From the NCBI GenBank assembly GCA_003054495.1, contig CP028514.1, forward strand, positions 670,501 through 734,500: a stretch of 64,000 nucleotides of DNA. The letters run 5' to 3'. Of this stretch, positions 1-64,000 are shown in pieces. Below the pieces are notes generated by a model, which was given only the letters and a program-made list of their open reading frames with translations, was not told the origin of the DNA and did no database searches. How positions within the stretch are numbered: position 1 is the first letter of the stretch; each line of letters begins with the position of its first letter. Source of the stretch: Carboxydocella thermautotrophica (GTDB lineage: Bacteria > Bacillota > GCA-003054495 > Carboxydocellales > Carboxydocellaceae). The translations under genes were made by a program, and so were the position numbers.

Positions 1-1162
1 TGCCGGCGGGGGCGGCCGTGGGATGCGGATTGTCCGGCAGAAGTCGGAGTTTGCCGAGGCCTGGCGGGCAGCCCGTTCTGAAGCCCAAACCTGGTTTAAT
101 AATCCTGATGTCTATCTGGAAAAATATCTGGAGAACTGCCGTCACATCGAGTTTCAAATTCTGGCTGATAACCACGGCAACGTAGTTTATCTGGGAGAAC
201 GGGACTGTTCGGTACAGCGCCGGAATCAGAAATTGATTGAAGAAGCGCCGTCTCCTGCCCTCAGCAGCCGCTTGCGCGAAATCATGGGGGGAGTGGCGGT
301 CCGGGCAGCTCAGGCCGTTAACTATTCCGGTGCTGGCACGGTGGAATTTCTCCTGACCCGGGATGGCGACTTTTATTTCATGGAAATGAACACCCGGATT
401 CAGGTAGAGCATCCCGTGACTGAAATGATTACCGGAATCGATTTGATCAAGGAGCAAATTCGCATTGCGGCCGGAGAGCCTCTGGGTTATGAGCAAAAGG
501 ATATCCAGATCCGCGGCCATGCCATTGAATGCCGGATCAATGCCGAAGACCCCTTTAACAATTTCCTGCCCAATCCAGGTACTATCACCTTTTACCGTCC
601 GCCGGGCGGTTTCGGGGTGCGGCTGGACAGTGCAGCTTACCAGGGGTATACTATTACTCCCTTCTACGATTCCATGATCGGCAAACTGATTGTTTGGGGG
701 CATGACCGGCAGGAAGCCATTCAGCGCATGCGCCGCTGTCTCAAGGAATTTCTCATTGAAGGAGTAACTACCACCATCCCCTTTCATCTACAGGTGCTGG
801 ATAATTTCTATTTTCAGAAAGGGGAGGTCTATACCAATTTCCTCACTACCCGCATGGGACCCCTGGCACCCAAGGAAAAAGCAGCGGTGCGCTCGCCGGT
901 GGCTGAGGCTGTACCTCGACCTGGACCTGAAGCGGTAAAGGCGGTTACCGGCAGTGACAATCAGAGGGTGGCCGGGACCGGAGGGGAACTGACCCCGGAA
1001 TTGCTGGCAGTGATTGCTGCAGCCGTGGATGCAGTCAGTGATGGCAAGCCGTTACAGATAAGAGAAATCAGGAGAGCAGACAGGGACGGCGGTTTGGCTG
1101 GCGGCAGTCCCTGGCGAGTGCTGGGATTGTATCAGCAGATGCAAAGCAGACTGCTGAGGTAG
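1..1162 (+). CDS. accC: Biotin carboxylase with OadG-like C-terminal tail (5' partial)
   Basis: ATP-dependent carboxylation of biotin on a carrier protein, the first half-reaction of acyl-CoA or 2-oxoacid carboxylases. The reading frame is open from base 2, where it enters inside the glycine-rich ATP-grasp loop (AGGGGRGM), so roughly 160 N-terminal residues lie outside the window and the ATG at 23 is internal. Visible family motifs are [41 protein letters not shown] and the C-terminal domain reaching TNFLTTRMG. After that the protein continues for about 90 residues through a Pro/Ala linker into a tail ([14 protein letters not shown], then a basic IREIRR stretch and SPWRVLG) that resembles the soluble end of OadG/MmdD decarboxylase subunits. 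The biotin carrier gene follows 15 bases later. The biotin carboxylase call is secure; whether it serves acetyl-CoA, propionyl-CoA or pyruvate carboxylation is open. Confidence 0.93.
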
Positions 1163-1177
1163 GAAGGGGAGAGATGC

Positions 1178-1558
1178 ATGAAAAAGTTGCGAATAACCAT
1201 TAATGGCATAGCTTATGAAGTTTTGGTGGAGGAACTGCCCACTGAAGCCGGGGCCCAGACGCCGGCCACCATTCAGCGTCCGGCGCAACCGGCGGCGACA
1301 CCGCCGCCTCCTGCGATGGCTGCCCCGGCACCGGCTGCCGGTGGCAACGGCCAGGTTACTGCTCCCATGCCGGGGGTAATCAAAGGTGTAAAGGTCAAGC
1401 CGGGGGATAAGGTAGATGTCGGGCAGGTGCTGGTGATACTGGAAGCGATGAAAATGGAAAATGAAATTGCTGCCAAACAGGCTGGTACCGTTAAGGAAGT
1501 GCTGGTCAGTGAAGGCCAGAACGTGGGTATGAATGAAGTGCTGGTAGTAATAGAATAA
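1178..1558 (+). CDS. Biotin/lipoyl carrier protein (BCCP-like, MmdC/PycB type)
   Basis: Small carrier of covalently bound biotin for the adjacent biotin carboxylase. It has 126 residues: a short N-terminal segment (MKKLRITINGIAYEV), a mobile Ala/Pro-rich linker (about residues 25-60) and a C-terminal biotinyl domain with the EAMKMENE site, whose lysine is the expected biotinylation point. The layout resembles decarboxylase gamma subunits (MmdC/OadA tail) more than E. coli AccB, which fits the OadG-like tail on the upstream partner. A GGGGAGAG Shine-Dalgarno site precedes the ATG. A strong hairpin terminator directly follows, so this gene ends the transcription unit. Confidence 0.92.
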   Translation: MKKLRITINGIAYEVLVEELPTEAGAQTPATIQRPAQPAATPPPPAMAAPAPAAGGNGQVTAPMPGVIKGVKVKPGDKVDVGQVLVILEAMKMENEIAAKQAGTVKEVLVSEGQNVGMNEVLVVIE

Positions 1559-1583
1559 AAAGAGGGCTAAGAGCCCTCTTTTA
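1557..1583. terminator. Bidirectional rho-independent terminator
   Basis: The inverted repeat AGAGGGCT (1561-1568) / AGCCCTCT (1572-1579) has a 3-base loop. It is followed by T residues on the plus strand and preceded by an A run that serves the minus strand. It lies between the convergent biotin carrier and SLH genes. Confidence 0.85.
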
Positions 1584-2396
1584 CATTTTATGCCCGGTGG
1601 GATGGGGCTGGCCAGTTTGTCCCATCATACCGGATTCAGCCATCATCATTTTCATTTCTGCCATCATGGCTTTCATGTCTTTGATTAATTGCATCATTTT
1701 TTCTTTCTGTTCACCATTCATCGTAGACAGCATTTTTTCCATTTGCATAATTCTGGTCTGTTGTTCAGCCATCATTTTAGCCATTTTTTCCTTCATCATG
1801 CCCTGTTTCATATTCATGCTGGTTTGTTTTGCATCCATCATTTTATCAGCCAGTTCGGGACTGTTGTTTGAGGTTATTAAATTTTTCTGGGCCAGTTTGG
1901 CCAGCAGTGTTACTGCTTCGGCGCGGGTAATTTCCTGATGGGGGCGCAACTGGTTGTTTTCCTCTGCAGGCACCAGTACACCTTGCTGTACGAGATAAGC
2001 AACGGGCTTGCGGTCTGCATCCGGGATGTCCTGCTGGTCATTGTATGCAGACAGGAGTGCGGTGGTTTCTTCAGCGGTTAAAGCCTCAGCGGCGCTATTT
2101 AAACCGAACAGATCTACAATACCTTTAATTACTGCTACCCGGTGAGTCATGGTCAGGCTGGCTTCTTTGCCGGATACTCTGGTAAGTAAACGGTTGAGAT
2201 GCTTCAGGTCCATTTTCATGTCGGGATGAAACTGGCCGTTTCCCGTGCCCTTTACCATTCCTTTACTTTGCATGAACTGAATATAAGGGGCGGCGGGATG
2301 GTTGGTTATGTCGCTAAACTGAGTTTCAGCAGCGAAACTCAAAGATGGCACAGCCAGCACAGCTGCAGTTACAAAGGTTACAATTGTTTTTTTCAT
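1581..2396 (-). CDS. SLH-domain secreted protein with methionine-rich C-terminus
   Basis: Predicted envelope protein of 271 residues. Residues 1-22 form a Sec signal peptide ending in SFAAE. An S-layer-homology-like module follows (FSDITNHPAAPYIQFMQSKG), and a second SLH-like motif is seen around ITRAEAVTLLAKLAQ. From about residue 185 the chain is a charged, probably helical segment extraordinarily rich in Met and Lys (KMMAE, EKMMQLI, MKMMMAESGMM), ending in a His-containing tail (HPTGHKM). SLH modules normally anchor proteins to secondary cell-wall polymers. The Met-rich part could bind soft metals such as Cu or Ag or act as a methionine sink; this is inference. A perfect dyad lies upstream at 2431-2447, between a candidate promoter and the start. 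AAGGGGG provides the ribosome site. Confidence 0.8.
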   Translation of the reverse strand: MKKTIVTFVTAAVLAVPSLSFAAETQFSDITNHPAAPYIQFMQSKGMVKGTGNGQFHPDMKMDLKHLNRLLTRVSGKEASLTMTHRVAVIKGIVDLFGLNSAAEALTAEETTALLSAYNDQQDIPDADRKPVAYLVQQGVLVPAEENNQLRPHQEITRAEAVTLLAKLAQKNLITSNNSPELADKMMDAKQTSMNMKQGMMKEKMAKMMAEQQTRIMQMEKMLSTMNGEQKEKMMQLIKDMKAMMAEMKMMMAESGMMGQTGQPHPTGHKM

Positions 2397-2430
2397 AATA
2401 CAGTCCCCCTTCGCTATTAATTAGTTTATC

Positions 2431-2447
2431 TATTACATAGTGTAATA
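2431..2447 (-). promoter_or_regulatory. Perfect dyad (candidate operator) upstream of the SLH gene
   Basis: TATTACA-TAG-TGTAATA is a perfect 7+3+7 inverted repeat. On the minus strand it sits just downstream of a candidate -10 (TATATT, with a weak TTCGAC -35 18 bases upstream), so a bound repressor would cover the transcription start. The TTACA/TGTAA half-sites resemble operators of BlaI/CopY-type repressors. No such regulator is encoded in the window. Confidence 0.5.
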
Positions 2448-2518
2448 TACATTTTTGGCTAAAATATGTCGAATTTATGAAGATTTTGTGAAGATGTTGT
2501 GAAGACGTTGTCATATTT

Positions 2519-3205
2519 TTACTGTATTTTCCAGCTCTCACCCGGATTAAGGATAATTACTTCCGCTCCTGTTTCCGCTTCTACCCGCTGTTTGAAACTG
2601 GTGGCATCCTGGGCGATCAGGGGCCAGGTGTTGTAATGCATGGGGATCACATAACGGGGGGTAAGCATTTTCACCGCCTCCAGGGCATCATCAGGACCCA
2701 TGGTGAAATTATCCCCGATGGGGATAAAGGCTACATCCAGCACATGCCGGCGGCCGATCAAGGCCATATCTCCAAAGAGTCCCGTATCGCCGGAATGATA
2801 GAGGGTCAAGCCATCCATTTCCACGATAAAGCCACAGGGGTTGCCCAGATAGATGGCAGGGTATTCGCCGCTGGAACTGCCATGCAGAGCCGGGGTTAGC
2901 TTGATTCTCACCGGGCCGAAATTGTAGCTGCCGCCGATATGCATGGGATGGACAGTGGCCCCCTGGGTGGCACAGTAGTTGGCGATTTCAAAAACGCTGA
3001 CAATGGTGCCATTGCTCTGGCGGGCGATAGCCACACTATCTCCCAGGTGATCACCATGGCCGTGACTGACCAGGATATATTCGGCCTGGATTTCCCCGGG
3101 CTGATGTTTGGCGACGGGATTGCCGGTCAGAAACGGATCGATGGCAACTCGAGTCTGGTTTCCTGCCAGCCAGAAGCCGGCATGACCGAGAAATGTAATC
3201 TTCAT
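2519..3205 (-). CDS. UPF0173-family metal-dependent hydrolase (MBL fold)
   Basis: Metallo-beta-lactamase-fold hydrolase of 228 residues, cytoplasmic, substrate unknown. It starts MKITFLGHAGFWL and carries the metal-binding signature SHGHGDHLGD (HxHxDH), a later HSGDTGLFGDM and the C-terminal PMHYNTWP histidine motif, all typical of UPF0173. A TTG lies three codons upstream at 3214, but AGGAGG is spaced correctly for the ATG at 3205, so that start is used. The gene is divergent from the EamA transporter. The family call is strong and the function is unknown. Confidence 0.9.
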   Translation of the reverse strand: MKITFLGHAGFWLAGNQTRVAIDPFLTGNPVAKHQPGEIQAEYILVSHGHGDHLGDSVAIARQSNGTIVSVFEIANYCATQGATVHPMHIGGSYNFGPVRIKLTPALHGSSSGEYPAIYLGNPCGFIVEMDGLTLYHSGDTGLFGDMALIGRRHVLDVAFIPIGDNFTMGPDDALEAVKMLTPRYVIPMHYNTWPLIAQDATSFKQRVEAETGAEVIILNPGESWKIQ

Positions 3206-3307
3206 AGCTCTCAACCTCCTGAAATAATTTTCTGATTATATTTTAACTGCTGGTGCAAACTTTGCCAAATTCAGTTATAATAGGAGAAGATAAAGGAGGC
3301 GAAAAAA

Positions 3308-4210
3308 TTGCTGAAAAATAAAGGGGAGCTGGCTTTACTGGTAGTGACCCTGATCTGGGGCACTACTTTTATTGTGACTAAGCTGGGGCTGGGGGAGATG
3401 CCGCCATTTAGCTATCTGGCCATCAGGTTTACCATTGCGGCTCTGGTGCTGGGGGTGATCTTCTGGCGGGAGATTAAAGCCCTGCCGGCGGGGGGCTGGT
3501 GGGCAGGGATCAAGCTGGGATTGGTTCTGGGCGCTGGCTTTGTTCTGCAGACCCTGGGCTTATTGAGCACTACTGCCTCCAAGTCAGCTTTCATAACCGG
3601 CCTGGCTGTGGTATTAACCCCGGTAGTAGCTTTTTTCCTTTACGGGCAAAAGCCCTCCCGGGCAGTCTGGTTGGGGTCACTGCTGGCTTTCACCGGGCTG
3701 GCTTTGCTTTCCTGGTCTCCGGAACTGGTGCAGGGCGAGTTTAACCGGGGAGATGTACTGACCCTGCTGTGTGCCATTGCCTTTGCCCTCCATATTGTGC
3801 TGGTTTCCCGTTATGCCGGCCGCTACCCTACCGGCCCCTTTACCTGGCTGCAGTTACTGGTGATCGGTTTGGGTTGCTGGCTGTTCTCCTGGTGGACCGG
3901 GGAAAGCTGGCTGATGGCCGGAAAGGCAACCTGGCTGGGTTTACTGTACATGGGGGTAATAGCCACCGGTCTGGTATTATTTTTGCAAAACTGGGGCCAG
4001 CGCTTTACATCGGCCCAGCGGGCAGCTATAATCTTTACTCTGGAGCCAGTTTTTACAGCGGTGTTTGCATTTGTCTTTCTAAGAGAGACACCAACCCTGC
4101 AGCTGTGGCTGGGAGGGACATTGATTTTAGCAGGGATTCTTTATTCGGAAATCGGGGATCAGCGCATAAAATCCCGGGAACTGGAAATAATGGAGGCGAA
4201 TGATGGGTAA
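3308..4210 (+). CDS. EamA/DMT-family transporter
   Basis: Integral membrane protein of 300 residues with about ten hydrophobic segments and two repeated EamA modules. The N-terminal module has LIWGTTFIVTK and FLAIRFTIA-like text; the second has GLVLFLQNWGQR and a TLEPVFTAVFAF motif near the end, which is the usual signature of drug/metabolite exporters. The substrate cannot be predicted. The start is TTG, preceded by AAAGGAGG at ideal spacing. A TATAAT at about 3276 with a weak -35 could be the promoter. The gene ends just before the promoter of the ytoI-like gene. Confidence 0.87.
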   Translation: MLKNKGELALLVVTLIWGTTFIVTKLGLGEMPPFSYLAIRFTIAALVLGVIFWREIKALPAGGWWAGIKLGLVLGAGFVLQTLGLLSTTASKSAFITGLAVVLTPVVAFFLYGQKPSRAVWLGSLLAFTGLALLSWSPELVQGEFNRGDVLTLLCAIAFALHIVLVSRYAGRYPTGPFTWLQLLVIGLGCWLFSWWTGESWLMAGKATWLGLLYMGVIATGLVLFLQNWGQRFTSAQRAAIIFTLEPVFTAVFAFVFLRETPTLQLWLGGTLILAGILYSEIGDQRIKSRELEIMEANDG

Positions 4211-4215
4211 GTCGA

Positions 4216-4245
4216 TTGTACCAGCAGGGAAAACTATGATACAAT
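4216..4245 (+). promoter_or_regulatory. SigA-type promoter with extended -10 for the ytoI-like gene
   Basis: TTGTAC (4216-4221), an 18-base spacer, then TGA-TACAAT with the -10 at 4240-4245. It lies directly upstream of the YtoI-like gene and just past the end of the EamA gene. Confidence 0.65.
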
Positions 4246-4299
4246 AATGGTAGCACAATCGGGTTGTTATGCAACACAGGAGAGGAAGGAGTGCGGACC

Positions 4300-5607
4300 A
4301 TGGCACCACAAACCAAACATGAGCAGATATTGCAGTATATTGAGGCATTACCGGTTGGAACCAAGGTTTCGGTGCGGCGAATTGCCCGGGAGCTGGAAGT
4401 AAGTGATGGTACAGCCTATCGGGCCATCAAGGAGGCGGAGGCCCAGGGGCTGGTCAGTTCCATTCCCAAAGTAGGTACAGTACGGATCGAAACTCCGGAG
4501 GCACGGGAAATTGAGGATCTAACCCTGGCTGAAATCAAGCGCCTGGTTGAGGGTACAGTGCTTACAGGTGAAGAGTATTTGAGCCGAGGGATTAAAGCTT
4601 TTACAATTGGAGCGTCAACGGTGGATGTATTGCCCCATTATGTTGAAGAGGGCAGTGTCTTTATTGTGGGTAACCGTACTGATGCTCAGCGGGCGGCCCT
4701 GGAGCTGGGGGCCCATCTGCTGATTATCGGGGGCTTTACCCCGGAAGAAGAGATTATCCAGCTGGCCCGGCAAAAAAATCGGGCGGTCATTTCCACCCCC
4801 TATGACACTTTTGCTGTGACCAGTATTATTAACCGGGCCCTGCTGGCAGCCATGCCGGACAAGGAGATTGTGCTGGTAGAAGATGCTATGGTGCGGGAGT
4901 TTCGCTATTTAAAAGCAACTGACCGGATTGCAGACTGGCACGCCGCGGTGGAGAAATATCACCACAGCCGTTTCCCGGTTTTGAACGAGGCCGGGGAGGT
5001 TATTGGCCTGGTTACCCCCGTAGATGTGTTTGGTCGGGAAGAGGATGAACCGATTTCGGCGGTAATGCGGCCGGCAGTTACAGTTGAACAGGATGTCTCC
5101 ATTGGTCATGCCGCCCGTCTGATGATCTGGGAGGGCCAGGAGCTGCTACCTGTAGTGGATGACAGGGGCAGGGCAGTGGGGGTGCTCAGCCGGCAGGATA
5201 TTATCAATGCCTACCAGCATCTGCAGAAGCAGCCCCATATAACTGATACCCTGGATAATATTGTCCTTTCCGGTTTTCGCATGGAAGATACCGAGCTGGG
5301 GGTGAAGCTGCTGGGGGAAATTACAGAATTTATGACCAATGAATTTGGCTTTGCATCGGTAGGTGTGCTGGTTACATTGATTAATTCCACCGCTTATATA
5401 GCCCTTAAACGCCGCAAACGTCTGGACTTGTCCACCGAGAGCCTAACTCTGTTACATATAGAGCCGGTACCCTTTGACCAGCAGGTAGAAGTAGAGGCTG
5501 CCGTCCTTTCCACCTCCCGTCGGGTAGCCAAAATTGAAGTAACAGTACGGCAGGGAGAGCAGCTGGTGGCTAAAGCCTTTATTACCGGCAAGAACCTGGA
5601 GAGGTGA
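4300..5607 (+). CDS. ytoI: YtoI-like regulator: HTH, DRTGG, tandem CBS and hot-dog domain
   Basis: Multidomain sensor or regulator of 435 residues. In order: a winged-helix-like N-terminus (about residues 5-65, VSVRRIARELEVSDGTAYRA), a DRTGG-type domain (about 100-190), two CBS domains (about 200-325; RFPVLNEAGEVIGLVTPVDV and LPVVDDRGRAVGVLSRQDI) and a C-terminal hot-dog/thioesterase-like domain (about 330-435). This order matches B. subtilis YtoI. CBS pairs usually bind adenine nucleotides; the ligand and target genes are unknown. GTG at 4291 and TTG at 4264 are in frame, but AGGAAGGA is best placed for the ATG at 4300. The stop overlaps the start region of the PAP2 gene, so they are probably cotranscribed. 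Confidence 0.87.
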   Translation: MAPQTKHEQILQYIEALPVGTKVSVRRIARELEVSDGTAYRAIKEAEAQGLVSSIPKVGTVRIETPEAREIEDLTLAEIKRLVEGTVLTGEEYLSRGIKAFTIGASTVDVLPHYVEEGSVFIVGNRTDAQRAALELGAHLLIIGGFTPEEEIIQLARQKNRAVISTPYDTFAVTSIINRALLAAMPDKEIVLVEDAMVREFRYLKATDRIADWHAAVEKYHHSRFPVLNEAGEVIGLVTPVDVFGREEDEPISAVMRPAVTVEQDVSIGHAARLMIWEGQELLPVVDDRGRAVGVLSRQDIINAYQHLQKQPHITDTLDNIVLSGFRMEDTELGVKLLGEITEFMTNEFGFASVGVLVTLINSTAYIALKRRKRLDLSTESLTLLHIEPVPFDQQVEVEAAVLSTSRRVAKIEVTVRQGEQLVAKAFITGKNLER

Positions 5608-5612
5608 GCGAA

Positions 5613-6263
5613 ATGAAGAAAAAAATGGTACTGATCTGGGCCTTGACCGGGCTGGGACTGTTCTGGTTTGCCAAACTGGCTGAGGATCTAATCTATCATG
5701 AGCTTTACCCTTTTGATTCCCTGGTGTCAGGCTGGATTCAGGGCTGGCGCCAGCCCTGGCTGACCGAACTAATGCGGGCTATTACCTTTATGGGCAGCGG
5801 TAAGGCGGTTATTCCTCTGAGTTTGCTGGCTTTATGGCTGCTGGGGCATTCTCAGGCCGGGAAGCGGGCAGCCCAGCTTTCCGGGGCTGTACTCATTGGC
5901 GGAGTGGCGCTGGAGGAGAGTTTGAAGCGCCTCTTTCATCGTCCCCGGCCACCCCGGCCCTGGTTAACTGAGGCCAGTGGTTTTAGTTTTCCCAGCGGCC
6001 ATGCCATGATCGGGATTATTGCCTATGGATTGCTGGCTTACTGGGCCTGGAAGCTGCTACCCCGGCCATATAACAGAATGGCAGCAGCCCTGGCGGTATT
6101 TTTGTTTCTCTGTATTGGTTTAAGCCGGGTCTATCTGGGGGTACATTATCCCAGTGATGTGCTGGCGGGCTTTGCGGCAGGAGTCTTCTGGCTGGGAACC
6201 TGGTGGCTGGCAGTAAAAAATTTTAACTGGCTGGTTGACGGGCAAAGAAAGAGGAGCGTATAA
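5613..6263 (+). CDS. PAP2-family membrane phosphatase
   Basis: Integral membrane phosphatase of about 216 residues, likely acting on undecaprenyl pyrophosphate or phosphatidylglycerol-phosphate at the outer face of the membrane. The three PAP2 motifs are present: KRLFHRPRPPRP, SFPSGHAM and SRVYLGVHYPSDVLAG, whose His and Arg residues form the phosphohistidine centre. About six hydrophobic helices can be counted. GTG at 5604 overlaps the upstream stop, but GGAGAGGTGA is better spaced for the ATG at 5613. The last codons contain the promoter of the M-box/corA transcript. Confidence 0.87.
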   Translation: MKKKMVLIWALTGLGLFWFAKLAEDLIYHELYPFDSLVSGWIQGWRQPWLTELMRAITFMGSGKAVIPLSLLALWLLGHSQAGKRAAQLSGAVLIGGVALEESLKRLFHRPRPPRPWLTEASGFSFPSGHAMIGIIAYGLLAYWAWKLLPRPYNRMAAALAVFLFLCIGLSRVYLGVHYPSDVLAGFAAGVFWLGTWWLAVKNFNWLVDGQRKRSV

Positions 6264-6264
6264 T
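6235..6264 (+). promoter_or_regulatory. Strong SigA-type promoter for the M-box/corA transcript
   Basis: TTGACG (6235-6240), an 18-base spacer and TATAAT (6259-6264), embedded in the last codons and stop of the PAP2 gene. Transcription would begin near 6271, just ahead of the riboswitch. Confidence 0.75.
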
Positions 6265-6285
6265 AATAATTGAAATAAATAATTC

Positions 6286-6432
6286 CTCGTTAGGTGAGGC
6301 TACTGTATAGACAGATGCCACTGCCCAGAAATGTCGAGAGACACCAATGGGTTAGCAGATATGGCCGGCTTAAGGCTTTATCTAATGTGGCTGGCGAACA
6401 GCCTAGCTATACAGAGCTAAAACTCAAACGAG
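6286..6432 (+). ncRNA. M-box (ykoK) magnesium riboswitch
   Basis: The stretch matches the M-box consensus in order: CGTTAGGTGAGGCT, CTGTATAGACAGATGCC, CTGCCCAGAAATGTCGAGAGA, CACCAATGGGTTAGCAG, GGCTTAAGGC, then TGGCTGGCGAACAGCC and TATACAGAGCTAAA. The closing helix P1 pairs CTCGTT (6286-6291) with AACGAG (6427-6432). It lies in the leader of corA. M-box RNAs fold with Mg2+ and then allow an expression-platform terminator to form, so corA should be expressed when Mg2+ is low. Confidence 0.93.
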
Positions 6433-6433
6433 T

Positions 6434-6483
6434 GGGGAGTGAAGATGAAACTTGGCTTCCCATTTTCGGGAAGTTTTTTTTTT
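6434..6483 (+). terminator. Expression-platform terminator of the M-box
   Basis: CTTCCC (6456-6461) / GGGAAG (6468-6473) is followed by ten T residues. GGGGAG at 6434-6439 can pair with the left terminator arm CTTCCC (one G-U), which would be a competing antiterminator. This is the usual arrangement for magnesium-dependent premature termination. Confidence 0.8.
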
Positions 6484-6499
6484 GGAGGTGATGAAGAGC

Positions 6500-6649
6500 A
6501 TGGATGGAAGTAAAGGAAAAGATAACAGTGACGATTTACGAAGTATATTGGCAAAGGAGTGTTATCCATGGTGGAAATCTTCATCACCGAAACTAATAAT
6601 AATTCTCTGCAAAAAAGCCAGATTACCAAAGGGGTTTGGATTGATGTAA
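6500..6649 (+). CDS. Possible small leader ORF overlapping the start of corA
   Basis: Frame of 49 codons starting MDGSKGKDNSDDLRS. It begins after the M-box terminator and overlaps the corA start in another frame. GGAGGTGATG sits 11 bases upstream, a good though slightly distant ribosome site. No similarity to a known family is recognised, and the part overlapping corA may be fortuitous. It could couple translation to corA or be nothing at all. Confidence 0.25.
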   Translation: MDGSKGKDNSDDLRSILAKECYPWWKSSSPKLIIILCKKARLPKGFGLM

Positions 6650-7497
6650 CAGCACCTGAGCCTCATGAGATCGACCTGCTGGTTGAGCATACAGGGGTAA
6701 AGAGGGAATTTCTTTTTCACCCTCTTGATCTGGATGAGCAAGCTCGCATTGATCAAGAAGGAGACCAGATCCTGATCATTGTGGATATTCCTTACAGTGA
6801 AAGTGATCAGGATTTTTATACGGTACCTTTAGGTATTATCATTGTTAGAGATGAATTTATAATTACCGTGTGCAGTGTACAGAGCCCTGTGATTGAAGAC
6901 TTTAAACGGGAAAAAGTCAAAGGTTTTTTCACCTATAAGAAAACTAGGTTCGTTTTTCAACTGTTTCAACAAATCGCCAGCTATTATTTAAAGTATTTGC
7001 GCATGATTAACCGTAAACGGGAACAAATAGAATCCATTTTGCACCAATCAATGAAAAATGAAGAAATTTTTAATCTATTAGATTTAGAAAAGAGTTTGGT
7101 CTATTTCACTACTTCCTTGAAAGCTAATGAACTGCTGATGGAAAAAATGCTGCGCTTAAAAATTTTAAACATGTATGAAGAAGACAAAGATGTACTGGAA
7201 GATGCTATAATAGAAAATAAGCAGGCTATTGAAATGGCCCACATTTACAGTAATATTTTGAGTGGAATGATGGATGCTTTTGCTTCCATCATATCCAACA
7301 ATCTTAACATTGTAATGAAATTTTTAACATCGGTTACTCTTGTCTTATCGATACCTACTATGGTTGCCAGTTTCTTTGGCATGAATGTCAGTATTCCGAT
7401 GCAAAATTATCCCCATGCTTTCCTGATGACAATCATTTTATCTTTATTACTATCTGTCTTGCTAGCCATCTATTTCAGGAAAAAAGACCTGTTTTAA
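6568..7497 (+). CDS. corA: CorA-family magnesium transporter
   Basis: Mg2+ (Co2+/Ni2+) channel of 309 residues. A long cytoplasmic alpha/beta N-terminal domain is followed by a stalk helix and two C-terminal membrane helices (about residues 250-305). The CorA selectivity signature GMN is present (FFGMNVSIPMQN) between the two helices, and the basic C-terminus FRKKDLF is typical. The start is ATG at 6568, eight bases after AGGAG; a GTG at 6559 is less well placed. The M-box riboswitch and its terminator immediately upstream independently support a magnesium role. Confidence 0.93.
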   Translation: MVEIFITETNNNSLQKSQITKGVWIDVTAPEPHEIDLLVEHTGVKREFLFHPLDLDEQARIDQEGDQILIIVDIPYSESDQDFYTVPLGIIIVRDEFIITVCSVQSPVIEDFKREKVKGFFTYKKTRFVFQLFQQIASYYLKYLRMINRKREQIESILHQSMKNEEIFNLLDLEKSLVYFTTSLKANELLMEKMLRLKILNMYEEDKDVLEDAIIENKQAIEMAHIYSNILSGMMDAFASIISNNLNIVMKFLTSVTLVLSIPTMVASFFGMNVSIPMQNYPHAFLMTIILSLLLSVLLAIYFRKKDLF

Positions 7498-7511
7498 AGG
7501 TGGTGCCGCCA

Positions 7512-10500
7512 TTGAGTTTTGTTCATCTTCATGTTCATACTGAATACAGTTTGCTGGATGGAGCGGCCCGAATAAAAAAGCTGGTACAGAAGGCAGTCGA
7601 ACTGGGTATGCCTGCCCTGGCCATCACTGACCATGGCGCCATGTTCGGCGTGATCGATTTTTATAAAGTCTGCCGTCAGGCGGGGATTAAGCCCATCATT
7701 GGCTGTGAAGTGTATGTGGCTCCCCGCAGCCGCTGGCAAAAAGAGGCCAAAATGGATGAATCCCCCTATCACCTGGTGTTACTGGCGGAAAACGAGCGGG
7801 GATATCGCAACCTGGTGACTCTGGTTTCCCTGGCTTATACCGAAGGCTTTTATTATAAACCGCGGGTGGACAAGGAGCTTTTACGCCAGCACAGTGAAGG
7901 CCTGATCGCCCTCAGTGCCTGTTTGGGCGGGGAAGTGGCCTGGCATTTGAGCCAGGGCCAGGAGGAGTTGGCCCGGCGGGCTGCGCTGGAATACCGGGAG
8001 ATTTTTGGGCCGGCAAACTTTTTTCTGGAGCTGCAAAACCACTACCTGGAGGAACAGCTGCGGGTTAATGCCGGTCTGGTGCGCCTCAGTCGGGAACTGG
8101 GTTTGCCGCTGGTAGCTACCAATGATGTGCATTGTGTAGAAAAAACTGATGCGGAAGTACAGGAGATTTTACTCTGCATCCAGACCGGTAAAACCCTGGA
8201 AGATGCGGACAGGATGCAATTTGAGAGCCGGGAATTTTACCTCAAGTCCCGGGCGGAAATGGAGCTGGTACTGGGCCAGTATCCCGAAGCCCTGGATAAT
8301 ACCCTGGCCATTGCCGAGCGTTGCCAGCTGGAACTGGAATTCGGCCGTTTACATTTGCCCGAATATCAGGTGCCAGAGGGGCATAATTTGGACAGCTATC
8401 TGGAAGAGCTTTGCCGGGAAGGACTCAGGCAGCGCTACCAGCCGGTTACGGCGGAAATGGAGGCCCGGCTGGAGTATGAACTGGGTGTAATTCGGCGGAT
8501 GGGCTATTCCGGCTATTTTCTCATCGTCTGGGACTTCGTCAACTATGCCCGCCGGCAGGGGATTTTTGTCGGGCCCGGCCGGGGCAGTGCTGCCGGCAGT
8601 CTGGTGGCCTATGTGCTGGGTATCACCAACATCGACCCTCTACGTTATAATTTACTGTTTGAGCGGTTTCTCAATCCGGAACGGGTCAGCATGCCGGATA
8701 TAGATATCGATTTTTGCTTTGAACGGCGGGAAGAAGTAATCCAGTATGTGATCGAAAAATACGGAGCGGACCGGGTTTGTCAGATCATCACCTTTGGTAC
8801 GATGGCGGCAAGGGCGGCAGTGAGGGATGTGGGCCGGGTACTGGGACTACCCTACGGGGAAGTGGATAGGGTAGCCAAGCTCATCCCCGCTGAACTGGGG
8901 ATGACTATTGAAAAGGCCCTGCAGGTTTCCGGTGAGCTCAAGGCCCTGTATCAGGAAAAACCAGCGGTAAAGAGATTACTGGACCTGGCGGCAGCGGTGG
9001 AAGGTATGCCCCGCCATGCTTCTACTCATGCGGCCGGGGTAGTGATCGGAAAAGAACCCCTGCAGGAGGTGATCCCCCTCTATCGTTCCGCTGATGGGAT
9101 TATTACCACCCAGTTTGCCAAGGAGACGGTGGAAGAAGTCGGACTGTTGAAAATGGATTTGCTGGGGCTGCGCACCCTGACGGTAATGCGGGATACCCTG
9201 GCTTATATCCGGGAAAGGCACGGTATCGAACTGGATCTGGATCAACTGCCGTTGGATGATAGAGCGACTTATGAACTTTTAAGCCGGGGAGAAGGAATCG
9301 GTGTCTTCCAGCTGGAATCCGCGGGGATGCGGCAGCTGTTGCGGGAACTGAAACCGGAGTGTATTGATGATATCATCGCTCTGGTGGCCCTCTATCGGCC
9401 TGGCCCCCTGGGTTCCGGCATGGTGGAGGATTTTATCAGGAACAAACATGGCCAGCAGCAGATTAAATATCTGCATCCCAAACTGGAACCAATTTTGCGC
9501 TCTACCTACGGGGTGATTCTCTACCAGGAACAGGTGATGCGGATAGCTTCTGACCTGGCAGGCTTTACGCTGGGAGAAGCGGACCTGTTGCGTCGGGCCA
9601 TGGGCAAGAAAAAACCTGAGGTCATTGCTGGACTGCGCCAGCAATTTGTGGAGGGGGCGGTGGCCAATGGAGTAGAAGCGGAAGTGGCCGGACAGATCTT
9701 TGATCTGATGGAATATTTCGCCGGTTATGGCTTTAATGCCAGCCACTCGGCGGCCTATGGCCTGCTGGCCTACCAGACTGCTTACTTGAAAGCCAACTAT
9801 CCCGAGGAATTCATGGCTGCCTTGCTAACCTCAGTGATGGGCAATGCCGATAAAGTAGCCATTTATATTGAAGAATGCCGCCGCATGGGGATTAAGGTTC
9901 TGCCTCCGGATGTTAACCAGAGCGGGCTGGGATTCACTGTGACCGAAGCAGGAATTAGAATGGGCCTGGCAGCCATCAAGAATGTGGGGCAGGGGCCGAT
10001 CCAGGCCATTATTGCGGCCAGAAACGATGGGCCTTTTCTCTCTTTCCAGGACTTATGCGAGCGGGTGGATTTATCCCAGGTTAACAAAAGAGTGCTGGAG
10101 TCTTTGATCCGCGCCGGGGCGCTGGACAGCCTGGGCGGACACCGGGCCCAGTATATGGCAGCTCTGGATTTAATGGTAGAACACGGTCAACAGGTACAAC
10201 GGGAACGCGCTGGCGGCCAGCTCAGCCTGTTTGATGTGCTGGGGGAAAAGGAGGCAGCGGAAATTCCCCTGCCGCAGGTTCCTGCCTGGACGGAGGCAGA
10301 TATATTACAGAATGAAAAGGAATATCTCGGGCTCTATATTTCCGGCCACCCGCTGGACCAGTTTCGCACCTTACTTCATTCTCCTGGCTTTACCCCTCTG
10401 GCGCAACTGGGGGAAATGGCTGAAGGTAAGATGGTCTACTGTGGCGGCTTGCTGGTGGAAATCAAGCCCACTCTTAGCCGGCGGGGGGAAGAAATGGCCT

Positions 10501-11015
10501 TTGCCTGGCTGGAGGACCTGGCCGGGAAAGTGGAGCTGGTTATCTTCAGCAGTATTTTGAAAAAATACCGGAGTCTGTTACAACCGGAACGTACCCTGGA
10601 GATTAAGGGCAAGGTCAACCACAATGATGACGGAGTTAAGCTGCTGGTGGAAGAGGTATTGCCTCTAGAAGATTTTGTGCTGCCAGCACTGGAACCCCGG
10701 GCTCCGCAATTTCGGCCTTTAATACAGGTTTATCTGCGTTTACCAGGACCCCGGGCACAAGCGCTGGAAATCCGGGAAAAGGTGCTGACCTTGCTGTCCC
10801 GTTATCCCGGCCCTCATCCGGTGGTACTGGTCTATGTCAGTCCTGCGGGTAAGGAGGCGGAATACTTGCCGGTCAACTGGCGAGTAGAGCCAGGGGAAAG
10901 CATGGTGAAGGAATTGCAAAACCTGCTGGGCGAAGGGACGGTAGTGACCAGACCCTTCATAGCCAGAACCAATGGGAAGGAGCGAAAATATGAAGCGGCA
11001 CAACCGATGGCTTAA
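7512..11015 (+). CDS. dnaE: DNA polymerase III alpha subunit DnaE
   Basis: Replicative-type C-family polymerase of about 1167 residues. Domains in order: PHP domain from the N-terminus (FVHLHVHTEYSLLDG, ITDHGAMFG), the polymerase palm with the catalytic MPDIDIDF motif and FGTMAARAAVRDVGR, then fingers, tandem HhH, an OB-fold (about residues 980-1060) and a short C-terminal domain. It is the DnaE form, with no inserted proofreading exonuclease. The TTG at 7512 gives the family-typical MSFVHLHVH start and lies eight bases after AAGGTGG; a GTG at 7500 is an alternative. The last 26 bases overlap the next gene, suggesting translational coupling. Confidence 0.97.
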   Translation: MSFVHLHVHTEYSLLDGAARIKKLVQKAVELGMPALAITDHGAMFGVIDFYKVCRQAGIKPIIGCEVYVAPRSRWQKEAKMDESPYHLVLLAENERGYRNLVTLVSLAYTEGFYYKPRVDKELLRQHSEGLIALSACLGGEVAWHLSQGQEELARRAALEYREIFGPANFFLELQNHYLEEQLRVNAGLVRLSRELGLPLVATNDVHCVEKTDAEVQEILLCIQTGKTLEDADRMQFESREFYLKSRAEMELVLGQYPEALDNTLAIAERCQLELEFGRLHLPEYQVPEGHNLDSYLEELCREGLRQRYQPVTAEMEARLEYELGVIRRMGYSGYFLIVWDFVNYARRQGIFVGPGRGSAAGSLVAYVLGITNIDPLRYNLLFERFLNPERVSMPDIDIDFCFERREEVIQYVIEKYGADRVCQIITFGTMAARAAVRDVGRVLGLPYGEVDRVAKLIPAELGMTIEKALQVSGELKALYQEKPAVKRLLDLAAAVEGMPRHASTHAAGVVIGKEPLQEVIPLYRSADGIITTQFAKETVEEVGLLKMDLLGLRTLTVMRDTLAYIRERHGIELDLDQLPLDDRATYELLSRGEGIGVFQLESAGMRQLLRELKPECIDDIIALVALYRPGPLGSGMVEDFIRNKHGQQQIKYLHPKLEPILRSTYGVILYQEQVMRIASDLAGFTLGEADLLRRAMGKKKPEVIAGLRQQFVEGAVANGVEAEVAGQIFDLMEYFAGYGFNASHSAAYGLLAYQTAYLKANYPEEFMAALLTSVMGNADKVAIYIEECRRMGIKVLPPDVNQSGLGFTVTEAGIRMGLAAIKNVGQGPIQAIIAARNDGPFLSFQDLCERVDLSQVNKRVLESLIRAGALDSLGGHRAQYMAALDLMVEHGQQVQRERAGGQLSLFDVLGEKEAAEIPLPQVPAWTEADILQNEKEYLGLYISGHPLDQFRTLLHSPGFTPLAQLGEMAEGKMVYCGGLLVEIKPTLSRRGEEMAFAWLEDLAGKVELVIFSSILKKYRSLLQPERTLEIKGKVNHNDDGVKLLVEEVLPLEDFVLPALEPRAPQFRPLIQVYLRLPGPRAQALEIREKVLTLLSRYPGPHPVVLVYVSPAGKEAEYLPVNWRVEPGESMVKELQNLLGEGTVVTRPFIARTNGKERKYEAAQPMA

Positions 11016-12585
11016 AAGAATAGCGGTGTTCATTTTAATGACCTGGTTGCTGGGCGGGCTACAGGGGGAAGCGGCCACAGCTACGGTAACAGTTACTCAA
11101 AAAGGAGCAGCGGTGAGCGGTGGACCAGGGGTAAGTTACCGGCAGTATGATATAAAAATTGGCAGCAAGAAAACCCTGCTAAAAGCAGTAAGTGTGGATT
11201 TAAAGACTCCGGGCTTACGCCTGGCCGTGGCTCTGGGCGGAGGCCAGGTGGGAAAAACCGCATCCCTGGAGGCGCTGGCCCGCAGCAAGAATGGCATTGC
11301 GGCAGTAAATGGCACTTATTTTAACTCCTATTCCGATTTTCAGCCTCAGGGCAATCTGCTGGTTGAAGGTATACCGGTTCATACCGGCAATACCGGTACT
11401 ACTGCCCTGTTCACTCGGACAGGGGAGCTGTTGATGGAAAGACTGCAAAGCGAAGTAACAGGGAGTATCAATGGTTCCTGGGATTATCGCAACAACTGGT
11501 ATGCCTGGGGGCTAAATCACGTCTATGCTGAAGCTGATGCCAGTGCTGTCTTCACACCGGCCCGCGGCCTTAGGACCGGGACCCGTTCCGGAAAAGAAGT
11601 GATTGTTCGTCAGGGCCGGGTGGTGGCTATCAGTGGGCCCAACTCCCAGATTCCGGCGGATGGTTTTGTTATTCATTTTGGCCCGGGACCGAAGGCCCAG
11701 GCCCAGTTCAGCAAATTCAGAGCTGGCGACCGGGTGCAATGGCGGCTGAACTGGCATATTGGCAGCAAGACCGGTCCGGTTCTTGACTGGCGCCGAGGGG
11801 CAGTTGGTCTGGGGGCAGGACCGCTACTGGTTAAGAATGGCCGGGTGGTAGTTAACCCGCAGGCGGAAGGAATTACTCACTGGAAACAGACGCAGGCTGC
11901 CGGGCCCAAAAGCTTTGTGGCCATCCTGCCCGGCAAGGTTGTGTTAATGGGCAATATCAGTGACGCTACCGTATACCAGCTGGCAGCAGTTTTGCAGAAA
12001 CTGGGCGTCAGGGATGCCATGGCTCTGGATGGGGGAGCTTCTACCGGTCTGTACTGGCAGGGAAAATATCTTACCCGCCCGGGGCGGCTGTTGAGCAATG
12101 CCCTGGTGGTAGTACGGGGAAGTGCCTGGCCAGCTGCCCAGGTCAAACCTGGCTGGGAAATTGCCGCCGATCTGGTTAAAGCGGGCAAATTTGAGGAAGC
12201 CTTACAGTATGACCCGCAAAATCCAGATGCCCATTATCAGCTGGGGTTGAAACTGAAAGCGGCTGGGCAACTGACTGAAGCTGCCCGGCATCTGGATGAA
12301 GCTTTTCGGTTAAATCCCCGCAATGAGGAGGCTATCAATACCCTGGGCTGGCTTTATTACAGTCAGCGCCAGTATGACCTGGCAATCCAGGCTTTCCAGG
12401 AGGAAATTCGCTGGTTTCCGCAGAAAGCCAATGGTTATTATGGACTGGGCCTGTGTTATGCCGCCTGGGATGTGAAGGACTACGCTGCAGCCAGGCTAAA
12501 CCTGAACAAGGCCGTGGCTTTAGATCCCGGTGGCACCGTTGGGGCAAAGGCCAGAGCAGCTCTGGCCAGTTTGCCCCAGGTATAA
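10990..12585 (+). CDS. Secreted phosphodiester glycosidase-like (NAGPA) protein with TPR repeats
   Basis: Protein of 531 residues. It has a basic N-terminus and hydrophobic signal segment (about residues 8-28). The NAGPA-type phosphodiester glycosidase domain follows (about 45-390), with GIAAVNGTYFN, GNLLVEG and the hallmark MALDGGASTGLYWQGK. A C-terminal module of TPR-like repeats (about 395-520; PDAHYQLGLKLKAAGQ, EEAINTLGWLYYSQRQYD) completes it. NAGPA domains hydrolyse GlcNAc-1-phosphodiesters, and bacterial members probably act on wall polymers or exopolysaccharide. The ATG at 10990 is chosen because AAGGAG lies seven bases before it. It overlaps the end of dnaE. Confidence 0.85.
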   Translation: MKRHNRWLKRIAVFILMTWLLGGLQGEAATATVTVTQKGAAVSGGPGVSYRQYDIKIGSKKTLLKAVSVDLKTPGLRLAVALGGGQVGKTASLEALARSKNGIAAVNGTYFNSYSDFQPQGNLLVEGIPVHTGNTGTTALFTRTGELLMERLQSEVTGSINGSWDYRNNWYAWGLNHVYAEADASAVFTPARGLRTGTRSGKEVIVRQGRVVAISGPNSQIPADGFVIHFGPGPKAQAQFSKFRAGDRVQWRLNWHIGSKTGPVLDWRRGAVGLGAGPLLVKNGRVVVNPQAEGITHWKQTQAAGPKSFVAILPGKVVLMGNISDATVYQLAAVLQKLGVRDAMALDGGASTGLYWQGKYLTRPGRLLSNALVVVRGSAWPAAQVKPGWEIAADLVKAGKFEEALQYDPQNPDAHYQLGLKLKAAGQLTEAARHLDEAFRLNPRNEEAINTLGWLYYSQRQYDLAIQAFQEEIRWFPQKANGYYGLGLCYAAWDVKDYAAARLNLNKAVALDPGGTVGAKARAALASLPQV

Positions 12586-12666
12586 GAAATTTTTCGCTAG
12601 TGGCAGCATGGTTCGCCCTGCCCTCCTTCGTGCATATGATAGGATACCTGAAGGAGGGGAAGAAGT

Positions 12667-13140
12667 ATGAGTCAGGAGATGCTGGCCCTGTTAAAAGAGC
12701 GGGGAGTAGATGTCCGGGATATAGCCAGAATCGTGTTGAGGTTGCAAAAGCCCTTTAGTCCGGAACTTACCCTGGAAGAGTGTCTGGAGGCAGTCCATAG
12801 CGTATTGCGCAAGCGGGAAGTACAATATGCTTTGCTCACGGGACTGGCTCTGGATAAACTGGCAGAGCAAGGGCTGTTGCCTGAACCCTTACAGACCATT
12901 GTGGCGGGAGATGAACCTCTGTATGGAATAGATGAAAATCTGGCCATGGCTATTGCTAGTATTTATGGGACAGTGGGAATTACCAGTTTTGGTTATCTGG
13001 ACAAGAAAAAGATGGGAATTATCGGCAGACTGGATAAAAACAAACTAAATCGCGTAAATACCTTTCTGGACGACCTGGTGGCTGGTATTGCCGCTGCAGC
13101 TTCTGCCCGGATTGCGCATCATTATTGCAAAACCCCCTGA
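12667..13140 (+). CDS. Phosphatidylglycerophosphatase A-like protein (YutG type)
   Basis: Protein of 157 residues resembling the Bacillota branch of PgpA (B. subtilis YutG). Motifs seen are VQYALLTGLALDKLAEQ, the acidic GDEPLYGIDENLAM and GTVGITSFGYLDKKKMGIIGRLD. The last of these is characteristic of these soluble members, which lack the full membrane segments of E. coli PgpA. The expected reaction is dephosphorylation of phosphatidylglycerophosphate or a related phosphate ester; the activity of this branch is less certain. AAGGAGGGGAAG precedes the ATG. TATGAT at 12635 may be a -10 element, but no good -35 accompanies it. Confidence 0.8.
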   Translation: MSQEMLALLKERGVDVRDIARIVLRLQKPFSPELTLEECLEAVHSVLRKREVQYALLTGLALDKLAEQGLLPEPLQTIVAGDEPLYGIDENLAMAIASIYGTVGITSFGYLDKKKMGIIGRLDKNKLNRVNTFLDDLVAGIAAAASARIAHHYCKTP

Positions 13141-13192
13141 GCTGTGATAACATTTAAGCTGAAATAAGTGTGAACAAAAAGAGGTGGCCGTT

Positions 13193-13423
13193 TTGTTAAA
13201 CCTGGAAGATATTGCGGGTGACTATATTGTGGTCAAAGCCAAAGAAAATGGAGTGACTATTATCGGTTTGACCAGGGGCAAAGACACCAAATTTCATCAT
13301 TCGGAAAAGCTGGATCGGGGCGAAGTGATGATCGCCCAGTTTACTGAACATACTTCAGCTATTAAAATCAGAGGCAAGGCTTCTATCTATACCAAACATG
13401 GTGTGGTGGAAGCGGGAGAATAA
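13193..13423 (+). CDS. mtrB: TRAP, trp RNA-binding attenuation protein
   Basis: Tryptophan-activated RNA-binding protein that in bacilli forms an 11-mer and wraps leaders carrying (G/U)AG repeats to terminate or block expression of trp genes. The 76-residue product is strikingly close to B. subtilis MtrB. It has [33 protein letters not shown] and IRGKA, which includes the KFHH lysine and the K-x-R pair known to contact RNA. TTG at 13193 is preferred because GAGGTGG lies just before it; GTG at 13184 is alternative. It is not beside folE or trp genes, and no (G/U)AG array was found in the window. Confidence 0.93.
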
Positions 13424-13468
13424 CCAGAGAAAACCTGGCCGGAGAAGGAAAAGGGAGGGCGGAAAAAG

Positions 13469-13678
13469 GTGCTAAAAGTAGTTTATATCGCTCCCAGCAA
13501 AACGGCAGCGGAAAAACTGCGGGATGTGCTGATGGCAGAAGGGTTTCTGGTTTCACTACGTCCGGTGGGCCTGGCCAGTTCCACCCAGGATGACCGCGCT
13601 TATGAAATACTGGTTCCGGCTTCCGAACTGGAAGACGCTCTGGAAGTTATTAACAACCATGCTGTTTATGGACGTTAA
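13469..13678 (+). CDS. Small DUF2007-like conserved protein
   Basis: Protein of 69 residues, start GTG with GGGAGGG upstream. The text (MLKVVYIAPSKTAAEKLRDV, a central SLRPVG, then YEILVPASELEDALEVINN) has the beta-alpha-beta pattern of small DUF2007/DUF3343-like proteins often found as signal-transducing or hypothetical genes. It sits 25 bases ahead of accD, so it probably shares the acetyl-CoA carboxylase transcript. No function can be assigned. Confidence 0.65.
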   Translation: MLKVVYIAPSKTAAEKLRDVLMAEGFLVSLRPVGLASSTQDDRAYEILVPASELEDALEVINNHAVYGR

Positions 13679-13703
13679 AGGGAAATGAGGTGAAAGCCCG
13701 TTC

Positions 13704-14585
13704 ATGGCTTTAAAGGATTTATTTAAAAAGCCCAAATATGTGACGGTCCAGCCCGGACCGGCTAAACCGGCAGAACCGGCAGTTAAACGGGAAATACCGG
13801 AAGGACTCTGGCAAAAATGTGCTAAATGCGGTCAGATTGTGTTTATAAAAGAACTGGAACGCAATCTCAAAGTTTGCCCCCATTGCCAGTTCCATTTCCA
13901 TCTCACTGCCCGGGAAAGGATTCAGCAGTTAGTGGATGGGGACAGCTTTGTCGAACTGGATGCCGGGCTTACTTCCGTAAATCCGCTGGGCTTTCCCGGC
14001 TATGAGGGCAAACTGGCTGAAGCCCAGAGCAAAACTGGCTTAAAGGAAGCTGTTGTGTGTGGTACTGCCACCATTGGGGGCCAGCCTGTAATGCTGGTGG
14101 TGATGGACAATCAGTTCATTATGGCCAGCATGGGCTCAGCGGTAGGGGAAAAAATCACCCGGGCTATTGAGGCTGCTATTGAACGGCGGTTACCGGTAGT
14201 GGTTTTTGCCACTTCCGGGGGAGCCCGCATGCAGGAAGGCATTCTCTCTCTGATGCAAATGGGCAAAACCAGCCTGGCGGTGCGCCGATTGAAAGAGGCA
14301 GGCCTGCTCTACATAACGGTTCTGACTGATCCCACTACCGGTGGGGTGACTGCCAGTTTTGCCTCCCAGGGGGACATCATTCTGGCTGAACCGGGTGCTC
14401 TCATCGGCTTTGCCGGGCCCCGGGTGATTGAACAGACCATCAGACAGAAGTTGCCGGAAGGGTTTCAGCGGGCGGAGTTTTTGCAGCAACATGGTCAGGT
14501 GGACAGGGTAGTACACCGCAAGGAACTGGCAACGGTACTGACTAAACTGCTGGCCTGGCACCAGCCTCAGGAGGTGAAGGCTTAA
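13704..14585 (+). CDS. accD: Acetyl-CoA carboxylase carboxyltransferase beta subunit
   Basis: Transfers CO2 from carboxybiotin to acetyl-CoA together with AccA, giving malonyl-CoA for fatty acid synthesis. It has 293 residues. The N-terminal zinc ribbon has its four cysteines (CAKCGQ and CPHCQF), followed by the crotonase-fold carboxyltransferase with [25 protein letters not shown] and [12 protein letters not shown]. The stop codon overlaps the accA start by one base (TAATG), the usual coupled arrangement that ensures equal subunit synthesis. Confidence 0.97.
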
Positions 14586-15544
14586 TGGCTGTGACTTTAC
14601 TGGAGTTTGAAAAGCCTCTCCTGGAGCTGGAAAACAAAATCGCGGAACTGAGGAAATTTTCCCAGGAGAAGGGGATTGACCTCTCGCGAGAAATCGCTAC
14701 TCTGGAGGAAAAAGCCCGGCAGCTGAGTCAGGAGATCTATACCAACCTGACACCCTGGCAGAAGGTGCAAATCGCCCGTCATCCCCAGCGGCCAACCACC
14801 CTGGACTATATTAATTTAATTTTTGATGATTTCATCGAATTGCACGGTGACCGCAATTTTGCCGATGATGCTGCTCTGGTAGGGGGGATTGCCCTCCTGG
14901 AAGGGCGGCCGGTAACGGTGCTAGGGCACCAGAAAGGGCGGGATACCAGGGAAAATATTGCCCGCAATTTCGGTATGCCCCATCCTGAAGGCTATCGCAA
15001 GGCCATTCGCTTGATGGAACAGGCGCAACGGTTTAAACGCCCCATCATCACCTTTATTGATACCCCGGGGGCTTTTTGCGGGATTGGGGCAGAGGAACGG
15101 GGCCAGGGAGAAGCCATTGCCCGAGCTCTTTACGCCATGGCTGGACTTTCTGTTCCCCTGCTGGCAGTAGTTATCGGTGAAGGGGGCAGTGGTGGAGCGC
15201 TGGCCCTGGGCCTTGGCAATAAGGTATATATGCTGGAATATTCTGTTTACTCCGTGATTTCCCCGGAAGGCTTTGCTGCTATTCTCTGGAAAGATGGCAG
15301 TCAGGCGCCCCGGGCGGCTGAAACCATGAAGCTGACCGCCCAGGATCTCCTGCAGCTGGGGGTAATAGATGGCATCATTCCTGAACCCCTGGCAGGGGCC
15401 CATCGGGATCATGAGTTTACAGCCAGCAAGGTCAAGGAGCAACTGCTCCAGGGACTGCAGGAGCTGGCCGGTCAGACGGGAGAACAGTTAATGGAACAGC
15501 GTTATCAGCGTTTTCGCCGTATAGGCAGTTTTCAGGAGGGATAA
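14585..15544 (+). CDS. accA: Acetyl-CoA carboxylase carboxyltransferase alpha subunit
   Basis: Partner of AccD in the alpha2beta2 carboxyltransferase. It has 319 residues, normal for the family. Motifs: an N-terminal helical [44 protein letters not shown] and [12 protein letters not shown], which form the acetyl-CoA pocket and oxyanion hole. Translationally coupled to accD, with AGGAGG inside the accD end. Followed by pfkA and pyk as in many Bacillota. Confidence 0.97.
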
Positions 15545-15553
15545 ACTATTACC

Positions 15554-15576
15554 GATGAGGCATTGCCCCATCGGCT
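15554..15576 (+). terminator. Weak hairpin between accA and pfkA
   Basis: CCGATG and CATCGG with an additional GGC/GCC pairing form a stem-loop about ten bases after accA. The following sequence, CTCCTTTATTAC, is only moderately T-rich, so it is more likely a partial terminator or processing site than a full stop. Confidence 0.35.
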
Positions 15577-15603
15577 CCTTTATTACAAGGCTGGGACAGT
15601 TAA

Positions 15604-16605
<1,002 letters not shown>

Positions 16606-16623
16606 CAAGAGGAGGGAATTAAG

Positions 16624-18372
16624 GTGCGGCGTACCAAAATTATTTGCACCATTGGTCCTGCCAGTGAGCAGGTGGAGACTCTGGTTCAATTGATTGAAGC
16701 TGGAATGAATGTGGCCCGGCTGAATTTTTCCCATGGCACCCATGAGGAACACGGGCGGAGGGTGGAGGCTATCCGCCAGGCATCTGCTAAGGCCAACCGG
16801 CCGGTGGCCATCTTACTGGATACCAAGGGCCCGGAAATTCGCCTGGGGGTCCTGAAGGAAAAAATCACTGTCAACCCCGGGGACAAGCTGATTCTGACTG
16901 CGGAAGAGATGGAAGGAGAGGGCAACCGCATACCTGTAACCTACAAAGGTTTGCCTGAAGATGTGCGGGAAGGTACTTCCATCCTCATCGATGATGGCTT
17001 GATCGGCCTGAAAGTGGAGCGAATTGAAGGCACGGAAATTCACTGTGTAGTGGAAAATGGCGGGGAAATCAGCTCCCGTAAAGGGGTAAATGTTCCCGGT
17101 GCAGTTATCAACTTGCCTGCTCTTACTGAGAAGGACATTGCCGATATTGAATTCGGGATCAAGATGGGCATGGATTTTATTGCGGCCTCTTTTGTGCGCA
17201 AAGCGGCGGACGTGCTGGCCATTCGTGAGATTCTGGAAAAACATAGCTCAGATATGCAGATTATCGCCAAAATCGAAAACCATGAAGGGGTTAACAATAT
17301 TGATGAAATCCTGAAGGTAGCGGATGGTATCATGGTGGCCCGGGGTGACCTGGGAGTGGAGATTCCCATTGATGAAGTACCGCTGGTCCAGAAAATGATC
17401 ATCGAAAAATGCAACCGGGCCGGTAAGCCGGTAATCACAGCGACCCAGATGCTGGATTCCATGATCCGCAATCCCCGTCCTACCCGGGCAGAAGCTACCG
17501 ATGTGGCCAATGCTATCTTTGATGGCACTGATGCGATCATGCTCAGTGGGGAAACAGCAGCGGGCAAATATCCTGTGGAAGCGGTAAAAACCATGGCTCG
17601 CATTGCCGAACGGGCGGAAAGGGCTTTGCGCTATGAGGAGTTAACGGTAAGGCGAGGGATAGTGCCGGAACGGACCACCACCGATGCTATCAGCCATGCC
17701 ACGGTGACTACCGCCCATGATCTTGGGGCTTCCGCTATTATCTGTGCCACCAAATCAGGCCATACAGCCAAAATGGTTTCCAAATACCGTCCTCAGGCAC
17801 CGGTTGTAGCCATTACTCCCAAAATGGATGTGGTCCGCAAGCTCTTGCTGGTCTGGGGGGTATATCCCCTGCTCTGTAAGGAAACCAAATCCACAGATGA
17901 AATGCTGAAGGTATCAGTGGAAACCGCCCTGGCTGCCGGTCTGATAAAAGCCGGTGATCTGGTGGTAATCACTGCCGGTGTACCGGTTGGGGTGCCGGGA
18001 ACAACCAATTTGATCAAGGTACACACTGTGGGAGAGATTCTGGCCAAAGGAACCGGAATAGGGGCCCGGGCGGTAACAGGTACAGTAAAAGTGGCCCGCA
18101 CAGCGAAGGAAGCGGAGGCCAAAATCAAGCCTGGCGATATTCTGGTTACCATCGCTACAGATAAGGATTTTGTACTGGTAATGGAAAAATGTGCCGCAGT
18201 GATTACCGAAACCGGTGGATTGACCTCTCATGCTGCCATTGTCGGCCTCAATCTGGGTATCGGTGTCGTAGTAGGTGTGGATAATGCTACTCACATTCTG
18301 GAGGATGGCACCCTGGTCACCGTTGATGGCATGCGGGGGCTGATTTATCGCGGAACTGCCAATGTTCTCTAA
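16624..18372 (+). CDS. pyk: Pyruvate kinase with C-terminal PEP-utiliser domain
   Basis: Converts phosphoenolpyruvate and ADP to pyruvate and ATP. It has 582 residues. The N-terminal barrel carries [21 protein letters not shown] and [12 protein letters not shown], with the active-site lysine region [10 protein letters not shown] and the signature [10 protein letters not shown]. The regulatory domain follows. About 110 extra residues at the end carry the PEP-utiliser motif ([16 protein letters not shown]), as in Bacillus and Geobacillus enzymes. GTG start with AGGAGGG upstream. Likely cotranscribed with pfkA. Confidence 0.97.
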
Positions 18373-18395
18373 TGGTGGTATAGCTCCCCTTTCTG

Positions 18396-18404
18396 TGCTA
18401 TAAT
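18396..18404 (+). promoter_or_regulatory. Extended -10 promoter for the second EamA gene
   Basis: TGC-TATAAT with no clear -35 element, located between pyk and the EamA gene, about 20 bases before its Shine-Dalgarno site. Confidence 0.5.
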
Positions 18405-18426
18405 AGTCTCTGGGGAGGGGAAGAAA

Positions 18427-19329
18427 ATGGACAAAAAATGGCAGGGACTGCTGGCAACTGTCATTTCGGCCATGGGCTTCGGCTCCATGGCCATTTTCGT
18501 TAAAATTGCCTATCAGCACGGGGCTGATCCCTACAGTTTGCTGGCTTTGCGCTTTCTGGCGGCCTGCGGGGTCCTCTGGCCTCTGCTGGTCTGGAAATAT
18601 CCCGGCCAGTGGCGACTTGGACCGGTCCAAACCGTGCGTTTTGCTTTACAGGGCTGGCTGGGCTATGGGATTACGGCCATAGGATATTTCTCATCCTTGC
18701 AATATATACCGGCGGGGCTCACCGCTTTGATCCTTTATCTCTACCCCGCTTTGATTGCGTTGCTGGCCTGGTTTTTTGGCCTGGAGCGGCCTTCTTTCTG
18801 GCAATGGAGCGGAATAGCTTTGTCCTTTCTGGGTTGTGCCCTGGTGCTTAATCCTTTTGCGGGCGGGTTCAGCGCTACAGAGTGGCGAGGGATAGGTCTG
18901 GCTTTGCTGGCTCCAGGGGCTTATGCCCTGTTCGGGATACTGGGGCAGAAAAATGTTGAGGCGAAACCGCCAGTGGTTGTGACTGCCTGGATTTGCCTTG
19001 CCTGTGCCCTTTTGTTTAACGCGCTGGCCCCGCCCTGGCGCTGGTGGCCTGCTTTTGACAGTATAGGGTTGCTCGCCGGGCTTGCTATTGGAGTAGTTTC
19101 CACTGCTATGGCTATCCTGGGTTATCTCTACGGGATTGAAAAACTGGGGGCGAGCCGAGCAGCCTTGATCAGCAGTTTTGAGCCTGCCTTTACTGTCCTG
19201 CTGGCCGCATTTGTCCTGGGAGAGAATTTAAACCTGAAGGACTGGTTTGGACTACTGGCCATTCTAACCGGGGTAATGCTGGGACAATGGAAAAAAGAAA
19301 GAGCAGCCGCAACGGCTGCTCAATCTTAA
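18427..19329 (+). CDS. EamA/DMT-family transporter
   Basis: Membrane protein of 300 residues with ten predicted helices in two EamA repeats. It has AMGFGSMAIFVKIAY, FLAACGVLWPL, LILYLYPALIALLAW and, near the end, SSFEPAFTVLLAAFVLGENL. These are the usual exporter motifs; the substrate is not predictable. GGGGAGGGG precedes the ATG. Its last codons contain the inverted repeat that terminates the oppositely oriented FlgD-like gene, and the two reading frames overlap by four bases at their ends. Confidence 0.87.
   Translation: MDKKWQGLLATVISAMGFGSMAIFVKIAYQHGADPYSLLALRFLAACGVLWPLLVWKYPGQWRLGPVQTVRFALQGWLGYGITAIGYFSSLQYIPAGLTALILYLYPALIALLAWFFGLERPSFWQWSGIALSFLGCALVLNPFAGGFSATEWRGIGLALLAPGAYALFGILGQKNVEAKPPVVVTAWICLACALLFNALAPPWRWWPAFDSIGLLAGLAIGVVSTAMAILGYLYGIEKLGASRAALISSFEPAFTVLLAAFVLGENLNLKDWFGLLAILTGVMLGQWKKERAAATAAQS
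19291..19321 (-). terminator. Minus-strand terminator inside the end of the EamA gene
   Basis: GAGCAGCC (19301-19308) / GGCTGCTC (19314-19321). Read on the minus strand the hairpin is followed by TTTCTTTTTT, a normal rho-independent terminator for the 19326-20300 gene. On the plus strand there is no T run. Confidence 0.75.
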
Positions 19330-20300
19330 ACCTGGATTTCACCGCTGAAGCGGTTAACCAGGGTGCCATCGCCTTTTTTCACGACTACCTCCCAGGTATA
19401 GACACCAGGGGTGGCCCAGTCAGTGCGGCCGGGTTCCAGGGTGACTTTTTTATCCCAGACCACGGTGTTGAGGCCATCAGGCAGGGGTTCAGTAGGCCGG
19501 TCATAAATGACCGCAACTACCTGCTGCTGACTGTTGTAGATTCGAATCGATACATAGCTGGGTTCAGCCAGGTAAAAACGAATAGCATAGCCGGGAATGG
19601 CGGAGTTTTTCACCTCATCCACCCTTGGTACAGCATATAACCGGGCCAGCTCGTCTGCTGGCAGATTGTTTACCGGTTCCGACTGCGAGGACCCCGGTGG
19701 TGGAGTTATTACCGGTGGTGATGCCGACGGAGAAGGTGGAACCGGATTGTTTGTCCCCGGTGGAGTAGAGCTTCCCGTGCTGATGCTACCGCCGTTACTG
19801 TTGCCACCAGCTCCACTGCTGGAGCTGCCTCTCCCTGTACTGCTGCTGCCAGGGGTTTGCCGCCCGGGATTGCCGGGGCTAACGGCAGGAGGGCTACTGT
19901 TTGCCGGACGGTCACCTATCTTTACTGTCATTTTCCAGCGACTGCGGTTGCCGAACCGGTCCTGGGCGGTGAGCCAGAGGGTGTAGTTGCCTGCTGGCCA
20001 GTTTTTAAGGCTGATATTTACCCCGATAGGGCTTACCTGGTACCAGCGACCCTGGATGGGACGAACTAATGCCTTGCCTTTACTGTTATAGACAGCCAGC
20101 CAGACCCGGGATTTTTCATTAAAGCGAAAACGCAGGGGCCAGTTACCTCCGCTGACCAGAGGTGGATTGGGCTTTTGCAGCCAGCTGAGGACAGGCGGCT
20201 TGCGGTCTGTTATTTTTCTGGTGGTTTTAGCCAGAGCTGGTCCTGGAAAGGCTAATAGCAACAAGAGGAACAAACTCAACCACCTGGTTATTAGCTTCAT
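19326..20300 (-). CDS. Secreted protein with two FlgD-like Ig domains and a Pro/Ser/Gly linker
   Basis: Protein of 324 residues with a clear signal peptide (about residues 1-25, LLLAFPGPALA). Two beta-rich modules resembling FlgD Ig-like domains follow. The first spans about residues 35-125 (RFNEKSRVWLAVYNSKGK, WPAGNYTLWLTAQDRFGN); the second spans about 215-324 (YVSIRIYNSQQQVVAVIYD, LPDGLNTVVWDKK). They are joined by an 80-residue, low-complexity, probably disordered linker rich in Ser, Gly and Pro. No catalytic motif is seen, so a structural or binding role at the cell surface is likely. The Shine-Dalgarno GGAG precedes ATG. A large inverted repeat lies in its upstream region. Confidence 0.72.
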   Translation of the reverse strand: MKLITRWLSLFLLLLLAFPGPALAKTTRKITDRKPPVLSWLQKPNPPLVSGGNWPLRFRFNEKSRVWLAVYNSKGKALVRPIQGRWYQVSPIGVNISLKNWPAGNYTLWLTAQDRFGNRSRWKMTVKIGDRPANSSPPAVSPGNPGRQTPGSSSTGRGSSSSGAGGNSNGGSISTGSSTPPGTNNPVPPSPSASPPVITPPPGSSQSEPVNNLPADELARLYAVPRVDEVKNSAIPGYAIRFYLAEPSYVSIRIYNSQQQVVAVIYDRPTEPLPDGLNTVVWDKKVTLEPGRTDWATPGVYTWEVVVKKGDGTLVNRFSGEIQV

Positions 20301-20323
20301 AGTATCACTCCTCTATTTGATGC

Positions 20324-20373
20324 ATGTTGGCCGCACACTCGTGACTTCAGTCATGAGTAAGGCCGACAAACAT
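20324..20373. repeat. Long compound inverted repeat in the divergent intergenic region
   Basis: Outer arms TGTTGGCC (20325-20332) / GGCCGACA (20361-20368) and inner arms ACTCGTGACT (20337-20346) / AGTCATGAGT (20349-20358) are separated by only TC. Each arm pair has one G-T mismatch. It could be a symmetrical operator for both divergent genes or a structured leader of the minus-strand transcript. Confidence 0.6.
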
Positions 20374-20376
20374 TGT

Positions 20377-20424
20377 ACCCCTTGTCCCAAGTATACAACA
20401 AATGTAATAATATGTACAAGGGGT
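20377..20424 (+). promoter_or_regulatory. Perfect 9-bp inverted repeat around the MFS gene promoter region
   Basis: ACCCCTTGT (20377-20385) and ACAAGGGGT (20416-20424). A candidate -35 TTGTCC (20382-20387) and an AT-rich -10 (TAATAA at 20405) lie between or within the arms, and the right arm contains the Shine-Dalgarno of the GTG start at 20434. It is a possible repressor site. Confidence 0.4.
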
Positions 20425-20433
20425 GAAGTTTTT

Positions 20434-21690
20434 GTGGCTAGCGTTAGCGAAAACACCGAGGAAGCGATCAAAAATTACATACGAGGAGGAAGAAGGCAAT
20501 TGAAGAAAATCTGGGGACTGCCGCGGAATGTTTTCATACTGGGCTGGGTCAGTTTTTTCAATGACCTCTCCAGTGAGATTGTGATTCGTACCCTGCCCTT
20601 GTTTCTCAGCAATATCCTGGGGGTAAAGACTTCGGTTATTGGCTTGATTGAAGGGATAGCCGATACTACAGCTACCCTGCTGAAATTTCTGGCCGGCTAT
20701 TTATCTGACCGGATTCGGCGCCGTAAACCATGGGTGGTAGCCGGTTATCTGATTCCGGCCCTTTCCCGGCCTTTTCTCTATTTTGCCAGTAGCTGGCTCT
20801 GGGTGCTGGGCATTCGCTTTCTGGACAGGGTGGGCAAAGGGATTCGCACCGCCCCCCGGGATGCGCTCATCGCTGATTCGGTGGCTCCGGAAGAGCGGGG
20901 GCAGGCTTTCGGTTTTCACCGGGCCATTGACCCCTTCGGAGCGGTGCTAGGAGCTACCCTGGCTGCCTTGCTGGTTTACTGGTCCCAGCAGGGGCAAGTA
21001 CAACTAACGTTAACAGGCTATCGCTATCTGGTGCTGGCGGCGATCATTCCGGTATTTATAGGTACTATACTGCTGATTTTTTTTGTTAAGGAAGTGGAGC
21101 CGAAAGCGGAAAAATCAGCACTGAAGCAGGGATTGGACTGGTCTTTATCCGGGTTTGACTGGCGCTTTAAGGTATTTTTGCTGATTAATATTCTGTTTAC
21201 CCTGGGTAATTCCAGTGACGCTTTCTTGCTGTTAAGAGCCCAGAACGTCGGTTTATCGGTGGTGCAGATATTCTTTCTGCTGGCTCTCTTTAATTTACTC
21301 ACGACAGCAGTAGCGTGGCCCGCCGGTAAACTCTCTGACCGCATTCCACGGATTTATCTGATTGTTGGGGGCTGGCTGGTGTATGCTGTTGTCTATCTTG
21401 GTTTCGCCATAGCTGATAGCAGCTGGCAGGTCTGGTTTTTCTATGCCCTTTATGGAGTCTATTATGGCGCCACTGAAGGGGTGGCCAAGGCCCTGGTGGC
21501 GGACCTGGTTCCGGCGGAAAAGCGGGGGACAGCCTATGGCCTCTATAATTTCAGTCTGGGTATCAGTCTGCTGCCTGCCAGTCTGCTGGCGGGCTGGTTA
21601 TGGCAATGGGCTGGTCCGGCTGCTCCCTTTTATTTTGGGTGCGGACTGGCATTGCTGGCAACAGCTGGTTTGTGGTATGTTTTTCGTTAA
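20434..21690 (+). CDS. Major facilitator superfamily transporter
   Basis: Membrane protein of about 418 residues with twelve hydrophobic segments. MFS signatures: GYLSDRIRRRKPWV after helix 2 (the GxxSDRxGRR-type loop) and GKLSDRIPRIYLI in the second half. The text FLDRVGKGIRTAPRDALIADS is characteristic of a bacterial MFS group related to multidrug or phosphosugar carriers; the substrate is unknown. Two starts are possible: GTG at 20434 with AAGGGGTGA upstream (used here) and TTG at 20500 with AGGAGG, which would give 396 residues starting MKKIWGLPRNVF. The frame stays open further upstream but without suitable ribosome sites. Confidence 0.82.
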   Translation: MASVSENTEEAIKNYIRGGRRQLKKIWGLPRNVFILGWVSFFNDLSSEIVIRTLPLFLSNILGVKTSVIGLIEGIADTTATLLKFLAGYLSDRIRRRKPWVVAGYLIPALSRPFLYFASSWLWVLGIRFLDRVGKGIRTAPRDALIADSVAPEERGQAFGFHRAIDPFGAVLGATLAALLVYWSQQGQVQLTLTGYRYLVLAAIIPVFIGTILLIFFVKEVEPKAEKSALKQGLDWSLSGFDWRFKVFLLINILFTLGNSSDAFLLLRAQNVGLSVVQIFFLLALFNLLTTAVAWPAGKLSDRIPRIYLIVGGWLVYAVVYLGFAIADSSWQVWFFYALYGVYYGATEGVAKALVADLVPAEKRGTAYGLYNFSLGISLLPASLLAGWLWQWAGPAAPFYFGCGLALLATAGLWYVFR

Positions 21691-21698
21691 AAAAATTG

Positions 21699-21729
21699 TG
21701 AGCCGGGGGAACTTCTGGCTCATTTTTTT
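21699..21729 (+). terminator. Rho-independent terminator after the MFS gene
   Basis: TGAGCC (21699-21704) / GGCTCA (21717-21722) followed by seven T residues. Confidence 0.8.
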
Positions 21730-21765
21730 CGTCTAACTGATTGAAAGCGGAAAGGAGGCGAAGGG

Positions 21766-22296
21766 ATGGAACTGGCAGAACTGCTGGCCCGCAGTCAAAA
21801 AGGGGATAAAGAGGCATTTGCCCGCCTGGCGGAACATTACCAGCCCTATGTCTGGCGCGTCGCCTGGCGTTTGATGGGGAACAGAGAGGATGCGGAAGAT
21901 CTGGCCCAGGAGATCTGGCTGAAAGTCTTTTTACAATTACCGGGTTTCAAGGGGGAAGCGGCTTTTACTACCTGGCTCTATCGCGTGGCTGCCAATACCT
22001 GCAAAGATGCCCTTCGCCGGCGTTCCCGCCAGCAGGAAACAGCCTGGGAGGAAGAGATTGCTGTGACGGTCAGGGAGGACATCGAGGGGGAGCTGGAGGT
22101 CCAGCAGCTGTTAAATCAGCTGCCGCCAGAACAGCGCCTGATTTTGATTTACCGGGATGTACAGGGTTTCAGTTATGAGGAAATTGCCGCTATCCTGAGG
22201 ATTAATCCGGGGACAGTCAAATCCCGTCTGGCCCGGGCCCGGCAGAATTTGCGCCAGCTCTGGCTGTCTGCCAGGGAAAGGGGGAGGGAACTATGA
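21766..22296 (+). CDS. ECF-type RNA polymerase sigma factor
   Basis: Alternative sigma factor of 176 residues. Region 2 (about residues 20-90) contains NREDAEDLAQEIWLKVF and FTTWLYRVAANTCKDALRRR, the -10 recognition and melting segments. Region 4 (about 115-170) has QLPPEQRLILIYRDVQGFSYEEIA and GTVKSRLARAR for -35 recognition. AAAGGAGGCGAAGGG precedes the ATG. The stop overlaps the next start (ATGA), pairing it with a zinc-finger anti-sigma protein. Regulon and signal are unknown. Confidence 0.93.
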   Translation: MELAELLARSQKGDKEAFARLAEHYQPYVWRVAWRLMGNREDAEDLAQEIWLKVFLQLPGFKGEAAFTTWLYRVAANTCKDALRRRSRQQETAWEEEIAVTVREDIEGELEVQQLLNQLPPEQRLILIYRDVQGFSYEEIAAILRINPGTVKSRLARARQNLRQLWLSARERGREL

Positions 22297-23438
22297 CCTG
22301 TGAACGCGTGAAAAAACTGCTGTCTCCTTTCCTGGATGGGATGCTGACAGAAAAGGAAAGAATGGCAGTGGAGGAGCATCTGGCTACCTGTACCGCCTGT
22401 CAGCAGGAAAAAGAGGAGCTGCAGCGCTTGCAGAAACTGCTGGCGACTGAACCGGAGCAAACACCGGGTCCTGATTTCCAGCAGAGACTCAAAACAAGGC
22501 TGGCCCGCCAGCCTTTAGGTGCCGGGCACTGGTGGCTGCGGTTGAGCAAGGGCAAAATCGTTACTGGTGTAGCCAGTCTGGTGGCAGCTTTGCTGCTGGT
22601 GACTGTGGTCAGCTTTAGCCTCTGGCCTGGTGTTCGGGCCTTACTAAATCAAGAGAACGTTTATCATTCATATGCAGACCCAACTTTGACGGCTAAGAGT
22701 ATGGCAGGGGCCCCAATGAAAGAATCGGGCAGTCCTCCTGCCTCCTCGAGTACAGTTGAGCGCAAATTGATTGTGACCGCTACTCTGGAAATCGCCGTAA
22801 AAGATGTGCAGGCCAGTTTCGAGCGCCTGCAAGCCAGAGCGGGACAATTTGGAGGCTATGTGGAAAATGCTTTTCTCCAGGGTAACCAGGAGAGGGAGGA
22901 CCAGGTGCAGTCGGCCAGTGTTACGGTGCGTTTGCCAGTTGCCAAACTGGACAGCTTCCTGGCCGGTCTGGGTAAGGAAGGCCGCATCCTTACCAGCCAG
23001 CGCAGCAGCCAGGATGTTACCCTGCAGTACACGGACCTGGAAGCAAGGCTGAACAATCTTAAGGTCCAGGAAAAAAGGCTGCTGGAACTGTATCAGAAAG
23101 CCACCAAAGTGGAGGATATCCTGCGCATGGAGGAGCAGGTGGGCCGGGTGCGGGGTGAGATTGACAGTCTGACGGCCCAGCTAAAAGTAATGAACAACCA
23201 GGTGGAATTTGCCACTATTACTGTTAATCTGCAAAAAGACCAGGCGGCCGGAATCGGTGTAGATGGGGAAGGATTCTGGGCCCAGCTGCAACTGGCCTTC
23301 TGGGAGGGGACCAATCAGCTGGTTCAGGATGCCTGGCAAGTGCTTCTGAGCCTGGTCTATAACTTCTGGCGCTTGCTCCTGGCCGGTGGAATTCTGGGGC
23401 TGGCCATCTTCTGGCTCAAGCGCAAACTGAAAAATTAG
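22293..23438 (+). CDS. Zinc-finger anti-sigma factor with DUF4349 domain
   Basis: Membrane-bound regulator of 381 residues, expected to hold the upstream ECF sigma factor. The N-terminal zf-HC2/ZAS domain has HLATCTACQQE and an earlier Cys in MTCERVKKLL. A membrane helix follows (about residues 95-112, VASLVAALLLVTVVSF). A large outer region matches DUF4349 (about 155-345), with the coiled-coil QYTDLEARLNNLKVQEKRLLEL and LRMEEQVGRVRGEIDSL. A second membrane helix near the C-terminus (LAGGILGLAIFWLKRK) follows. Fusing a DUF4349 sensor region to the anti-sigma domain suggests envelope-stress sensing; this is inference. Four-base overlap with the sigma gene. Confidence 0.87.
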   Translation: MTCERVKKLLSPFLDGMLTEKERMAVEEHLATCTACQQEKEELQRLQKLLATEPEQTPGPDFQQRLKTRLARQPLGAGHWWLRLSKGKIVTGVASLVAALLLVTVVSFSLWPGVRALLNQENVYHSYADPTLTAKSMAGAPMKESGSPPASSSTVERKLIVTATLEIAVKDVQASFERLQARAGQFGGYVENAFLQGNQEREDQVQSASVTVRLPVAKLDSFLAGLGKEGRILTSQRSSQDVTLQYTDLEARLNNLKVQEKRLLELYQKATKVEDILRMEEQVGRVRGEIDSLTAQLKVMNNQVEFATITVNLQKDQAAGIGVDGEGFWAQLQLAFWEGTNQLVQDAWQVLLSLVYNFWRLLLAGGILGLAIFWLKRKLKN

Positions 23439-23451
23439 CAGGCATTTCCTA

Positions 23452-23482
23452 CCCGGGGAAGTAGCCCCGGGCCTGTTTTTTT
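23452..23482 (+). terminator. Rho-independent terminator after the anti-sigma gene
   Basis: CCCGGGG (23452-23458) / CCCCGGG (23465-23471) followed by a run of T residues to 23482. Confidence 0.85.
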
Positions 23483-23508
23483 GTTAAAATACTTTTGAGG
23501 TGACAGGA

Positions 23509-26037
23509 ATGAAAAAACTGCTGTTAATTGACGGCAATAGTCTGGTACATAGAGCTTACTGGGCCTTGCCTCCCCTGACTACCGGTTCGGGGGTACCCAC
23601 CAATGCCGTCTTTGGTTTTCTTAACATGCTTTTAAAATTGCTGGAAGAGGAAAAACCTGACCTGGTGGCAGTAGCTTTTGATGCCGGGCGTCCTCAGTAC
23701 CGGCTGGAGCTGTATCCGGAGTACAAGGGACACCGGCCCAAAACTCCTGATGACCTGCGGCCCCAGTTTCCCCTGGTCAAGGAAGTGCTGGAGGCTCTGC
23801 GCATAGCCCGCTGTGAGTTGGAGGGCTATGAAGGAGATGATATCATCGGCACCCTGGTGGAAAGGGCCAGGACAGAAGGGGGAATCAGGAGTCTAATTGT
23901 CACCGGGGATAAGGATAGTTTACAGCTGATCGATGAACAGACGGAAGTTTTGCTGTGCCGGAAAGGCATCAGTGATCTGGAGCGGTATAATTTTGAGAAT
24001 TTAACGGAAAAGACGGGACTGCAACCGGCTCAGATGCTGGATTTGAAGGGGCTGATGGGGGACAGTTCTGACAATATCCCCGGTGTACCGGGGGTAGGGG
24101 AAAAAACCGCCCTCAAACTGTTACAGCAATATGGCAGCCTGGAGAACCTTTATCAGAACATAGGGGAGATTGCCGGGAAACTGAAGGAAAAGCTGCTCCA
24201 GGGTCGGGAATTGGCTTTTATGAGCCGCGACCTGGCCCGGATACGCCGGGATGTACCTCTGGCTTTCAGCTGGGAGGAACTCAGGCGCCGGCAGCCTGAT
24301 TATCCCCGTTTGCAGGAAATGCTGACCAAACTGGAGTTTAAAACCCTGCTCAAACGGTTCGGAGATACAACCAGTGCTGAAATTGAGGTGAGGGCAGAGG
24401 AACCAGCGGTAGTTCCTGGCAGTGAAGCAGACTGGCAGCGTTTGCTGGCCGGAGCCCGGGAGGCAGGATACCTGGTTGTGGGATATAACCCTTATGGCAG
24501 TGGCGATGCCAGATTTAAAATCGAAGAGTTCTGGCTGGCAGCGGAACAGGGAGAGCTGGCTTTTCCTCTGACCCGGGAGCGGGTTCAAACGCTGGTCGGG
24601 CTGGGTTTGCCCGTAATTACTTATGATGTAAAAACCCTGAACTGGGGTCTAAGCAATGCTCTGGGGCAGGCGGTCTGGTTGAATCCAGCAGGAGATTTAC
24701 TGTTGGCCCGATATTTACTGGATCCGGGCAAGAAACAGGAACCACCGGCCGGTTCACTGCTAAAAGCCTGGGAACAGGCCCGGGAACAGTTAGAAGCCAG
24801 GGATTTAACCCATTTATTGACTGAGGTGGAACAGCCCCTGGCTGAGCTGCTGTTCCGCATGGAACGGACTGGAATAAGGGTTGATGCCGGGGAGCTGGAA
24901 CAGATGGGCCAGGAGCTGCAGGCAGCGATCCAGCGCTTGACCGGGGAAATTTACCAGCTGGCGGGGGAGGAGTTTAACCTTAATTCTCCCAAACAGCTGG
25001 GGGAAATTCTCTTTAATAAACTGGGTTTACCGGTGCTAAAGAAAACCAAGACCGGTTTTTCCACCAGTGCCGAAGTGCTGGAAGAACTGGCTCTGCATCA
25101 TCCTATCGTGGAAAAAATCCTGGAGTACCGGCAGCTGGCCAAACTGCAGTCTACCTATATAGCCGGCTTACAACAGCTACTGGGGGCTGATGGGTTGATC
25201 CATACTACTTTTAATCAAGCCGTTACTGCGACCGGACGGTTAAGCAGCACCGAACCCAATTTGCAGAATATTCCGGTGCGGCTGGAACTGGGCCGCCGCA
25301 TCCGCAAGGCCTTTCGGCCCCTGGAACCGGGACATAAATTGCTTTCTGCCGACTATTCCCAGATCGAGCTGCGCATTCTGGCTCATTTCAGTGGGGATCC
25401 GGAGCTGGTGGCAGCATTCCGGCATGGGGAAGACATTCATACCAAAACCGCCAGCCAGGTCTTTGGCGTACCGCGGGAAGCGGTAACCAGGGAAATGCGG
25501 CGGGCGGCCAAAGCGGTCAATTTTGGGATTGTCTACGGGCTCAGTGACTTTGGTTTGGCCCGGGACCTGAAAATCAGCCGGACGGAAGCCAGGGCCTATA
25601 TCGAAAGCTATTTTCGCCAGTATCCCGGGGTTAAGGACTATATTAACCAGACCATAGCCCGGGCCAAAGAGCAAGGCTATGTCACTACTCTGCTGGGACG
25701 CCGCCGCTATTTGCCAGATCTGTTCAGCAGTAACCGGAATGTCCGGGCTTTTGGCGAGAGGACAGCAGTGAATACCCCGATTCAGGGGACAGCGGCGGAT
25801 ATTATGAAAGTGGCGATGCTGAAAGCCGATGCGGCCCTGAAAAGAACCGGGCTCAAGGCCAGAATGCTGCTGCAGGTCCACGATGAACTGATTTTTGATG
25901 TACCGGCGGAAGAAGTCCGGGAAGTAGCCCGGGTTCTCAGGGAAGCAATGGACACAGCAGTACAGCTGACAGTGCCCCTGGAAGTGGAAGTTAAGGCCGG
26001 AGATAACTGGTATGATATGAGTCAGCTGGAGGTGTAA
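23509..26037 (+). CDS. polA: DNA polymerase I
   Basis: Repair polymerase of 842 residues. The 5'-nuclease domain (about 1-290) has LLLIDGNSLVHRAYW, TGDKDSLQLI and GDSSDNIPGVPGVGEKTA. The middle domain (about 300-460) has lost the usual Asp/Glu proofreading residues (GYNPYGSGDARF where a DxE motif is expected). The polymerase domain (about 470-842) has motif A SADYSQIELRILAHFSGD, motif B RRAAKAVNFGIVYG and motif C QVHDELIF. The enzyme is therefore probably without 3'-5' exonuclease, as in several Bacillota PolA proteins. ATG at 23509 has GAGGTGA at good spacing; GTG at 23500 is an alternative. It heads the polA-mutM-ytaF-coaE block. Confidence 0.97.
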   Translation: MKKLLLIDGNSLVHRAYWALPPLTTGSGVPTNAVFGFLNMLLKLLEEEKPDLVAVAFDAGRPQYRLELYPEYKGHRPKTPDDLRPQFPLVKEVLEALRIARCELEGYEGDDIIGTLVERARTEGGIRSLIVTGDKDSLQLIDEQTEVLLCRKGISDLERYNFENLTEKTGLQPAQMLDLKGLMGDSSDNIPGVPGVGEKTALKLLQQYGSLENLYQNIGEIAGKLKEKLLQGRELAFMSRDLARIRRDVPLAFSWEELRRRQPDYPRLQEMLTKLEFKTLLKRFGDTTSAEIEVRAEEPAVVPGSEADWQRLLAGAREAGYLVVGYNPYGSGDARFKIEEFWLAAEQGELAFPLTRERVQTLVGLGLPVITYDVKTLNWGLSNALGQAVWLNPAGDLLLARYLLDPGKKQEPPAGSLLKAWEQAREQLEARDLTHLLTEVEQPLAELLFRMERTGIRVDAGELEQMGQELQAAIQRLTGEIYQLAGEEFNLNSPKQLGEILFNKLGLPVLKKTKTGFSTSAEVLEELALHHPIVEKILEYRQLAKLQSTYIAGLQQLLGADGLIHTTFNQAVTATGRLSSTEPNLQNIPVRLELGRRIRKAFRPLEPGHKLLSADYSQIELRILAHFSGDPELVAAFRHGEDIHTKTASQVFGVPREAVTREMRRAAKAVNFGIVYGLSDFGLARDLKISRTEARAYIESYFRQYPGVKDYINQTIARAKEQGYVTTLLGRRRYLPDLFSSNRNVRAFGERTAVNTPIQGTAADIMKVAMLKADAALKRTGLKARMLLQVHDELIFDVPAEEVREVARVLREAMDTAVQLTVPLEVEVKAGDNWYDMSQLEV

Positions 26038-26039
26038 TT

Positions 26040-26867
26040 ATGCCGGAATTGCCGGAAGTGGAGACAGTGCGACGCAGCCTTTCCCCTCTTGTGTGTGGCC
26101 AGGAAATCAGAGCAGTAGAGGTATTGCATCCGGGGGTAATCAAAGGGGTGCTGAATGCCCGGGCCTTCGTTACAAACCTGATGGGACGGCGTTTTGTGGA
26201 AATCCGGCGGCGGGGCAAATATCTGCTTTTTTTGCTGGATGATGGGCAGGTACTGCTGATCCATTTGCGCATGACCGGCCGACTGGTGCTGGCAGAGGCG
26301 GAGGCGCCTTTGTTGCCCCATACCCATCTGATCTGGCACCTGTCCAGCGGTCAACAGCTGCGTTTCAGTGATGTGCGCCGCTTTGGTGAGGTGCGGCTTT
26401 GCCGCCAGGAGCAACTGGAGATAGAGCCAGGGTTGGCCCGGCTGGGACCAGAGCCTCTGGAGCAGGAATGGACAGTGGCAACACTGGCGGCAGCTGTACG
26501 GGGGAAAAAAGCTCCCATCAAGAATATTTTGCTGAACCAGGAAATAGTGGCCGGGCTGGGCAATATTTATGCCGATGAGGCTCTCTACCGGGCAGGTATC
26601 AAGCCGGATCGGCCTGGTCAATCTTTGAGCCAGGAGGAGATCGAGCGCCTCTGGCTGGCAGTACGTCAGGTTCTGGCCGAAGGGATAGAAAACCGGGGCA
26701 CTTCTTTCAGTGATTATGTGGATGGGCTGGGCCAGAAAGGCCAGATGCAGACAAGGCTGAAGGTCTATGGTCGCAGCGGTTCACCCTGCCACAGCTGTGG
26801 CACTATCCTGGAGAAAATGCGCCTGGCGGGCAGGAGCACCGTTTACTGTCCTGTCTGCCAGCAGTAA
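26040..26867 (+). CDS. mutM: Formamidopyrimidine-DNA glycosylase
   Basis: Base-excision repair enzyme removing 8-oxoguanine and formamidopyrimidines. It has 275 residues, starting MPELPEVETV, where Pro-2 and Glu-3 are catalytic. It contains LIHLRMTGRL, FSDVRRFGEV, GLGNIYADEALY and a C-terminal zinc finger (CHSCG and CPVC). GGAGGTG precedes the ATG, two bases after the polA stop, so it is coupled to polA. Confidence 0.97.
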   Translation: MPELPEVETVRRSLSPLVCGQEIRAVEVLHPGVIKGVLNARAFVTNLMGRRFVEIRRRGKYLLFLLDDGQVLLIHLRMTGRLVLAEAEAPLLPHTHLIWHLSSGQQLRFSDVRRFGEVRLCRQEQLEIEPGLARLGPEPLEQEWTVATLAAAVRGKKAPIKNILLNQEIVAGLGNIYADEALYRAGIKPDRPGQSLSQEEIERLWLAVRQVLAEGIENRGTSFSDYVDGLGQKGQMQTRLKVYGRSGSPCHSCGTILEKMRLAGRSTVYCPVCQQ

Positions 26868-26927
26868 CCTTTCCCTTGCCCTTGCCATATAGTGAGATAG
26901 ACTTATCTGGCAAGGGAGGGAAAGAGG

Positions 26928-27560
26928 TTGAATTTACTGGTCGGTATTTTATTCGCGGTTGCGTTGAGTCTGGATGGACTGGCTGCGGGGATGGCTTATG
27001 GTTTACGGCAGATCAGGGTGCCCTGGTATTCTCTCCTGATCATCAGCCTGGCGTCTTCCGCTACTCTGGCCCTGTCCCTGCTGGGCGGAAAGGGATTGTA
27101 TCGCTTTTTGCCTGCGGTCTGGGCGGAAAAGATAGGCGGCCTGATTCTGATCGGGGTGGGGATCTGGATTTTTGCCCAGAGGCTGGGCTCCGCTGAAGAA
27201 AGGGGAGAAAAAGAGGAGGCTACCCTGGTCAAATTTCGCATTCCCGGTCTGGGTTTAATTATCCAGATTTTGCGGGAGCCCCAGCAGGCGGACCTGGATC
27301 GCTCGGGAGTCATTTCACCAGTAGAAGCCCTCTGGCTGGGGGTGGCCCTGGCGCTGGATGCCTTTGCCGCTGGAATTGGCCTGGGTCTAACCGATGCCAG
27401 TATGTGGGAAATACCCCTGCTGGTGGGGGTAACCACATTTATTATGGTGGGAGGAGGCTTGAAACTGGGACAGGTTTGCAGTCGGCTGGCTTTTTCCCGC
27501 TGGGCAGCAATTTTACCGGGAATGATTTTAGTGGTATTGGGGATAAATAAATTGAGATGA
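26928..27560 (+). CDS. ytaF: Sporulation membrane protein YtaF (MntP-like fold)
   Basis: Integral membrane protein of 210 residues, six hydrophobic segments in two related halves. Each half has the Asp-containing helix of the MntP/cadmium-type family: ALSLDGLAAGMAYGLR near the start and ALALDAFAAGIGLGL near residue 145. Position between mutM and coaE is the same as for B. subtilis ytaF, a sporulation gene whose transported substrate is unsettled (divalent cation likely). TTG start preceded by GGAGGGAAAGAGG. A short inverted repeat TTGCC/GGCAA lies in the leader. Confidence 0.88.
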   Translation: MNLLVGILFAVALSLDGLAAGMAYGLRQIRVPWYSLLIISLASSATLALSLLGGKGLYRFLPAVWAEKIGGLILIGVGIWIFAQRLGSAEERGEKEEATLVKFRIPGLGLIIQILREPQQADLDRSGVISPVEALWLGVALALDAFAAGIGLGLTDASMWEIPLLVGVTTFIMVGGGLKLGQVCSRLAFSRWAAILPGMILVVLGINKLR

Positions 27561-27570
27561 ACAACAAGGG

Positions 27571-27592
27571 GACCGGCAGCGGTCTTCTTTTT
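27571..27592 (+). terminator. Weak terminator after ytaF
   Basis: GACCG (27571-27575) / CGGTC (27580-27584) with a GCAG loop, followed by TTCTTTTTC. The stem is short. Confidence 0.5.
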
Positions 27593-27669
27593 CTGTAATC
27601 CAGGGCAGGAATTGCCGCCTCAGGCTCGAATATATACTGTATATAATGTGCCTGAAAGGAGCGGTAACC

Positions 27670-28263
27670 GTGCGGGTAATCGGTCTGACCGGCGGTTTGG
27701 CCAGTGGCAAGTCCACGGTTTCGTCTTATTTAAAAGAAAAAGGGGCAGAAATCCTGGATGCGGATTTGATTGCCCGGGAACTGATGGCTCCAGGCCAGCC
27801 GGCCTGGCTGGAAGTAGTGCGCTATTTCGGCCGGGATGTACTCAATGAAGATGGGTCTATTAACCGGCAGGTGCTGGCGGAGAGAGTCTTTACCCGTTCG
27901 GAAGACCTGGCTCTGTTAAATGCCATCACTCATCCCCTGGTCAGACAGGAGATAGTGCGCCGCCTGAATGAGCTGAACAACCGTCCTACCCCACCTCCGG
28001 TAGCGGTGGTGGATGCACCTCTGTTAATTGAAGCGGGTTTGACCGACCTGGTGGAAGAGGTCTGGCTGGTGGCGGTAGAGCCGAAAATTCAGATTGAGCG
28101 GGCGGTGGCCCGGGGTATGGCAGCTGAGGAAGCGCAAAGAAGGCTGGCTGCCCAGTGGCCTCTGGACAAAAAAATGGTATATGCTACCAGGGTTATTGAT
28201 AATAATGGAAGCAGAGAAGAGATGAAAAAGCAAGTGGATGAATTATGGCTCCAGCTGCTTTAA
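27670..28263 (+). CDS. coaE: Dephospho-CoA kinase
   Basis: Last step of coenzyme A synthesis: ATP-dependent phosphorylation of the ribose 3'-OH of dephospho-CoA. It has 197 residues. The P-loop GLTGGLASGKST is at the very N-terminus, with DADLIARELM, LNAITHPLVR and VVDAPLLIEAGL following. GTG at 27670 is chosen because AAAGGAG lies eight bases before it and it gives the family-typical start; ATG at 27646 would add eight residues. A TATAAT at 27641 without a clear -35 may be a promoter. Confidence 0.95.
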   Translation: MRVIGLTGGLASGKSTVSSYLKEKGAEILDADLIARELMAPGQPAWLEVVRYFGRDVLNEDGSINRQVLAERVFTRSEDLALLNAITHPLVRQEIVRRLNELNNRPTPPPVAVVDAPLLIEAGLTDLVEEVWLVAVEPKIQIERAVARGMAAEEAQRRLAAQWPLDKKMVYATRVIDNNGSREEMKKQVDELWLQLL

Positions 28264-28279
28264 ATGGAGTGGTTGTGGT

Positions 28280-28918
28280 TTGAAAAAGTATGGAAAAGGA
28301 AGAAAAAGAGCACTCTATTGGACAGGGGTAGCTGTTTTGTTTTTGCTGATACTCATTATCGGGCAGAGCCGGGCCCTGTGGAAATGGCTCTACCCCTTTC
28401 CCTATCAGGAGGTGATCTACCGGGAGGCGGAACGCTATCATCTGGATCCCTTACTGGTGGCAGCGGTAATTCATACGGAAAGCAAATTTAATCCCCGGGC
28501 CCGTTCGGAAAAAGGGGCCATTGGCTTAATGCAGCTGATGCCGGAAACTGCCCGCTGGGCGGCTTCACAACTGCAACTGGGGTCGGTAAAAGAGGAGGAT
28601 TTGTTAAGGCCGGAGCTTAATATCAAGCTGGGATGCTGGTACATAAATCAGCTGGCTCGGGAGTTTAATGGTGACATGATAATCGTCCTGGCTGCCTATA
28701 ATGGTGGCAGTGGCAATGTGCGGAAATGGCTGGAAAAAGAGAAATGGAGCGGACAGCATTCCACCATCGATGACATTCCTTTTCCGGAAACCAGAGCATA
28801 TGTTAAAAAAACCCTGCGAGCTTATGAAATTTATCAAATTTTATATGCAAAAAATAAATTTTTGCAAAATTCTCAAGATATTCAGCAGGATTCTTACGAA
28901 AAACGTAGAAATATATAA
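28280..28918 (+). CDS. Lytic transglycosylase (SLT domain)
   Basis: Membrane-anchored peptidoglycan-cleaving enzyme of about 212 residues. It has a short basic N-terminus and an anchor helix (about residues 13-30, GVAVLFLLILIIGQS). The SLT lysozyme-like domain carries the catalytic Glu in AAVIHTESKFNPRARS, followed by GAIGLMQLMPETARW and VLAAYNGGSGNVRKW. TTG at 28280, just after coaE, is the most natural start; the frame is open upstream to 28238, overlapping coaE. The last 30 codons are AT-rich and rich in Lys and Asn. Confidence 0.87.
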   Translation: MKKYGKGRKRALYWTGVAVLFLLILIIGQSRALWKWLYPFPYQEVIYREAERYHLDPLLVAAVIHTESKFNPRARSEKGAIGLMQLMPETARWAASQLQLGSVKEEDLLRPELNIKLGCWYINQLAREFNGDMIIVLAAYNGGSGNVRKWLEKEKWSGQHSTIDDIPFPETRAYVKKTLRAYEIYQILYAKNKFLQNSQDIQQDSYEKRRNI

Positions 28919-28937
28919 AACACGCTACGAAAAAAGA

Positions 28938-28966
28938 TTGTAAACTAGAACATCTCATGCTATTAT
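28938..28966 (+). promoter_or_regulatory. SigA-type promoter for the Lrp-like gene and opp operon
   Basis: TTGTAA (28938-28943), a 17-base spacer ending in TGC, and TATTAT (28961-28966), immediately before the Shine-Dalgarno AGGAGG of the regulator gene. Confidence 0.7.
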
Positions 28967-28978
28967 TAGGAGGGGAAA

Positions 28979-29434
28979 ATGAAAGGCCAGGGAGAAATTG
29001 ACGCACTTGACCGTGAGATTATCAAACTGCTCCAGGAAGATGGGCGCAAGCCCTACACAGAAATGGCGCAACGCCTGGGAGTGAGCGAAGGGACGGTGAG
29101 AAGCCGGGTCAACCGCATGGTGGAGGAAGGGATTATAGAAATTGTTGTCCATGCCAATCCTGGCCGGGTAGGGTTACATACCCAGGCTATTATCGGCCTT
29201 ACTACCCAGTTAGGGATGACCGAAGAGGTAGCCCAGCAGCTGATACCTTTCAAGGAGGTTCGCTTTATCGCTGTCTCCTCGGGGGCCTATGACCTGATTA
29301 TCCAGGTTTACGTGGAGAACAATGAAAGGCTCCTGGAATTTGTCCACCAGAAGCTGGCCAGGATTCCCGGAATTGTCAGGGCGGATGTGTCGATTGAACT
29401 CAAAGTCTACAAAGACACCTTTGATTTTGTGTAG
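28979..29434 (+). CDS. Lrp/AsnC-family transcriptional regulator
   Basis: Protein of 151 residues. The N-terminal helix-turn-helix (about 5-55) contains LDREIIKLLQEDGRKPY and RLGVSEGTVRSRVNRM. The C-terminal RAM/AsnC ligand domain (about 68-150) has VRFIAVSSGAYDLIIQVYVEN. Such regulators respond to amino acids. It directly precedes the oligopeptide transporter with 29 bases between, so it probably controls peptide uptake and its own promoter in response to an amino acid; this is inference. Confidence 0.9.
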   Translation: MKGQGEIDALDREIIKLLQEDGRKPYTEMAQRLGVSEGTVRSRVNRMVEEGIIEIVVHANPGRVGLHTQAIIGLTTQLGMTEEVAQQLIPFKEVRFIAVSSGAYDLIIQVYVENNERLLEFVHQKLARIPGIVRADVSIELKVYKDTFDFV

Positions 29435-29463
29435 GGTAAACTGATCTAAAGGAGGATTAGCGC

Positions 29464-31119
29464 ATGAAATTTGGGAAAAAAGCACTGGCCGCTCTTCTTT
29501 CTCTCAGCCTGGTGCTGGGAGCCGGTCTGGCTGGTTGTGCCGGCAAGACTGAAACCAAAGAAGGGGGCAAACAGGCTGAAGTACAAATGGCCAAAGAACA
29601 GGTGATCAAGTACAACCTGGGAGCTGACCCGGAAACTCTGGATCCCGCCAAAGCTACCGGCGCTCCCGAAATGACAGTTCTAAATGCCCTGTTTGAAGGT
29701 TTGACCCGCTATGACAAGGATGGCAAAATTGCCCCTGGTATGGCGGAAAAGTGGGAGATTTCCGAAGATGGTACCAAATACACCTTCCATCTGCGGGATG
29801 CCAAGTGGTCCAATGGCGACCCTGTAACTGCTAAAGATTTTGAATACGCCTGGCTGCGGGCCCTGGATCCCAAGACTGCTTCTGACTACGCTTATCAGCT
29901 CTACTACCTGAAAAACGGGGAAGAGTACAACAGCGGCAAAATCACCGACCCTGCTCAGGTAGGGGTCAAAGCCATCGATGATAAAACCCTGGAAGTAACC
30001 CTTAAGGCTCCTGCTCCCCAGTTCCTGGGTCTGACTGCTTTCTCCACCCTCTATCCGGTGAACAAGAAAGCCGTTGAGGCCAATCCCGAAGCCTGGTTCA
30101 AAAAGCCGGAAACCATGATTACCAACGGACCCTTCAAGATGAAAGAATGGACACCTAAGCAGCAGATTGTGGTGGAAAAGAACCCCGGCTACTGGGATGC
30201 TAATACTGTGAAGCTGAATCAGGTTGTCTTCACTATGGTTGAATCTGCTGATACTGAACTGACCATGTTCAAGACCGGTCAGATCGATATTGGGAACAAT
30301 CCGCCCACTCAGGAAATCGAAAACCTGAAGAAAGACGGTTCTTTGAAAATCGGACCCCAGTTGACCACTTATTTCTATCGTTTCAATGTAACCCGGAAAC
30401 CTCTGGATAATCCCAAGGTGCGGAAAGCTCTGGCCCTGGCCATTGACCGGGAAGCTATTGTCAAGAATGTAACCAAGGCTGGACAGACTCCGGCTGATGC
30501 CTTTGTTCCCGTTGGTTTCCCCGATGCAACCCCGGATAAGGATTTCCGCAAAGTAGGCGGTTCCCTGATCAAGACCTTCGACGCAGAAGAAGCCAGGAAG
30601 CTGCTGGCTGAAGCTGGTTATCCCGATGGCAAGGGTTTCCCGGAGATCACCATTCTCTATAACACCAATGAAAACCATCAGAAGATAGCTCTGGCCATTC
30701 AGGAAATGTGGAAAAAGAACCTGGGTATCAATGTGAAACTGGTGAACCAGGAGTGGAAAGTCTACCTCAAGTCCCAGTCTAATCTGGATTATGACATTTC
30801 CCGTGCCGGTTGGGGTGCTGACTATCTGGATCCCATGACCTTCATGGATATGTTTGTCACCAATGGCGGTAACAACAATACTGGCTGGAGCAACGCCAGG
30901 TATGATGAGCTGATCAAAAAGGCTAACCTGGAGTCTGACAATGCCAAGCGCATGGAATACATGCATGAAGCGGAAAAGATCCTCATGGATGAAATGCCCA
31001 TTGCTCCTATCTACTTCTATACTCATCCCTATCTGATGAAAGATAACCTGAAAGATGTAGTAGTACCCAGCTTTGGTCCCTATTTCGAATTCAAGTGGGC
31101 CTGGGTAGCAGAGAAATAA
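29464..31119 (+). CDS. oppA: Oligopeptide ABC transporter substrate-binding lipoprotein
   Basis: Extracytoplasmic peptide-binding protein of 551 residues, SBP family 5. The lipoprotein signal ends in the lipobox LAGC (residues about 20-23), followed by a Lys/Glu-rich tether. Family motifs: NLGADPETLDPAKATG, LNALFEGLTRYDK, MAEKWEISEDGTKYTFHLR and KFSNGDP-like KWSNGDPVTAKDF. The downstream order oppA, B, C, D, F is complete. A strong stem-loop after the stop likely gives higher oppA than oppBCDF expression. AAAGGAGG precedes the start. Confidence 0.94.
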   Translation: MKFGKKALAALLSLSLVLGAGLAGCAGKTETKEGGKQAEVQMAKEQVIKYNLGADPETLDPAKATGAPEMTVLNALFEGLTRYDKDGKIAPGMAEKWEISEDGTKYTFHLRDAKWSNGDPVTAKDFEYAWLRALDPKTASDYAYQLYYLKNGEEYNSGKITDPAQVGVKAIDDKTLEVTLKAPAPQFLGLTAFSTLYPVNKKAVEANPEAWFKKPETMITNGPFKMKEWTPKQQIVVEKNPGYWDANTVKLNQVVFTMVESADTELTMFKTGQIDIGNNPPTQEIENLKKDGSLKIGPQLTTYFYRFNVTRKPLDNPKVRKALALAIDREAIVKNVTKAGQTPADAFVPVGFPDATPDKDFRKVGGSLIKTFDAEEARKLLAEAGYPDGKGFPEITILYNTNENHQKIALAIQEMWKKNLGINVKLVNQEWKVYLKSQSNLDYDISRAGWGADYLDPMTFMDMFVTNGGNNNTGWSNARYDELIKKANLESDNAKRMEYMHEAEKILMDEMPIAPIYFYTHPYLMKDNLKDVVVPSFGPYFEFKWAWVAEK

Positions 31120-31142
31120 GCTACTTTTAGAGGACGGCAGGG

Positions 31143-31181
31143 AGGTATATGCGGCTCCGCTAAGGGAGTCCGCATATACCT
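31143..31181 (+). terminator. Long stem-loop between oppA and oppB
   Basis: AGGTATATGCGG (31143-31154) pairs with CCGCATATACCT (31170-31181), and inner CTCC/GGAG extends the stem. Only TCTT follows, so it probably acts as a partial terminator or as an mRNA-stabilising hairpin that favours oppA, as in other opp operons. Confidence 0.75.
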
Positions 31182-31237
31182 TCTTACCTTGTTAGGGAAC
31201 TAGTAAAATAATGGTACAGCCAGGAGGTGTTTTCGGG

Positions 31238-32167
31238 GTGCTGAGATTTTTAGTGAGGCGTGCGATTTCGGTGGTGACCGCCCTCTTTTTTGTGGTGACC
31301 CTCACCTTTTTTATGATGAAAGCCATTCCCGGCGGGCCTTTCGATGCGGAAAAGAAACTGCCGCCGGCTATTCAGAAGAACCTGGAGGAAAAATATCACC
31401 TTAATGATCCCCTGTACAAGCAGTACCTGGATTACTTGAAAGGGGTAGTAACCTGGAACCTGGGCCCGTCTTTCAAGGAAGAAGGGGTTACAGTCAATGA
31501 TATCATCAAAACCTATTTCCCTGTCTCCGCTACCCTGGGGGCAGTAGCTGTTACCTTTTCATTGATAGTAGGTATTATTTCCGGAATCATAGCTGCATTA
31601 CGACATAACAAGTGGCAGGATTATCTGGCCATGATTTTGTCCACTATCGGATTTGCTGTGCCCAGTTTTATTCTGGCGACCTTGCTGATGTACGTGTTTG
31701 CCCTCAAACTGCAATGGTTTCCGGCAGCGATGTGGGGGAGCTGGGAGAATGTGGTGCTTCCCGCTCTGGCGCTATCCGGGATGCCGACTGCGGTTATTGC
31801 TAGATTTATGCGCTCCAGCATGTTAGAGGTCTTACAACAGGATTATATCAAGACAGCTAAAGCCAAAGGGTTGTCTGAACGGGTAATTATCTACCGGCAC
31901 GCTTTGCGCAATGCCTTAATGCCCATTATTACCTATCTGGGCCCTCTGGTGGCCGGTATCTTCACCGGTTCCTTTGTGGTGGAGCATATTTTTGCTATTC
32001 CTGGTCTGGGCCGCTATTTTGTCACCAGCATCAGCAACCGGGATTATACCGTGATCATGGGTCTGACTATCTTCTACAGTATTTTCCTGGTTTTGATGAA
32101 CCTGCTGGTAGACCTGGCCTATGCGGCTGTTGATCCGCGCATAAAACTTGTGGAGAAGAAAGGGTGA
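31238..32167 (+). CDS. oppB: Oligopeptide ABC transporter permease OppB
   Basis: Inner-membrane permease of about 309 residues with six helices. N-terminus MLRFLVRRAISVV is typical, and the EAA loop contact motif for the ATPases is seen around KTAKAKGLSERVIIYRHALRN. Residues such as GPSFKEEGVTVNDII and VVEHIFAIPGLGRYF mark the Opp/Dpp family. GTG at 31238 has AGGAGGTG eight bases upstream; ATG at 31211 lacks a ribosome site. The stop overlaps oppC by four bases (GTGA). Confidence 0.93.
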   Translation: MLRFLVRRAISVVTALFFVVTLTFFMMKAIPGGPFDAEKKLPPAIQKNLEEKYHLNDPLYKQYLDYLKGVVTWNLGPSFKEEGVTVNDIIKTYFPVSATLGAVAVTFSLIVGIISGIIAALRHNKWQDYLAMILSTIGFAVPSFILATLLMYVFALKLQWFPAAMWGSWENVVLPALALSGMPTAVIARFMRSSMLEVLQQDYIKTAKAKGLSERVIIYRHALRNALMPIITYLGPLVAGIFTGSFVVEHIFAIPGLGRYFVTSISNRDYTVIMGLTIFYSIFLVLMNLLVDLAYAAVDPRIKLVEKKG

Positions 32168-33087
32168 TCACGGTGGAGCTGTCCAAAGAGATGTTTCAAC
32201 GGGTGGAAGTAGAAAAGGGGGCGGCAGAAGCCATCACCCGACCCAGTACCACCTTCTGGCAGGATGCCTGGCGGCGTCTGAAGAAAAACAAGCTGGCAGT
32301 AACCGGTCTGTGGATTATCGGGATTATGATCATTCTGGCTATTTTTGGCCCCTATATCAGCGGGTATACTTATTCAGATCAGAACCTGAACGCAACCAAC
32401 CTGCCCCCTTCAGCTGCGCACTGGTTCGGCACCGATGACCTGGGCCGGGACCTCTTCACCCGGGTGATGTACGGTGCCCGCATCTCCTTGTTCATTGGGA
32501 TTGCCACCAGTTTGATTACCTTTATCATCGGTGTTATCTATGGTGGCATTTCCGGCTACCTGGGCGGGAAAGTGGATGAAATCATGATGCGGATTGTGGA
32601 AATCTTCTGGTCTGTACCTTTCCTGCTCTACGTGATTTTGTTGATGGTGATCATGACTCCCGGCCTGAAAACCATCTTGATTGCCCTGGGAGCGGTTTAC
32701 TGGATGGGGATGGCCCGGATTGTACGGGGACAGGTGCTGGCCTTGAAAGAACAGGAATATGTGCTGGCAGCCCGCACTCTGGGGGCCAGTTCCTGGCGTA
32801 TCCTGTTCCGCCATCTGATTCCCAACGCCATGGGTCCGATTATCATTCAAATGACTCTGGCTATTCCGGAAGCAATTTTCACCGAAGCCTGGCTCAGCTT
32901 CCTGGGTCTGGGGGTTTCTGCGCCTATGGCATCCTGGGGTGTGCTGGCCAGTGACGGCATCAAGGGGATTTACTCCTATCCCTGGCAGATCTTCTTCCCC
33001 GCGATGTTTATCACCATTACCATCTTAGCCTTTAACTTCCTGGGTGACGGGCTGCGCGATGCCCTCGATCCCCGTATGCGCAAATAG
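32164..33087 (+). CDS. oppC: Oligopeptide ABC transporter permease OppC
   Basis: Second permease of 307 residues. A cytoplasmic N-terminal extension leads into the OppC N-terminal domain (WRRLKKNKLAVTGLWII). The typical HWFGTDDLGRDLFTRVMYGARISL follows, then the EAA loop (ARTLGASSWRILFRHLIPNAMGPI) and the C-terminal LGDGLRDALDPRMRK. GTG start overlaps oppB. oppD follows three to twelve bases downstream depending on its start. Confidence 0.94.
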   Translation: MITVELSKEMFQRVEVEKGAAEAITRPSTTFWQDAWRRLKKNKLAVTGLWIIGIMIILAIFGPYISGYTYSDQNLNATNLPPSAAHWFGTDDLGRDLFTRVMYGARISLFIGIATSLITFIIGVIYGGISGYLGGKVDEIMMRIVEIFWSVPFLLYVILLMVIMTPGLKTILIALGAVYWMGMARIVRGQVLALKEQEYVLAARTLGASSWRILFRHLIPNAMGPIIIQMTLAIPEAIFTEAWLSFLGLGVSAPMASWGVLASDGIKGIYSYPWQIFFPAMFITITILAFNFLGDGLRDALDPRMRK

Positions 33088-33099
33088 GAGGTGCTGGGA

Positions 33100-34119
33100 T
33101 TGCAACAGGAAAAACTCTTAGAGGTCAAAGACCTGCGGGTGTCTTTCTTCACCTATGCTGGTGAAGTACAGGCTGTCCGCGGTGTCAGTTTTCATGTTAA
33201 TAAAGGAGAAGCAGTGGGGATCGTAGGGGAGTCCGGTTGTGGTAAGTCAGTAACCTCTCAGTCCATTATGCGGCTGATTCCCTGGCCCCCCGGGAAAATT
33301 GTAGGTGGTCAGATTCTTTTCCAGGGAAAGGACCTGGTTAATGCCACCGAACAGGAAATGGAAAAAATCCGGGGCAATGAGATCGGTATGATCTTCCAGG
33401 ACCCCATGACCTCCTTGAACCCCACCATGACCATCGGTCGGCAAATTGCCGAAGGTTTGATCAAACACCAGGGTTTGAGCAAGGAGCAGGCCCGGGCTAA
33501 AGCAATTGAGATGCTGGGGAAGGTGGGCATTCCCAGCCCGGAAAAACGGGTGGACCAATATCCGCATGAATTTTCCGGAGGTATGCGGCAACGGGTTATG
33601 ATTGCCATCGCCCTGGCCTGCAATCCCAAACTGCTGATTGCTGACGAGCCTACTACTGCCCTGGATGTGACCATCCAGGCCCAGATTATCGATTTAATGC
33701 GGGATTTGCAGAAGGATATGGATACTTCCATTATCCTGATCACTCATGATCTGGGGGTAGTGGCAGATCTCTGCGAAAGGGTCATCGTTATGTATGCCGG
33801 TAAGGTAGTGGAAGTGGGTACTGCCCGTGATATTTTCCACAAACCTCAGCATCCTTATACCTGGGGGTTGCTGCGTTCTGTACCGCGGCTGGATGCCCGC
33901 AAAAAAGAGCCTCTCAGCCCCATTTACGGTACACCACCGGATTTGCTCAATCCACCTAAAGGCTGCGGTTTTGCTGCCCGTTGCGAATATTGCATGAAAG
34001 TCTGTTTGGAGCAGGAACCACCGGTAACAGACCTGGGGAACGGCCATCAGGTAGCATGCTGGTTGCAACATCCTCAGGCGCCTAAACCGGAACGCCTGCA
34101 GGTAAAGGAGGTGGGCTAA
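33100..34119 (+). CDS. oppD: Oligopeptide ABC transporter ATPase OppD
   Basis: ATP-binding subunit of about 339 residues. Walker [14 protein letters not shown]-loop MIFQDPMTSLNP, signature EFSGGMRQRVMIA, Walker B LLIADEPTTALD and the H-loop ITHDLGVV are all present. The C-terminal Opp/Dpp extension has four cysteines (GCGF, RCEYCMKVC) that may bind an iron-sulphur cluster as in related proteins. TTG at 33100 is better spaced from AGGAGGTG than the GTG at 33091. Confidence 0.95.
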   Translation: MQQEKLLEVKDLRVSFFTYAGEVQAVRGVSFHVNKGEAVGIVGESGCGKSVTSQSIMRLIPWPPGKIVGGQILFQGKDLVNATEQEMEKIRGNEIGMIFQDPMTSLNPTMTIGRQIAEGLIKHQGLSKEQARAKAIEMLGKVGIPSPEKRVDQYPHEFSGGMRQRVMIAIALACNPKLLIADEPTTALDVTIQAQIIDLMRDLQKDMDTSIILITHDLGVVADLCERVIVMYAGKVVEVGTARDIFHKPQHPYTWGLLRSVPRLDARKKEPLSPIYGTPPDLLNPPKGCGFAARCEYCMKVCLEQEPPVTDLGNGHQVACWLQHPQAPKPERLQVKEVG

Positions 34120-35091
34120 GTGGCCAAACAACCACTGGTAGAAGTTAAAGGATTGAAAAAGTTTTTCGAGGTAGGCCACGGCCAGGTCCTGAAAGCGGTC
34201 AACAACCTCAATCTGACCATTCATAAGGGAGAAACTGTCGGTCTGGTAGGGGAGTCAGGTTGCGGTAAGTCCACTGCCGGTAGGACCATCATCCGGCTCT
34301 ATGAGCCCACAGCCGGTCAGGTTCTATTCAATGGCCGCAATATCTATGATCTGAAGGGGAAAGAGTTGCTGCAATTGCGGCGGGGCATGCAGATGATCTT
34401 CCAGGACCCCTATGCTTCCCTGAACCCCCGTATGACGGTAGGGGATATCATCGGGGAGGCGCTGGATATCCACGGTCTGGCCAAGGGCAAGGCCCGCCAG
34501 GAACGGATTATCGAGCTCTTGCGTCTGGTTGGCCTCAATGCCGAGCATGCTAACCGCTTCCCCCATGAATTTTCCGGGGGTCAGCGGCAGCGGGTGGGTA
34601 TCGCTCGAGCCCTGGCAGTAGAGCCCCAGTTCATTATCTGCGATGAGCCCATCTCCGCCCTGGATGTGTCCATTCAGGCGCAGGTGGTTAACCTGCTCAA
34701 GGATTTGCAGGAAAAAATGGGCCTGACCTATCTCTTTATAGCCCATGACCTGGCTATGGTTAAATACATCAGTGACCGGGTAGCGGTGATGTATCTGGGC
34801 AAGATGGTGGAGCTGGCTGAGTCCTTTGAACTGTATGACCGGCCGCTGCATCCCTATACCCAGGCCTTGCTGTCAGCTATTCCCATTCCCGATCCGGAAG
34901 TGGAGGCTTCCCGGCAGCGCATAATCCTGCAGGGGGATGTGCCCAGTCCCATCAATCCCCCCAGTGGGTGCCATTTCCGCACCCGCTGCCGTTATGCCAA
35001 GCCTATCTGTGCTGAACAGGAGCCGGAGTTAAGAGATATGGGCGGCGGTCACATGGTAGCCTGCCACTTCGCCGGTGAAGTGGGTAGATAA
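34120..35091 (+). CDS. oppF: Oligopeptide ABC transporter ATPase OppF
   Basis: Second ATPase of 323 residues. Walker [14 protein letters not shown]-loop [12 protein letters not shown], signature [13 protein letters not shown], Walker [13 protein letters not shown] and [11 protein letters not shown] are present, with the C-terminal Opp extension ([15 protein letters not shown]). GTG start with AAAGGAGGTGGG upstream, immediately after oppD. Last gene of the operon, closed by a bidirectional terminator. Confidence 0.95.
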
Positions 35092-35093
35092 AT

Positions 35094-35140
35094 GAAAAAA
35101 GCCCCTCTGGAAGAATTTTCTATTCCGGAGGGGTTTACGT
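35094..35140. terminator. Bidirectional terminator between oppF and the hemerythrin gene
   Basis: CCCCTCTGGAA (35102-35112) / TTCCGGAGGGG (35123-35133). A-rich before and T-rich after, so it can serve both converging genes; the minus-strand T run (six T) is the better one. Confidence 0.8.
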
Positions 35141-35143
35141 TTG

Positions 35144-35710
35144 TTAAATTGATTCAATACCCAGCCTATCCGCCAGTTCCCGGGCAAAATTAACATACTT
35201 ATCCCGGATCGCAGCATTTTCAGGATCAGCCTCAATTTCGGCAAACAGCCGATTGAGGCTTTCTTTTGTTTCCGGGGCCAGTTGACGCCAGGCCAGAGGA
35301 TAGATGACATTGTCTTCCTTATGGATGTGTTCCTGCAACAACTGCTCATAGCCGATGGCATTGGCAATCACATCCAGTTTGGCACTCTTATCGCCCTGAT
35401 CCCAGCGGTTGAGAGCTTCCGCCAGTTTGCTGATAAACCGCCGCCCCAGATCATGTTCCACCAGCATGCCCAGCACGGGACCATCCTTCAACCGCTGGTC
35501 CATTTCTCCTTCCATACGGTTAAACAGCTGGTCTTCTTCTTTCATGTGATGATATTTATCGGCATAGTTGCGGACAAATTCAATAATCTGCCGGAAGAGG
35601 GCGGTATCCACCTCCGCCCCTTCCACTATCTGAGAACAAAGCTGGCGAATAGCCTTTAATACCAGCAGGATAGGTTTATGTTCGGCAATCAGGATCTCTT
35701 TTGCATCCAT
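35144..35710 (-). CDS. Hemerythrin-like HHE-domain protein
   Basis: Four-helix-bundle protein of 188 residues with the ligand pattern of hemerythrin HHE domains: His in EHKPILL, HHMKEEDQLF, a mid-protein VEHDLG and HIHKEDNVIYPLA. These would bind a di-iron centre used for oxygen or nitric-oxide sensing or storage, which in an anaerobe suggests oxidative stress protection. ATG has GAGGTGA upstream. It is downstream of the DUF134-NifX gene with 13 bases between, so both probably share the promoter at 36407-36435. Confidence 0.87.
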   Translation of the reverse strand: MDAKEILIAEHKPILLVLKAIRQLCSQIVEGAEVDTALFRQIIEFVRNYADKYHHMKEEDQLFNRMEGEMDQRLKDGPVLGMLVEHDLGRRFISKLAEALNRWDQGDKSAKLDVIANAIGYEQLLQEHIHKEDNVIYPLAWRQLAPETKESLNRLFAEIEADPENAAIRDKYVNFARELADRLGIESI

Positions 35711-35723
35711 TGAATTTCACCTC

Positions 35724-36386
35724 TTAATCTGAATGACGATGGTGGCCATGACTGTGACCGCCTCCGCAGCCGCAGGAAGGGGTACCACTGGTCAGTTTGC
35801 CTGCAAGGAAGGCTGCAACTGCTTCTTCAACAGTGCCACTGGCTCCACAATAGACATTAATACCGGCAGATTGCAAGTGAGACATAGCTCCCTGACCGAT
35901 ACCCCTGGCCAAGGCCACGCTGACCCCTTCTGATTGCAGCAGTTCAGCCAGGCGGCCGTGCTGATGCTGGTAGCTGGCTGTATCGACCAGAGCTTTATTG
36001 ACAATCTGGTTGTCTTCCACTGTTACTATGGTAAACTGCCGGGAACGACCGAAATGGGGATTAACCTGACCGTTTTCAGTGGGTATAGCGATTTTCATCG
36101 TATATCTGCCTCCTCCGTGAATGAGTATGCCATGGCCCATGAGCAGGGCATGGGCGATTTTTTGCCGGGCCTGTTTGAGCAGGCGGTGAAAAGTAGGGCG
36201 ACTCACCCCCATGGTCTGGGCACATTCCGCCTGTTCCAGATCCAGATAATCTTTAAGGCGAATAGCTTCCAATTCTTCAAAGGTGAGTTCAATATCATGC
36301 AAATGGCTAGCAGGAACACCTGCCGGTTTATAATAGCGTGCCCAGGGCAAAGCTCTAATATGTCGACACCGGGTAGGTCGGACCAT
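35724..36386 (-). CDS. DUF134 helix-turn-helix protein fused to a NifX/NifB-type domain
   Basis: Protein of 220 residues. The N-terminal DUF134 region (about 1-92) has MVRPTRCRHI and a helix-turn-helix (CAQTMGVSRPTFHRLLKQARQ). The C-terminal dinitrogenase iron-molybdenum cofactor-like domain (about 96-195) has MKIAIPTENGQVNPHFGRS and GIGQGAMSHLQSAGI. The end is rich in Cys, Gly and His (CGCGGGHSHGHHRHS), a probable metal site. DUF134 and NifX-like proteins are usually separate neighbouring genes. Here they form one chain, consistent with a metal- or Fe-S-responsive regulator. AGGAGGTGATGG precedes the start. Confidence 0.87.
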   Translation of the reverse strand: MVRPTRCRHIRALPWARYYKPAGVPASHLHDIELTFEELEAIRLKDYLDLEQAECAQTMGVSRPTFHRLLKQARQKIAHALLMGHGILIHGGGRYTMKIAIPTENGQVNPHFGRSRQFTIVTVEDNQIVNKALVDTASYQHQHGRLAELLQSEGVSVALARGIGQGAMSHLQSAGINVYCGASGTVEEAVAAFLAGKLTSGTPSCGCGGGHSHGHHRHSD

Positions 36387-36406
36387 TCCATCACCTCCTT
36401 ATTTTC

Positions 36407-36435
36407 AACATAACACGATTATGAACATATGTCAA
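36407..36435 (-). promoter_or_regulatory. SigA-type promoter for the DUF134-NifX and hemerythrin genes
   Basis: On the minus strand: TTGACA (36435-36430), a 17-base spacer, TATGTT (36412-36407), just upstream of the ribosome site. Confidence 0.7.
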
Positions 36436-36518
36436 TAATAATTGGCATGAAATACCATGAATTTTTTTCGTTAGAAATATAACACTATAAAAGGAAAATT
36501 ACTGGGGAGGTGAAGTAT

Positions 36519-36710
36519 ATGCCTGGCCAACTGTCTCAAAAAGAGCTGACACTGTTGCAGGACCAGATCAATAATGAGCGCTTGCTGGTTGCCAAGTTCA
36601 ACAGCTATGCAGCTCAAACTACTGATCCCCAAATTCGGGCTATGTGTCAGCAAATAGCCCAGCGCCATCAACAGCACTACAATACCCTGATTCAATTCCT
36701 GGGACAATAA
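36519..36710 (+). CDS. Small CotF-related helical protein
   Basis: Protein of 63 residues, MPGQLSQKELTLLQDQINNE..., fully helical in appearance and Gln-rich. It resembles the short spore-coat-associated proteins that accompany CotF in many Clostridia. Its stop lies 13 bases before the start of the larger coat-like gene and it shares the same style. ATG at 36519 is preferred over GTG at 36510 because GGGGAGGTGA is better placed. Spore function is inferred. Confidence 0.7.
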   Translation: MPGQLSQKELTLLQDQINNERLLVAKFNSYAAQTTDPQIRAMCQQIAQRHQQHYNTLIQFLGQ

Positions 36711-36723
36711 GGAGGTGAAAGCC

Positions 36724-37269
36724 ATGTTCGGCCAAATGACAGATAAAGATCTTCTGCAGGACTTGCTGGTAACGGAAAAGTACATTACCTCTGCCTATGA
36801 CAATTTTGCCAATGAATCTGCCAATCCCAGCCTGCGTCAGTCGGTACTTAACATACTCAATGATGAACACAATATTCAGTCCGATCTCTGGAATACCATG
36901 AATCAGCGGGGCTGGTATCAGGTTCAACCGGCTCAGCCCCAGCAAATTCAGAGTGCCATCAGTCAGGTTATGGGCGGTGGTGTCACCATCAGTCGAATTG
37001 GTCAGCAATTTGGCCAACAGCCCATGGGTCAACAGCAAATGGGCCAATTTGGCCAGCAAGCCATTGGTCAGCAACAGTTTGGCCAGCAGCAGATGGGTGG
37101 CTTTGGCGGGGGTGTAACCCTGACCCCATCTCTGGCTCAGGCCCAGAATGTGCTGCAATCCAATCTGAGCAATATGCGGCAACAGGTGATGAACGACTGG
37201 ACCCAGACCAACCCCGATTACCAGATGCAAGCCGGTGGTTATGGCCAGCAGCAATTCGGCAGATACTAA
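36724..37269 (+). CDS. CotF-like spore coat protein with Gln/Gly-rich repeats
   Basis: Protein of 181 residues. The N-terminal half (about 1-65) is a ferritin-like/CotF helical domain (DLLVTEKYITSAYDNFANES, ILNDEHNIQSDLWN). The middle (about 98-135) is a low-complexity stretch of repeated QQMGQ/FGQQ units rich in Gln, Gly and Phe, and the end has YQMQAGGYGQQQFGRY. Such Gln/Gly/Tyr-rich tails occur in coat proteins and may be cross-linked. ATG at 36724 follows GGAGGTGA. Closed by a strong terminator. Confidence 0.82.
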   Translation: MFGQMTDKDLLQDLLVTEKYITSAYDNFANESANPSLRQSVLNILNDEHNIQSDLWNTMNQRGWYQVQPAQPQQIQSAISQVMGGGVTISRIGQQFGQQPMGQQQMGQFGQQAIGQQQFGQQQMGGFGGGVTLTPSLAQAQNVLQSNLSNMRQQVMNDWTQTNPDYQMQAGGYGQQQFGRY

Positions 37270-37278
37270 GACCAATGG

Positions 37279-37305
37279 GAGGAGCGATTTTTCGCTCCTC
37301 TTTTT
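37279..37305 (+). terminator. Rho-independent terminator after the coat-like gene
   Basis: GAGGAGCGA (37279-37287) / TCGCTCCTC (37292-37300) with a TTTT loop, followed by five T. Confidence 0.88.
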
Positions 37306-37306
37306 A

Positions 37307-37315
37307 TGTTATAAT
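37307..37315 (+). promoter_or_regulatory. Extended -10 promoter for the QueG-like gene
   Basis: TGT-TATAAT right after the terminator, with no good -35. Confidence 0.5.
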
Positions 37316-37352
37316 AGTAGAAAATGAATAAAGCGACACAGGGGGGATTAAA

Positions 37353-38174
37353 CTGGAACAGATCAGGCAGGCAGCGCTGGCTGCTGGTTTTCTGGCTGCT
37401 GGTTTTACTTCATGGCAGGGCCAGACCGCCCTGGTAGTAGCAAGGGCCATGCCTGAGCAGGGATGGCAACGTCGACAGGAGGGAAGGTGCCAGGGCTATG
37501 TGGCCCGGGTGGCCTGGGGTCAGGATTATCACCGGGTTATGCGGGAAATGCTGGAACGAGTTTTACAGCGAATGGGGTTAACAGGACAAATCCAGGTAGA
37601 CAGCGGGCCCTGGCCGGAAAAGGAACTGGCAGTAAAAGCCGGCCTGGGCTGGATTGGCCGCAATACCCTGTTTTACCACTGGCAAGCCGGCTCTTTTGTT
37701 AACCTGGGGGTAGCTTTATTGCCCTTCCCAGCAGATGGAGGGAAGAACGAAATAGAAAAAAAACCCGGCAGCCGTTGTGGACAGTGTCGGCGCTGTTTGG
37801 AAGCATGCCCTGGTGGCGCCTTGACTGAACAGGGGCTGGTGGTGAGCCGCTGCCTTTCAGCGGTCAGTCAGCGGCGAGGGGACATAACTGAAGCAGAGGC
37901 AAGGTTGCTGCCGCCCCGACTGTACGGTTGTGATGATTGCCAGAAAGTCTGTCCCTATAACCGGGAGCAGGTAAAGAAAATGGGGGACTGGGGCTGGATA
38001 GATGTGGATGAGGTATTGAGTTTAAGTAACCGGCAATTCAAGGAGAGCTGGGGCAAAACAGCGGCGGGCTGGCGCGGGGCCGGGGTAATCCGGCGCAATG
38101 CCAGGCTGATTACAATTTCACAGAATGGACAAAAAAATATGGTATACTGGAATAAAAAAGATAATGGGGGATAA
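37353..38174 (+). CDS. QueG-like epoxyqueuosine reductase, apparent CTG start
   Basis: Fe-S protein of about 273 residues resembling epoxyqueuosine reductase (tRNA queuosine synthesis) or a close relative. It has the DUF1730-type segment ELAVKAGLGWIGRNTLFY, then two 4Fe-4S motif groups (CGQCRRCLEACPGGAL and YGCDDCQKVCPYN). The first ATG in frame (37449) would cut off conserved N-terminal sequence. The frame is open from 37332 and reads LEQIRQAALAAGF from a CTG at 37353, six bases after GGGGGG. No ATG, GTG or TTG exists in the open part before 37449. So either CTG (or ATT at 37347) is used, or the gene is degraded or has a sequence error. The protein is shorter than QueG (usually over 300). 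Confidence 0.72.
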   Translation: MEQIRQAALAAGFLAAGFTSWQGQTALVVARAMPEQGWQRRQEGRCQGYVARVAWGQDYHRVMREMLERVLQRMGLTGQIQVDSGPWPEKELAVKAGLGWIGRNTLFYHWQAGSFVNLGVALLPFPADGGKNEIEKKPGSRCGQCRRCLEACPGGALTEQGLVVSRCLSAVSQRRGDITEAEARLLPPRLYGCDDCQKVCPYNREQVKKMGDWGWIDVDEVLSLSNRQFKESWGKTAAGWRGAGVIRRNARLITISQNGQKNMVYWNKKDNGG

Positions 38175-38873
38175 ATGATGGCGAGAGTACTGGTGGTAGA
38201 TGATGAAGAGCGGATCAGAAGGATGTTGAGGTTGTTTTTGGAAAAAGAAGGACTGGAAGTCCTGGAGGGGGAAAACGGCCAGCAGGCAGTGGAGCTGGTG
38301 CGAAAGGAACGGGTGGACCTGGTGGTACTGGATCTGATGATGCCGGTCATGGACGGCTGGGAGGCCTGTCAGCAGATTCGCAGCCAATCCCAGGTTCCGA
38401 TTATCATGTTGACGGCCCGGGGGGAAGAAGAGGAAAGGATTCATGGTTTTGAACTGGGAGCTGATGATTACGTAGTCAAACCCTTCAGCCCCAAGGAACT
38501 GGTGCTGCGCATAAAAGCCCTTTTGCGGCGCAGCCTGGGCTCAAGTCCAGTGGAGGGCGAAAAAAAAGGGCTGAGTTTTCCTGGCCTTACCATTTTGCCG
38601 GAGAGCCGGAAAATCCTGGTGGATCAGCAGGAGGTTGCCCTGACGCCCCTGGAGTATGATTTGCTCCATTTCCTGGCCCGGCATCAGGGGCGGGTATTTA
38701 CCCGGGAGCAGCTGCTGGAAAAAGTCTGGGGCTATGATTATTTTGGCGATTTGCGTACCGTGGATACCCATGTCAAACGGGTACGGGAGAAACTGGGGAA
38801 AATCAGCACTGAAGTAGCAGGCTATGTGGTCACCGTTTGGGGTGTGGGCTATAAGTTTGAGGTGAAGAAATGA
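38175..38873 (+). CDS. OmpR-family response regulator
   Basis: Protein of 232 residues. The receiver domain (about 3-118) has DDEERIRRML, the phosphoacceptor Asp in LVVLDLMMP, and the switch Lys in DDYVVKPFSPKEL. The winged-helix DNA-binding domain (about 135-230) has LTPLEYDLLHFLARHQGRVFTR and VDTHVKRVREKLG. Stop and start overlap the kinase gene by four bases (ATGA). The regulated genes are not evident. Confidence 0.95.
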   Translation: MMARVLVVDDEERIRRMLRLFLEKEGLEVLEGENGQQAVELVRKERVDLVVLDLMMPVMDGWEACQQIRSQSQVPIIMLTARGEEEERIHGFELGADDYVVKPFSPKELVLRIKALLRRSLGSSPVEGEKKGLSFPGLTILPESRKILVDQQEVALTPLEYDLLHFLARHQGRVFTREQLLEKVWGYDYFGDLRTVDTHVKRVREKLGKISTEVAGYVVTVWGVGYKFEVKK

Positions 38874-40351
38874 CCTGGCTCAAGCAACTGAGAGAAAGTA
38901 TCGTTGTCAAGCTCTGGCTTTCCATGGTATTGTTGTTTGTCGGAGTAATGATTATCCTGGGCCTGGTTCTGAGTTCCATGTTCGAACAGTTCTATTTTAA
39001 CTGGCAGGCCCGGGATTTAATCAATCGCAGCCTGCAGGTTGGCAAGGTACTGGCTGAGGAAGGGGACTGGGCCAAAGCCTATACCTATGCGGAAATCCTC
39101 AGTAAAGAAGATGGCTCGACCATTGGTATTACCAACTCTCATGGTGTGGTAATGGGATGTTCCAACCCGGAACATTTCTCCCGGGGAGCGCGCCTGAGCC
39201 AGGAAGAACTGGAGGCCCTGGACGCTGGACGGATATTGATTAAACAGGGCAATATCCCCGGTCAACGGCAGACTCTGTTGATGGTCCTGGTGCCGGTGGA
39301 GTTGCCGGTTAGTGTCATGCCCGGCATGGGGCACTGGCGGGGCGGCCGTAATACCAGTTTGCAGCGGGTTGGGGTGTTTGCTTATGTACCGGTTGCGCCT
39401 ATAACAGAAACCATCTTGCAGGTACGGCTGCTGTTAAGCGCTACTGCCATGGGGGCGGTGGCTTTAATCACCGTTCTGGGGCTGTTGATGAGCCGCAAGA
39501 TTACTACTCCGGTGCTGGCTATTACTGAAGTGGCCATTGCCATGATTAAAGGAGATTTCAGTCGCCGGGTGGAAATCAGTTCCCAGGATGAAATCGGGCG
39601 GCTGGGTCAGACTCTGAACAAGCTGGGGGAAGAACTGGAACGTTCCCGGCAGGCTCAGGAGGGGCTGGAAAAAATGCGCCGGGATTTTATTGCCAATGTG
39701 TCCCATGAACTGCGCACCCCGCTGTTTTTGATTCAGGGTTACACTGAGGCCTTGCAGGAAGGGCTAGCAGCAGATGAGGCAGCCCGGGAGGAATTACTGG
39801 CAGTGATTATGGACGAAACCAGACGGATGCAAGGTCTGGTCAATGAACTGCTGGATCTGGCCCGCTATCAGGCGGGACAGGCTCCCCTGCGCATGGAGCC
39901 TATACAGGTAGAAGAATTGCTGGCCGGGGTGGCCCAGAAGTTTCGCCCCTGGGCCCAGGAACAGGGGATTAGTCTGGAAGTGGAGGCGCAGCCAGGGCCT
40001 CCGCTGACCGGAGATTATGATGCGCTGACCAGGGTGCTGATCAACCTGACGGATAATGCTCTGCGTCATACGCCGGCCGGGGGACAGGTGACCCTGCTGG
40101 CTGAGCCGGAAGCAGATGGCTGGAAAATCAAGGTCAGGGATAGTGGTTATGGCATTCCTGCAGCGGATATCCCCTATATTTTTGAGCGGTTCTACAAAGT
40201 GGACAAGGCCCGCACCCGGGGGCGGGGCGGAACAGGCCTGGGACTGGCTATTGCCCGTTCCATTGTGGAGGCCCATGGAGGTAGTATCAAGGTGGAGAGC
40301 GAAGAGGGCAAAGGTACCGAATTTCAGATCTTTTTGCCCGCTAAGGTGTAG
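38870..40351 (+). CDS. Sensor histidine kinase
   Basis: Membrane kinase of 493 residues. First helix at about 13-34, an outer sensor region (about 40-180), second helix (about 185-208), HAMP domain (about 210-262). The HisKA box has the phospho-His in FIANVSHELRTPLFLIQ, and the HATPase domain has N-box LTDNALRHTP, DSGYGIP and GRGGTGLGLAI. The sensor region has no recognised domain. Translationally coupled to the response regulator. Terminator overlaps the last codons. Confidence 0.95.
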   Translation: MTWLKQLRESIVVKLWLSMVLLFVGVMIILGLVLSSMFEQFYFNWQARDLINRSLQVGKVLAEEGDWAKAYTYAEILSKEDGSTIGITNSHGVVMGCSNPEHFSRGARLSQEELEALDAGRILIKQGNIPGQRQTLLMVLVPVELPVSVMPGMGHWRGGRNTSLQRVGVFAYVPVAPITETILQVRLLLSATAMGAVALITVLGLLMSRKITTPVLAITEVAIAMIKGDFSRRVEISSQDEIGRLGQTLNKLGEELERSRQAQEGLEKMRRDFIANVSHELRTPLFLIQGYTEALQEGLAADEAAREELLAVIMDETRRMQGLVNELLDLARYQAGQAPLRMEPIQVEELLAGVAQKFRPWAQEQGISLEVEAQPGPPLTGDYDALTRVLINLTDNALRHTPAGGQVTLLAEPEADGWKIKVRDSGYGIPAADIPYIFERFYKVDKARTRGRGGTGLGLAIARSIVEAHGGSIKVESEEGKGTEFQIFLPAKV

Positions 40352-40372
40352 GCAAGGGCCTACACCTTTTTT
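40344..40372 (+). terminator. Rho-independent terminator after the histidine kinase gene
   Basis: AGGTGTAGGC (40344-40353) / GCCTACACCT (40358-40367) followed by T residues; the left arm includes the stop codon. Confidence 0.85.
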
Positions 40373-40418
40373 CCTTTTCCGGCATATGATGCTGTATGAC
40401 CGGGAGGGAGGCAGTATT

Positions 40419-41462
40419 ATGGCTGTGGAAACGGGACGAGCGCTGCGGCTGGCCTGCCAGGCCTATGGGGTGGAACCGGTGCTGGTGACCAGGTTGCAGG
40501 AGGATGTGTACCGGGTGGATTATGCCAGCGGTGCCCTGGCTCTGAAAATTACCGACATGAAACCGGAGCGCATCCAGTTCCTCTGGTTCTTGCAGGACTG
40601 GCTGTTTCGCCAGGGGTTTGAGCGGCTGGCTCCGCCTCTCTACACCCTGGCCGGGCAGCCTTATGTTCAAATCGGCTCCTTGACCTTTATCGCTACTGGC
40701 TGGGTGGAAGGCAAAAAATGCCGGTTCAGCAAGGAGAGCCATCTGACGGCAGCGGCCCGGGTGCTGGGTGAGTTTCACCAGAAAGCCAGCCAACTCAAGC
40801 CCAGCGGAGATGGGGGCGGAAAAGCCATGTGGCAGCGCTGGCCCCGGGTTTGGGAGAAACGCTGGCAGGAACTGCAGGAATTTCGCGACCTGGTACGAAA
40901 ACGCGATTTACTTACCCCCTTTGACCGCCTTTTCCTGAATTCTGTCAATGATTACCTGCGGCAGGGGGAGCAGGCCATTACCATGCTGCAGGGCAGTGCC
41001 TATCGCAGCCTGGCCAGCTGGTCGGCCCGGGAAAGGACTTTTATTCACCGGGATGTGGCCGCTCGCAACTTCCTGATCGATGCAGAGGGGAGAGGCTGGT
41101 TGATTGATTTTGATTATGCCCGTTATGACCTGCATATTGCCGATGTGGCCCGTTTGCTGGATCGAAGCATGCGACGGTATCACTGGAAATTTAACCAGGC
41201 CCGTCTGATTCTGGCCGCCTACAACCAGGCCCGCAGCCTGAACCGGGAGGAAATCGAGGTATTGCAGGCATTTCTGCTTTTTCCCCAGCGTTACTGGCGG
41301 CTGGTCAACCGTTACTACCGGGAAAAACGGGATTGGAGCCAGAATGATTTTCTGCTCCGAATGGAAGATCTCTTGCGCCAGCGGGGGGAAAAGCATTATT
41401 TCCTGGCAGAGTTTGGCCGTTACTTTGGTTTGCGCAGTTATCGCGGGGGAGGAGTGGCCTGA
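40419..41462 (+). CDS. CotS-family phosphotransferase-like spore protein (first copy)
   Basis: Aminoglycoside-phosphotransferase-fold protein of 347 residues, close to the spore-coat CotS/YutH/YsxE group. The catalytic loop is FIHRDVAARNFLI and the metal-binding loop GWLIDFDYA. N-lobe residues LALKITDM contain the likely ATP lysine. The frame extends upstream to 40116 inside the kinase gene, but GGGAGGGAGG directly before the ATG at 40419 fixes the start. Adjacent second copy suggests duplication. Probably made in the mother cell; substrate unknown. Confidence 0.85.
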   Translation: MAVETGRALRLACQAYGVEPVLVTRLQEDVYRVDYASGALALKITDMKPERIQFLWFLQDWLFRQGFERLAPPLYTLAGQPYVQIGSLTFIATGWVEGKKCRFSKESHLTAAARVLGEFHQKASQLKPSGDGGGKAMWQRWPRVWEKRWQELQEFRDLVRKRDLLTPFDRLFLNSVNDYLRQGEQAITMLQGSAYRSLASWSARERTFIHRDVAARNFLIDAEGRGWLIDFDYARYDLHIADVARLLDRSMRRYHWKFNQARLILAAYNQARSLNREEIEVLQAFLLFPQRYWRLVNRYYREKRDWSQNDFLLRMEDLLRQRGEKHYFLAEFGRYFGLRSYRGGGVA

Positions 41463-42553
41463 TGCAGCTGGAAAAACTATTGAAAGAGGAGTGGGGTTTG
41501 ACGGTCAAAAAACTGACTCCGGTACGGTCAGCCTGGCGGGTGGAGGCAGAGGAAGGGATTTTTGCCTGCAAGTTTAGTCGTAGCAATCCGGAACGATTGA
41601 AACTGCTGGTAGAGGCCCAGGAATATTTGCTGGCAGCTGGATTTAACCGTTTTGCCCGGCTGGTGCCTACTCGGACGGGGCAATGGCTGGTACAACCGCA
41701 AGAGAAGGCCTGTCTGCTGACTACCTGGGTCAATGGAGAGGAACCCAGCTATTACCGGCAACGAGATCTGCTGGCGGTGAGTCGCGTTTTGGGCCAGTTC
41801 CACCGGGTGGCCTGCCAGTTCCCTGCTGCCCGGGTAGGCCAGGGCAAGGATAAGCTGGGGCAGTGGCCCAGGAAACTGGAGAAAAAAAAGGAGGAACTGG
41901 TGCAATCCCTGGAACTGGCCCGGCAGGAGGGAAACCGGGATCTGTTTAGCATCATTCTGTTATCCCGGCAAAAATGGTTACTGGAAATGGCCCGGGAGGC
42001 GGTTGAGGCTGTACGGCACTCCCCTTACCAGCAGCTGGTGGAAAGTTATCAGCGGGAAGGTCTGGCCCCTCTCTGCCATGGGGATACAGCGATGCGCAAT
42101 TTTCTCCTGCGCTTGAATGGAGGTCAAACTGAGGGCTGGTTGATTGATTTTGATTCACTGGCGGTTGATTTGCCGGTGGTTGATCTCTGGCGTCTACTGC
42201 GCCGCAGTCTGCGCCGCAACTACTGGTCCCAGCCTCTGGCCTTTGCCATGTTGAGAAGTTATCACCGGGAAAGAAAAATGACCCGGGAGGAAGTAGAAGT
42301 GTTGACGGCCTTGTTGACTTTCCCGGAAAAGGAATGGCGGCTGGCCAAAGCCTACTATCGTCAGCTGGACCAGCTAAGTGCCAGGGATAAATGTCAGTGG
42401 GCCGGGAAATTGCTGGACCTGGTAGCGGGACATGAGGACAAGGAGGCTCTGCTCCAGCAGCTGCCCCAGGTCCCCCTGACGGAAGAATATATTCCCTGGC
42501 TAAATGGATTGGGTAAGGAGGGAGCAGACAGTGAAAATCGCCGTCCTGGCTGA
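41462..42553 (+). CDS. CotS-family phosphotransferase-like spore protein (second copy)
   Basis: Related 363-residue protein starting one base inside the upstream stop (TGATG), thus coupled. The catalytic loop CHGDTAMRNFLL and GWLIDFDSLAVD are present; the N-lobe lysine is in GIFACKFSRS. The two copies are clearly similar in the LLRRSLRRNYW / LLDRSMRRYHW region after the metal loop, supporting tandem duplication followed by divergence. The end overlaps the phosphoesterase gene by 23 bases. Confidence 0.85.
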   Translation: MQLEKLLKEEWGLTVKKLTPVRSAWRVEAEEGIFACKFSRSNPERLKLLVEAQEYLLAAGFNRFARLVPTRTGQWLVQPQEKACLLTTWVNGEEPSYYRQRDLLAVSRVLGQFHRVACQFPAARVGQGKDKLGQWPRKLEKKKEELVQSLELARQEGNRDLFSIILLSRQKWLLEMAREAVEAVRHSPYQQLVESYQREGLAPLCHGDTAMRNFLLRLNGGQTEGWLIDFDSLAVDLPVVDLWRLLRRSLRRNYWSQPLAFAMLRSYHRERKMTREEVEVLTALLTFPEKEWRLAKAYYRQLDQLSARDKCQWAGKLLDLVAGHEDKEALLQQLPQVPLTEEYIPWLNGLGKEGADSENRRPG

Positions 42554-43127
42554 TACCCATGTGGGCGACCGGCGGGAAAAACTGAATGAACGTATACTGA
42601 CTGCCATTCAGGGGGTGGATATGATTTTTCATGCCGGTGACATAGTACAACCGGAGACCCTGGAGGAACTGGCCCGCATCGCCCCGGTGGAAGCAGTAGC
42701 TGGCAACCATGATTGCCAGCGCTTTGGCCTGGCCCTGCCGCGGCGAAAAATCGTGGAAGTGGCGGGTTACCGTTTTGGGCTAATTCATGGGGATGAATTC
42801 TGGGGGGTACACATGAACAAGAGCCAGCAGCTGGAATATCTATACCAGCTGGCAGTGGAACCTTTTCTGGAAGAAGAACCTCTGGACATGATCGTTTTCG
42901 GCCATAGTCACCGGCCCATTCTGGATTCCTGCAAGGTGGTATTCCGTCCCTCCAGTCCCATGGGAAGAAAGGAAAAGCGGACAGTACTGCTCTTTTCTCC
43001 GGGCATGGGCCATCGCAACCGCTATTTGTCCACTATTGGCTTTCTTCATCTGCAACCGGCAGAGTTGCGGGCCGAAATAATGGTCTTCGGGGTACCGAAA
43101 GAAAAAAAAGGTCCGGTAATTGAATAA
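42531..43127 (+). CDS. YfcE/MJ0936-type metallophosphoesterase
   Basis: Calcineurin-fold phosphodiesterase of about 198 residues. Metal-binding motifs: KIAVLADTHVGD, FHAGDIVQ, AVAGNHDCQ, LIHGDEFW and VFGHSHRP. These proteins hydrolyse model phosphodiesters; the natural substrate is unknown. GTG at 42531 has AAGGAGGG eight bases upstream; a longer frame from 42504 lacks this. It follows the CotS-like pair and may share their transcript. Confidence 0.87.
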   Translation: MKIAVLADTHVGDRREKLNERILTAIQGVDMIFHAGDIVQPETLEELARIAPVEAVAGNHDCQRFGLALPRRKIVEVAGYRFGLIHGDEFWGVHMNKSQQLEYLYQLAVEPFLEEEPLDMIVFGHSHRPILDSCKVVFRPSSPMGRKEKRTVLLFSPGMGHRNRYLSTIGFLHLQPAELRAEIMVFGVPKEKKGPVIE

Positions 43128-43152
43128 TTTTGCTTTATTTTTTAGCCTCCTT

Positions 43153-43161
43153 TGGTATAAT
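43153..43161 (+). promoter_or_regulatory. Extended -10 promoter for speE-speB
   Basis: TGG-TATAAT 42 bases before the ATG of speE; the -35 is indistinct. Confidence 0.55.
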
Positions 43162-43202
43162 ATTCATGTCTTATATTTAACCAAGGAGGCGTCAGAGCAA
43201 AA

Positions 43203-44030
43203 ATGGAATTATGGTACACCGAAAAACAGACGGAAAATGTTGGTATTACCTGTAAAATCACTCAGACCTTGCATACAGAAAAGACTGAGTTTCAGGATCT
43301 GGCGGTGATCGATACCCTGCAATTTGGCCGCATGCTGGTTTTGGATGGCATGGTCCAGACTACCATCAAGGATGAATTCGTTTACCATGAAATGATCTCC
43401 CATGTAGCCCTGAATACCCATCCAAACCCCGCTAATGTCATGGTCATCGGTGGCGGTGATGGGGGAGCGATTCGGGAAATCATCAAACACCCCGGAGTGC
43501 AGAAAGCTACCCTGGTGGAAATCGATGGCAAGGTAATTGAGGCTTCCAAAAAATATCTGCCGGAAATCGCCTGTGCCCTGGATGATCCGAAAGTGGATGT
43601 GCGGGTGGAAGATGGTATCAAGCATATCGCTGAACATGAGAACCACTATGATATTATCCTGGTGGACTCTACTGAACCGGTAGGACCGGCTGTTGGTTTG
43701 TTTGCCGCTGATTTCTACCGTTCCATTTACCGGGCCCTGAAGGAAGATGGTATCATGGTGGCCCAGACTGAATCTCCTTTTTTTAATGCTGATCTGATCA
43801 GCCGGGTTTTCAAGGACATATCCGCTATTTTCCCTATCACCCGGCTTTATCTGGCTTCTATTCCCACTTACCCCAGTGGTCTCTGGTCCTTTACTATGGG
43901 CAGCAAAAAATATGATCCTCTCGCGGTTAAAGAAGAGGATATCGCTCAATATCCTACCAAATACTACAATGCGGCTGTGCACAAGGGAGCTTTTGCTCTG
44001 CCCAATTTTGTCGCCGAGCTGCTGAAGTAG
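43203..44030 (+). CDS. speE: Spermidine (polyamine aminopropyl) synthase
   Basis: Transfers the aminopropyl group of decarboxylated S-adenosylmethionine to putrescine or another diamine. It has 275 residues: N-terminal beta-domain ([18 protein letters not shown]) and Rossmann domain with [30 protein letters not shown] and the catalytic [22 protein letters not shown] upstream of the ATG. speB follows within nine bases, giving a compact polyamine operon. Confidence 0.95.
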
Positions 44031-44039
44031 GTGGCCAGG

Positions 44040-44903
44040 ATGTTAAAACAGGTTGAACGCATCAGTGATTTCATGGGTTCCACCCGGGACTGGGCCGAGG
44101 CCAAATCGGTAATTATCGGCATTCCCATGGACTTTACCACTTCTTTTCGTCCTGGTACCCGGCTGGGGGCGGCAGCGGTAAGAGGGGTATCCTGGGGAAT
44201 CGAGGAATACAGCCCTTACCAGGATCGGGACCTGGCTGACCTCAGCTATTATGATGCCGGGGATATGGCCCTGCCTTTTGGACAGGTGGAGGAAAGTCTT
44301 AAGATCATTGAACAGGTCACTGCTGAAGTGCTAACTGCTGGCAAGTTTCCTCTCTTCATCGGAGGCGAACATCTGGTCAGCTATCCCATTATCAAGGAAT
44401 ATGCCCGCCGTTATCCGGACCTGGCGGTTATCCATTTTGATGCCCATGCCGATTTGCGGGAAGATTATCTGGGCAATCCCCATTCCCACGCCACGGTGAT
44501 GCGCAAAGTTGCAGAACTGATTGGGCCACAGAATGTCTACCAGTTCGGGATTCGCAGTGGTACCCGGGAGGAATTTGCCTATGGTCGGGCCAAAACCAAT
44601 TTTTATCCTTTCCAGGTGTTAGAACCACTGCAGAAGGTGATACCGCAGCTGCAAAACCGGTCTATCTATGTGACCCTGGATATCGATGTGGTTGATCCTG
44701 CTTTTGCGCCGGGAACCGGCACGGCTGAACCGGGGGGCATATCGGCAGCGGAAATGCTGGCTGCCATTATCGCCCTCAAGGAATTGCAGGTAGTAGGATT
44801 TGACCTGGTGGAAATCGCGCCCCAGTATGACCAGAGTGAACGCACCGCCCTGCTGGGGGCCAAAATCGTCAGGGAAGCGCTGCTGGCTTTTACGGAAAAA
44901 TAG
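44040..44903 (+). CDS. speB: Agmatinase
   Basis: Ureohydrolase converting agmatine to putrescine and urea. It has 287 residues with the Mn-binding motifs GGEHLVSYP, IHFDAHADLREDY and YVTLDIDVVDPAFAPGTGTAEPGG. ATG at 44040 is used because AGGTGG precedes it; GTG at 44031 is an alternative. Partner of speE in spermidine synthesis via agmatine; the arginine and SAM decarboxylases are not in the window. Confidence 0.94.
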   Translation: MLKQVERISDFMGSTRDWAEAKSVIIGIPMDFTTSFRPGTRLGAAAVRGVSWGIEEYSPYQDRDLADLSYYDAGDMALPFGQVEESLKIIEQVTAEVLTAGKFPLFIGGEHLVSYPIIKEYARRYPDLAVIHFDAHADLREDYLGNPHSHATVMRKVAELIGPQNVYQFGIRSGTREEFAYGRAKTNFYPFQVLEPLQKVIPQLQNRSIYVTLDIDVVDPAFAPGTGTAEPGGISAAEMLAAIIALKELQVVGFDLVEIAPQYDQSERTALLGAKIVREALLAFTEK

Positions 44904-44937
44904 TTGCCATTAATTACAATTTATGATAATATATATG

Positions 44938-44951
44938 TGTGATTTATCACA
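44938..44951. promoter_or_regulatory. Perfect dyad TGTGAT-TT-ATCACA
   Basis: A 14-base palindrome resembling CRP/FNR-family half-sites (TGTGA/TCACA) but with four central bases. It lies after speB and before the terminator, about 80 bases upstream of the toxin-antitoxin promoter, so its target is unclear. Confidence 0.35.
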
Positions 44952-44977
44952 TGACTTTTCACCCCACCTTTTATACG

Positions 44978-44999
44978 CCCGCATTATGCGGGTGTTTTT
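44978..44999 (+). terminator. Rho-independent terminator after speB
   Basis: CCCGCA (44978-44983) / TGCGGG (44987-44992) followed by TGTTTTTTT. Confidence 0.8.
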
Positions 45000-45021
45000 T
45001 TGTGTAAGTTTGTAAATTTTT

Positions 45022-45050
45022 TTGACTTCTATAAGGATAAAGCATATAAT
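45022..45050 (+). promoter_or_regulatory. Near-consensus SigA promoter of the toxin-antitoxin pair
   Basis: TTGACT (45022-45027), exactly 17 bases, TATAAT (45045-45050). Confidence 0.85.
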
Positions 45051-45088
45051 AATAGCAAAGGATGTGTTCAGTATAGAAGGTGGATGTT

Positions 45089-45271
45089 ATGGCAACTGTA
45101 TCTTTTGATAAGAATATTATTATCAGAGAACCAGAAGCAATTGAAAAACTGATTGATGTACTTTTGTCTGAAGATGTGAAACCTGTCAATAAGAAGCTGG
45201 CTTCTGCTGAGGAGATAGCAAGGGGTGAAGAAATATTAAGACGTTGCTTATCCCTCTCGAAAAATTCTTAG
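45089..45271 (+). CDS. Putative antitoxin partner of the GNAT protein
   Basis: Acidic protein of 60 residues starting MATVSFDKNIIIREPEAIEKL. The N-terminal part could be a beta strand of a ribbon-helix-helix or similar DNA-binding dimer; the C-terminal part KLASAEEIARGEEILRRCLS looks like a flexible helix that would cover a toxin. AAGGTGG precedes the ATG at 45089. It overlaps the following gene, is transcribed from a strong promoter, and is AT-rich compared with its surroundings. The antitoxin role is inferred from size and arrangement. Confidence 0.6.
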   Translation: MATVSFDKNIIIREPEAIEKLIDVLLSEDVKPVNKKLASAEEIARGEEILRRCLSLSKNS

Positions 45272-45810
45272 GGATGGCTTCCGAAAAGAAAGTATCGGAA
45301 GTCATCTCTATTTTTAAATGCGCAAAAGATCGTGATATTGAAAATTTTATTAAAGAGAAAGCAATTATTTATGAGAAAAAAGCAAAAAGCCGAACATACC
45401 TTGTTTTTGATGAGGAGGCATCATTAGAAGGAGAATTTAAGCTCCTGGGATATTTTGCCCTGGCATTACAGTCGCTCAAAATACCTGAAGGCACCAGCGT
45501 ATCCCAGATTCGCAGACTCGATGGGCTTTATTCAAGAAAAGGAGACGGATTAATTACTGAAATACCTGCATTTTTAATTGGTCAACTGGGAAAAAATGAT
45601 CTATATAAAGATGATATAAACGGAGATAAGTTAATGAAATATGCCCTCGCGGTTATCTCAAGAGCACAGGAAATAGTAGGTGGGCGGATTGTTTTTTTAG
45701 AATGCCAGGACAAGCCCAAGCTAATTGATTTTTATTCACGAAATGGATTCAAGATTTTTCGGAAGGATCCACTGGATAATTTAGTTCAAATGATTCGTTT
45801 AATTAACTAA
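45244..45810 (+). CDS. GNAT-fold acetyltransferase, putative type II toxin
   Basis: Protein of up to 188 residues with a GNAT acetyltransferase fold. The N-terminal region contains FKCAKDRDIENFIKEKA and SRTYLVFDEEA. The central LLGYFALALQSLKIPEGT is followed by an acetyl-CoA-site-like segment and the final ECQDKPKLIDFYSRNGFKIF, which is the usual GNAT C-terminal YxxxGF motif. TTG at 45244 (overlapping the antitoxin by 28 bases) gives MLIPLEKFLG; ATG at 45274 is an alternative and would give 178 residues. GNAT toxins of this kind acetylate aminoacyl-tRNA. AT-rich composition indicates recent acquisition. Function by analogy only. Confidence 0.7.
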   Translation: MLIPLEKFLGMASEKKVSEVISIFKCAKDRDIENFIKEKAIIYEKKAKSRTYLVFDEEASLEGEFKLLGYFALALQSLKIPEGTSVSQIRRLDGLYSRKGDGLITEIPAFLIGQLGKNDLYKDDINGDKLMKYALAVISRAQEIVGGRIVFLECQDKPKLIDFYSRNGFKIFRKDPLDNLVQMIRLIN

Positions 45811-45814
45811 GCAA

Positions 45815-45848
45815 CAAGAGGACCGCTGATAGGTCCTCTTGTTTTTTT
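45815..45848 (+). terminator. Terminator after the GNAT gene
   Basis: CAAGAGGACC (45815-45824) / GGTCCTCTTG (45832-45841) then seven T. The T run and end of the stem also form the -35 of the acr3 promoter. Confidence 0.88.
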
Positions 45849-45867
45849 CCCACCCCTGACATATAAT
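45839..45867 (+). promoter_or_regulatory. Promoter of the acr3-arsR operon
   Basis: TTGTTT (45839-45844), 17 bases, TATAAT (45862-45867). Downstream repeats of ACATAT (about 45877-45888) with ATAT-rich surroundings could be the ArsR operator. Confidence 0.65.
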
Positions 45868-45921
45868 ATAATTAACATATCAACATATCTAAATATATAA
45901 ATAAAGGAGGCCTTATTAAAC

Positions 45922-46977
45922 ATGAGTGCCAAATCGGGTTTATCGCTCCTCGATCGTTTCCTCACTCTCTGGATTTTCCTGGCCATGGCGCTTGGAGTAG
46001 GGCTGGGCTGGGCCTTTCCCGGACTGGCGCAGTGGTTGGATAGTCTCTCGGTCGGTACCACATCCATCCCTATCGCTATCGGTTTGATTGTGATGATGTA
46101 TCCGCCCCTGGCTAAAGTAAATTACCGGGAGCTGGGCAAGGTGTTCCGGGATGGTAAGGCCTTATCCCTTTCCTTGCTGCAGAACTGGGTGATTGGCCCG
46201 GTGCTAATGTTCATCCTGGCAGTAGCCTTTTTGCGGGATTATCCTTCATTTATGGTAGGCTTGATTCTCATCGGCCTGGCTCGCTGTATCGCCATGGTGA
46301 TTGTCTGGAACAGCCTGGCCAAAGGGGATACGGAATATGCGGCAGCTCTGGTGGCCTTTAATTCCATCTTCCAGGTCCTGTTCTATTCTGTTTATGCCTA
46401 TATTTTTATTACCGTCTTGCCCACCTGGATTGGGCTTAAAGGCTATGAAGTGCATATTTCCATGGCTGAGGTAGCCAAATCGGTAGCCATTTATCTGGGG
46501 ATTCCCTTTGCGGCCGGGTTTTTAACCAGAACCCTGCTGGAACCGGCTAAAGGTAGCGAATGGTATATGAAAAAGTTTGTGCCTAAAATCAGTCCCCTGG
46601 CGTTAATTGCTTTGCTCTTTACAATTGTGGTAATGTTTACTTACAAGGGGAAATATATAATTGAACTGCCTCTGGATGTGTTACGCATTGCAGTTCCCCT
46701 CTTGATTTACTTTGTGGTTATGTTTGCGGTTTCCTTCTTCCTCAGCCGCCAGGCGGGAGTTGATTATGGCAAGACAGTGAGTCTGTCCTTTACCGCAGCC
46801 AGCAACAACTTCGAGCTGGCGATCGCGGTGGCGGTAGCTGTCTTCGGGATTGAGTCCAAAGAGGCCTTTACAGCGGTTATCGGTCCCCTGATTGAGGTGC
46901 CGGTGATGATCGCTCTAGTTAATGTAGCTCTGGCCTGGGGTAGAAAGTATTATGGCTTAAAGGATAGCAGCATCTGA
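45922..46977 (+). CDS. acr3: ACR3-family arsenite efflux permease
   Basis: Ten-helix membrane transporter of 351 residues that exports arsenite. It has [17 protein letters not shown] at the N-terminus, [16 protein letters not shown], the cysteine-containing [19 protein letters not shown] (the essential ACR3 Cys) and [27 protein letters not shown] upstream of ATG. First gene of a three-gene unit with arsR and a molybdopterin oxidoreductase, the gaps being 13 and 6 bases. Confidence 0.95.
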
Positions 46978-46990
46978 CAGGAGGCTAACC

Positions 46991-47305
46991 ATGAAAGAAC
47001 TGGCGGAAAAACTGCGGGCCCTGGCGGATGAGAATCGGCTGCAGATTATCCGGCTGCTGGCCCGGGGAGAGCTGTGTGTCTGTGAAATCATGGATTATCT
47101 GGAGATGAGTCAGCCAACAGCCTCCCATCATCTGAAAATCCTGAGACAGGCCGGACTGGTGACGGATCGCAAAGAGGGGCGCTGGAGTTATTACCGTTTG
47201 CAGTCTGAGGCTGTGCAGGCACTGACGGCAGAAATCCAGGGCCTGCTTGTCACCGGGGAACCACTACCTCCCCGGCCTGCCAGCCGGTGTCAGCCAAAGG
47301 AGTAA
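46991..47305 (+). CDS. arsR: ArsR-family metalloregulator
   Basis: Winged-helix repressor of 104 residues. The arsenite-binding motif ELCVCEIMDYL (CxC in helix alpha3) and the recognition helix QPTASHHLKILRQAGLV are present. The expected behaviour is repression of the operon, relieved by arsenite. A further cysteine lies near the C-terminus (SRCQPKE). AGGAGGCT upstream of ATG. Confidence 0.95.
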   Translation: MKELAEKLRALADENRLQIIRLLARGELCVCEIMDYLEMSQPTASHHLKILRQAGLVTDRKEGRWSYYRLQSEAVQALTAEIQGLLVTGEPLPPRPASRCQPKE

Positions 47306-47311
47306 AAGAAC

Positions 47312-49399
47312 ATGAAAGCGGTCAAAGATGATGAACTAACCTGGATCCCTACCTGTTGCAATGGCTGTGGCGGCCAGACCGGTATTCTGGCCGGCATCAG
47401 GGATGGGGAGGTAGTCAAAATCAAGCCCAATTCCGAAAACCCGATCGGAGTGGCCCTGACCTGGGAGGAGTTTCAGGAGCAAAAACAGCGCGGTGGGCGG
47501 GTCTGCTTGAAAGGAGTGCATGCTCCCCGGCAGTGGGCGGATCCGGAACGCCTTACCCGGCCCCTTCTGCGCAAAGGGCCACGGGGCAGCGGGCAGTGGC
47601 AGACCATCAGCTGGGAAGAGGCCCTCGCACTACTGGCAGAACGGCTGGAGCAGTTGCGGCGGGAACATGGGCCGGAAAGTCTGCTCTGGTTTTGTGAAGA
47701 TCATTCCTTTATTCACATTCAGGAGGAGTTTTGCCGGGCCTATGGCACTCCCAATTTCCTCAACCACACCAATATCTGCGATGCCGGTCGGCGGGCCGGA
47801 TTTCTGCGGGTTCTGGGCATAGAGCGTCCGCTGGCCCATTTGTCTCAGGCCCGGGTCATTCTGCTGCTGGGCTGGAACCCCCTGGAGGCAGTGAAATGGA
47901 TGTACTTGCCGGCAGCTCTGGAGCAGGCTCTGGACCAGGGGGCCCGGCTGTTTGTGGCTGACCCGGTCAGGAGCAAAACCGCCAGCCGCGGTCACTGGCT
48001 GCCAGTGCGACCGGGAACCGATGGGGCCCTGGTGCTGGCTCTTTGCCATATCCTCTGGCGGGATGGCAAATATCAGCGGGATTTTGTCCAGCAATACACC
48101 AGTGGCTGGGATGAATTCGCCGTCTATCTGCAGGACAAAACCCCGGCCTGGGCTGCCGAACTGACCGGCCTGGAGGAAAGGAAAATTGAGGAACTGGCTG
48201 CTCTGCTGGCCGAATATGCACCCAGGGTAGTGGTGGATGCCTGGTGTGGTGTCAGCCATTACAGTAACGGTATGGAAACTACCCGGGCGGTGGCCTGTCT
48301 CAATGCCCTGCTGGGAACCATTGATCGCCCCGGTGGATTGCTCTGGCCGGAAAGGTTTAAACTGACGGGGCGTCCTCCGCAACCGAACTGGCCGCAGATT
48401 GCCAGTCCTGCTGTCGATGGGCGAGGAGCAGCCTATCCCTTTGCCCACAAGTCCGGCAGTTATGTGGCAGCCCGGGAAGCCATTCTCAGCGGACAGCCCT
48501 ATCAGCCGCGGGCGGCAGTGGTGGTTTTTCAGAATCTGATGCTATCCCTGCCCAATGTGGAGAAAAGCGAAGCAGCCCTGCGTCGCCTGGATTTTCTGGC
48601 TGTTTGCGATGTCTATCTGTCTGAAACGGCCCTGCTGGCTGATCTGGTCCTGCCAGGTACTCATTTTTATGAACGTTATGACCTGACAGTAAACTGGACG
48701 GCTTTTCCTTCCCTCAGTTTGCGCCAGCCGGTGGTGGAGCCGCGGTCCGGCATCTGGCCGGAATATGAATGGATTCTGGAACTGGCCCGGAAATTGAGCT
48801 TATCCGGATTTGACCTTTCTTACCAGCAGTACCTGGACTGGCAGGTGAAACAGGCCTGCGGACTTTCCTTGTCGGAACTGGCCAGCCTGCCGGGAGCGGT
48901 ATTCAACCGGGGACCGACCCGTTATGAGAAATGGCGGGAACGGCCCTTTCCTACTGAAAGCGGCCGCATCCAGCTGGGCTGTGACTGGCAGCCGCCAGGG
49001 ACTTTGCCCAATCAGGATTATCCCTTTTATATGGTTAACTGGAAAGTGTATCAGCATACCCATACCCGCAGCCAGAACAATCCGGCTCTGTTACAAGCCT
49101 ATGGGGAAAACCCCCTCTGGATTCATCCCGAGACAGCAGCAGCTCTGGGTATTGGCCCGGAGGACCGGGTACGGGTAGAATCAGAGTATGGCTGGATTGA
49201 GAGCGGGGTTTTCCTTACAGAAGGTATCCATCCCCGGGTGGTAGGCCTGGCCCATGGTTTTGGCCACTGGGCCCTGGGCAGTCGGGCTAAAGGGCGGGGG
49301 GCAGCCGTAAATCGTTTGTTGGCCGGTACGGCAGAAGCAGGCAGCGGTCAGGCTATTCTCAAGGAATGCCGGGTTAGGCTAAGAAAGGTTGACAAATGA
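47312..49399 (+). CDS. Cytoplasmic molybdopterin oxidoreductase linked to arsenic genes
   Basis: DMSO-reductase-family enzyme of 695 residues without a Tat signal. The N-terminal Fe-S region has Cys at 15, 16 and 19 (PTCCNGCGGQTG) and Cys 65 in GRVCLKG. The third Cys of the usual CxxCxxxC pattern is replaced by Thr 23. The likely Mo ligand is Cys 156 in NHTNICDAG, as in the PsrA/PhsA/ArrA group. Later motifs: GTDGALVLALCHIL, DAWCGVSHYSNGMET, LPGTHFYERYD and the C-terminal dinucleotide domain HTHTRSQNNP. It follows arsR by six bases, so a role in arsenic redox chemistry is likely, but it is not a recognised arrA, arxA or aioA. No partner Fe-S subunit follows. ATG with AAGGAG upstream. Confidence 0.85.
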   Translation: MKAVKDDELTWIPTCCNGCGGQTGILAGIRDGEVVKIKPNSENPIGVALTWEEFQEQKQRGGRVCLKGVHAPRQWADPERLTRPLLRKGPRGSGQWQTISWEEALALLAERLEQLRREHGPESLLWFCEDHSFIHIQEEFCRAYGTPNFLNHTNICDAGRRAGFLRVLGIERPLAHLSQARVILLLGWNPLEAVKWMYLPAALEQALDQGARLFVADPVRSKTASRGHWLPVRPGTDGALVLALCHILWRDGKYQRDFVQQYTSGWDEFAVYLQDKTPAWAAELTGLEERKIEELAALLAEYAPRVVVDAWCGVSHYSNGMETTRAVACLNALLGTIDRPGGLLWPERFKLTGRPPQPNWPQIASPAVDGRGAAYPFAHKSGSYVAAREAILSGQPYQPRAAVVVFQNLMLSLPNVEKSEAALRRLDFLAVCDVYLSETALLADLVLPGTHFYERYDLTVNWTAFPSLSLRQPVVEPRSGIWPEYEWILELARKLSLSGFDLSYQQYLDWQVKQACGLSLSELASLPGAVFNRGPTRYEKWRERPFPTESGRIQLGCDWQPPGTLPNQDYPFYMVNWKVYQHTHTRSQNNPALLQAYGENPLWIHPETAAALGIGPEDRVRVESEYGWIESGVFLTEGIHPRVVGLAHGFGHWALGSRAKGRGAAVNRLLAGTAEAGSGQAILKECRVRLRKVDK

Positions 49400-49417
49400 A
49401 CCTTCCCTTGCTAAACT
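49389..49417 (+). promoter_or_regulatory. Promoter of the Mn riboswitch transcript
   Basis: TTGACA (49389-49394), 17 bases ending TGC, TAAACT (49412-49417). It overlaps the stop region of the oxidoreductase gene. Confidence 0.65.
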
Positions 49418-49433
49418 ATACTTAGCATATACA

Positions 49434-49533
49434 CAGGGGGAGTAGCTGTCGGGCAAATTGCCCGGTGAACAGAGTCGTCATTCCGGCCGTTTAGGCCCGG
49501 CTCTGTTGGCTGATGGAGCCAAGCAAGACCCTG
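49434..49533 (+). ncRNA. yybP-ykoY manganese riboswitch
   Basis: The conserved elements appear in order: CAGGGGGAGTAGC, GTCGGGCAAATTGCCCG, AACAGAGTCGTCA, a variable GGCC-closed hairpin, GGCTCTGTTGGC and AGCAAGACCCTG. This is the known Mn2+-sensing yybP-ykoY architecture, with P1 formed by CAGGG and CCCTG. It sits upstream of a CaCA exchanger and is followed by a terminator whose left arm includes the 3' side of P1. In this class Mn2+ binding stabilises P1 and prevents the terminator, so the exchanger should be switched on by Mn2+. Confidence 0.93.
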
Positions 49534-49567
49534 TCTTTCCTGAGCAGGAAAGGCAGGGTCTATTTTT
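49526..49567 (+). terminator. Expression-platform terminator of the Mn riboswitch
   Basis: AGACCCTG (49526-49533) / CAGGGTCT (49554-49561) with inner CTTTCCT / AGGAAAG, followed by ATTTTT. The left arm is shared with riboswitch helix P1, so the two structures are mutually exclusive. Confidence 0.88.
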
Positions 49568-49599
49568 GTTAATAATAAAGTTGATAGGAGGGGATAGTT

Positions 49600-50577
49600 A
49601 TGTTGTGGCAGTTATTGGGAGGACTGATTATTATCTTAATTGGGGCTGAACTTTTCACCAATGGGATTGAGTGGCTGGGCAAAAAGCTTAATCTGTCCCA
49701 GAGTGCAGTGGGAAGTGTGCTGGCGGCTGTCGGCACAGCCTTACCGGAAAGCATGATTCCGGTGATAGCCATTTTATTTGGTGTGGGAGAAGCCGGGCAT
49801 CATATCGGGGTAGGGGCGATTCTGGGTGCCCCCTTTATGCTGGTCACCCTGGGGCTGGCCCTGGTGGGAACCGGGGCTCTGGTTTACCGGAAGCGACGGG
49901 AAACAGGCACTGAGGTGGCAGTCAACAAAGGACAGCTCAACCGGGATCTGGGCTTCTTCCTGGTCTTCTACGGTCTGGCGGTAGTCGCAGCTTTCCTGCC
50001 CGGTTGGGCCAAATATGGTATCGCTCTGGTGCTGGCCGGGGGCTATTTCTGGTATGTCTGGCGTACCCTGCAGGCTGACTGTGAAGCCATCGGCCACTGT
50101 CCCCCTCTCTATCTGGCTCGCAAAAACCCGGAACCGGGCAAGCCGCTGGTGATTTTGCAGGTAGTGCTGGCATTAGGGGTGATTATCCTGGGGGCCAAAC
50201 TGTTCGTAAGTGGAGTAGAGGAAATAGCGGTCTGGCTGGGCCTCAGTCCTATGCTGGTCGCCCTGATTCTCGCCCCGGTGGCCACCGAGTTGCCGGAAAA
50301 ACTGAACAGCATTATCTGGATGCGGCAGAATAAGGATGTAATGGCCACTGGCAACATGACAGGAGCGATGGTCTTTCAGAGCAGCCTGTTGCCGGCCTTT
50401 GGTATGGTTTTCACCGACTGGCAGCTGGGGCAACAGGGGCTGACCAGTATCGGCCTGGCCCTGGTGGCTGCTCTAGTCCTCTGGCTGGTGAACCGGCGGC
50501 GCCAGGGCCGCATTCCAGGCCAGCTGCTCCTTTTGTTTGCGATTTTTTATTTGCTTTTTGTACTGACCATTATATAA
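49600..50577 (+). CDS. CaCA-family cation exchanger, probably manganese export
   Basis: Membrane antiporter of 325 residues with about ten helices in two alpha-repeats. The first repeat has AAVGTALPESMIPVIAIL and the second APVATELPEKLNSIIWM; both carry the acidic ion-binding residues of the Na+/Ca2+ exchanger family (YrbG-like). The Mn riboswitch in its leader suggests Mn2+ (or Ca2+/Mn2+) efflux coupled to Na+ or H+. AGGAGGGGATAG upstream of ATG. Confidence 0.88.
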   Translation: MLWQLLGGLIIILIGAELFTNGIEWLGKKLNLSQSAVGSVLAAVGTALPESMIPVIAILFGVGEAGHHIGVGAILGAPFMLVTLGLALVGTGALVYRKRRETGTEVAVNKGQLNRDLGFFLVFYGLAVVAAFLPGWAKYGIALVLAGGYFWYVWRTLQADCEAIGHCPPLYLARKNPEPGKPLVILQVVLALGVIILGAKLFVSGVEEIAVWLGLSPMLVALILAPVATELPEKLNSIIWMRQNKDVMATGNMTGAMVFQSSLLPAFGMVFTDWQLGQQGLTSIGLALVAALVLWLVNRRRQGRIPGQLLLLFAIFYLLFVLTII

Positions 50578-50598
50578 TGACAGCAGGGGGTGGTGTTC

Positions 50599-51144
50599 AT
50601 GTTGTTAAGGGAAATCCTGGAAGCTAACCGGGAATTTGTCCAGCGCTGGGAACAGGAGCGGGAAGCCCGGCAGGCGGGCAAGTTGCCGGCCAAAAAACTG
50701 GCCATTTTCTCCTGTATGGATACCCGGCTAGTGGAAATGCTGGAGCCGGCCCTGGGTTTAAAACGGGGGGAAGCCAAGGTTATCAAAAATGCCGGTACTA
50801 TTTTAACCGAAGATGTGGTACGCAGCCTGGCCGTGGCTATCTATTTGCTGGGGGTAGAAGAGGTGGTGGTAATCGCCCACCTCGATTGCGGAATGGCCAA
50901 ACCGGATGCGGATAGGATGCGGCAGGCCATGCTGGCCCGGGGTGTGAAGCCGGAAGACCTGGAGGGTGTGGACCTGGCTGCCTGGCTTCAGGGCTTCGGG
51001 GAAGATTACCACGGCCATGTGCGAGAAGTGGTGGCAGGATTGCGCAATCACCCGCTTTTGCCTAAAGATATTCCTTATCATGGCCTTTTATTCTGTCCCG
51101 ATACCGGGCATCTGGAACTGGTAGTGGATGGGTATAAAGAGTAG
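50599..51144 (+). CDS. Beta-carbonic anhydrase family protein
   Basis: Protein of about 181 residues. The zinc ligands and dyad of beta-carbonic anhydrases are present: FSCMDTR (CxDxR) and IAHLDCGM (HxxC). Interconverts CO2 and bicarbonate, useful for biotin carboxylases. The region KVIKNAGTILTEDVVRSLAVA is typical. It is a short, minimal form. ATG at 50599 is preferred over GTG at 50590 by spacing to AGGGGG. It may be cotranscribed with the exchanger, whose stop is 21 bases away. Confidence 0.88.
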   Translation: MLLREILEANREFVQRWEQEREARQAGKLPAKKLAIFSCMDTRLVEMLEPALGLKRGEAKVIKNAGTILTEDVVRSLAVAIYLLGVEEVVVIAHLDCGMAKPDADRMRQAMLARGVKPEDLEGVDLAAWLQGFGEDYHGHVREVVAGLRNHPLLPKDIPYHGLLFCPDTGHLELVVDGYKE

Positions 51145-51169
51145 CCCCTGTACAGGGGCTTCTTTTTTT
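51143..51169 (+). terminator. Rho-independent terminator after the carbonic anhydrase gene
   Basis: The perfect palindrome AGCCCCTGTACAGGGGCT (51143-51160) followed by TCTTTTTTT. Confidence 0.87.
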
Positions 51170-51264
51170 GCAGCATAATCTGTTTTGATAACCGCAGGAA
51201 ATCGACTACTGATGTCGAATAAACATAACTTAACTATTGTTGGTTGTGGGGGTAAAAGGGGTCA

Positions 51265-53535
51265 ATGAAAAAAATTAAGCCTACTTTTTTAAAACTCATA
51301 GCATCATACATTTTATTGACTTCTATTATCTTGCTTGTTACTACAGTAATTTTATATAAAGGTTATAAAGAACAAATTATTGAACAAGCAGATATAGCAT
51401 CCCAACAAATGCTTAGTCAAGCAAAGTATTACACTCAACATACGGAGAATTGGGCTAAATCATTCATTTATCAGCTTTATATTGATAAAGATATATATAA
51501 ATTAATGTATGAAACTAATCGGGATTATTCTCAAAATGTTTTAATCGGTATGATGAAAATTCGTCAAGCAGCCACTTTGGTGCCGCTTATACATTCAATT
51601 TATATTTATAATAATGTTAATAAAATGTTTTATTCTTCTCTCGGGAACAGTGCTGACCGATTTACATTTGAAGATCAAGGCATTGTAGAGTTATTAAAAG
51701 AAAATAATCAAACATTTAGCAGTAATTTAATCCCGCGTTATGTTGATTTTAACACCAATGGTTTGAAGTATAGAAAAAACCTGCTAACTATCATTCTTTC
51801 CAATGTGAAAAATACCCGTAATAATATGCCAGATGGTGCAATAATTATAAATATTGATGCTGATAATGTTGAAAGTTATTTCAAAAATAGTATTTCTGGT
51901 CAAAATAATCTTATTTTGGCTATAAACACTGGCGGAAAAATAATTTTTCATCCTGACCCTAAATTATATTTAACTAATATTTCTAATAAAAGTTATATTA
52001 AAAAAATTTTAAAGGAACACAAAACAGGAGGAAGTTTTATTCAAGAAATTAGTGGGAAACCTTCAATTGTTACGTTTTTGAAGTCACCACGTTCAGATTT
52101 GATTTTTATTAATATAACTGCTTACGATACTCTTCTTGGCACAATCAATAAAATGGTACGGCTGATTATTATAGTAATCATTTTAACTTTACTGATAGGT
52201 ATATTCTTTGCAATCTATTTATCGCGTAATATTTATCAACCTATTAACAAGGCTGTTAATTATTTAAAAGACATAGCACCAATGGACAGCTACAGAGATG
52301 AACTTGACTATTTGGTCCTTGCCGTGGATAAAATTTTAAACACTCCTTCATCTCTCAAAGATCTTTCAATAGAAGATAAAAAAATGATTAAAGAAAAGCT
52401 TTTACTTGGGATCGTCCTCGATACGATCGATGATTATGAAAAATTACAAGAAAAAATTGAAGAATTACAACTGAAAATTAGTAATAGTAATAGCTTTATT
52501 GTTATTGTCTTCAAGATTGATAATTATAAAGAAACTGGTCAATTTACCAACCATTTAGTTGAGTTTTTCGAAAGAGATGAAGTAGACTATGAGTTTTTAC
52601 AATTAGAAGATAGTGAGATAACATTAATTAAGGGTTTTACAACTTTAGTTTCTGTTCCTGATATTATAGAAAGCATCAGGCTAATACAGAATGAAATAAA
52701 ACAAAATCTAGGCATAACAGTATCAGCAGGCTTAGGGGAGTGTGTAGAAAGTTTAACAGAAATAAACAGATCATATAAAATAGCAAAAGAATGTTTAAAT
52801 TACCGCTATAAATATGGTAAAGAAAATATACTTTATTATGATAAAATTGTTTCAGAACTATCAGAGGGCTATAAATATAATAGTAACCTGGAACAGAACA
52901 TTTTTAACGCTCTGAAAATGGGTAACCTGACAAAAGTTGAAGAAGAATTAAATAAAATGTTAGCTGAAATCAAAAATTATACTTATCATGAAGTATTATT
53001 GGCTTTGACCCAATTGGCGTTAAATTCAAAGATTTTGATTACCAATTTGTCTCAGATGAGTAACCAGAGTTTGTATATTGACATCCAGGAATTTAAAAAA
53101 GTAATAGAAAATATGGAAGACCTGGATGAAGCAAAACAGTGGTTTATAGAACTATATAAAAATACCATAGAAAAACTAAAAGAAAAGAAAGTTAACCGCA
53201 AAAAAGATTTAATATATAATGTGATAAAATATATAGAAGAAAACTATCATGATCCCCAGTTATCACTGGAAATCATTGCTGAACATTTTGGGATTTCGCC
53301 TAATTATTTGCGGATGCAGTTTAAAGAAGCAGAAAACAAGTCCTTATCTGCTTATATTAACGAGTTGCGTTTTGAAAAGGCTAGACAATTGCTTGAAGAA
53401 ACCAGTTTAACTGTAAAAGAGATAGCAATTAAAGTTGGGTTTGAAAATTATAACTACTTTTATACTGCCTTCAAAAAATATTATGGCTTATCACCTAATC
53501 AGTTCCGTTTAAATATTGAAAAAAAGAATAAGTAG
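51265..53535 (+). CDS. Membrane-bound AraC-family regulator of the inositol locus
   Basis: Protein of 756 residues, one-component sensor. N-terminal helix (about 12-34), a large outer domain of Cache-like style (about 35-290), a second helix (about 297-320, LIIIVIILTLLIGIFFAIY), then a cytoplasmic linker. The C-terminal AraC DNA-binding domain (about 655-755) has LEIIAEHFGISPNYLRMQFKEA and TVKEIAIKVGFENYNYFYTAFKKYYGLSPNQF. This layout is shared with YesN/YtdP-type regulators of sugar loci. Very AT-rich with many Asn, Ile and Lys codons, unlike its neighbours, indicating separate ancestry. Likely activates the downstream ABC and catabolic genes; ligand unknown. Confidence 0.87.
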   Translation: MKKIKPTFLKLIASYILLTSIILLVTTVILYKGYKEQIIEQADIASQQMLSQAKYYTQHTENWAKSFIYQLYIDKDIYKLMYETNRDYSQNVLIGMMKIRQAATLVPLIHSIYIYNNVNKMFYSSLGNSADRFTFEDQGIVELLKENNQTFSSNLIPRYVDFNTNGLKYRKNLLTIILSNVKNTRNNMPDGAIIINIDADNVESYFKNSISGQNNLILAINTGGKIIFHPDPKLYLTNISNKSYIKKILKEHKTGGSFIQEISGKPSIVTFLKSPRSDLIFINITAYDTLLGTINKMVRLIIIVIILTLLIGIFFAIYLSRNIYQPINKAVNYLKDIAPMDSYRDELDYLVLAVDKILNTPSSLKDLSIEDKKMIKEKLLLGIVLDTIDDYEKLQEKIEELQLKISNSNSFIVIVFKIDNYKETGQFTNHLVEFFERDEVDYEFLQLEDSEITLIKGFTTLVSVPDIIESIRLIQNEIKQNLGITVSAGLGECVESLTEINRSYKIAKECLNYRYKYGKENILYYDKIVSELSEGYKYNSNLEQNIFNALKMGNLTKVEEELNKMLAEIKNYTYHEVLLALTQLALNSKILITNLSQMSNQSLYIDIQEFKKVIENMEDLDEAKQWFIELYKNTIEKLKEKKVNRKKDLIYNVIKYIEENYHDPQLSLEIIAEHFGISPNYLRMQFKEAENKSLSAYINELRFEKARQLLEETSLTVKEIAIKVGFENYNYFYTAFKKYYGLSPNQFRLNIEKKNK

Positions 53536-53545
53536 TAAGACTGAC

Positions 53546-53582
53546 AGACTCGCACGTTTTTTTCTGTGCGAGTCTTCTTTTT
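53546..53582 (+). terminator. Rho-independent terminator after the AraC-type gene
   Basis: AGACTCGCAC (53546-53555) / GTGCGAGTCT (53566-53575) followed by TCTTTTTT. Confidence 0.87.
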
Positions 53583-53882
53583 TGCAGAAAGTGATAAATT
53601 TTGAAGTCGTGGAGTAAGCGCATTTTGAAGAAAACTGTTATTTTAGAACTTTAACAAAGTTCAGAAAACAGTTAATATTCATGCTAGATTAAGCCCTAAA
53701 TTAAAGGCCCCAAAATAAGAAAAATACGGAAAGGAGATGATATCAAGTAGCAAGGCCCAGACAAAACTAATTATTTAATATCAAATAAAAGTAGATGGGG
53801 GTGAAAATTATCGAAGTTTATAGCCGATATAAATCCAATTACAAGTAGGTTATGGGAGCTAAAAAATGATGGGGAGGAAAAA
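53583..53882 (+). other. Regulatory leader of the inositol operon, no clear gene
   Basis: About 300 AT-rich bases between the regulator's terminator and the binding-protein gene. The region contains the nested inverted repeat at 53633-53673 and a candidate promoter. There are short frames with Shine-Dalgarno-like sites (13 codons from 53738, 15 codons from 53802), which are too short to call as genes. No IS or RNA family was recognised. Confidence 0.5.
53633..53673 (+). promoter_or_regulatory. Nested inverted repeat over a candidate promoter
   Basis: Outer arms AACTGTT (53633-53639) / AACAGTT (53667-53673); inner arms GAACTTT (53646-53652) / AAAGTTC (53656-53662). A candidate -35 TTAACA (53651-53656) lies inside the inner repeat, and a TAATAT -10 (53673-53678) follows at 16 bases. 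It is a possible operator or attenuator for the iol operon. Confidence 0.5.
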
Positions 53883-54887
53883 ATGATGAAGAAATTTTTA
53901 AAGATCATTAGTTTAATAGTAATTTTGTCATTGGTAGTTGCCGGTTGTGGAACTAAAAAGAATGAAACAGCGCAAAACAACAATGAACAAAACAGCGGAG
54001 CTACACAACAGAAACCCAAAATTGCAGTAGTATTAAAGGCAGTGAACAGTGACTACTGGAAGATTGTGCAAGCAGGGGCAATGGATGCTGCCAAAGCTCT
54101 GGGAGTTGAGGTAGAAGTTTTGGGTCCCAATGCCGAAACGGATATTGCTGGGCAAACTTCTATAATGGAAGACCAAATTGTCAAGAAAGTATCGGCTCTG
54201 GTAGTAGCACCTTCCCAGCCAAGCGCTGCCGTTGCGACTTTTGATAAAGCCGATGCAGCCGGCATTCCGGTACTCTTAATTGATACTGATGCTAATTGGG
54301 ATAAGAAGAAGTCCTTTATCGGTACCGGTAATTTCGCCGGTGGCAAAATCGGGGGCAAATTTTTGGCCGAAAAATTAGGTAAGGGTGCTGAAGTGGTAAT
54401 CATTCGCGGTGCTTTGGGCGATGCTACCCATGATGAACGGGTTAACGGTGCCAAGGAAGAATTGGAAGCTGCCGGTTTAAAAGTGGTTGCCATTCAACCC
54501 GCTAACAGTGACAGGAATATGGGTATGTCAGTAATGGAAAACCTGCTGCAAACTTATCCTAATGTCAAAGGGGTATTTGCTTCTAATGATGAAATGGCTC
54601 TGGGGGCGGTAAGAGCGTTGAAGCAAGCCAAAAAGACTGATGTGGTAGTTGTTGGTTTTGACGGTTCGCCGGATGCCTTAAAGTCTATTAAAGCCGGGGA
54701 ATTAAGTGGTTCTGTGGCGCAAAGTCCCTATAATATCGGTAAATTTGGCGTAGAAGCTGCTGTCAAAGTGGTAAAGGGAGAAACAATCGAAAAGCGGATT
54801 GATACTGGCACCAGCATGATTACAAAAGATAATGTGGATCAAGCTATCTCTGATTTGGAAAAAATTCTGGGCAAAAAAATTAACTAA
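53883..54887 (+). CDS. Sugar/polyol ABC transporter substrate-binding lipoprotein (RbsB type)
   Basis: Periplasmic-binding-protein-like lipoprotein of 334 residues. Signal with lipobox VVAGC (Cys about residue 22), Asn/Gln-rich tether, then the type I SBP fold. It has KIAVVLKAVNSDYWKIVQAG, a hinge region VSALVVAPSQPSAAVA, a central VIIRGALGDATHDERVNGAKEE and the late VVVGFDGSPDALKSIKAG. Homologues bind ribose, xylose or myo-inositol. The downstream iolB and iolD make inositol or an inositol isomer the likely ligand. GGGGAGG upstream; ATG at 53883 or 53886. Confidence 0.88.
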   Translation: MMKKFLKIISLIVILSLVVAGCGTKKNETAQNNNEQNSGATQQKPKIAVVLKAVNSDYWKIVQAGAMDAAKALGVEVEVLGPNAETDIAGQTSIMEDQIVKKVSALVVAPSQPSAAVATFDKADAAGIPVLLIDTDANWDKKKSFIGTGNFAGGKIGGKFLAEKLGKGAEVVIIRGALGDATHDERVNGAKEELEAAGLKVVAIQPANSDRNMGMSVMENLLQTYPNVKGVFASNDEMALGAVRALKQAKKTDVVVVGFDGSPDALKSIKAGELSGSVAQSPYNIGKFGVEAAVKVVKGETIEKRIDTGTSMITKDNVDQAISDLEKILGKKIN

Positions 54888-54956
54888 CTTAATCATGGCA
54901 GCCGCTGGCTGCGGCTGCCATTCCCTCAATACAAGAAGATTTGAGGTGTTTAAGTT

Positions 54957-56453
54957 ATGATCCGGCCTTTTTTAGAGCTTAAAGGTGTATCTAAAGTATT
55001 TCCTGGAGTAAAAGCACTTGATGCGGTGGATTTAGAGATTTACCCCGGGGAAGTTCATGGTCTGATTGGTGAAAACGGCGCCGGAAAATCAACGTTAATT
55101 AAAATTTTAACCGGCGCTCATAAGCATGATGCCGGTCAGATTTTTATTGAAGGGCAAGAAATAAAAATTCTCAATACCAAAAAGGCAATGGAACTTGGAA
55201 TTACTGCGATATACCAGGAACTTAACATAGTTAAAGAATTGTCTGTATATGAAAATGTTTTTCTTGGGCGAGAAATAAAAAAGAATAACGGCAAATCTGT
55301 ATTTTTGGATATCAACCTGATGAAAGAAAAGTCCCGGCAGCTGTTAAGTGAGCTCGGGCAAAATATCGACCCCGGTGTAAATATCGGAACCTTAGGAATT
55401 GGCAAACAACAAATGGTGGAAATAGCCAAGGCTTTATCGGTTCAAACCAGGTTATTAATTATGGATGAACCTACGTCCAGTCTAAGTGGAAAGGAAGTCA
55501 GGGAACTTTTAAAAACGGTTAAAGAGTTAAAAAACAAAGGTATTGGTATTATCTTTATTTCCCATCGGTTGGATGAGGTAATGGAGATATGTGACCGCAT
55601 TACAGTTATGCGGGATGGAAAAAAAATTACCACAATGCTGGCCCGGGAGGCTACCGTGGACGAGTTAATTAAATTGATGGTGGGAAGAAGCCTGGAGCAA
55701 CAATTTCCCAAAATTAAAGTCACGCGCGGGGAAGAGATTTTAAGAGTTGAAAAATTAACCCGTCAGGGTGTTTTTAAAGATGTAAGTTTTTCGCTTTATC
55801 GCGGGGAAATCCTGGGCATTGCCGGTTTGGTGGGTTCGGGAAGAACGGAAGTAGCCAGGGCGATTTTTGGAGCTGATGAACTGGATAGTGGTGAGATTTA
55901 TATAAAGGGACAGAAAGTGCAAATCAAATCACCTAAAGATGCCATGAAGTACGGAATTGCTTTCTTAACTGAGGATCGTAAAGGGCAGGGCCTGGTTCTG
56001 GATAACACAGTGGATTTCAATATGAATCTGGCCGTTTATGACAAAGATAAATCAATGCTGCTTGATTTAAAAAAATTAAAAGAATTAACTATGAAAAATA
56101 TTAAGAAGCTAAATTTGAATCCTCCTTCTGCCAGCTTTATTGTCAGGCAGCTCAGTGGAGGTAACCAGCAAAAAGTGGTTATCGGTAAATGGTTAAATAC
56201 CAATGCCAGTATTTATATTTTCGATGAGCCTACCCGCGGAATTGATGTTGGTGCCAAAGTGGAAGTTTATAATGTGATCAACGAACTGGTAGCAGGCGGT
56301 GCGGCGGTTATTATGATTTCTTCCGAATTGCCGGAGCTATTAGGTATGTCAGACAGAATTATTGTTATGAGCGAGGGCAAAGTGACTGCGGAATTGATGA
56401 GAGACCAAGCCAATCAGGAAAATATTATGAGAGCAGCAACAGGGGGAGTTTGA
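54957..56453 (+). CDS. Sugar/polyol ABC transporter ATPase (RbsA/MglA type)
   Basis: Double-ATPase subunit of 498 residues. First half: Walker A GENGAGKSTLIKIL, signature region GIGKQQMVEIAKALS, Walker B LLIMDEPTSSLS. Second half: degenerate Walker A GLVGSGRTEVARAI, LSGGNQQKVVIGKWL and IFDEPTRGIDVGAK. This is the normal layout for monosaccharide importers. Between SBP and permease in one operon. AGGTG upstream of ATG. Confidence 0.93.
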   Translation: MIRPFLELKGVSKVFPGVKALDAVDLEIYPGEVHGLIGENGAGKSTLIKILTGAHKHDAGQIFIEGQEIKILNTKKAMELGITAIYQELNIVKELSVYENVFLGREIKKNNGKSVFLDINLMKEKSRQLLSELGQNIDPGVNIGTLGIGKQQMVEIAKALSVQTRLLIMDEPTSSLSGKEVRELLKTVKELKNKGIGIIFISHRLDEVMEICDRITVMRDGKKITTMLAREATVDELIKLMVGRSLEQQFPKIKVTRGEEILRVEKLTRQGVFKDVSFSLYRGEILGIAGLVGSGRTEVARAIFGADELDSGEIYIKGQKVQIKSPKDAMKYGIAFLTEDRKGQGLVLDNTVDFNMNLAVYDKDKSMLLDLKKLKELTMKNIKKLNLNPPSASFIVRQLSGGNQQKVVIGKWLNTNASIYIFDEPTRGIDVGAKVEVYNVINELVAGGAAVIMISSELPELLGMSDRIIVMSEGKVTAELMRDQANQENIMRAATGGV

Positions 56454-57449
56454 ATGGGAGACTTAAATCAGCGCTTTCAATTGAATGAGGGTATGACACT
56501 TAAAAACGCAGTATCAAAATTTGGGTCACTCCTTGGCTTATTATTGCTTTCAATTATACTGGCCCTTGCTTCCGACCATTTTCTGACTTTGGATAACCTG
56601 ATGAATATTGCCCGGCAATCAGCTATAAACAGTTTAATCTCCATGGGGATGTTATTGACAATATTAACGGCCGGTATTGACCTATCGGTAGGCTCTATTT
56701 TGGCTTTGTCGACAATGGTCATGGGAGTGACTACCGTTACCTGGGGATTAAATCCCTTTCTGGGCATTCTGGCCGGAATTTTAACCGGTACAGCCTTGGG
56801 ATTGTTAAACGGCTTGTTATTAACCAAACTGAAATTACCCCACCCTTTTATTTCTACCCTTGGTACTAAAAACATTGCCCGGGGTTTAGCTCTTATAATA
56901 ACCGGGGCCACTCCAATTTCCGGTTTTCCCAGGTCAATCCAGTTCATAGGTTCGGAATTTATCGGACCGGTGCCGGTGAGTTTTATTCTTGTCATAATCA
57001 TGTGTATTCTATTTGCTGTTTTCCTCAATCGTACCGCCTATGGTAAACACATTTATGCCGTGGGTGGGAACCTGGAAGCTGCCAAACTTTCCGGGATAAA
57101 TGTGGAAAAAACTTTAGTGATGGTTTATACCATCTCCGGGACCATGGCGGCAATTGCCGGGCTTGTTCAGGTAGGCCGGGTTAATGCAGCTTTTCCCCTG
57201 GCCGGTCTGGATTATGATCTGGATGCCATTGCGGCAGTAATCATCGGTGGCGCTTCTTTTATGGGCGGTCAAGGAACTGTTTGGGGAACCCTGATTGGAG
57301 CAATGATTATGGCAGTATTGCGCAATGGCTTGAATCTGCTTGGGGTTTCTGCCGATTTGCAAACTGTAGCCATCGGTATTGTTATCATTGGGGCAGTTTA
57401 TGTAGATGTTTTACGCAGACAAGCTTTGAAGAAAGCCAAAGCAAACTAA
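56454..57449 (+). CDS. Sugar/polyol ABC transporter permease (RbsC type)
   Basis: Membrane permease of 331 residues with eight to ten helices. Motifs: LMNIARQSAINSLISMGMLLTIL, GIDLSVGSILALS and the ATPase contact region AVGGNLEAAKLSGINV. The ATG starts right after the ATPase stop with GGGGGAG upstream. Completes the importer. Confidence 0.93.
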   Translation: MGDLNQRFQLNEGMTLKNAVSKFGSLLGLLLLSIILALASDHFLTLDNLMNIARQSAINSLISMGMLLTILTAGIDLSVGSILALSTMVMGVTTVTWGLNPFLGILAGILTGTALGLLNGLLLTKLKLPHPFISTLGTKNIARGLALIITGATPISGFPRSIQFIGSEFIGPVPVSFILVIIMCILFAVFLNRTAYGKHIYAVGGNLEAAKLSGINVEKTLVMVYTISGTMAAIAGLVQVGRVNAAFPLAGLDYDLDAIAAVIIGGASFMGGQGTVWGTLIGAMIMAVLRNGLNLLGVSADLQTVAIGIVIIGAVYVDVLRRQALKKAKAN

Positions 57450-57467
57450 AGTAAGGGGGTATTTAAA

Positions 57468-58496
57468 ATGGTTAAAGTAGGTGTAGTAGGTTATGGTGTA
57501 ATCGGACAACGTCTGGCTGACGGGGTAAAACTACAAAAAGACATGGAGCTTGTAGGAGTTGCGGATGTGGCTCCCACTCTGGCGGTAAGGGCTTTGAAGG
57601 AAAAAGGTATGCCCTATGATTTATATCTTGCTGTTCCGGAAAATAAACCCAAATTTGATGAACTGGGTATCCCCGTATCCGGTACTCTGGAAGATCTGGT
57701 GCAAAAATGTGATATCATCCTGGACGCTACCATTGCCGGTGTCGGAGCAAAAAACAAAGAGATTTATAAAAAGTATGGTAAAAAAGCTGTTTTCCAGGGT
57801 GGCGAAAAAAATGATGTGGCCGATGTATTTTTCCATGGTTATGCCAACTACGAAAAAGGTTTGGGCAAGCAATTTTTAAAACTGACATCATGTAACACTA
57901 CCGGTCTAATCCGTGCTGTAGATTGCCTGGATCGTGCCGTGGGTATTGAAAAAGTTGCTATCACTATCATCAGAAGAGTGGCAGATCCTGGCGATTATCA
58001 CCGGGGCCTGACCAATGCTTTGCAGGTTGAAAAGGCACCCAACCACCAGGCGGTGGATTTAATGACGATTATGCCCCATATTGACGCTACTGGTATCCTG
58101 GTACACACCCCTGTTACCCATGGCCATATAATTACGGTTTTGGCCACCCCTAAACAAGATCTTTCCGTTGAGGAAGCCATCAAGCTCTTTAATGCCCATC
58201 CGCGGATCAGAGTTGTTCGGATAGCTGACGGGTTCCAGGGCAATGCCGCTCTCTTCCGTTATGCCAGAGATCTGGGCAATCCCCGTGGAGACATGTATGA
58301 AATTGCAGTCTTTGAAGAAACGATTGTCAAATCCGGTCGCGATATTATGTTCGCTATTAATATTCCCCAGGAAGCAGTGGTTATTCCTGAAAGCATGGAT
58401 GCTATCCGGGCTGCACTGGAACTGCAAACTGACCGTCTGGAAGCGGTAGGCAAAACTAACGAGTATTTGGGGATGGGAAAATGGATGCAAAAGTAA
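57468..58496 (+). CDS. Archaeal-type (type II) GAPDH homologue
   Basis: Aldehyde dehydrogenase of 342 residues homologous to archaeal phosphorylating glyceraldehyde-3-phosphate dehydrogenase. N-terminal Rossmann motif GVVGYGVIGQRLADG (residues 5-19), catalytic Cys 142 in LTSCNTTGLIR, Arg 169-170 in IIRRVADPGDYHRG, and His 218/220 in TPVTHGHI. Compared with the archaeal consensus as I remember it (RRAADP...KKGP, PSHHGPD), this protein has HRGL at 178-181 and NHQAVD at 192-197, changes close to the substrate phosphate pocket. It is the first enzyme gene after the importer and overlaps the PGK gene by 16 bases. The role may be oxidation of glyceraldehyde 3-phosphate or of a carboxylate analogue (see findings). 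Confidence 0.85.
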   Translation: MVKVGVVGYGVIGQRLADGVKLQKDMELVGVADVAPTLAVRALKEKGMPYDLYLAVPENKPKFDELGIPVSGTLEDLVQKCDIILDATIAGVGAKNKEIYKKYGKKAVFQGGEKNDVADVFFHGYANYEKGLGKQFLKLTSCNTTGLIRAVDCLDRAVGIEKVAITIIRRVADPGDYHRGLTNALQVEKAPNHQAVDLMTIMPHIDATGILVHTPVTHGHIITVLATPKQDLSVEEAIKLFNAHPRIRVVRIADGFQGNAALFRYARDLGNPRGDMYEIAVFEETIVKSGRDIMFAINIPQEAVVIPESMDAIRAALELQTDRLEAVGKTNEYLGMGKWMQK

Positions 58497-59749
58497 ACAT
58501 CGGAATCAGAACCATGGATGAATTTGACTACAGCGGCAAAAGGGTTTTGCTACGGCTGGATATCAATTCCCCCATCGATCCGGTAACTAAAAAAATCGTT
58601 AATGAAAACCGGATTAACATGAGTATTCCTACCCTTAAATACCTGCTGGACAGAGGGGCTAAAGTAGCCATCATAGCCCATCAGGGGGATACCCTGGATT
58701 ATCATAACTTGATTCCTTTGCAGGAACATGCGGAAAAACTTTCACTCAAATTGGGAAAAACAATCCGTTATATTGATGATGTCTGCGGGCCAGCCGCTCA
58801 GGAAGAGATAAAGAAGTTGATGCCCGGGGAGGCAATTTTGCTCGGTAATTTACGTTATCTGACCGAAGAAGTTTCTACCTTTGAAAAAGATGTAAAATTA
58901 CAGCCTGCGGAAATGTTGAACACTTATTTAGTAAGAAGCCTGGCGCCATTGTTTGATTACTATGTTAATGATGCTTTTGCAGCTGCTCATCGCAATGCCC
59001 CTTCCATGGTCGCCTTTCAGGAAATTTTGCCTTCGGCTGGCGGGATGTTGCTGATTCAGGAGCTAAATGCTTTGATCAGGGTTAGGGAAAATCCTGACAA
59101 ACCGGCAGTTTTTGTTCTGGGGGGCCTGAAAATATCTGATGCCTTCGGCATGATGAAACAAGCTCTGCAAAGCGGTACGGCAGATAAAATCCTGGCCTGC
59201 GGGGTAACCGGTCATATTATGTTAATTGCTGCCGGCTACGATATCGGGAGTAAAAACACTAAATTTATTTATGACCGTTCCCTGGATGTATTTATTCAAC
59301 CAGCAAAAGAGTACTTACGAGATTATCCCGGTAAAATTGTTTATCCTGTTGACCTGGCTTATGAAAATGATGGCCAAAGAGCGGAAATAGATATTGAAAA
59401 CCTGCCAGCTGATGAGCTCTGTATGGATATCGGACAAAAAACCATTGCTATCTTTAAAAATGAGTTAGCGTCTGCAGGCACCATTTTCGTCAATGGTCCG
59501 GCCGGGGTTTATGAAAATCCTCTCTTTGCCGATGGTACCAGAGAAATCTGGGAAGCCATTGCCAACAGTAAGGGATATTCGGTCATCGGGGGCGGTGATA
59601 CGGTCAGCGCAGCCCAGAGGTTTATTGATACTTCCAAAATTGATTATGTATGTACCGCGGGCGGAGCAATGGTCAGATTTTTATCCGGTGTCAAACTACC
59701 CTTGCTTGAAGCAATGAGAAAGGGGTGGACCAATGCTAAGCAGGGATAA
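58481..59749 (+). CDS. Archaeal-type phosphoglycerate kinase homologue
   Basis: Acyl-phosphate kinase-type protein of 422 residues. PGK features: RVLLRLDINSPID at 21-33, Arg 44 (NENRINMSIPT), NLRYLTEEV, VNDAFAAAHRNAPSMVAF, VLGGLKISDAF and GPAGVYENPLF, and a nucleotide-binding GGGDTVSAA. The sequence is of the archaeal branch. At 67-71 it reads HQGDT where archaeal PGKs usually have HQGKP or HQGRP, so a positively charged residue in the phosphoglycerate site is replaced by Asp 70. Overlaps the GAPDH homologue (16 bases) and the transketolase gene (17 bases). Reaction may be ATP formation from 1,3-bisphosphoglycerate or from another acyl phosphate. Confidence 0.85.
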   Translation: MDAKVNIGIRTMDEFDYSGKRVLLRLDINSPIDPVTKKIVNENRINMSIPTLKYLLDRGAKVAIIAHQGDTLDYHNLIPLQEHAEKLSLKLGKTIRYIDDVCGPAAQEEIKKLMPGEAILLGNLRYLTEEVSTFEKDVKLQPAEMLNTYLVRSLAPLFDYYVNDAFAAAHRNAPSMVAFQEILPSAGGMLLIQELNALIRVRENPDKPAVFVLGGLKISDAFGMMKQALQSGTADKILACGVTGHIMLIAAGYDIGSKNTKFIYDRSLDVFIQPAKEYLRDYPGKIVYPVDLAYENDGQRAEIDIENLPADELCMDIGQKTIAIFKNELASAGTIFVNGPAGVYENPLFADGTREIWEAIANSKGYSVIGGGDTVSAAQRFIDTSKIDYVCTAGGAMVRFLSGVKLPLLEAMRKGWTNAKQG

Positions 59750-60581
59750 AATTCAGCAATTGGAAGCCTTTGCGACCAAAATCAGGATGGAAACTATCAG
59801 AGCTATCGGGCATCTGGGCTTTGGTCACGTCGGTGGATCTATGTCCATTGCCGATACGGTGGCGGTATTATACGGGGAAGTAATGCGGGTAGATCCCCAA
59901 AATCCCCGCTGGGAAGACAGAGACTGGCTGTTCTGTTCCAAAGGGCATGCGGGACCGGCAATTTATGCGGCTCTGGCTTTAAAAGGTTTTTTCCCGCTAG
60001 AAGAATTGCTGACGTTAAATAAACCGGGGACTAAACTGCCCAGTCACTGTGACCGTAATTTGACTCCTGGCGTGGATATGACAACCGGCTCCCTGGGCCA
60101 GGGAGCCTCCACCGCCCTGGGGGTGGCTTTAGGTAACAAGTTGGACGGCAGAGAAAGTTATACGTATTTAATTCTTGGCGATGGCGAAATGCAGGAAGGG
60201 CAGGTCTGGGAAGCTATTCTCTATGCTGCCCAGAAGCAACTGGATAATTTGATTGTGTTCGTAGACTACAACAAAAAGCAGCTGGATGGAAATATCCAGG
60301 ACATTAATGACCTGGGAGATCTGAAAGCCAAGTTTGCCTGTTTTAACTGGCATGCCCAGGAAGTGGACGGCCACAATGTAGAGGAAATCTACACGGCCAT
60401 TCTCAAGGCCAAAGAAGTAAAACACCGGCCTTCAGTAATAATACTGCATACTATTAAAGGTAAAGGGTGTAATTTTGCCGAACAGGCTGCGGCAAACCAC
60501 CATATGGTTGTAAGCCGGGAGCAGGCAGAAGCAGCAATTGCTTTTCTGGAGAAAGAGCTGGAAAAGGTGGTGCAGCAATGA
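59733..60581 (+). CDS. Transketolase, N-terminal (ThDP-binding) subunit
   Basis: Split transketolase, 282 residues: the part binding the thiamine diphosphate pyrophosphate. It has IRAIGHLGFGHVGGSMSIAD, SKGHAGPAIYAALALKGF, and the ThDP motif LGDGEMQEGQVWEAILYAAQKQLDNLIVFVDYN. Further along comes TIKGKGCNFAE. Together with the next gene (ATGA overlap) it forms a full enzyme transferring a two-carbon ketol unit. Located between the PGK homologue and iolB, so substrate may belong to inositol breakdown. Confidence 0.93.
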   Translation: MLSRDKIQQLEAFATKIRMETIRAIGHLGFGHVGGSMSIADTVAVLYGEVMRVDPQNPRWEDRDWLFCSKGHAGPAIYAALALKGFFPLEELLTLNKPGTKLPSHCDRNLTPGVDMTTGSLGQGASTALGVALGNKLDGRESYTYLILGDGEMQEGQVWEAILYAAQKQLDNLIVFVDYNKKQLDGNIQDINDLGDLKAKFACFNWHAQEVDGHNVEEIYTAILKAKEVKHRPSVIILHTIKGKGCNFAEQAAANHHMVVSREQAEAAIAFLEKELEKVVQQ

Positions 60582-61543
60582 AAGCAATCCTTGCAGAACA
60601 GAGAATAGCAGAAGCAAAGGAAATGCGTAGCGTTTATTGTGAAACCCTGATGGAACTGGCTCAGAAGGACCCAAGGATTGTAGTACTGGATGCAGATTTG
60701 ATGAGCTCGATGGGAATGGTCCCTTTTGCCAAAGCTTTTCCGGAGAGAACATTCAATGTGGGGGTTCAGGAAGCCAATATGATTGGCGTAGCAGCAGGGT
60801 TGTCGGCAACCGGCAAAATTCCTTTTGCTCACACCTTTGGACCCTTTGCTACCCGGCGCGTTTACGACCAGCTCTTTTTATCCTGCGCTTATGCCCGTTT
60901 AAATGTCAGAGTAACCGGCAGTGATCCAGGTGTAACTGCTGCCTTCAATGGCGGAACCCATATGCCCTTTGAAGATATGGGGATTGTCAGGAATATACCG
61001 GGAGTTACTATTCTGGAACCGGTGGACTCGGTGATGCTGAAAGATTTATTAACTCAAACGGTGGACATGTTTGGTGTGTTTTATATCAGGCTGTTGCGGA
61101 AAAACGCCATTAAGATTTATCAGGAAGGCTCCAGCTTTACAATTGGCAAAGGTATAACTTTACGAGATGGAGATGATGTTACTGTCTTTGCTACCGGCAT
61201 CATGGTGGATGAAGCCTTAAAGGCGGCCACAGAGCTAGAGCGGGAAGGGGTTTCCGTCAGGGTAGTCAATATTTTCACTTTAAAACCCATCGACAAAGAA
61301 CTTATAATCAAGTGTGCCCGGGAAACCGGAGCGCTTGTTACGGCTGAAAACCATAGCATCATCAACGGCCTGGGCTCGGCGGTAGCGGAAGTGATTGCTG
61401 AAAATTGCCCGGTACCATTAGAACGGGTAGGGGTAAATGACCTGTTTGGTGAAGTGGGCCCAGTTGATTACCTTAAAGAAAGATTTAATCTGACTGCTAA
61501 AGATATTGTAGCAAAAGTCCGTAAGGTTTTAGACAGAAAATAA
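60578..61543 (+). CDS. Transketolase, C-terminal subunit
   Basis: Second subunit, 321 residues, with the pyrimidine-binding domain containing the activating Glu in NVGVQEANMIGVAAGLS and the C-terminal transketolase domain (VTVFATGIMVDEALKAA, VSVRVVNIFTLKPIDKE). The segment VRVTGSDPGVTAAFNGGTH corresponds to the substrate channel. Start overlaps the N-subunit stop by four bases. Expected complex: alpha2beta2, cytoplasmic. Confidence 0.93.
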   Translation: MKAILAEQRIAEAKEMRSVYCETLMELAQKDPRIVVLDADLMSSMGMVPFAKAFPERTFNVGVQEANMIGVAAGLSATGKIPFAHTFGPFATRRVYDQLFLSCAYARLNVRVTGSDPGVTAAFNGGTHMPFEDMGIVRNIPGVTILEPVDSVMLKDLLTQTVDMFGVFYIRLLRKNAIKIYQEGSSFTIGKGITLRDGDDVTVFATGIMVDEALKAATELEREGVSVRVVNIFTLKPIDKELIIKCARETGALVTAENHSIINGLGSAVAEVIAENCPVPLERVGVNDLFGEVGPVDYLKERFNLTAKDIVAKVRKVLDRK

Positions 61544-61562
61544 ACCTGACGATGGTGGTGAG

Positions 61563-62360
61563 ATGATGTACAGAATCAGAAGAGAAAGGCCTTTTGACTA
61601 CGGTTATAACCCCATCACCTCTCACGATGAACAAGAAAACAATACGTTGATGGATTTCGGTATTCTGAAACTGAAGTCCGGTCAGATAGAGACTTCGGCG
61701 GAAAGCAAGGAGCGGGCTTATTTATTAATCAGTGGCCGGGTTTTACTGGAGTGGCAGGGAAAAACTCAAGAAGTTGCCCGTCAATCCTTTTTAGAGGAAA
61801 ACCCCTGGGTGTTACACGTACCTCAGGGAGTGGAAGTGAAAATAACCGGAATTGGCCCAGATTCGGAGGTTTGTGTAATTAAAACCTTAAATAATGAGGA
61901 TTTTGAGCCCAAATTATATTCTCCGGCCGACTGTGCCTGTGAAGATCGGGGTAAAGGCAGTATGCAGGAAACTTCAACCCGGGTGGTAAGAACTGTATTT
62001 GATTATTCTAATGCTCCTTATTCCAGGCTGGTACTGGGAGAGGTAGTTAATTATCCTGGCAAATGGTCCAGTTATCCGCCCCATCACCATCTTCAACCGG
62101 AAATTTATTTTTATAAATTCTATCCGGAACACGGTTACGGTTTTGCCCAACTGGGAGAAGAGGTACTTAAGGTCAAACACAATGATACAATAAAAATTTT
62201 AGATAATGTTTCTCATCCGCAAGTGGCGGCGCCGGGATATGCCATGTTTTATGTCTGGGTAATCAGGCAACTGGATAATAATCCCTATATCACTCCAGTG
62301 TTTGAACCGGAGCATCTATGGGTTATGGAAAAAGATGCCAAAATATGGCCGGACAAATAA
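61563..62360 (+). CDS. iolB: 5-deoxy-glucuronate isomerase IolB
   Basis: Converts 5-deoxy-D-glucuronate to 2-deoxy-5-keto-D-gluconate in myo-inositol catabolism. It has 265 residues: double cupin with metal-binding His in WSSYPPHHHLQPEIYFYKF and later VSHPQVAAPGYAMFYVW, both typical for IolB. N-terminal MMYRIRRERPFDYGYNPI. ATG at 61563 or 61566; the upstream sequence GGTGGTGAG gives a modest ribosome site. Together with the next gene, iolD, it identifies the locus. Confidence 0.93.
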   Translation: MMYRIRRERPFDYGYNPITSHDEQENNTLMDFGILKLKSGQIETSAESKERAYLLISGRVLLEWQGKTQEVARQSFLEENPWVLHVPQGVEVKITGIGPDSEVCVIKTLNNEDFEPKLYSPADCACEDRGKGSMQETSTRVVRTVFDYSNAPYSRLVLGEVVNYPGKWSSYPPHHHLQPEIYFYKFYPEHGYGFAQLGEEVLKVKHNDTIKILDNVSHPQVAAPGYAMFYVWVIRQLDNNPYITPVFEPEHLWVMEKDAKIWPDK

Positions 62361-62381
62361 GCTTGGAAAGAGGGTGAAAGG

Positions 62382-64000
62382 ATGAAAACCATTCGACTGA
62401 CAATGGCCCAGGCTTTAGTTAAATTTTTAGATAACCAGTATGTGGAGTTTGACGGCCAGGTGACGAAGTTTGTCAAAGGCGTGTTTTCCATTTTTGGCCA
62501 TGGTAATGTAACTGGTTTGGGCCAGGCCCTGGAAGAGCATAAAGGCAGCCTGGTGTTATATCAGGGCAGAAATGAACAGGGCATGGCTCATGCGGCCATT
62601 GCTTACGCCAAGCAAAAAAACCGGAGAGAAATTATCGCTTGTACCACTTCCATTGGCCCGGGAGCCTTGAATATGGTGACAGCTGCTGGTACAGCAACTG
62701 TGAATAGAATTCCTCTCTTATTATTGCCAGGGGATACATTTGCCTGCCGGCAACCGGACCCGGTATTACAACAAGTTGAAGATCCCACTGATTATACAAT
62801 CACTGCCAATGATGCCTTTAAACCAGTTTCCCGGTACTGGGACAGAATTACCCGGCCAGAGCAACTGATGACGGCAGCAATTAATGCCATGCGAGTGTTA
62901 ACCGATCCGGCCGAAACCGGTACCGTCACATTGTGTCTGCCGCAAGATGTTCAGGCCGAAGCTTACGATTATCCGATCGAGTTTTTTGCCAAACGAGTAC
63001 ATCACATTGAAAGAATGCTGCCTACTGCCGGGGCTGTTGCCAGAGCAGTTGAGTTAATAACCAGGAAAAAGAAACCTCTCCTGATTTGCGGTGGGGGAGT
63101 GGTTTATTCTGAAGCACAAGAGGAACTGAAGAATTTTGTAGAAGCTTTTCAAATACCTTTTGCGGAAACCCAGGCAGGTAAAGGCTTGCTGCCCTGGAAT
63201 CACAGCCTTAATCTCGGGGGAATCGGGGTAACAGGTACCCAGGCTGCCAATGAAATCGCCCGGGATGCTGACCTTGTTATTGCTGTAGGAACAAGGCTTT
63301 CCGATTTTACTACAACCTCAAAATGGGCTTTCCAGAATCCTGAGGTTGAAGTGTTAGCTATCAATGTCAATAAATTTGATGCCATGAAAATGAATGCTAC
63401 CTTTATTCAGGCTGATGCCGCTGAAGGGCTGAAGGCTTTGACAGAAGCCTTAAAAAAGGCAGGTTATCGTTCCGGTTATCAAGATGAAATCAGGGTTGCC
63501 AAGGAAAAATGGGACAGGGAAGTTGACCGCTTATATGCCATCGAGCTGGAGGAAGGATTGGCTCAGACAAGAGTATTAGGGGAACTGAACCGTTCAATTG
63601 GTGAAGATGCAATTATAGTTGGTGCTTCCGGCAGTTTACCTGGAGATTTACAGCGAATCTGGCGTCCGCTAAAACCCAAAACCTATCACATGGAATACGG
63701 TTTTTCCTGTATGGGGTATGAAGTAAGCGGGGCCCTGGGTGTAAAAATGGCAGAGCCTGACCGGGAAGTTTATGTTATGGTAGGGGACGGCAGTTATTTG
63801 ATGCTCCATTCCGAACTGGTAACCAGTATCCAGGAAGGCTATAAAATTAACATTATGCTCTTTGATAATAATGGTTTCCAGTGTATCAATAATCTGCAGC
63901 GCTCCCAGGGTATACCAACTTTTGGAACTGAGTTTAGATATCGCTCAGCAGAAACCGGCCGGTTAACGGGAGAATATATGGCGATTGATTTTGCAGCTAA
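62382..64000 (+). CDS. iolD: Trihydroxycyclohexane-1,2-dione hydrolase IolD (3' partial)
   Basis: ThDP-dependent ring-opening enzyme of inositol catabolism giving 5-deoxy-glucuronate. The frame runs from ATG 62382 beyond the window end (539 codons seen). Text closely parallels B. subtilis Iol[98 protein letters not shown] and the ThDP loop [29 protein letters not shown] precedes the start, 21 bases after iolB. Confidence 0.95.

Follow-up and report, generated by a model that had tools for sequence, protein, structure and literature searches.

The window analysed here is a 64,000-nt stretch of the Carboxydocella thermautotrophica genome (G000), and all positions follow its numbering. Towards its end stands an operon in the order araC, sugar ABC transporter, type II GAPDH (GAPDH2), PGK homologue (PGKx), the two halves of a split transketolase (TKn and TKc), iolB-like, iolD, iolE, iolG, larA, pfkA and malic enzyme (Table 1). 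The operon is a self-contained unit within an 18.55-kb block. An empty site in another genome of the same species (G001) has edges that bracket this block, one of them at 51143/51144, and the GC content of the block is 42.7% against 52.5% and 56.1%. The regulator also has a dCache_1 sensor-domain match of 30.7 bits, below the cut-off of 45.

The original prediction of a split, two-gene transketolase (TK) was borne out by two open, adjacent reading frames with matching TK domains. It had also placed the pair between a PGK homologue and iolB with overlapping starts. PGKx and TKn do overlap by 17 nt and TKn and TKc by 4 nt, whereas TKc and the iolB-like gene are near each other without overlap, separated by 19 nt. 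The closest solved chain to TKn is 6yak.

Table 1. Features of the operon, in window numbering.
Feature	Position	Strand	Basis
AraC-type transcriptional regulator	51265..53535	+	first gene of the 18.55-kb block; ORF; HTH_18 83.6 bits, above cut-off
Sugar ABC transporter substrate-binding protein (putative ligand)	53883..54887	+	Peripla_BP_4
Sugar ABC transporter ATP-binding protein	54957..56453	+	ABC_tran; xylose/ribose type, under equivalog cut-offs
Sugar ABC transporter permease	56454..57449	+	BPD_transp_2
GAPDH2, type II (archaeal-type) GAPDH homologue	57468..58496	+	NF003251 414 bits, cut-off 185
PGKx, PGK homologue	58481..59749	+	PF00162 358 bits
TKn, split TK N-terminal (thiamine diphosphate) subunit, 282 aa	59733..60581	+	PF00456 Transketolase_N 184 bits
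TKc, split TK C-terminal subunit, 321 aa	60578..61543	+	PF02779/PF02780 (Transket_pyr/Transketolase_C) 105/113 bits
IolB-like isomerase, divergent	61563..62360	+	PF04962 (KduI/IolB) 185 bits; TIGR04378 98 bits, cut-off 205
iolD, truncated by window end	62382..64000	+	whole gene L004:14382-16244; TIGR04377 1003 bits, cut-off 715
iolE	past window end, after iolD		442 bits, equivalog cut-off 290
iolG	past window end, after iolE		495 bits, equivalog cut-off 355
larA, malate-racemase family	past window end, after iolG		NF052593 601 bits, equivalog cut-off 500
pfkA	past window end, after larA		identity read from own sequence
Malic enzyme	past window end, after pfkA		gene of the same operon

Inositol genes in the operon and the genome

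The classical Bacillus-type myo-inositol pathway consists of IolG, IolE, IolD, IolB, IolC, IolJ and IolA. The operon resembles it in the putative steps up to 5-dehydro-2-deoxy-D-gluconate (DKG), with iolD, iolE and iolG each above the inositol equivalog cut-off. The IolB-like protein is divergent: six of six relatives tested score 95-117 bits against TIGR04378, so that with the window protein all seven lie far under the cut-off, and the product could thus differ from DKG.

Beyond DKG the two pathways would part. No IolC kinase, IolJ aldolase or IolA dehydrogenase was read in the operon, and TK, GAPDH, PGK, LarA and malic enzyme would substitute for them. No gene of the genome exceeds the NCBIfam cut-off for iolC (best match 233 bits against 300, unlinked, at C1:362589) or for iolA (best match 249 bits against 448.5, unlinked, at C1:2424499), and none of the operon's ORFs was read as an iolJ aldolase. 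The best iolC match, a PfkB kinase, sits in an operon read as maltose/sucrose-type; the best iolA match, an aldehyde dehydrogenase, adjoins genes read as proline degradation. Among 15 carrier genomes chosen by us from those of the best 80 of 444 matches to the GAPDH2 bait, iolC is above cut-off in two and iolA in one. The genome of locus L050 holds two iolC genes above cut-off.

Altered phosphate sites in the operon enzymes

The donor-phosphate site of TK is taken here to be R358, S385, H461 and R520 in E. coli numbering. In the window TKc the H461 position is Asp116, while the remaining ligands (R, S and R) are kept, so the phosphate-contact comparison proposed in the original prediction finds an incomplete site. 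By alignment, the TKcs encoded beside a GAPDH2 gene (window included; relatives from the best 80 of 444 matches) have Asp at this position in 33 of 35 and Tyr in the other two; in the same 35, likewise drawn from the best 80 of 444, the first Arg is replaced by Lys in five, and the Ser by Ala in four and by Cys in one. The histidine is kept in a comparison set of 12 other split TKcs. Asp or Ser also occurs there in three split TKs without an adjoining PGKx match (L180, L183 and L189).

A second split TK is encoded in the same genome (G000:C1:2131662). The refutation offered beforehand, that the operon TK might be the only one in the genome, thus fails on copy number. Compared with the solved Carboxydothermus split TK, the second TKc scores 434 bits and the window copy 298 bits. 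The idea that the TK is dedicated to the inositol operon and acts on a non-phosphorylated or carboxylated substrate gains support from this second copy, from the His-to-Asp change in 33 of 35 TKs (relatives from the best 80 of 444) and from gene content pointing to DKG; its activity is read from these features.

The closest solved chains of GAPDH2 and PGKx are archaeal, namely 2czc/1cf2 (type II GAPDH) and 2cun (PGK), from which the operon proteins differ in the GAPDH catalytic-His region and in one PGK phosphate-patch residue. In GAPDH2 the catalytic Cys142 is invariant in 8 of 8 proteins, and the changes near the catalytic His are fixed relative to three archaeal chains and conserved in their changed form. 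The basic patch binding the 3-phosphate in PGK is presumably H62, R65, R122 and R170. The window PGKx has Asp70 at the R65 position and so an incomplete patch; neither Arg nor Lys is found there in any of 84 PGKx proteins (relatives from the best 80 of 444). The other three patch residues are kept across PGKx, save in L116 (Ile at the R170 position) and L099 (incomplete sequence). The other PGKs of the 15 carrier genomes retain Arg/Lys at the patch position in 15 of 15. Additional PGK and GAPDH copies lie elsewhere in the window's own genome, whose second split TK and second PGK have unchanged phosphate-site residues, unlike the operon TK and PGKx. A duplicate glycolytic gene set was rejected as an explanation on this TK and PGK residue evidence.

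Distribution and partner genes

A search of the phylum matched 17 of 398 genomes, eight strongly (the own genome and seven others) and nine weakly (E about 1e-5 to 1e-3); the weak nine were left out of further analysis. Carriers include the cultured species Clostridium magnum. The relatives named here are the best 80 of 444 matches to the GAPDH2 bait, so counts favour close kin of the bait. Loci carry L numbers, gene-family labels at them rest on BLAST identity thresholds, and L037 and L038, duplicates of L044 and L123, were left out of the counts. Among the 85 GAPDH2 loci (relatives from the best 80 of 444), PGKx is present in 83, and TKn occurs with iolB or iolD in 27. Both TK halves are found in 26 of these 27 and iolE or iolG in 25, again within the best 80 of 444. 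L074 has a single TK half, on the opposite strand. The fourfold table of TKn against iolB/iolD reads 27, 8, 11 and 39 (Fisher p = 6e-7), a statistic that ignores kinship and is drawn from the best 80 of 444. At 39 of the 85 loci (best 80 of 444) neither TKn nor iolB/iolD is present and 37 of these have PGKx; other aldehyde sources or substrates must therefore exist.

The closest solved chain of the window LarA is 6d6z, the malate racemase Mar2. In the initial stretches of the 27 TK-iol loci (best 80 of 444), a LarA-family gene, counted from 30% identity upward, was present in 19, nine of them also with malic enzyme; a TIGR02089 gene stood without either in two, and six had none of these. Longer stretches for L048, L050 and L100 changed the counts for these 27 loci (best 80 of 444) to 20, two and five. 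In L048, LarA (65%) and then pfkA were found further out. In L050 and L100 the TIGR02089 genes score 521 and 545 bits (cut-off 470.4) and take the place of the missing LarA and malic enzyme genes; an additional 14.7 and 16.4 kb gave no match to either. This family is that of tartrate/D-malate dehydrogenases, and the model itself is named tartrate dehydrogenase. Neither LarA nor malic enzyme nor a TIGR02089-like gene was found in L061, L106, L110, L117 and L121, within stretches that reach 0.3-2.3 kb past the module and up to 10 kb before it. The spirochaete-type LarAs of L063 and L078 fall under the malate-racemase cut-off. L120, suggested by BLAST as a third D-malate dehydrogenase case, was dropped because it scores as an ordinary LeuB (523.5 bits, cut-off 353).

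A candidate inositol route through malate and its alternatives

From the gene content, the unity of the block, the absence of iolC and iolA by family cut-offs and the conserved residue changes, we infer every substrate and reaction of the following scheme. The operon probably encodes a complete alternative inositol pathway that uses TK, GAPDH and PGK homologues (probability about 0.8). IolG, IolE, IolD and the IolB-like enzyme would convert inositol to DKG, a ketose whose 3',4' arrangement is D-threo, as in transketolase donors. The split TK would move a C2 unit of DKG onto a sugar-phosphate aldehyde and release D-malate semialdehyde. Its simplest acceptor would be glyceraldehyde-3-P, giving xylulose-5-P for the pentose phosphate pathway and then glycolysis via PfkA. 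D-malate semialdehyde is an analogue of D-glyceraldehyde-3-phosphate with a carboxylate replacing the phosphate. GAPDH2 would act on it as a phosphorylating D-malate-semialdehyde dehydrogenase, and PGKx, as a D-malyl-phosphate:ADP phosphotransferase, would turn the acyl phosphate and ADP into D-malate and ATP. The stereochemistry of DKG predicts D-malate by Fischer reasoning, which calls for either a racemase or a dehydrogenase acting on D-malate; LarA would racemise D-malate to L-malate, from which malic enzyme would form pyruvate and CO2. The substrate name, the GAPDH and PGK roles and the D-malate end product were absent from the original prediction. Malonate semialdehyde was rejected as a substrate of GAPDH2 and PGKx because IolC and IolJ would be needed beforehand.

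Within this scheme the operon TK, itself a dedicated split enzyme, would perform C2 transfer on a carboxylated ketose. In the sulfo-transketolase and apulose-4-phosphate transketolase pathways, a dedicated TK likewise cleaves an unusual ketose and delivers its C2 unit to central metabolism. The ketose here differs in being a putative carboxylate, and the released aldehyde would pass to GAPDH and PGK homologues with formation of ATP. Asp is no obvious binder of a carboxylate, and the proposal offers no account of how one site would accommodate DKG as well as a phosphorylated acceptor. The later steps resemble L-carnitine degradation in Acinetobacter baumannii, in which, according to the portions available of PMC11353897, malic semialdehyde is converted to D-malate and then, by D-malate dehydrogenase, to pyruvate.

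The same scheme could operate on another ketose acid or towards another end product, if the IolB-like enzyme made a different isomer and, for example, a tartrate-type compound were formed. The 95-117 bits of the IolB-like proteins and the tartrate dehydrogenase name of TIGR02089 lean this way, as does the epimerisation of tartrate by characterised malate racemases (excerpts of PMC7583248 and PMC11770544). L040 and L042, moreover, pair TK-GAPDH2-PGKx-LarA with IolN of another inositol pathway. This version is nevertheless unlikely, given that IolD, IolE and IolG each score above the equivalog cut-off, that the window LarA exceeds the malate-racemase cut-off with a malic enzyme gene in the same operon, and that L040 and L042 have other pocket residues in TK and PGKx than the window.

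Ordinary back-up enzymes are a still less probable reading, in which TK, GAPDH and PGK merely boost pentose-phosphate and glycolytic capacity while the cells grow on inositol, and unrecognised paralogues elsewhere run the IolC, IolJ and IolA steps. An IolC-like PfkB kinase and an aldehyde dehydrogenase do exist, but both are in operons read as serving other pathways. The genome already has other TK, PGK and GAPDH copies, altered phosphate sites set the operon TK and PGK apart from the second copies, and the reading leaves unaccounted for the malate racemase, or the D-malate-dehydrogenase type gene that replaces it. Least probable of all is an operon for a non-inositol substrate, such as another cyclitol or a deoxy-uronate, with borrowed iol enzymes. 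It would suit a solute-binding protein whose closest solved chains are ribose-binding proteins and a regulator sequence without a hint of the inducer; against it stand the equivalog scores of IolG, IolE and IolD and the 27 of 85 loci at which iolB or iolD recurs alongside TK, 25 of them also with iolE or iolG (best 80 of 444).

If correct, the DKG-to-malate route would join the Bacillus and Thermotoga types as a third way of breaking down inositol, which is abundant and derives from plant phytate. It would have no inositol-specific kinase and would obtain energy by substrate-level phosphorylation on a malate derivative, with an expected balance of 3 inositol to 5 pyruvate, 3 CO2 and 5 ATP net, counted to the pyruvate level. 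No published description of such an inositol route was found in the literature searched on the pathway. It could account for some clusters that hold iolB, D and E but lack iolC. In a large survey of clusters defined by iolB, C, D and E, as far as its available text goes, 810 of 1,024 genomes with three of these genes had the fourth at another place, and a missing iol gene is put down to a possible frameshift, assembly error or incomplete sequence (PMC9430895). The route would also mean a corrected annotation for the 'GAPDH' and 'PGK' pair, which occurs in several phyla. LarA malate racemases would also gain a physiological role, here in inositol breakdown; that of Mar2 and LarAH6 in vivo is left open in the available portions of PMC7583248 and PMC11770544, and 'transketolase' and 'inositol' do not occur in either main text.

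At about even odds, GAPDH2-PGKx serves generally as a carboxylate counterpart to the ATP-making half of glycolysis, taking D-malate semialdehyde through D-malyl-4-phosphate to D-malate and ATP. In several phyla it may be joined to varied front ends: TK with IolB/IolD, TK with IolN, HpcH/HpaI aldolases, and E1/E2/E3 complexes that are possibly acetoin-dehydrogenase-like. The Thermotoga-type inositol pathway uses IolM and IolN. An IolN above cut-off stands beside TK-GAPDH2-PGKx-LarA in L040 and L042; the window operon, in which no IolN was read, carries IolD and an IolB-like gene instead. The product of IolN is presumably 5-keto-L-gluconate, whose plain stereochemistry would require an extra epimerisation to match that of a TK donor.

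Operon architecture and an 18.55-kb strain difference

The transketolase (TK) of the inositol operon is encoded by two in-frame genes, TKn and TKc, for its N- and C-terminal subunits. The original prediction placed them between a phosphoglycerate kinase (PGK) homologue, here PGKx, and iolB with overlapping starts. Overlaps do join PGKx to TKn (17 nt) and TKn to TKc (4 nt), but TKc is separated from the iolB-like gene by a 19-nt gap. With the sequence read past the window end, the operon runs on one strand as araC, SBP (ABC transporter substrate-binding protein), ABC, permease, GAPDH2 (a type II GAPDH homologue), PGKx, TKn, TKc, iolB-like, iolD, iolE, iolG, LarA (malate-racemase family), PfkA and malic enzyme. 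Spacers of 347 nt (araC-SBP) and 69 nt (SBP-ABC) are followed by genes that overlap or lie at most 36 nt apart.

Genes discussed here (window positions, or positions on the genome's own contig, C1, of which the window is 670501-734500)
Feature	Position	Strand	Assignment
TKn	59733-60581	+	Pfam Transketolase_N
TKc	60578-61543	+	Pfam Transket_pyr + Transketolase_C
IolB-like	61563-62360		Pfam KduI/IolB, 185 bits
Second TK	C1:2131662		Split type
Second PGK	C1:559978		
Further GAPDH	C1:559379		
Further GAPDH	C1:1067086		

NCBIfam cut-offs are exceeded by GAPDH2 (414/185 bits), IolD (1003/715), IolE (442/290), IolG (495/355) and LarA, the latter as malate racemase LarAH6 (601/500). The top match of the malic enzyme is the NADP-dependent malic enzyme model (439 bits against a cut-off of 1178), a longer profile of which part is covered, and PfkA is assigned from a reading of its sequence rather than a family search. 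The IolB-like protein scores 98 bits with TIGR04378 (cut-off 205). Since those of TK-type operons (the window and six relatives) score 95-117 bits against this IolB cut-off, they constitute a divergent set. A genome search returned neither iolC over cut-off (best 233 bits against 300, in an operon read as maltose/sucrose use) nor iolA (best 249 against 448.5, adjoining a gene read as proline dehydrogenase).

Another genome of the same species, G001, agrees with the window at 99.8% as far as base 51143 and, from base 69699 in numbering continued past the window end, at 99.9%. Its two matching flanks are 27 nt apart (around 74,000 of G001:C1). The 18.55-kb block absent from G001 begins some 120 nt ahead of araC and extends to about 20 nt past the stop codon of the malic enzyme gene. 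Because this empty site brackets the whole block, LarA, PfkA and malic enzyme were gained or lost together with TK and iol. GC content is 42.7% in the block, 52.5% in the left 20 kb and 56.1% in the right 17 kb, and the block was probably acquired. The two genomes form a natural strain pair of one species with and without this low-GC block.

A candidate transketolase route for inositol

The proposed TK substrate is 5-dehydro-2-deoxy-D-gluconate (DKG), which carries a keto group at C5 and a hydroxymethyl at C6. When DKG is numbered as a ketose, C3' and C4' are D-threo, like those of fructose-6-P and xylulose-5-P. Based on these established structures, TK cleavage would release a C2 unit, channelled through xylulose-5-P, and OHC-CHOH-CH2-COO(-) in D configuration. 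This D-malate semialdehyde corresponds to D-glyceraldehyde-3-P with a carboxylate replacing the phosphate group. GAPDH2 and PGKx would then convert the aldehyde to an acyl phosphate, and this to ATP and D-malate, the use of which would require a racemase or a D-malate dehydrogenase; the window operon has LarA. The whole scheme would run from DKG through D-malate semialdehyde, D-malyl phosphate and D-malate to pyruvate. A worked precedent for its second half is the Acinetobacter carnitine pathway, in which malic semialdehyde is converted to D-malate and then to pyruvate via D-malate dehydrogenase (PMC11353897).

The gene set, the empty site, a D-malate-dehydrogenase family gene in operons that lack LarA and malic enzyme, and the altered phosphate pockets described below all fit this scheme. 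PfkA in or near the operons likewise fits re-entry via fructose-6-P. The prediction of a TK dedicated to the inositol operon, with a non-phosphorylated or carboxylated substrate, is thus supported and can be narrowed to the proposed DKG route. The proposed system would be a TK-dependent sugar breakdown, new in its substrate and its ATP-forming pair. No description of a transketolase inositol route was recognised in a search of mostly open-access literature on the pathway and on LarA, which for broad queries covered the best-ranked matches. A survey of inositol clusters defines them by iolB, C, D and E, and does not contain the word "transketolase" (PMC9430895).

Phosphate-site residues

As the prediction had proposed, phosphate-contact residues were compared and a second TK was sought in the genome; it is present (table). 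At the H461 position, 33/35 module TKcs have Asp, and the genome's second TKc has His. The remaining two (loci L040 and L042) have Tyr. Elsewhere in the phosphate site of these 35, the first Arg is Lys in five and Ser is Ala or Cys in five. In 30 further TK-family loci of carrier genomes, the H461 position is His in 14 (12 split, 2 full-length), Asp in 11, Ser in two (L180, L183) and Arg in three long ones. Ten of the Asp cases adjoin PGKx by coordinates and L189 does not, so with L180, L183 and the long Arg proteins, this His is also lost outside the pathway. L189 (G406:C61:50967) is a split TK in the L062 genome (Caloramator quimbayensis) with no adjoining PGKx match.

The 3-phosphate patch of PGK consists of H62, R65, R122 and R170. 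At the R65 position, the 84 PGKx sequences, window included, have Asp (74), Gly (5), Ser (4) or Asn (1), and none has Arg or Lys. Ordinary PGKs of 15 carrier genomes have Arg (10) or Lys (5). Arg is also present in the second PGK of the window genome, and Lys in archaeal PGK 2cun, the solved chain closest to PGKx. PGKx sequences fetched alongside ordinary PGKs (15 of 18 found) have Asp in 15/15. Comparison of 86 GAPDH2 sequences with three archaeal chains, whose sequences were copied by hand, gave fixed or nearly fixed changes including K33 to D, L218H, M219G and H222I. The last three flank GAPDH2 His220, aligned with an archaeal His of that motif, and the K33 change may bear on cofactor.

Distribution and variant operons

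In a phylum set of 398 genomes, one of which is the window genome, 7 others encode strong relatives (62-87%) of the window GAPDH2. An alignment of the 8 GAPDH2 was used to retrieve loci in named genomes, of which the best 80 of 444 were taken; their carriers are, by title, Firmicutes, Spirochaetes, Anaerolineae/Chloroflexi, Atribacteria, a Thermotogae MAG, a Poribacteria MAG and others. The script's identity thresholds, applied to 85 distinct loci (window left out; named-genome loci the best 80 of 444), gave these counts of loci with each gene: PGKx 83, LarA 49, iolD 38, TKn 35, TKc 34, iolB 33, malic enzyme 26 and PfkA five. TKn occurs with iolB or iolD in 27/85, and 26 of these 27 have both TK halves. 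In 15 module-carrying genomes hand-chosen from the best 80 of 444 loci, some of them MAGs of unstated completeness, a separate ordinary-type PGK is present in 15/15, iolC over cut-off in 2/15 (those of L050 and L092) and iolA in 1/15 (that of L058).

The 27 TK+iol loci were first tallied as LarA in 19 (nine also with malic enzyme), a gene matching the tartrate dehydrogenase model TIGR02089 in two and none in the fetched stretch in six. Read further out, L048 has LarA (65%) and PfkA directly after, giving a final tally of 20, two and five, the five judged on their original stretches and outward extension covering L048, L050 and L100. L050 (Clostridium ganghwense) and L100 (Thermotogae MAG) carry the TIGR02089 gene within the operon (521 and 545 bits, cut-off 470.4) and neither LarA nor malic enzyme, which had no match in a further 14.7 and 16.4 kb, respectively. 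Among solved chains, tartrate dehydrogenase/decarboxylase 3flk is the closest to the L050 protein. Eight further LarAs were scored against the malate-racemase model, and six exceed its cut-off; the spirochaete-type LarAs of L063 (390) and L078 (393) fall below it, that model still being their best match.

Some other loci may have different front ends. In L039 (5206-14783), L123, L046 and L086, GAPDH2, PGKx, LarA and malic enzyme lie close to lipoyl E2 genes (Pfam search covering L039 and L046), and L039 also has E1 alpha/beta, E3 and a molybdopterin hydroxylase. A TKn/TKc pair over thresholds is missing from all four loci, and the PGKx R65 position is Ser in L039, L086 and L123 and Asp in L046. 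This suggests another thiamine-dependent front end. In L114 (1724-5607), L077, L086, L087, L089, L090 and L116, GAPDH2 lies near an HpcH/HpaI aldolase and/or Asp/Glu racemase family gene (BLAST clusters, with a Pfam check on L114); the aldolase is perhaps the source of malate semialdehyde there. L040 (7082-13785) and L042 (3870-12407) combine TK-GAPDH2-PGKx-LarA with IolN (554 and 539 bits against a cut-off of 245), with neither IolD nor IolB over thresholds. Their TKc Tyr and a Gly at the PGKx R65 position hint at a tartrate-type product. Eight Clostridia-type MAG loci (L097, L098, L102, L105, L107, L108, L111, L113) have GAPDH2-PGKx with Asp at the R65 position, in neighbourhoods where none of TK, iol, LarA and malic enzyme exceeds the thresholds. 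In three Anaerolineae-type operons, LarA is followed by a gene for a ROK-family sugar kinase (L067:17060-17956, and also in L055 and in L060), as assigned by clusters in all three and by Pfam in L067.
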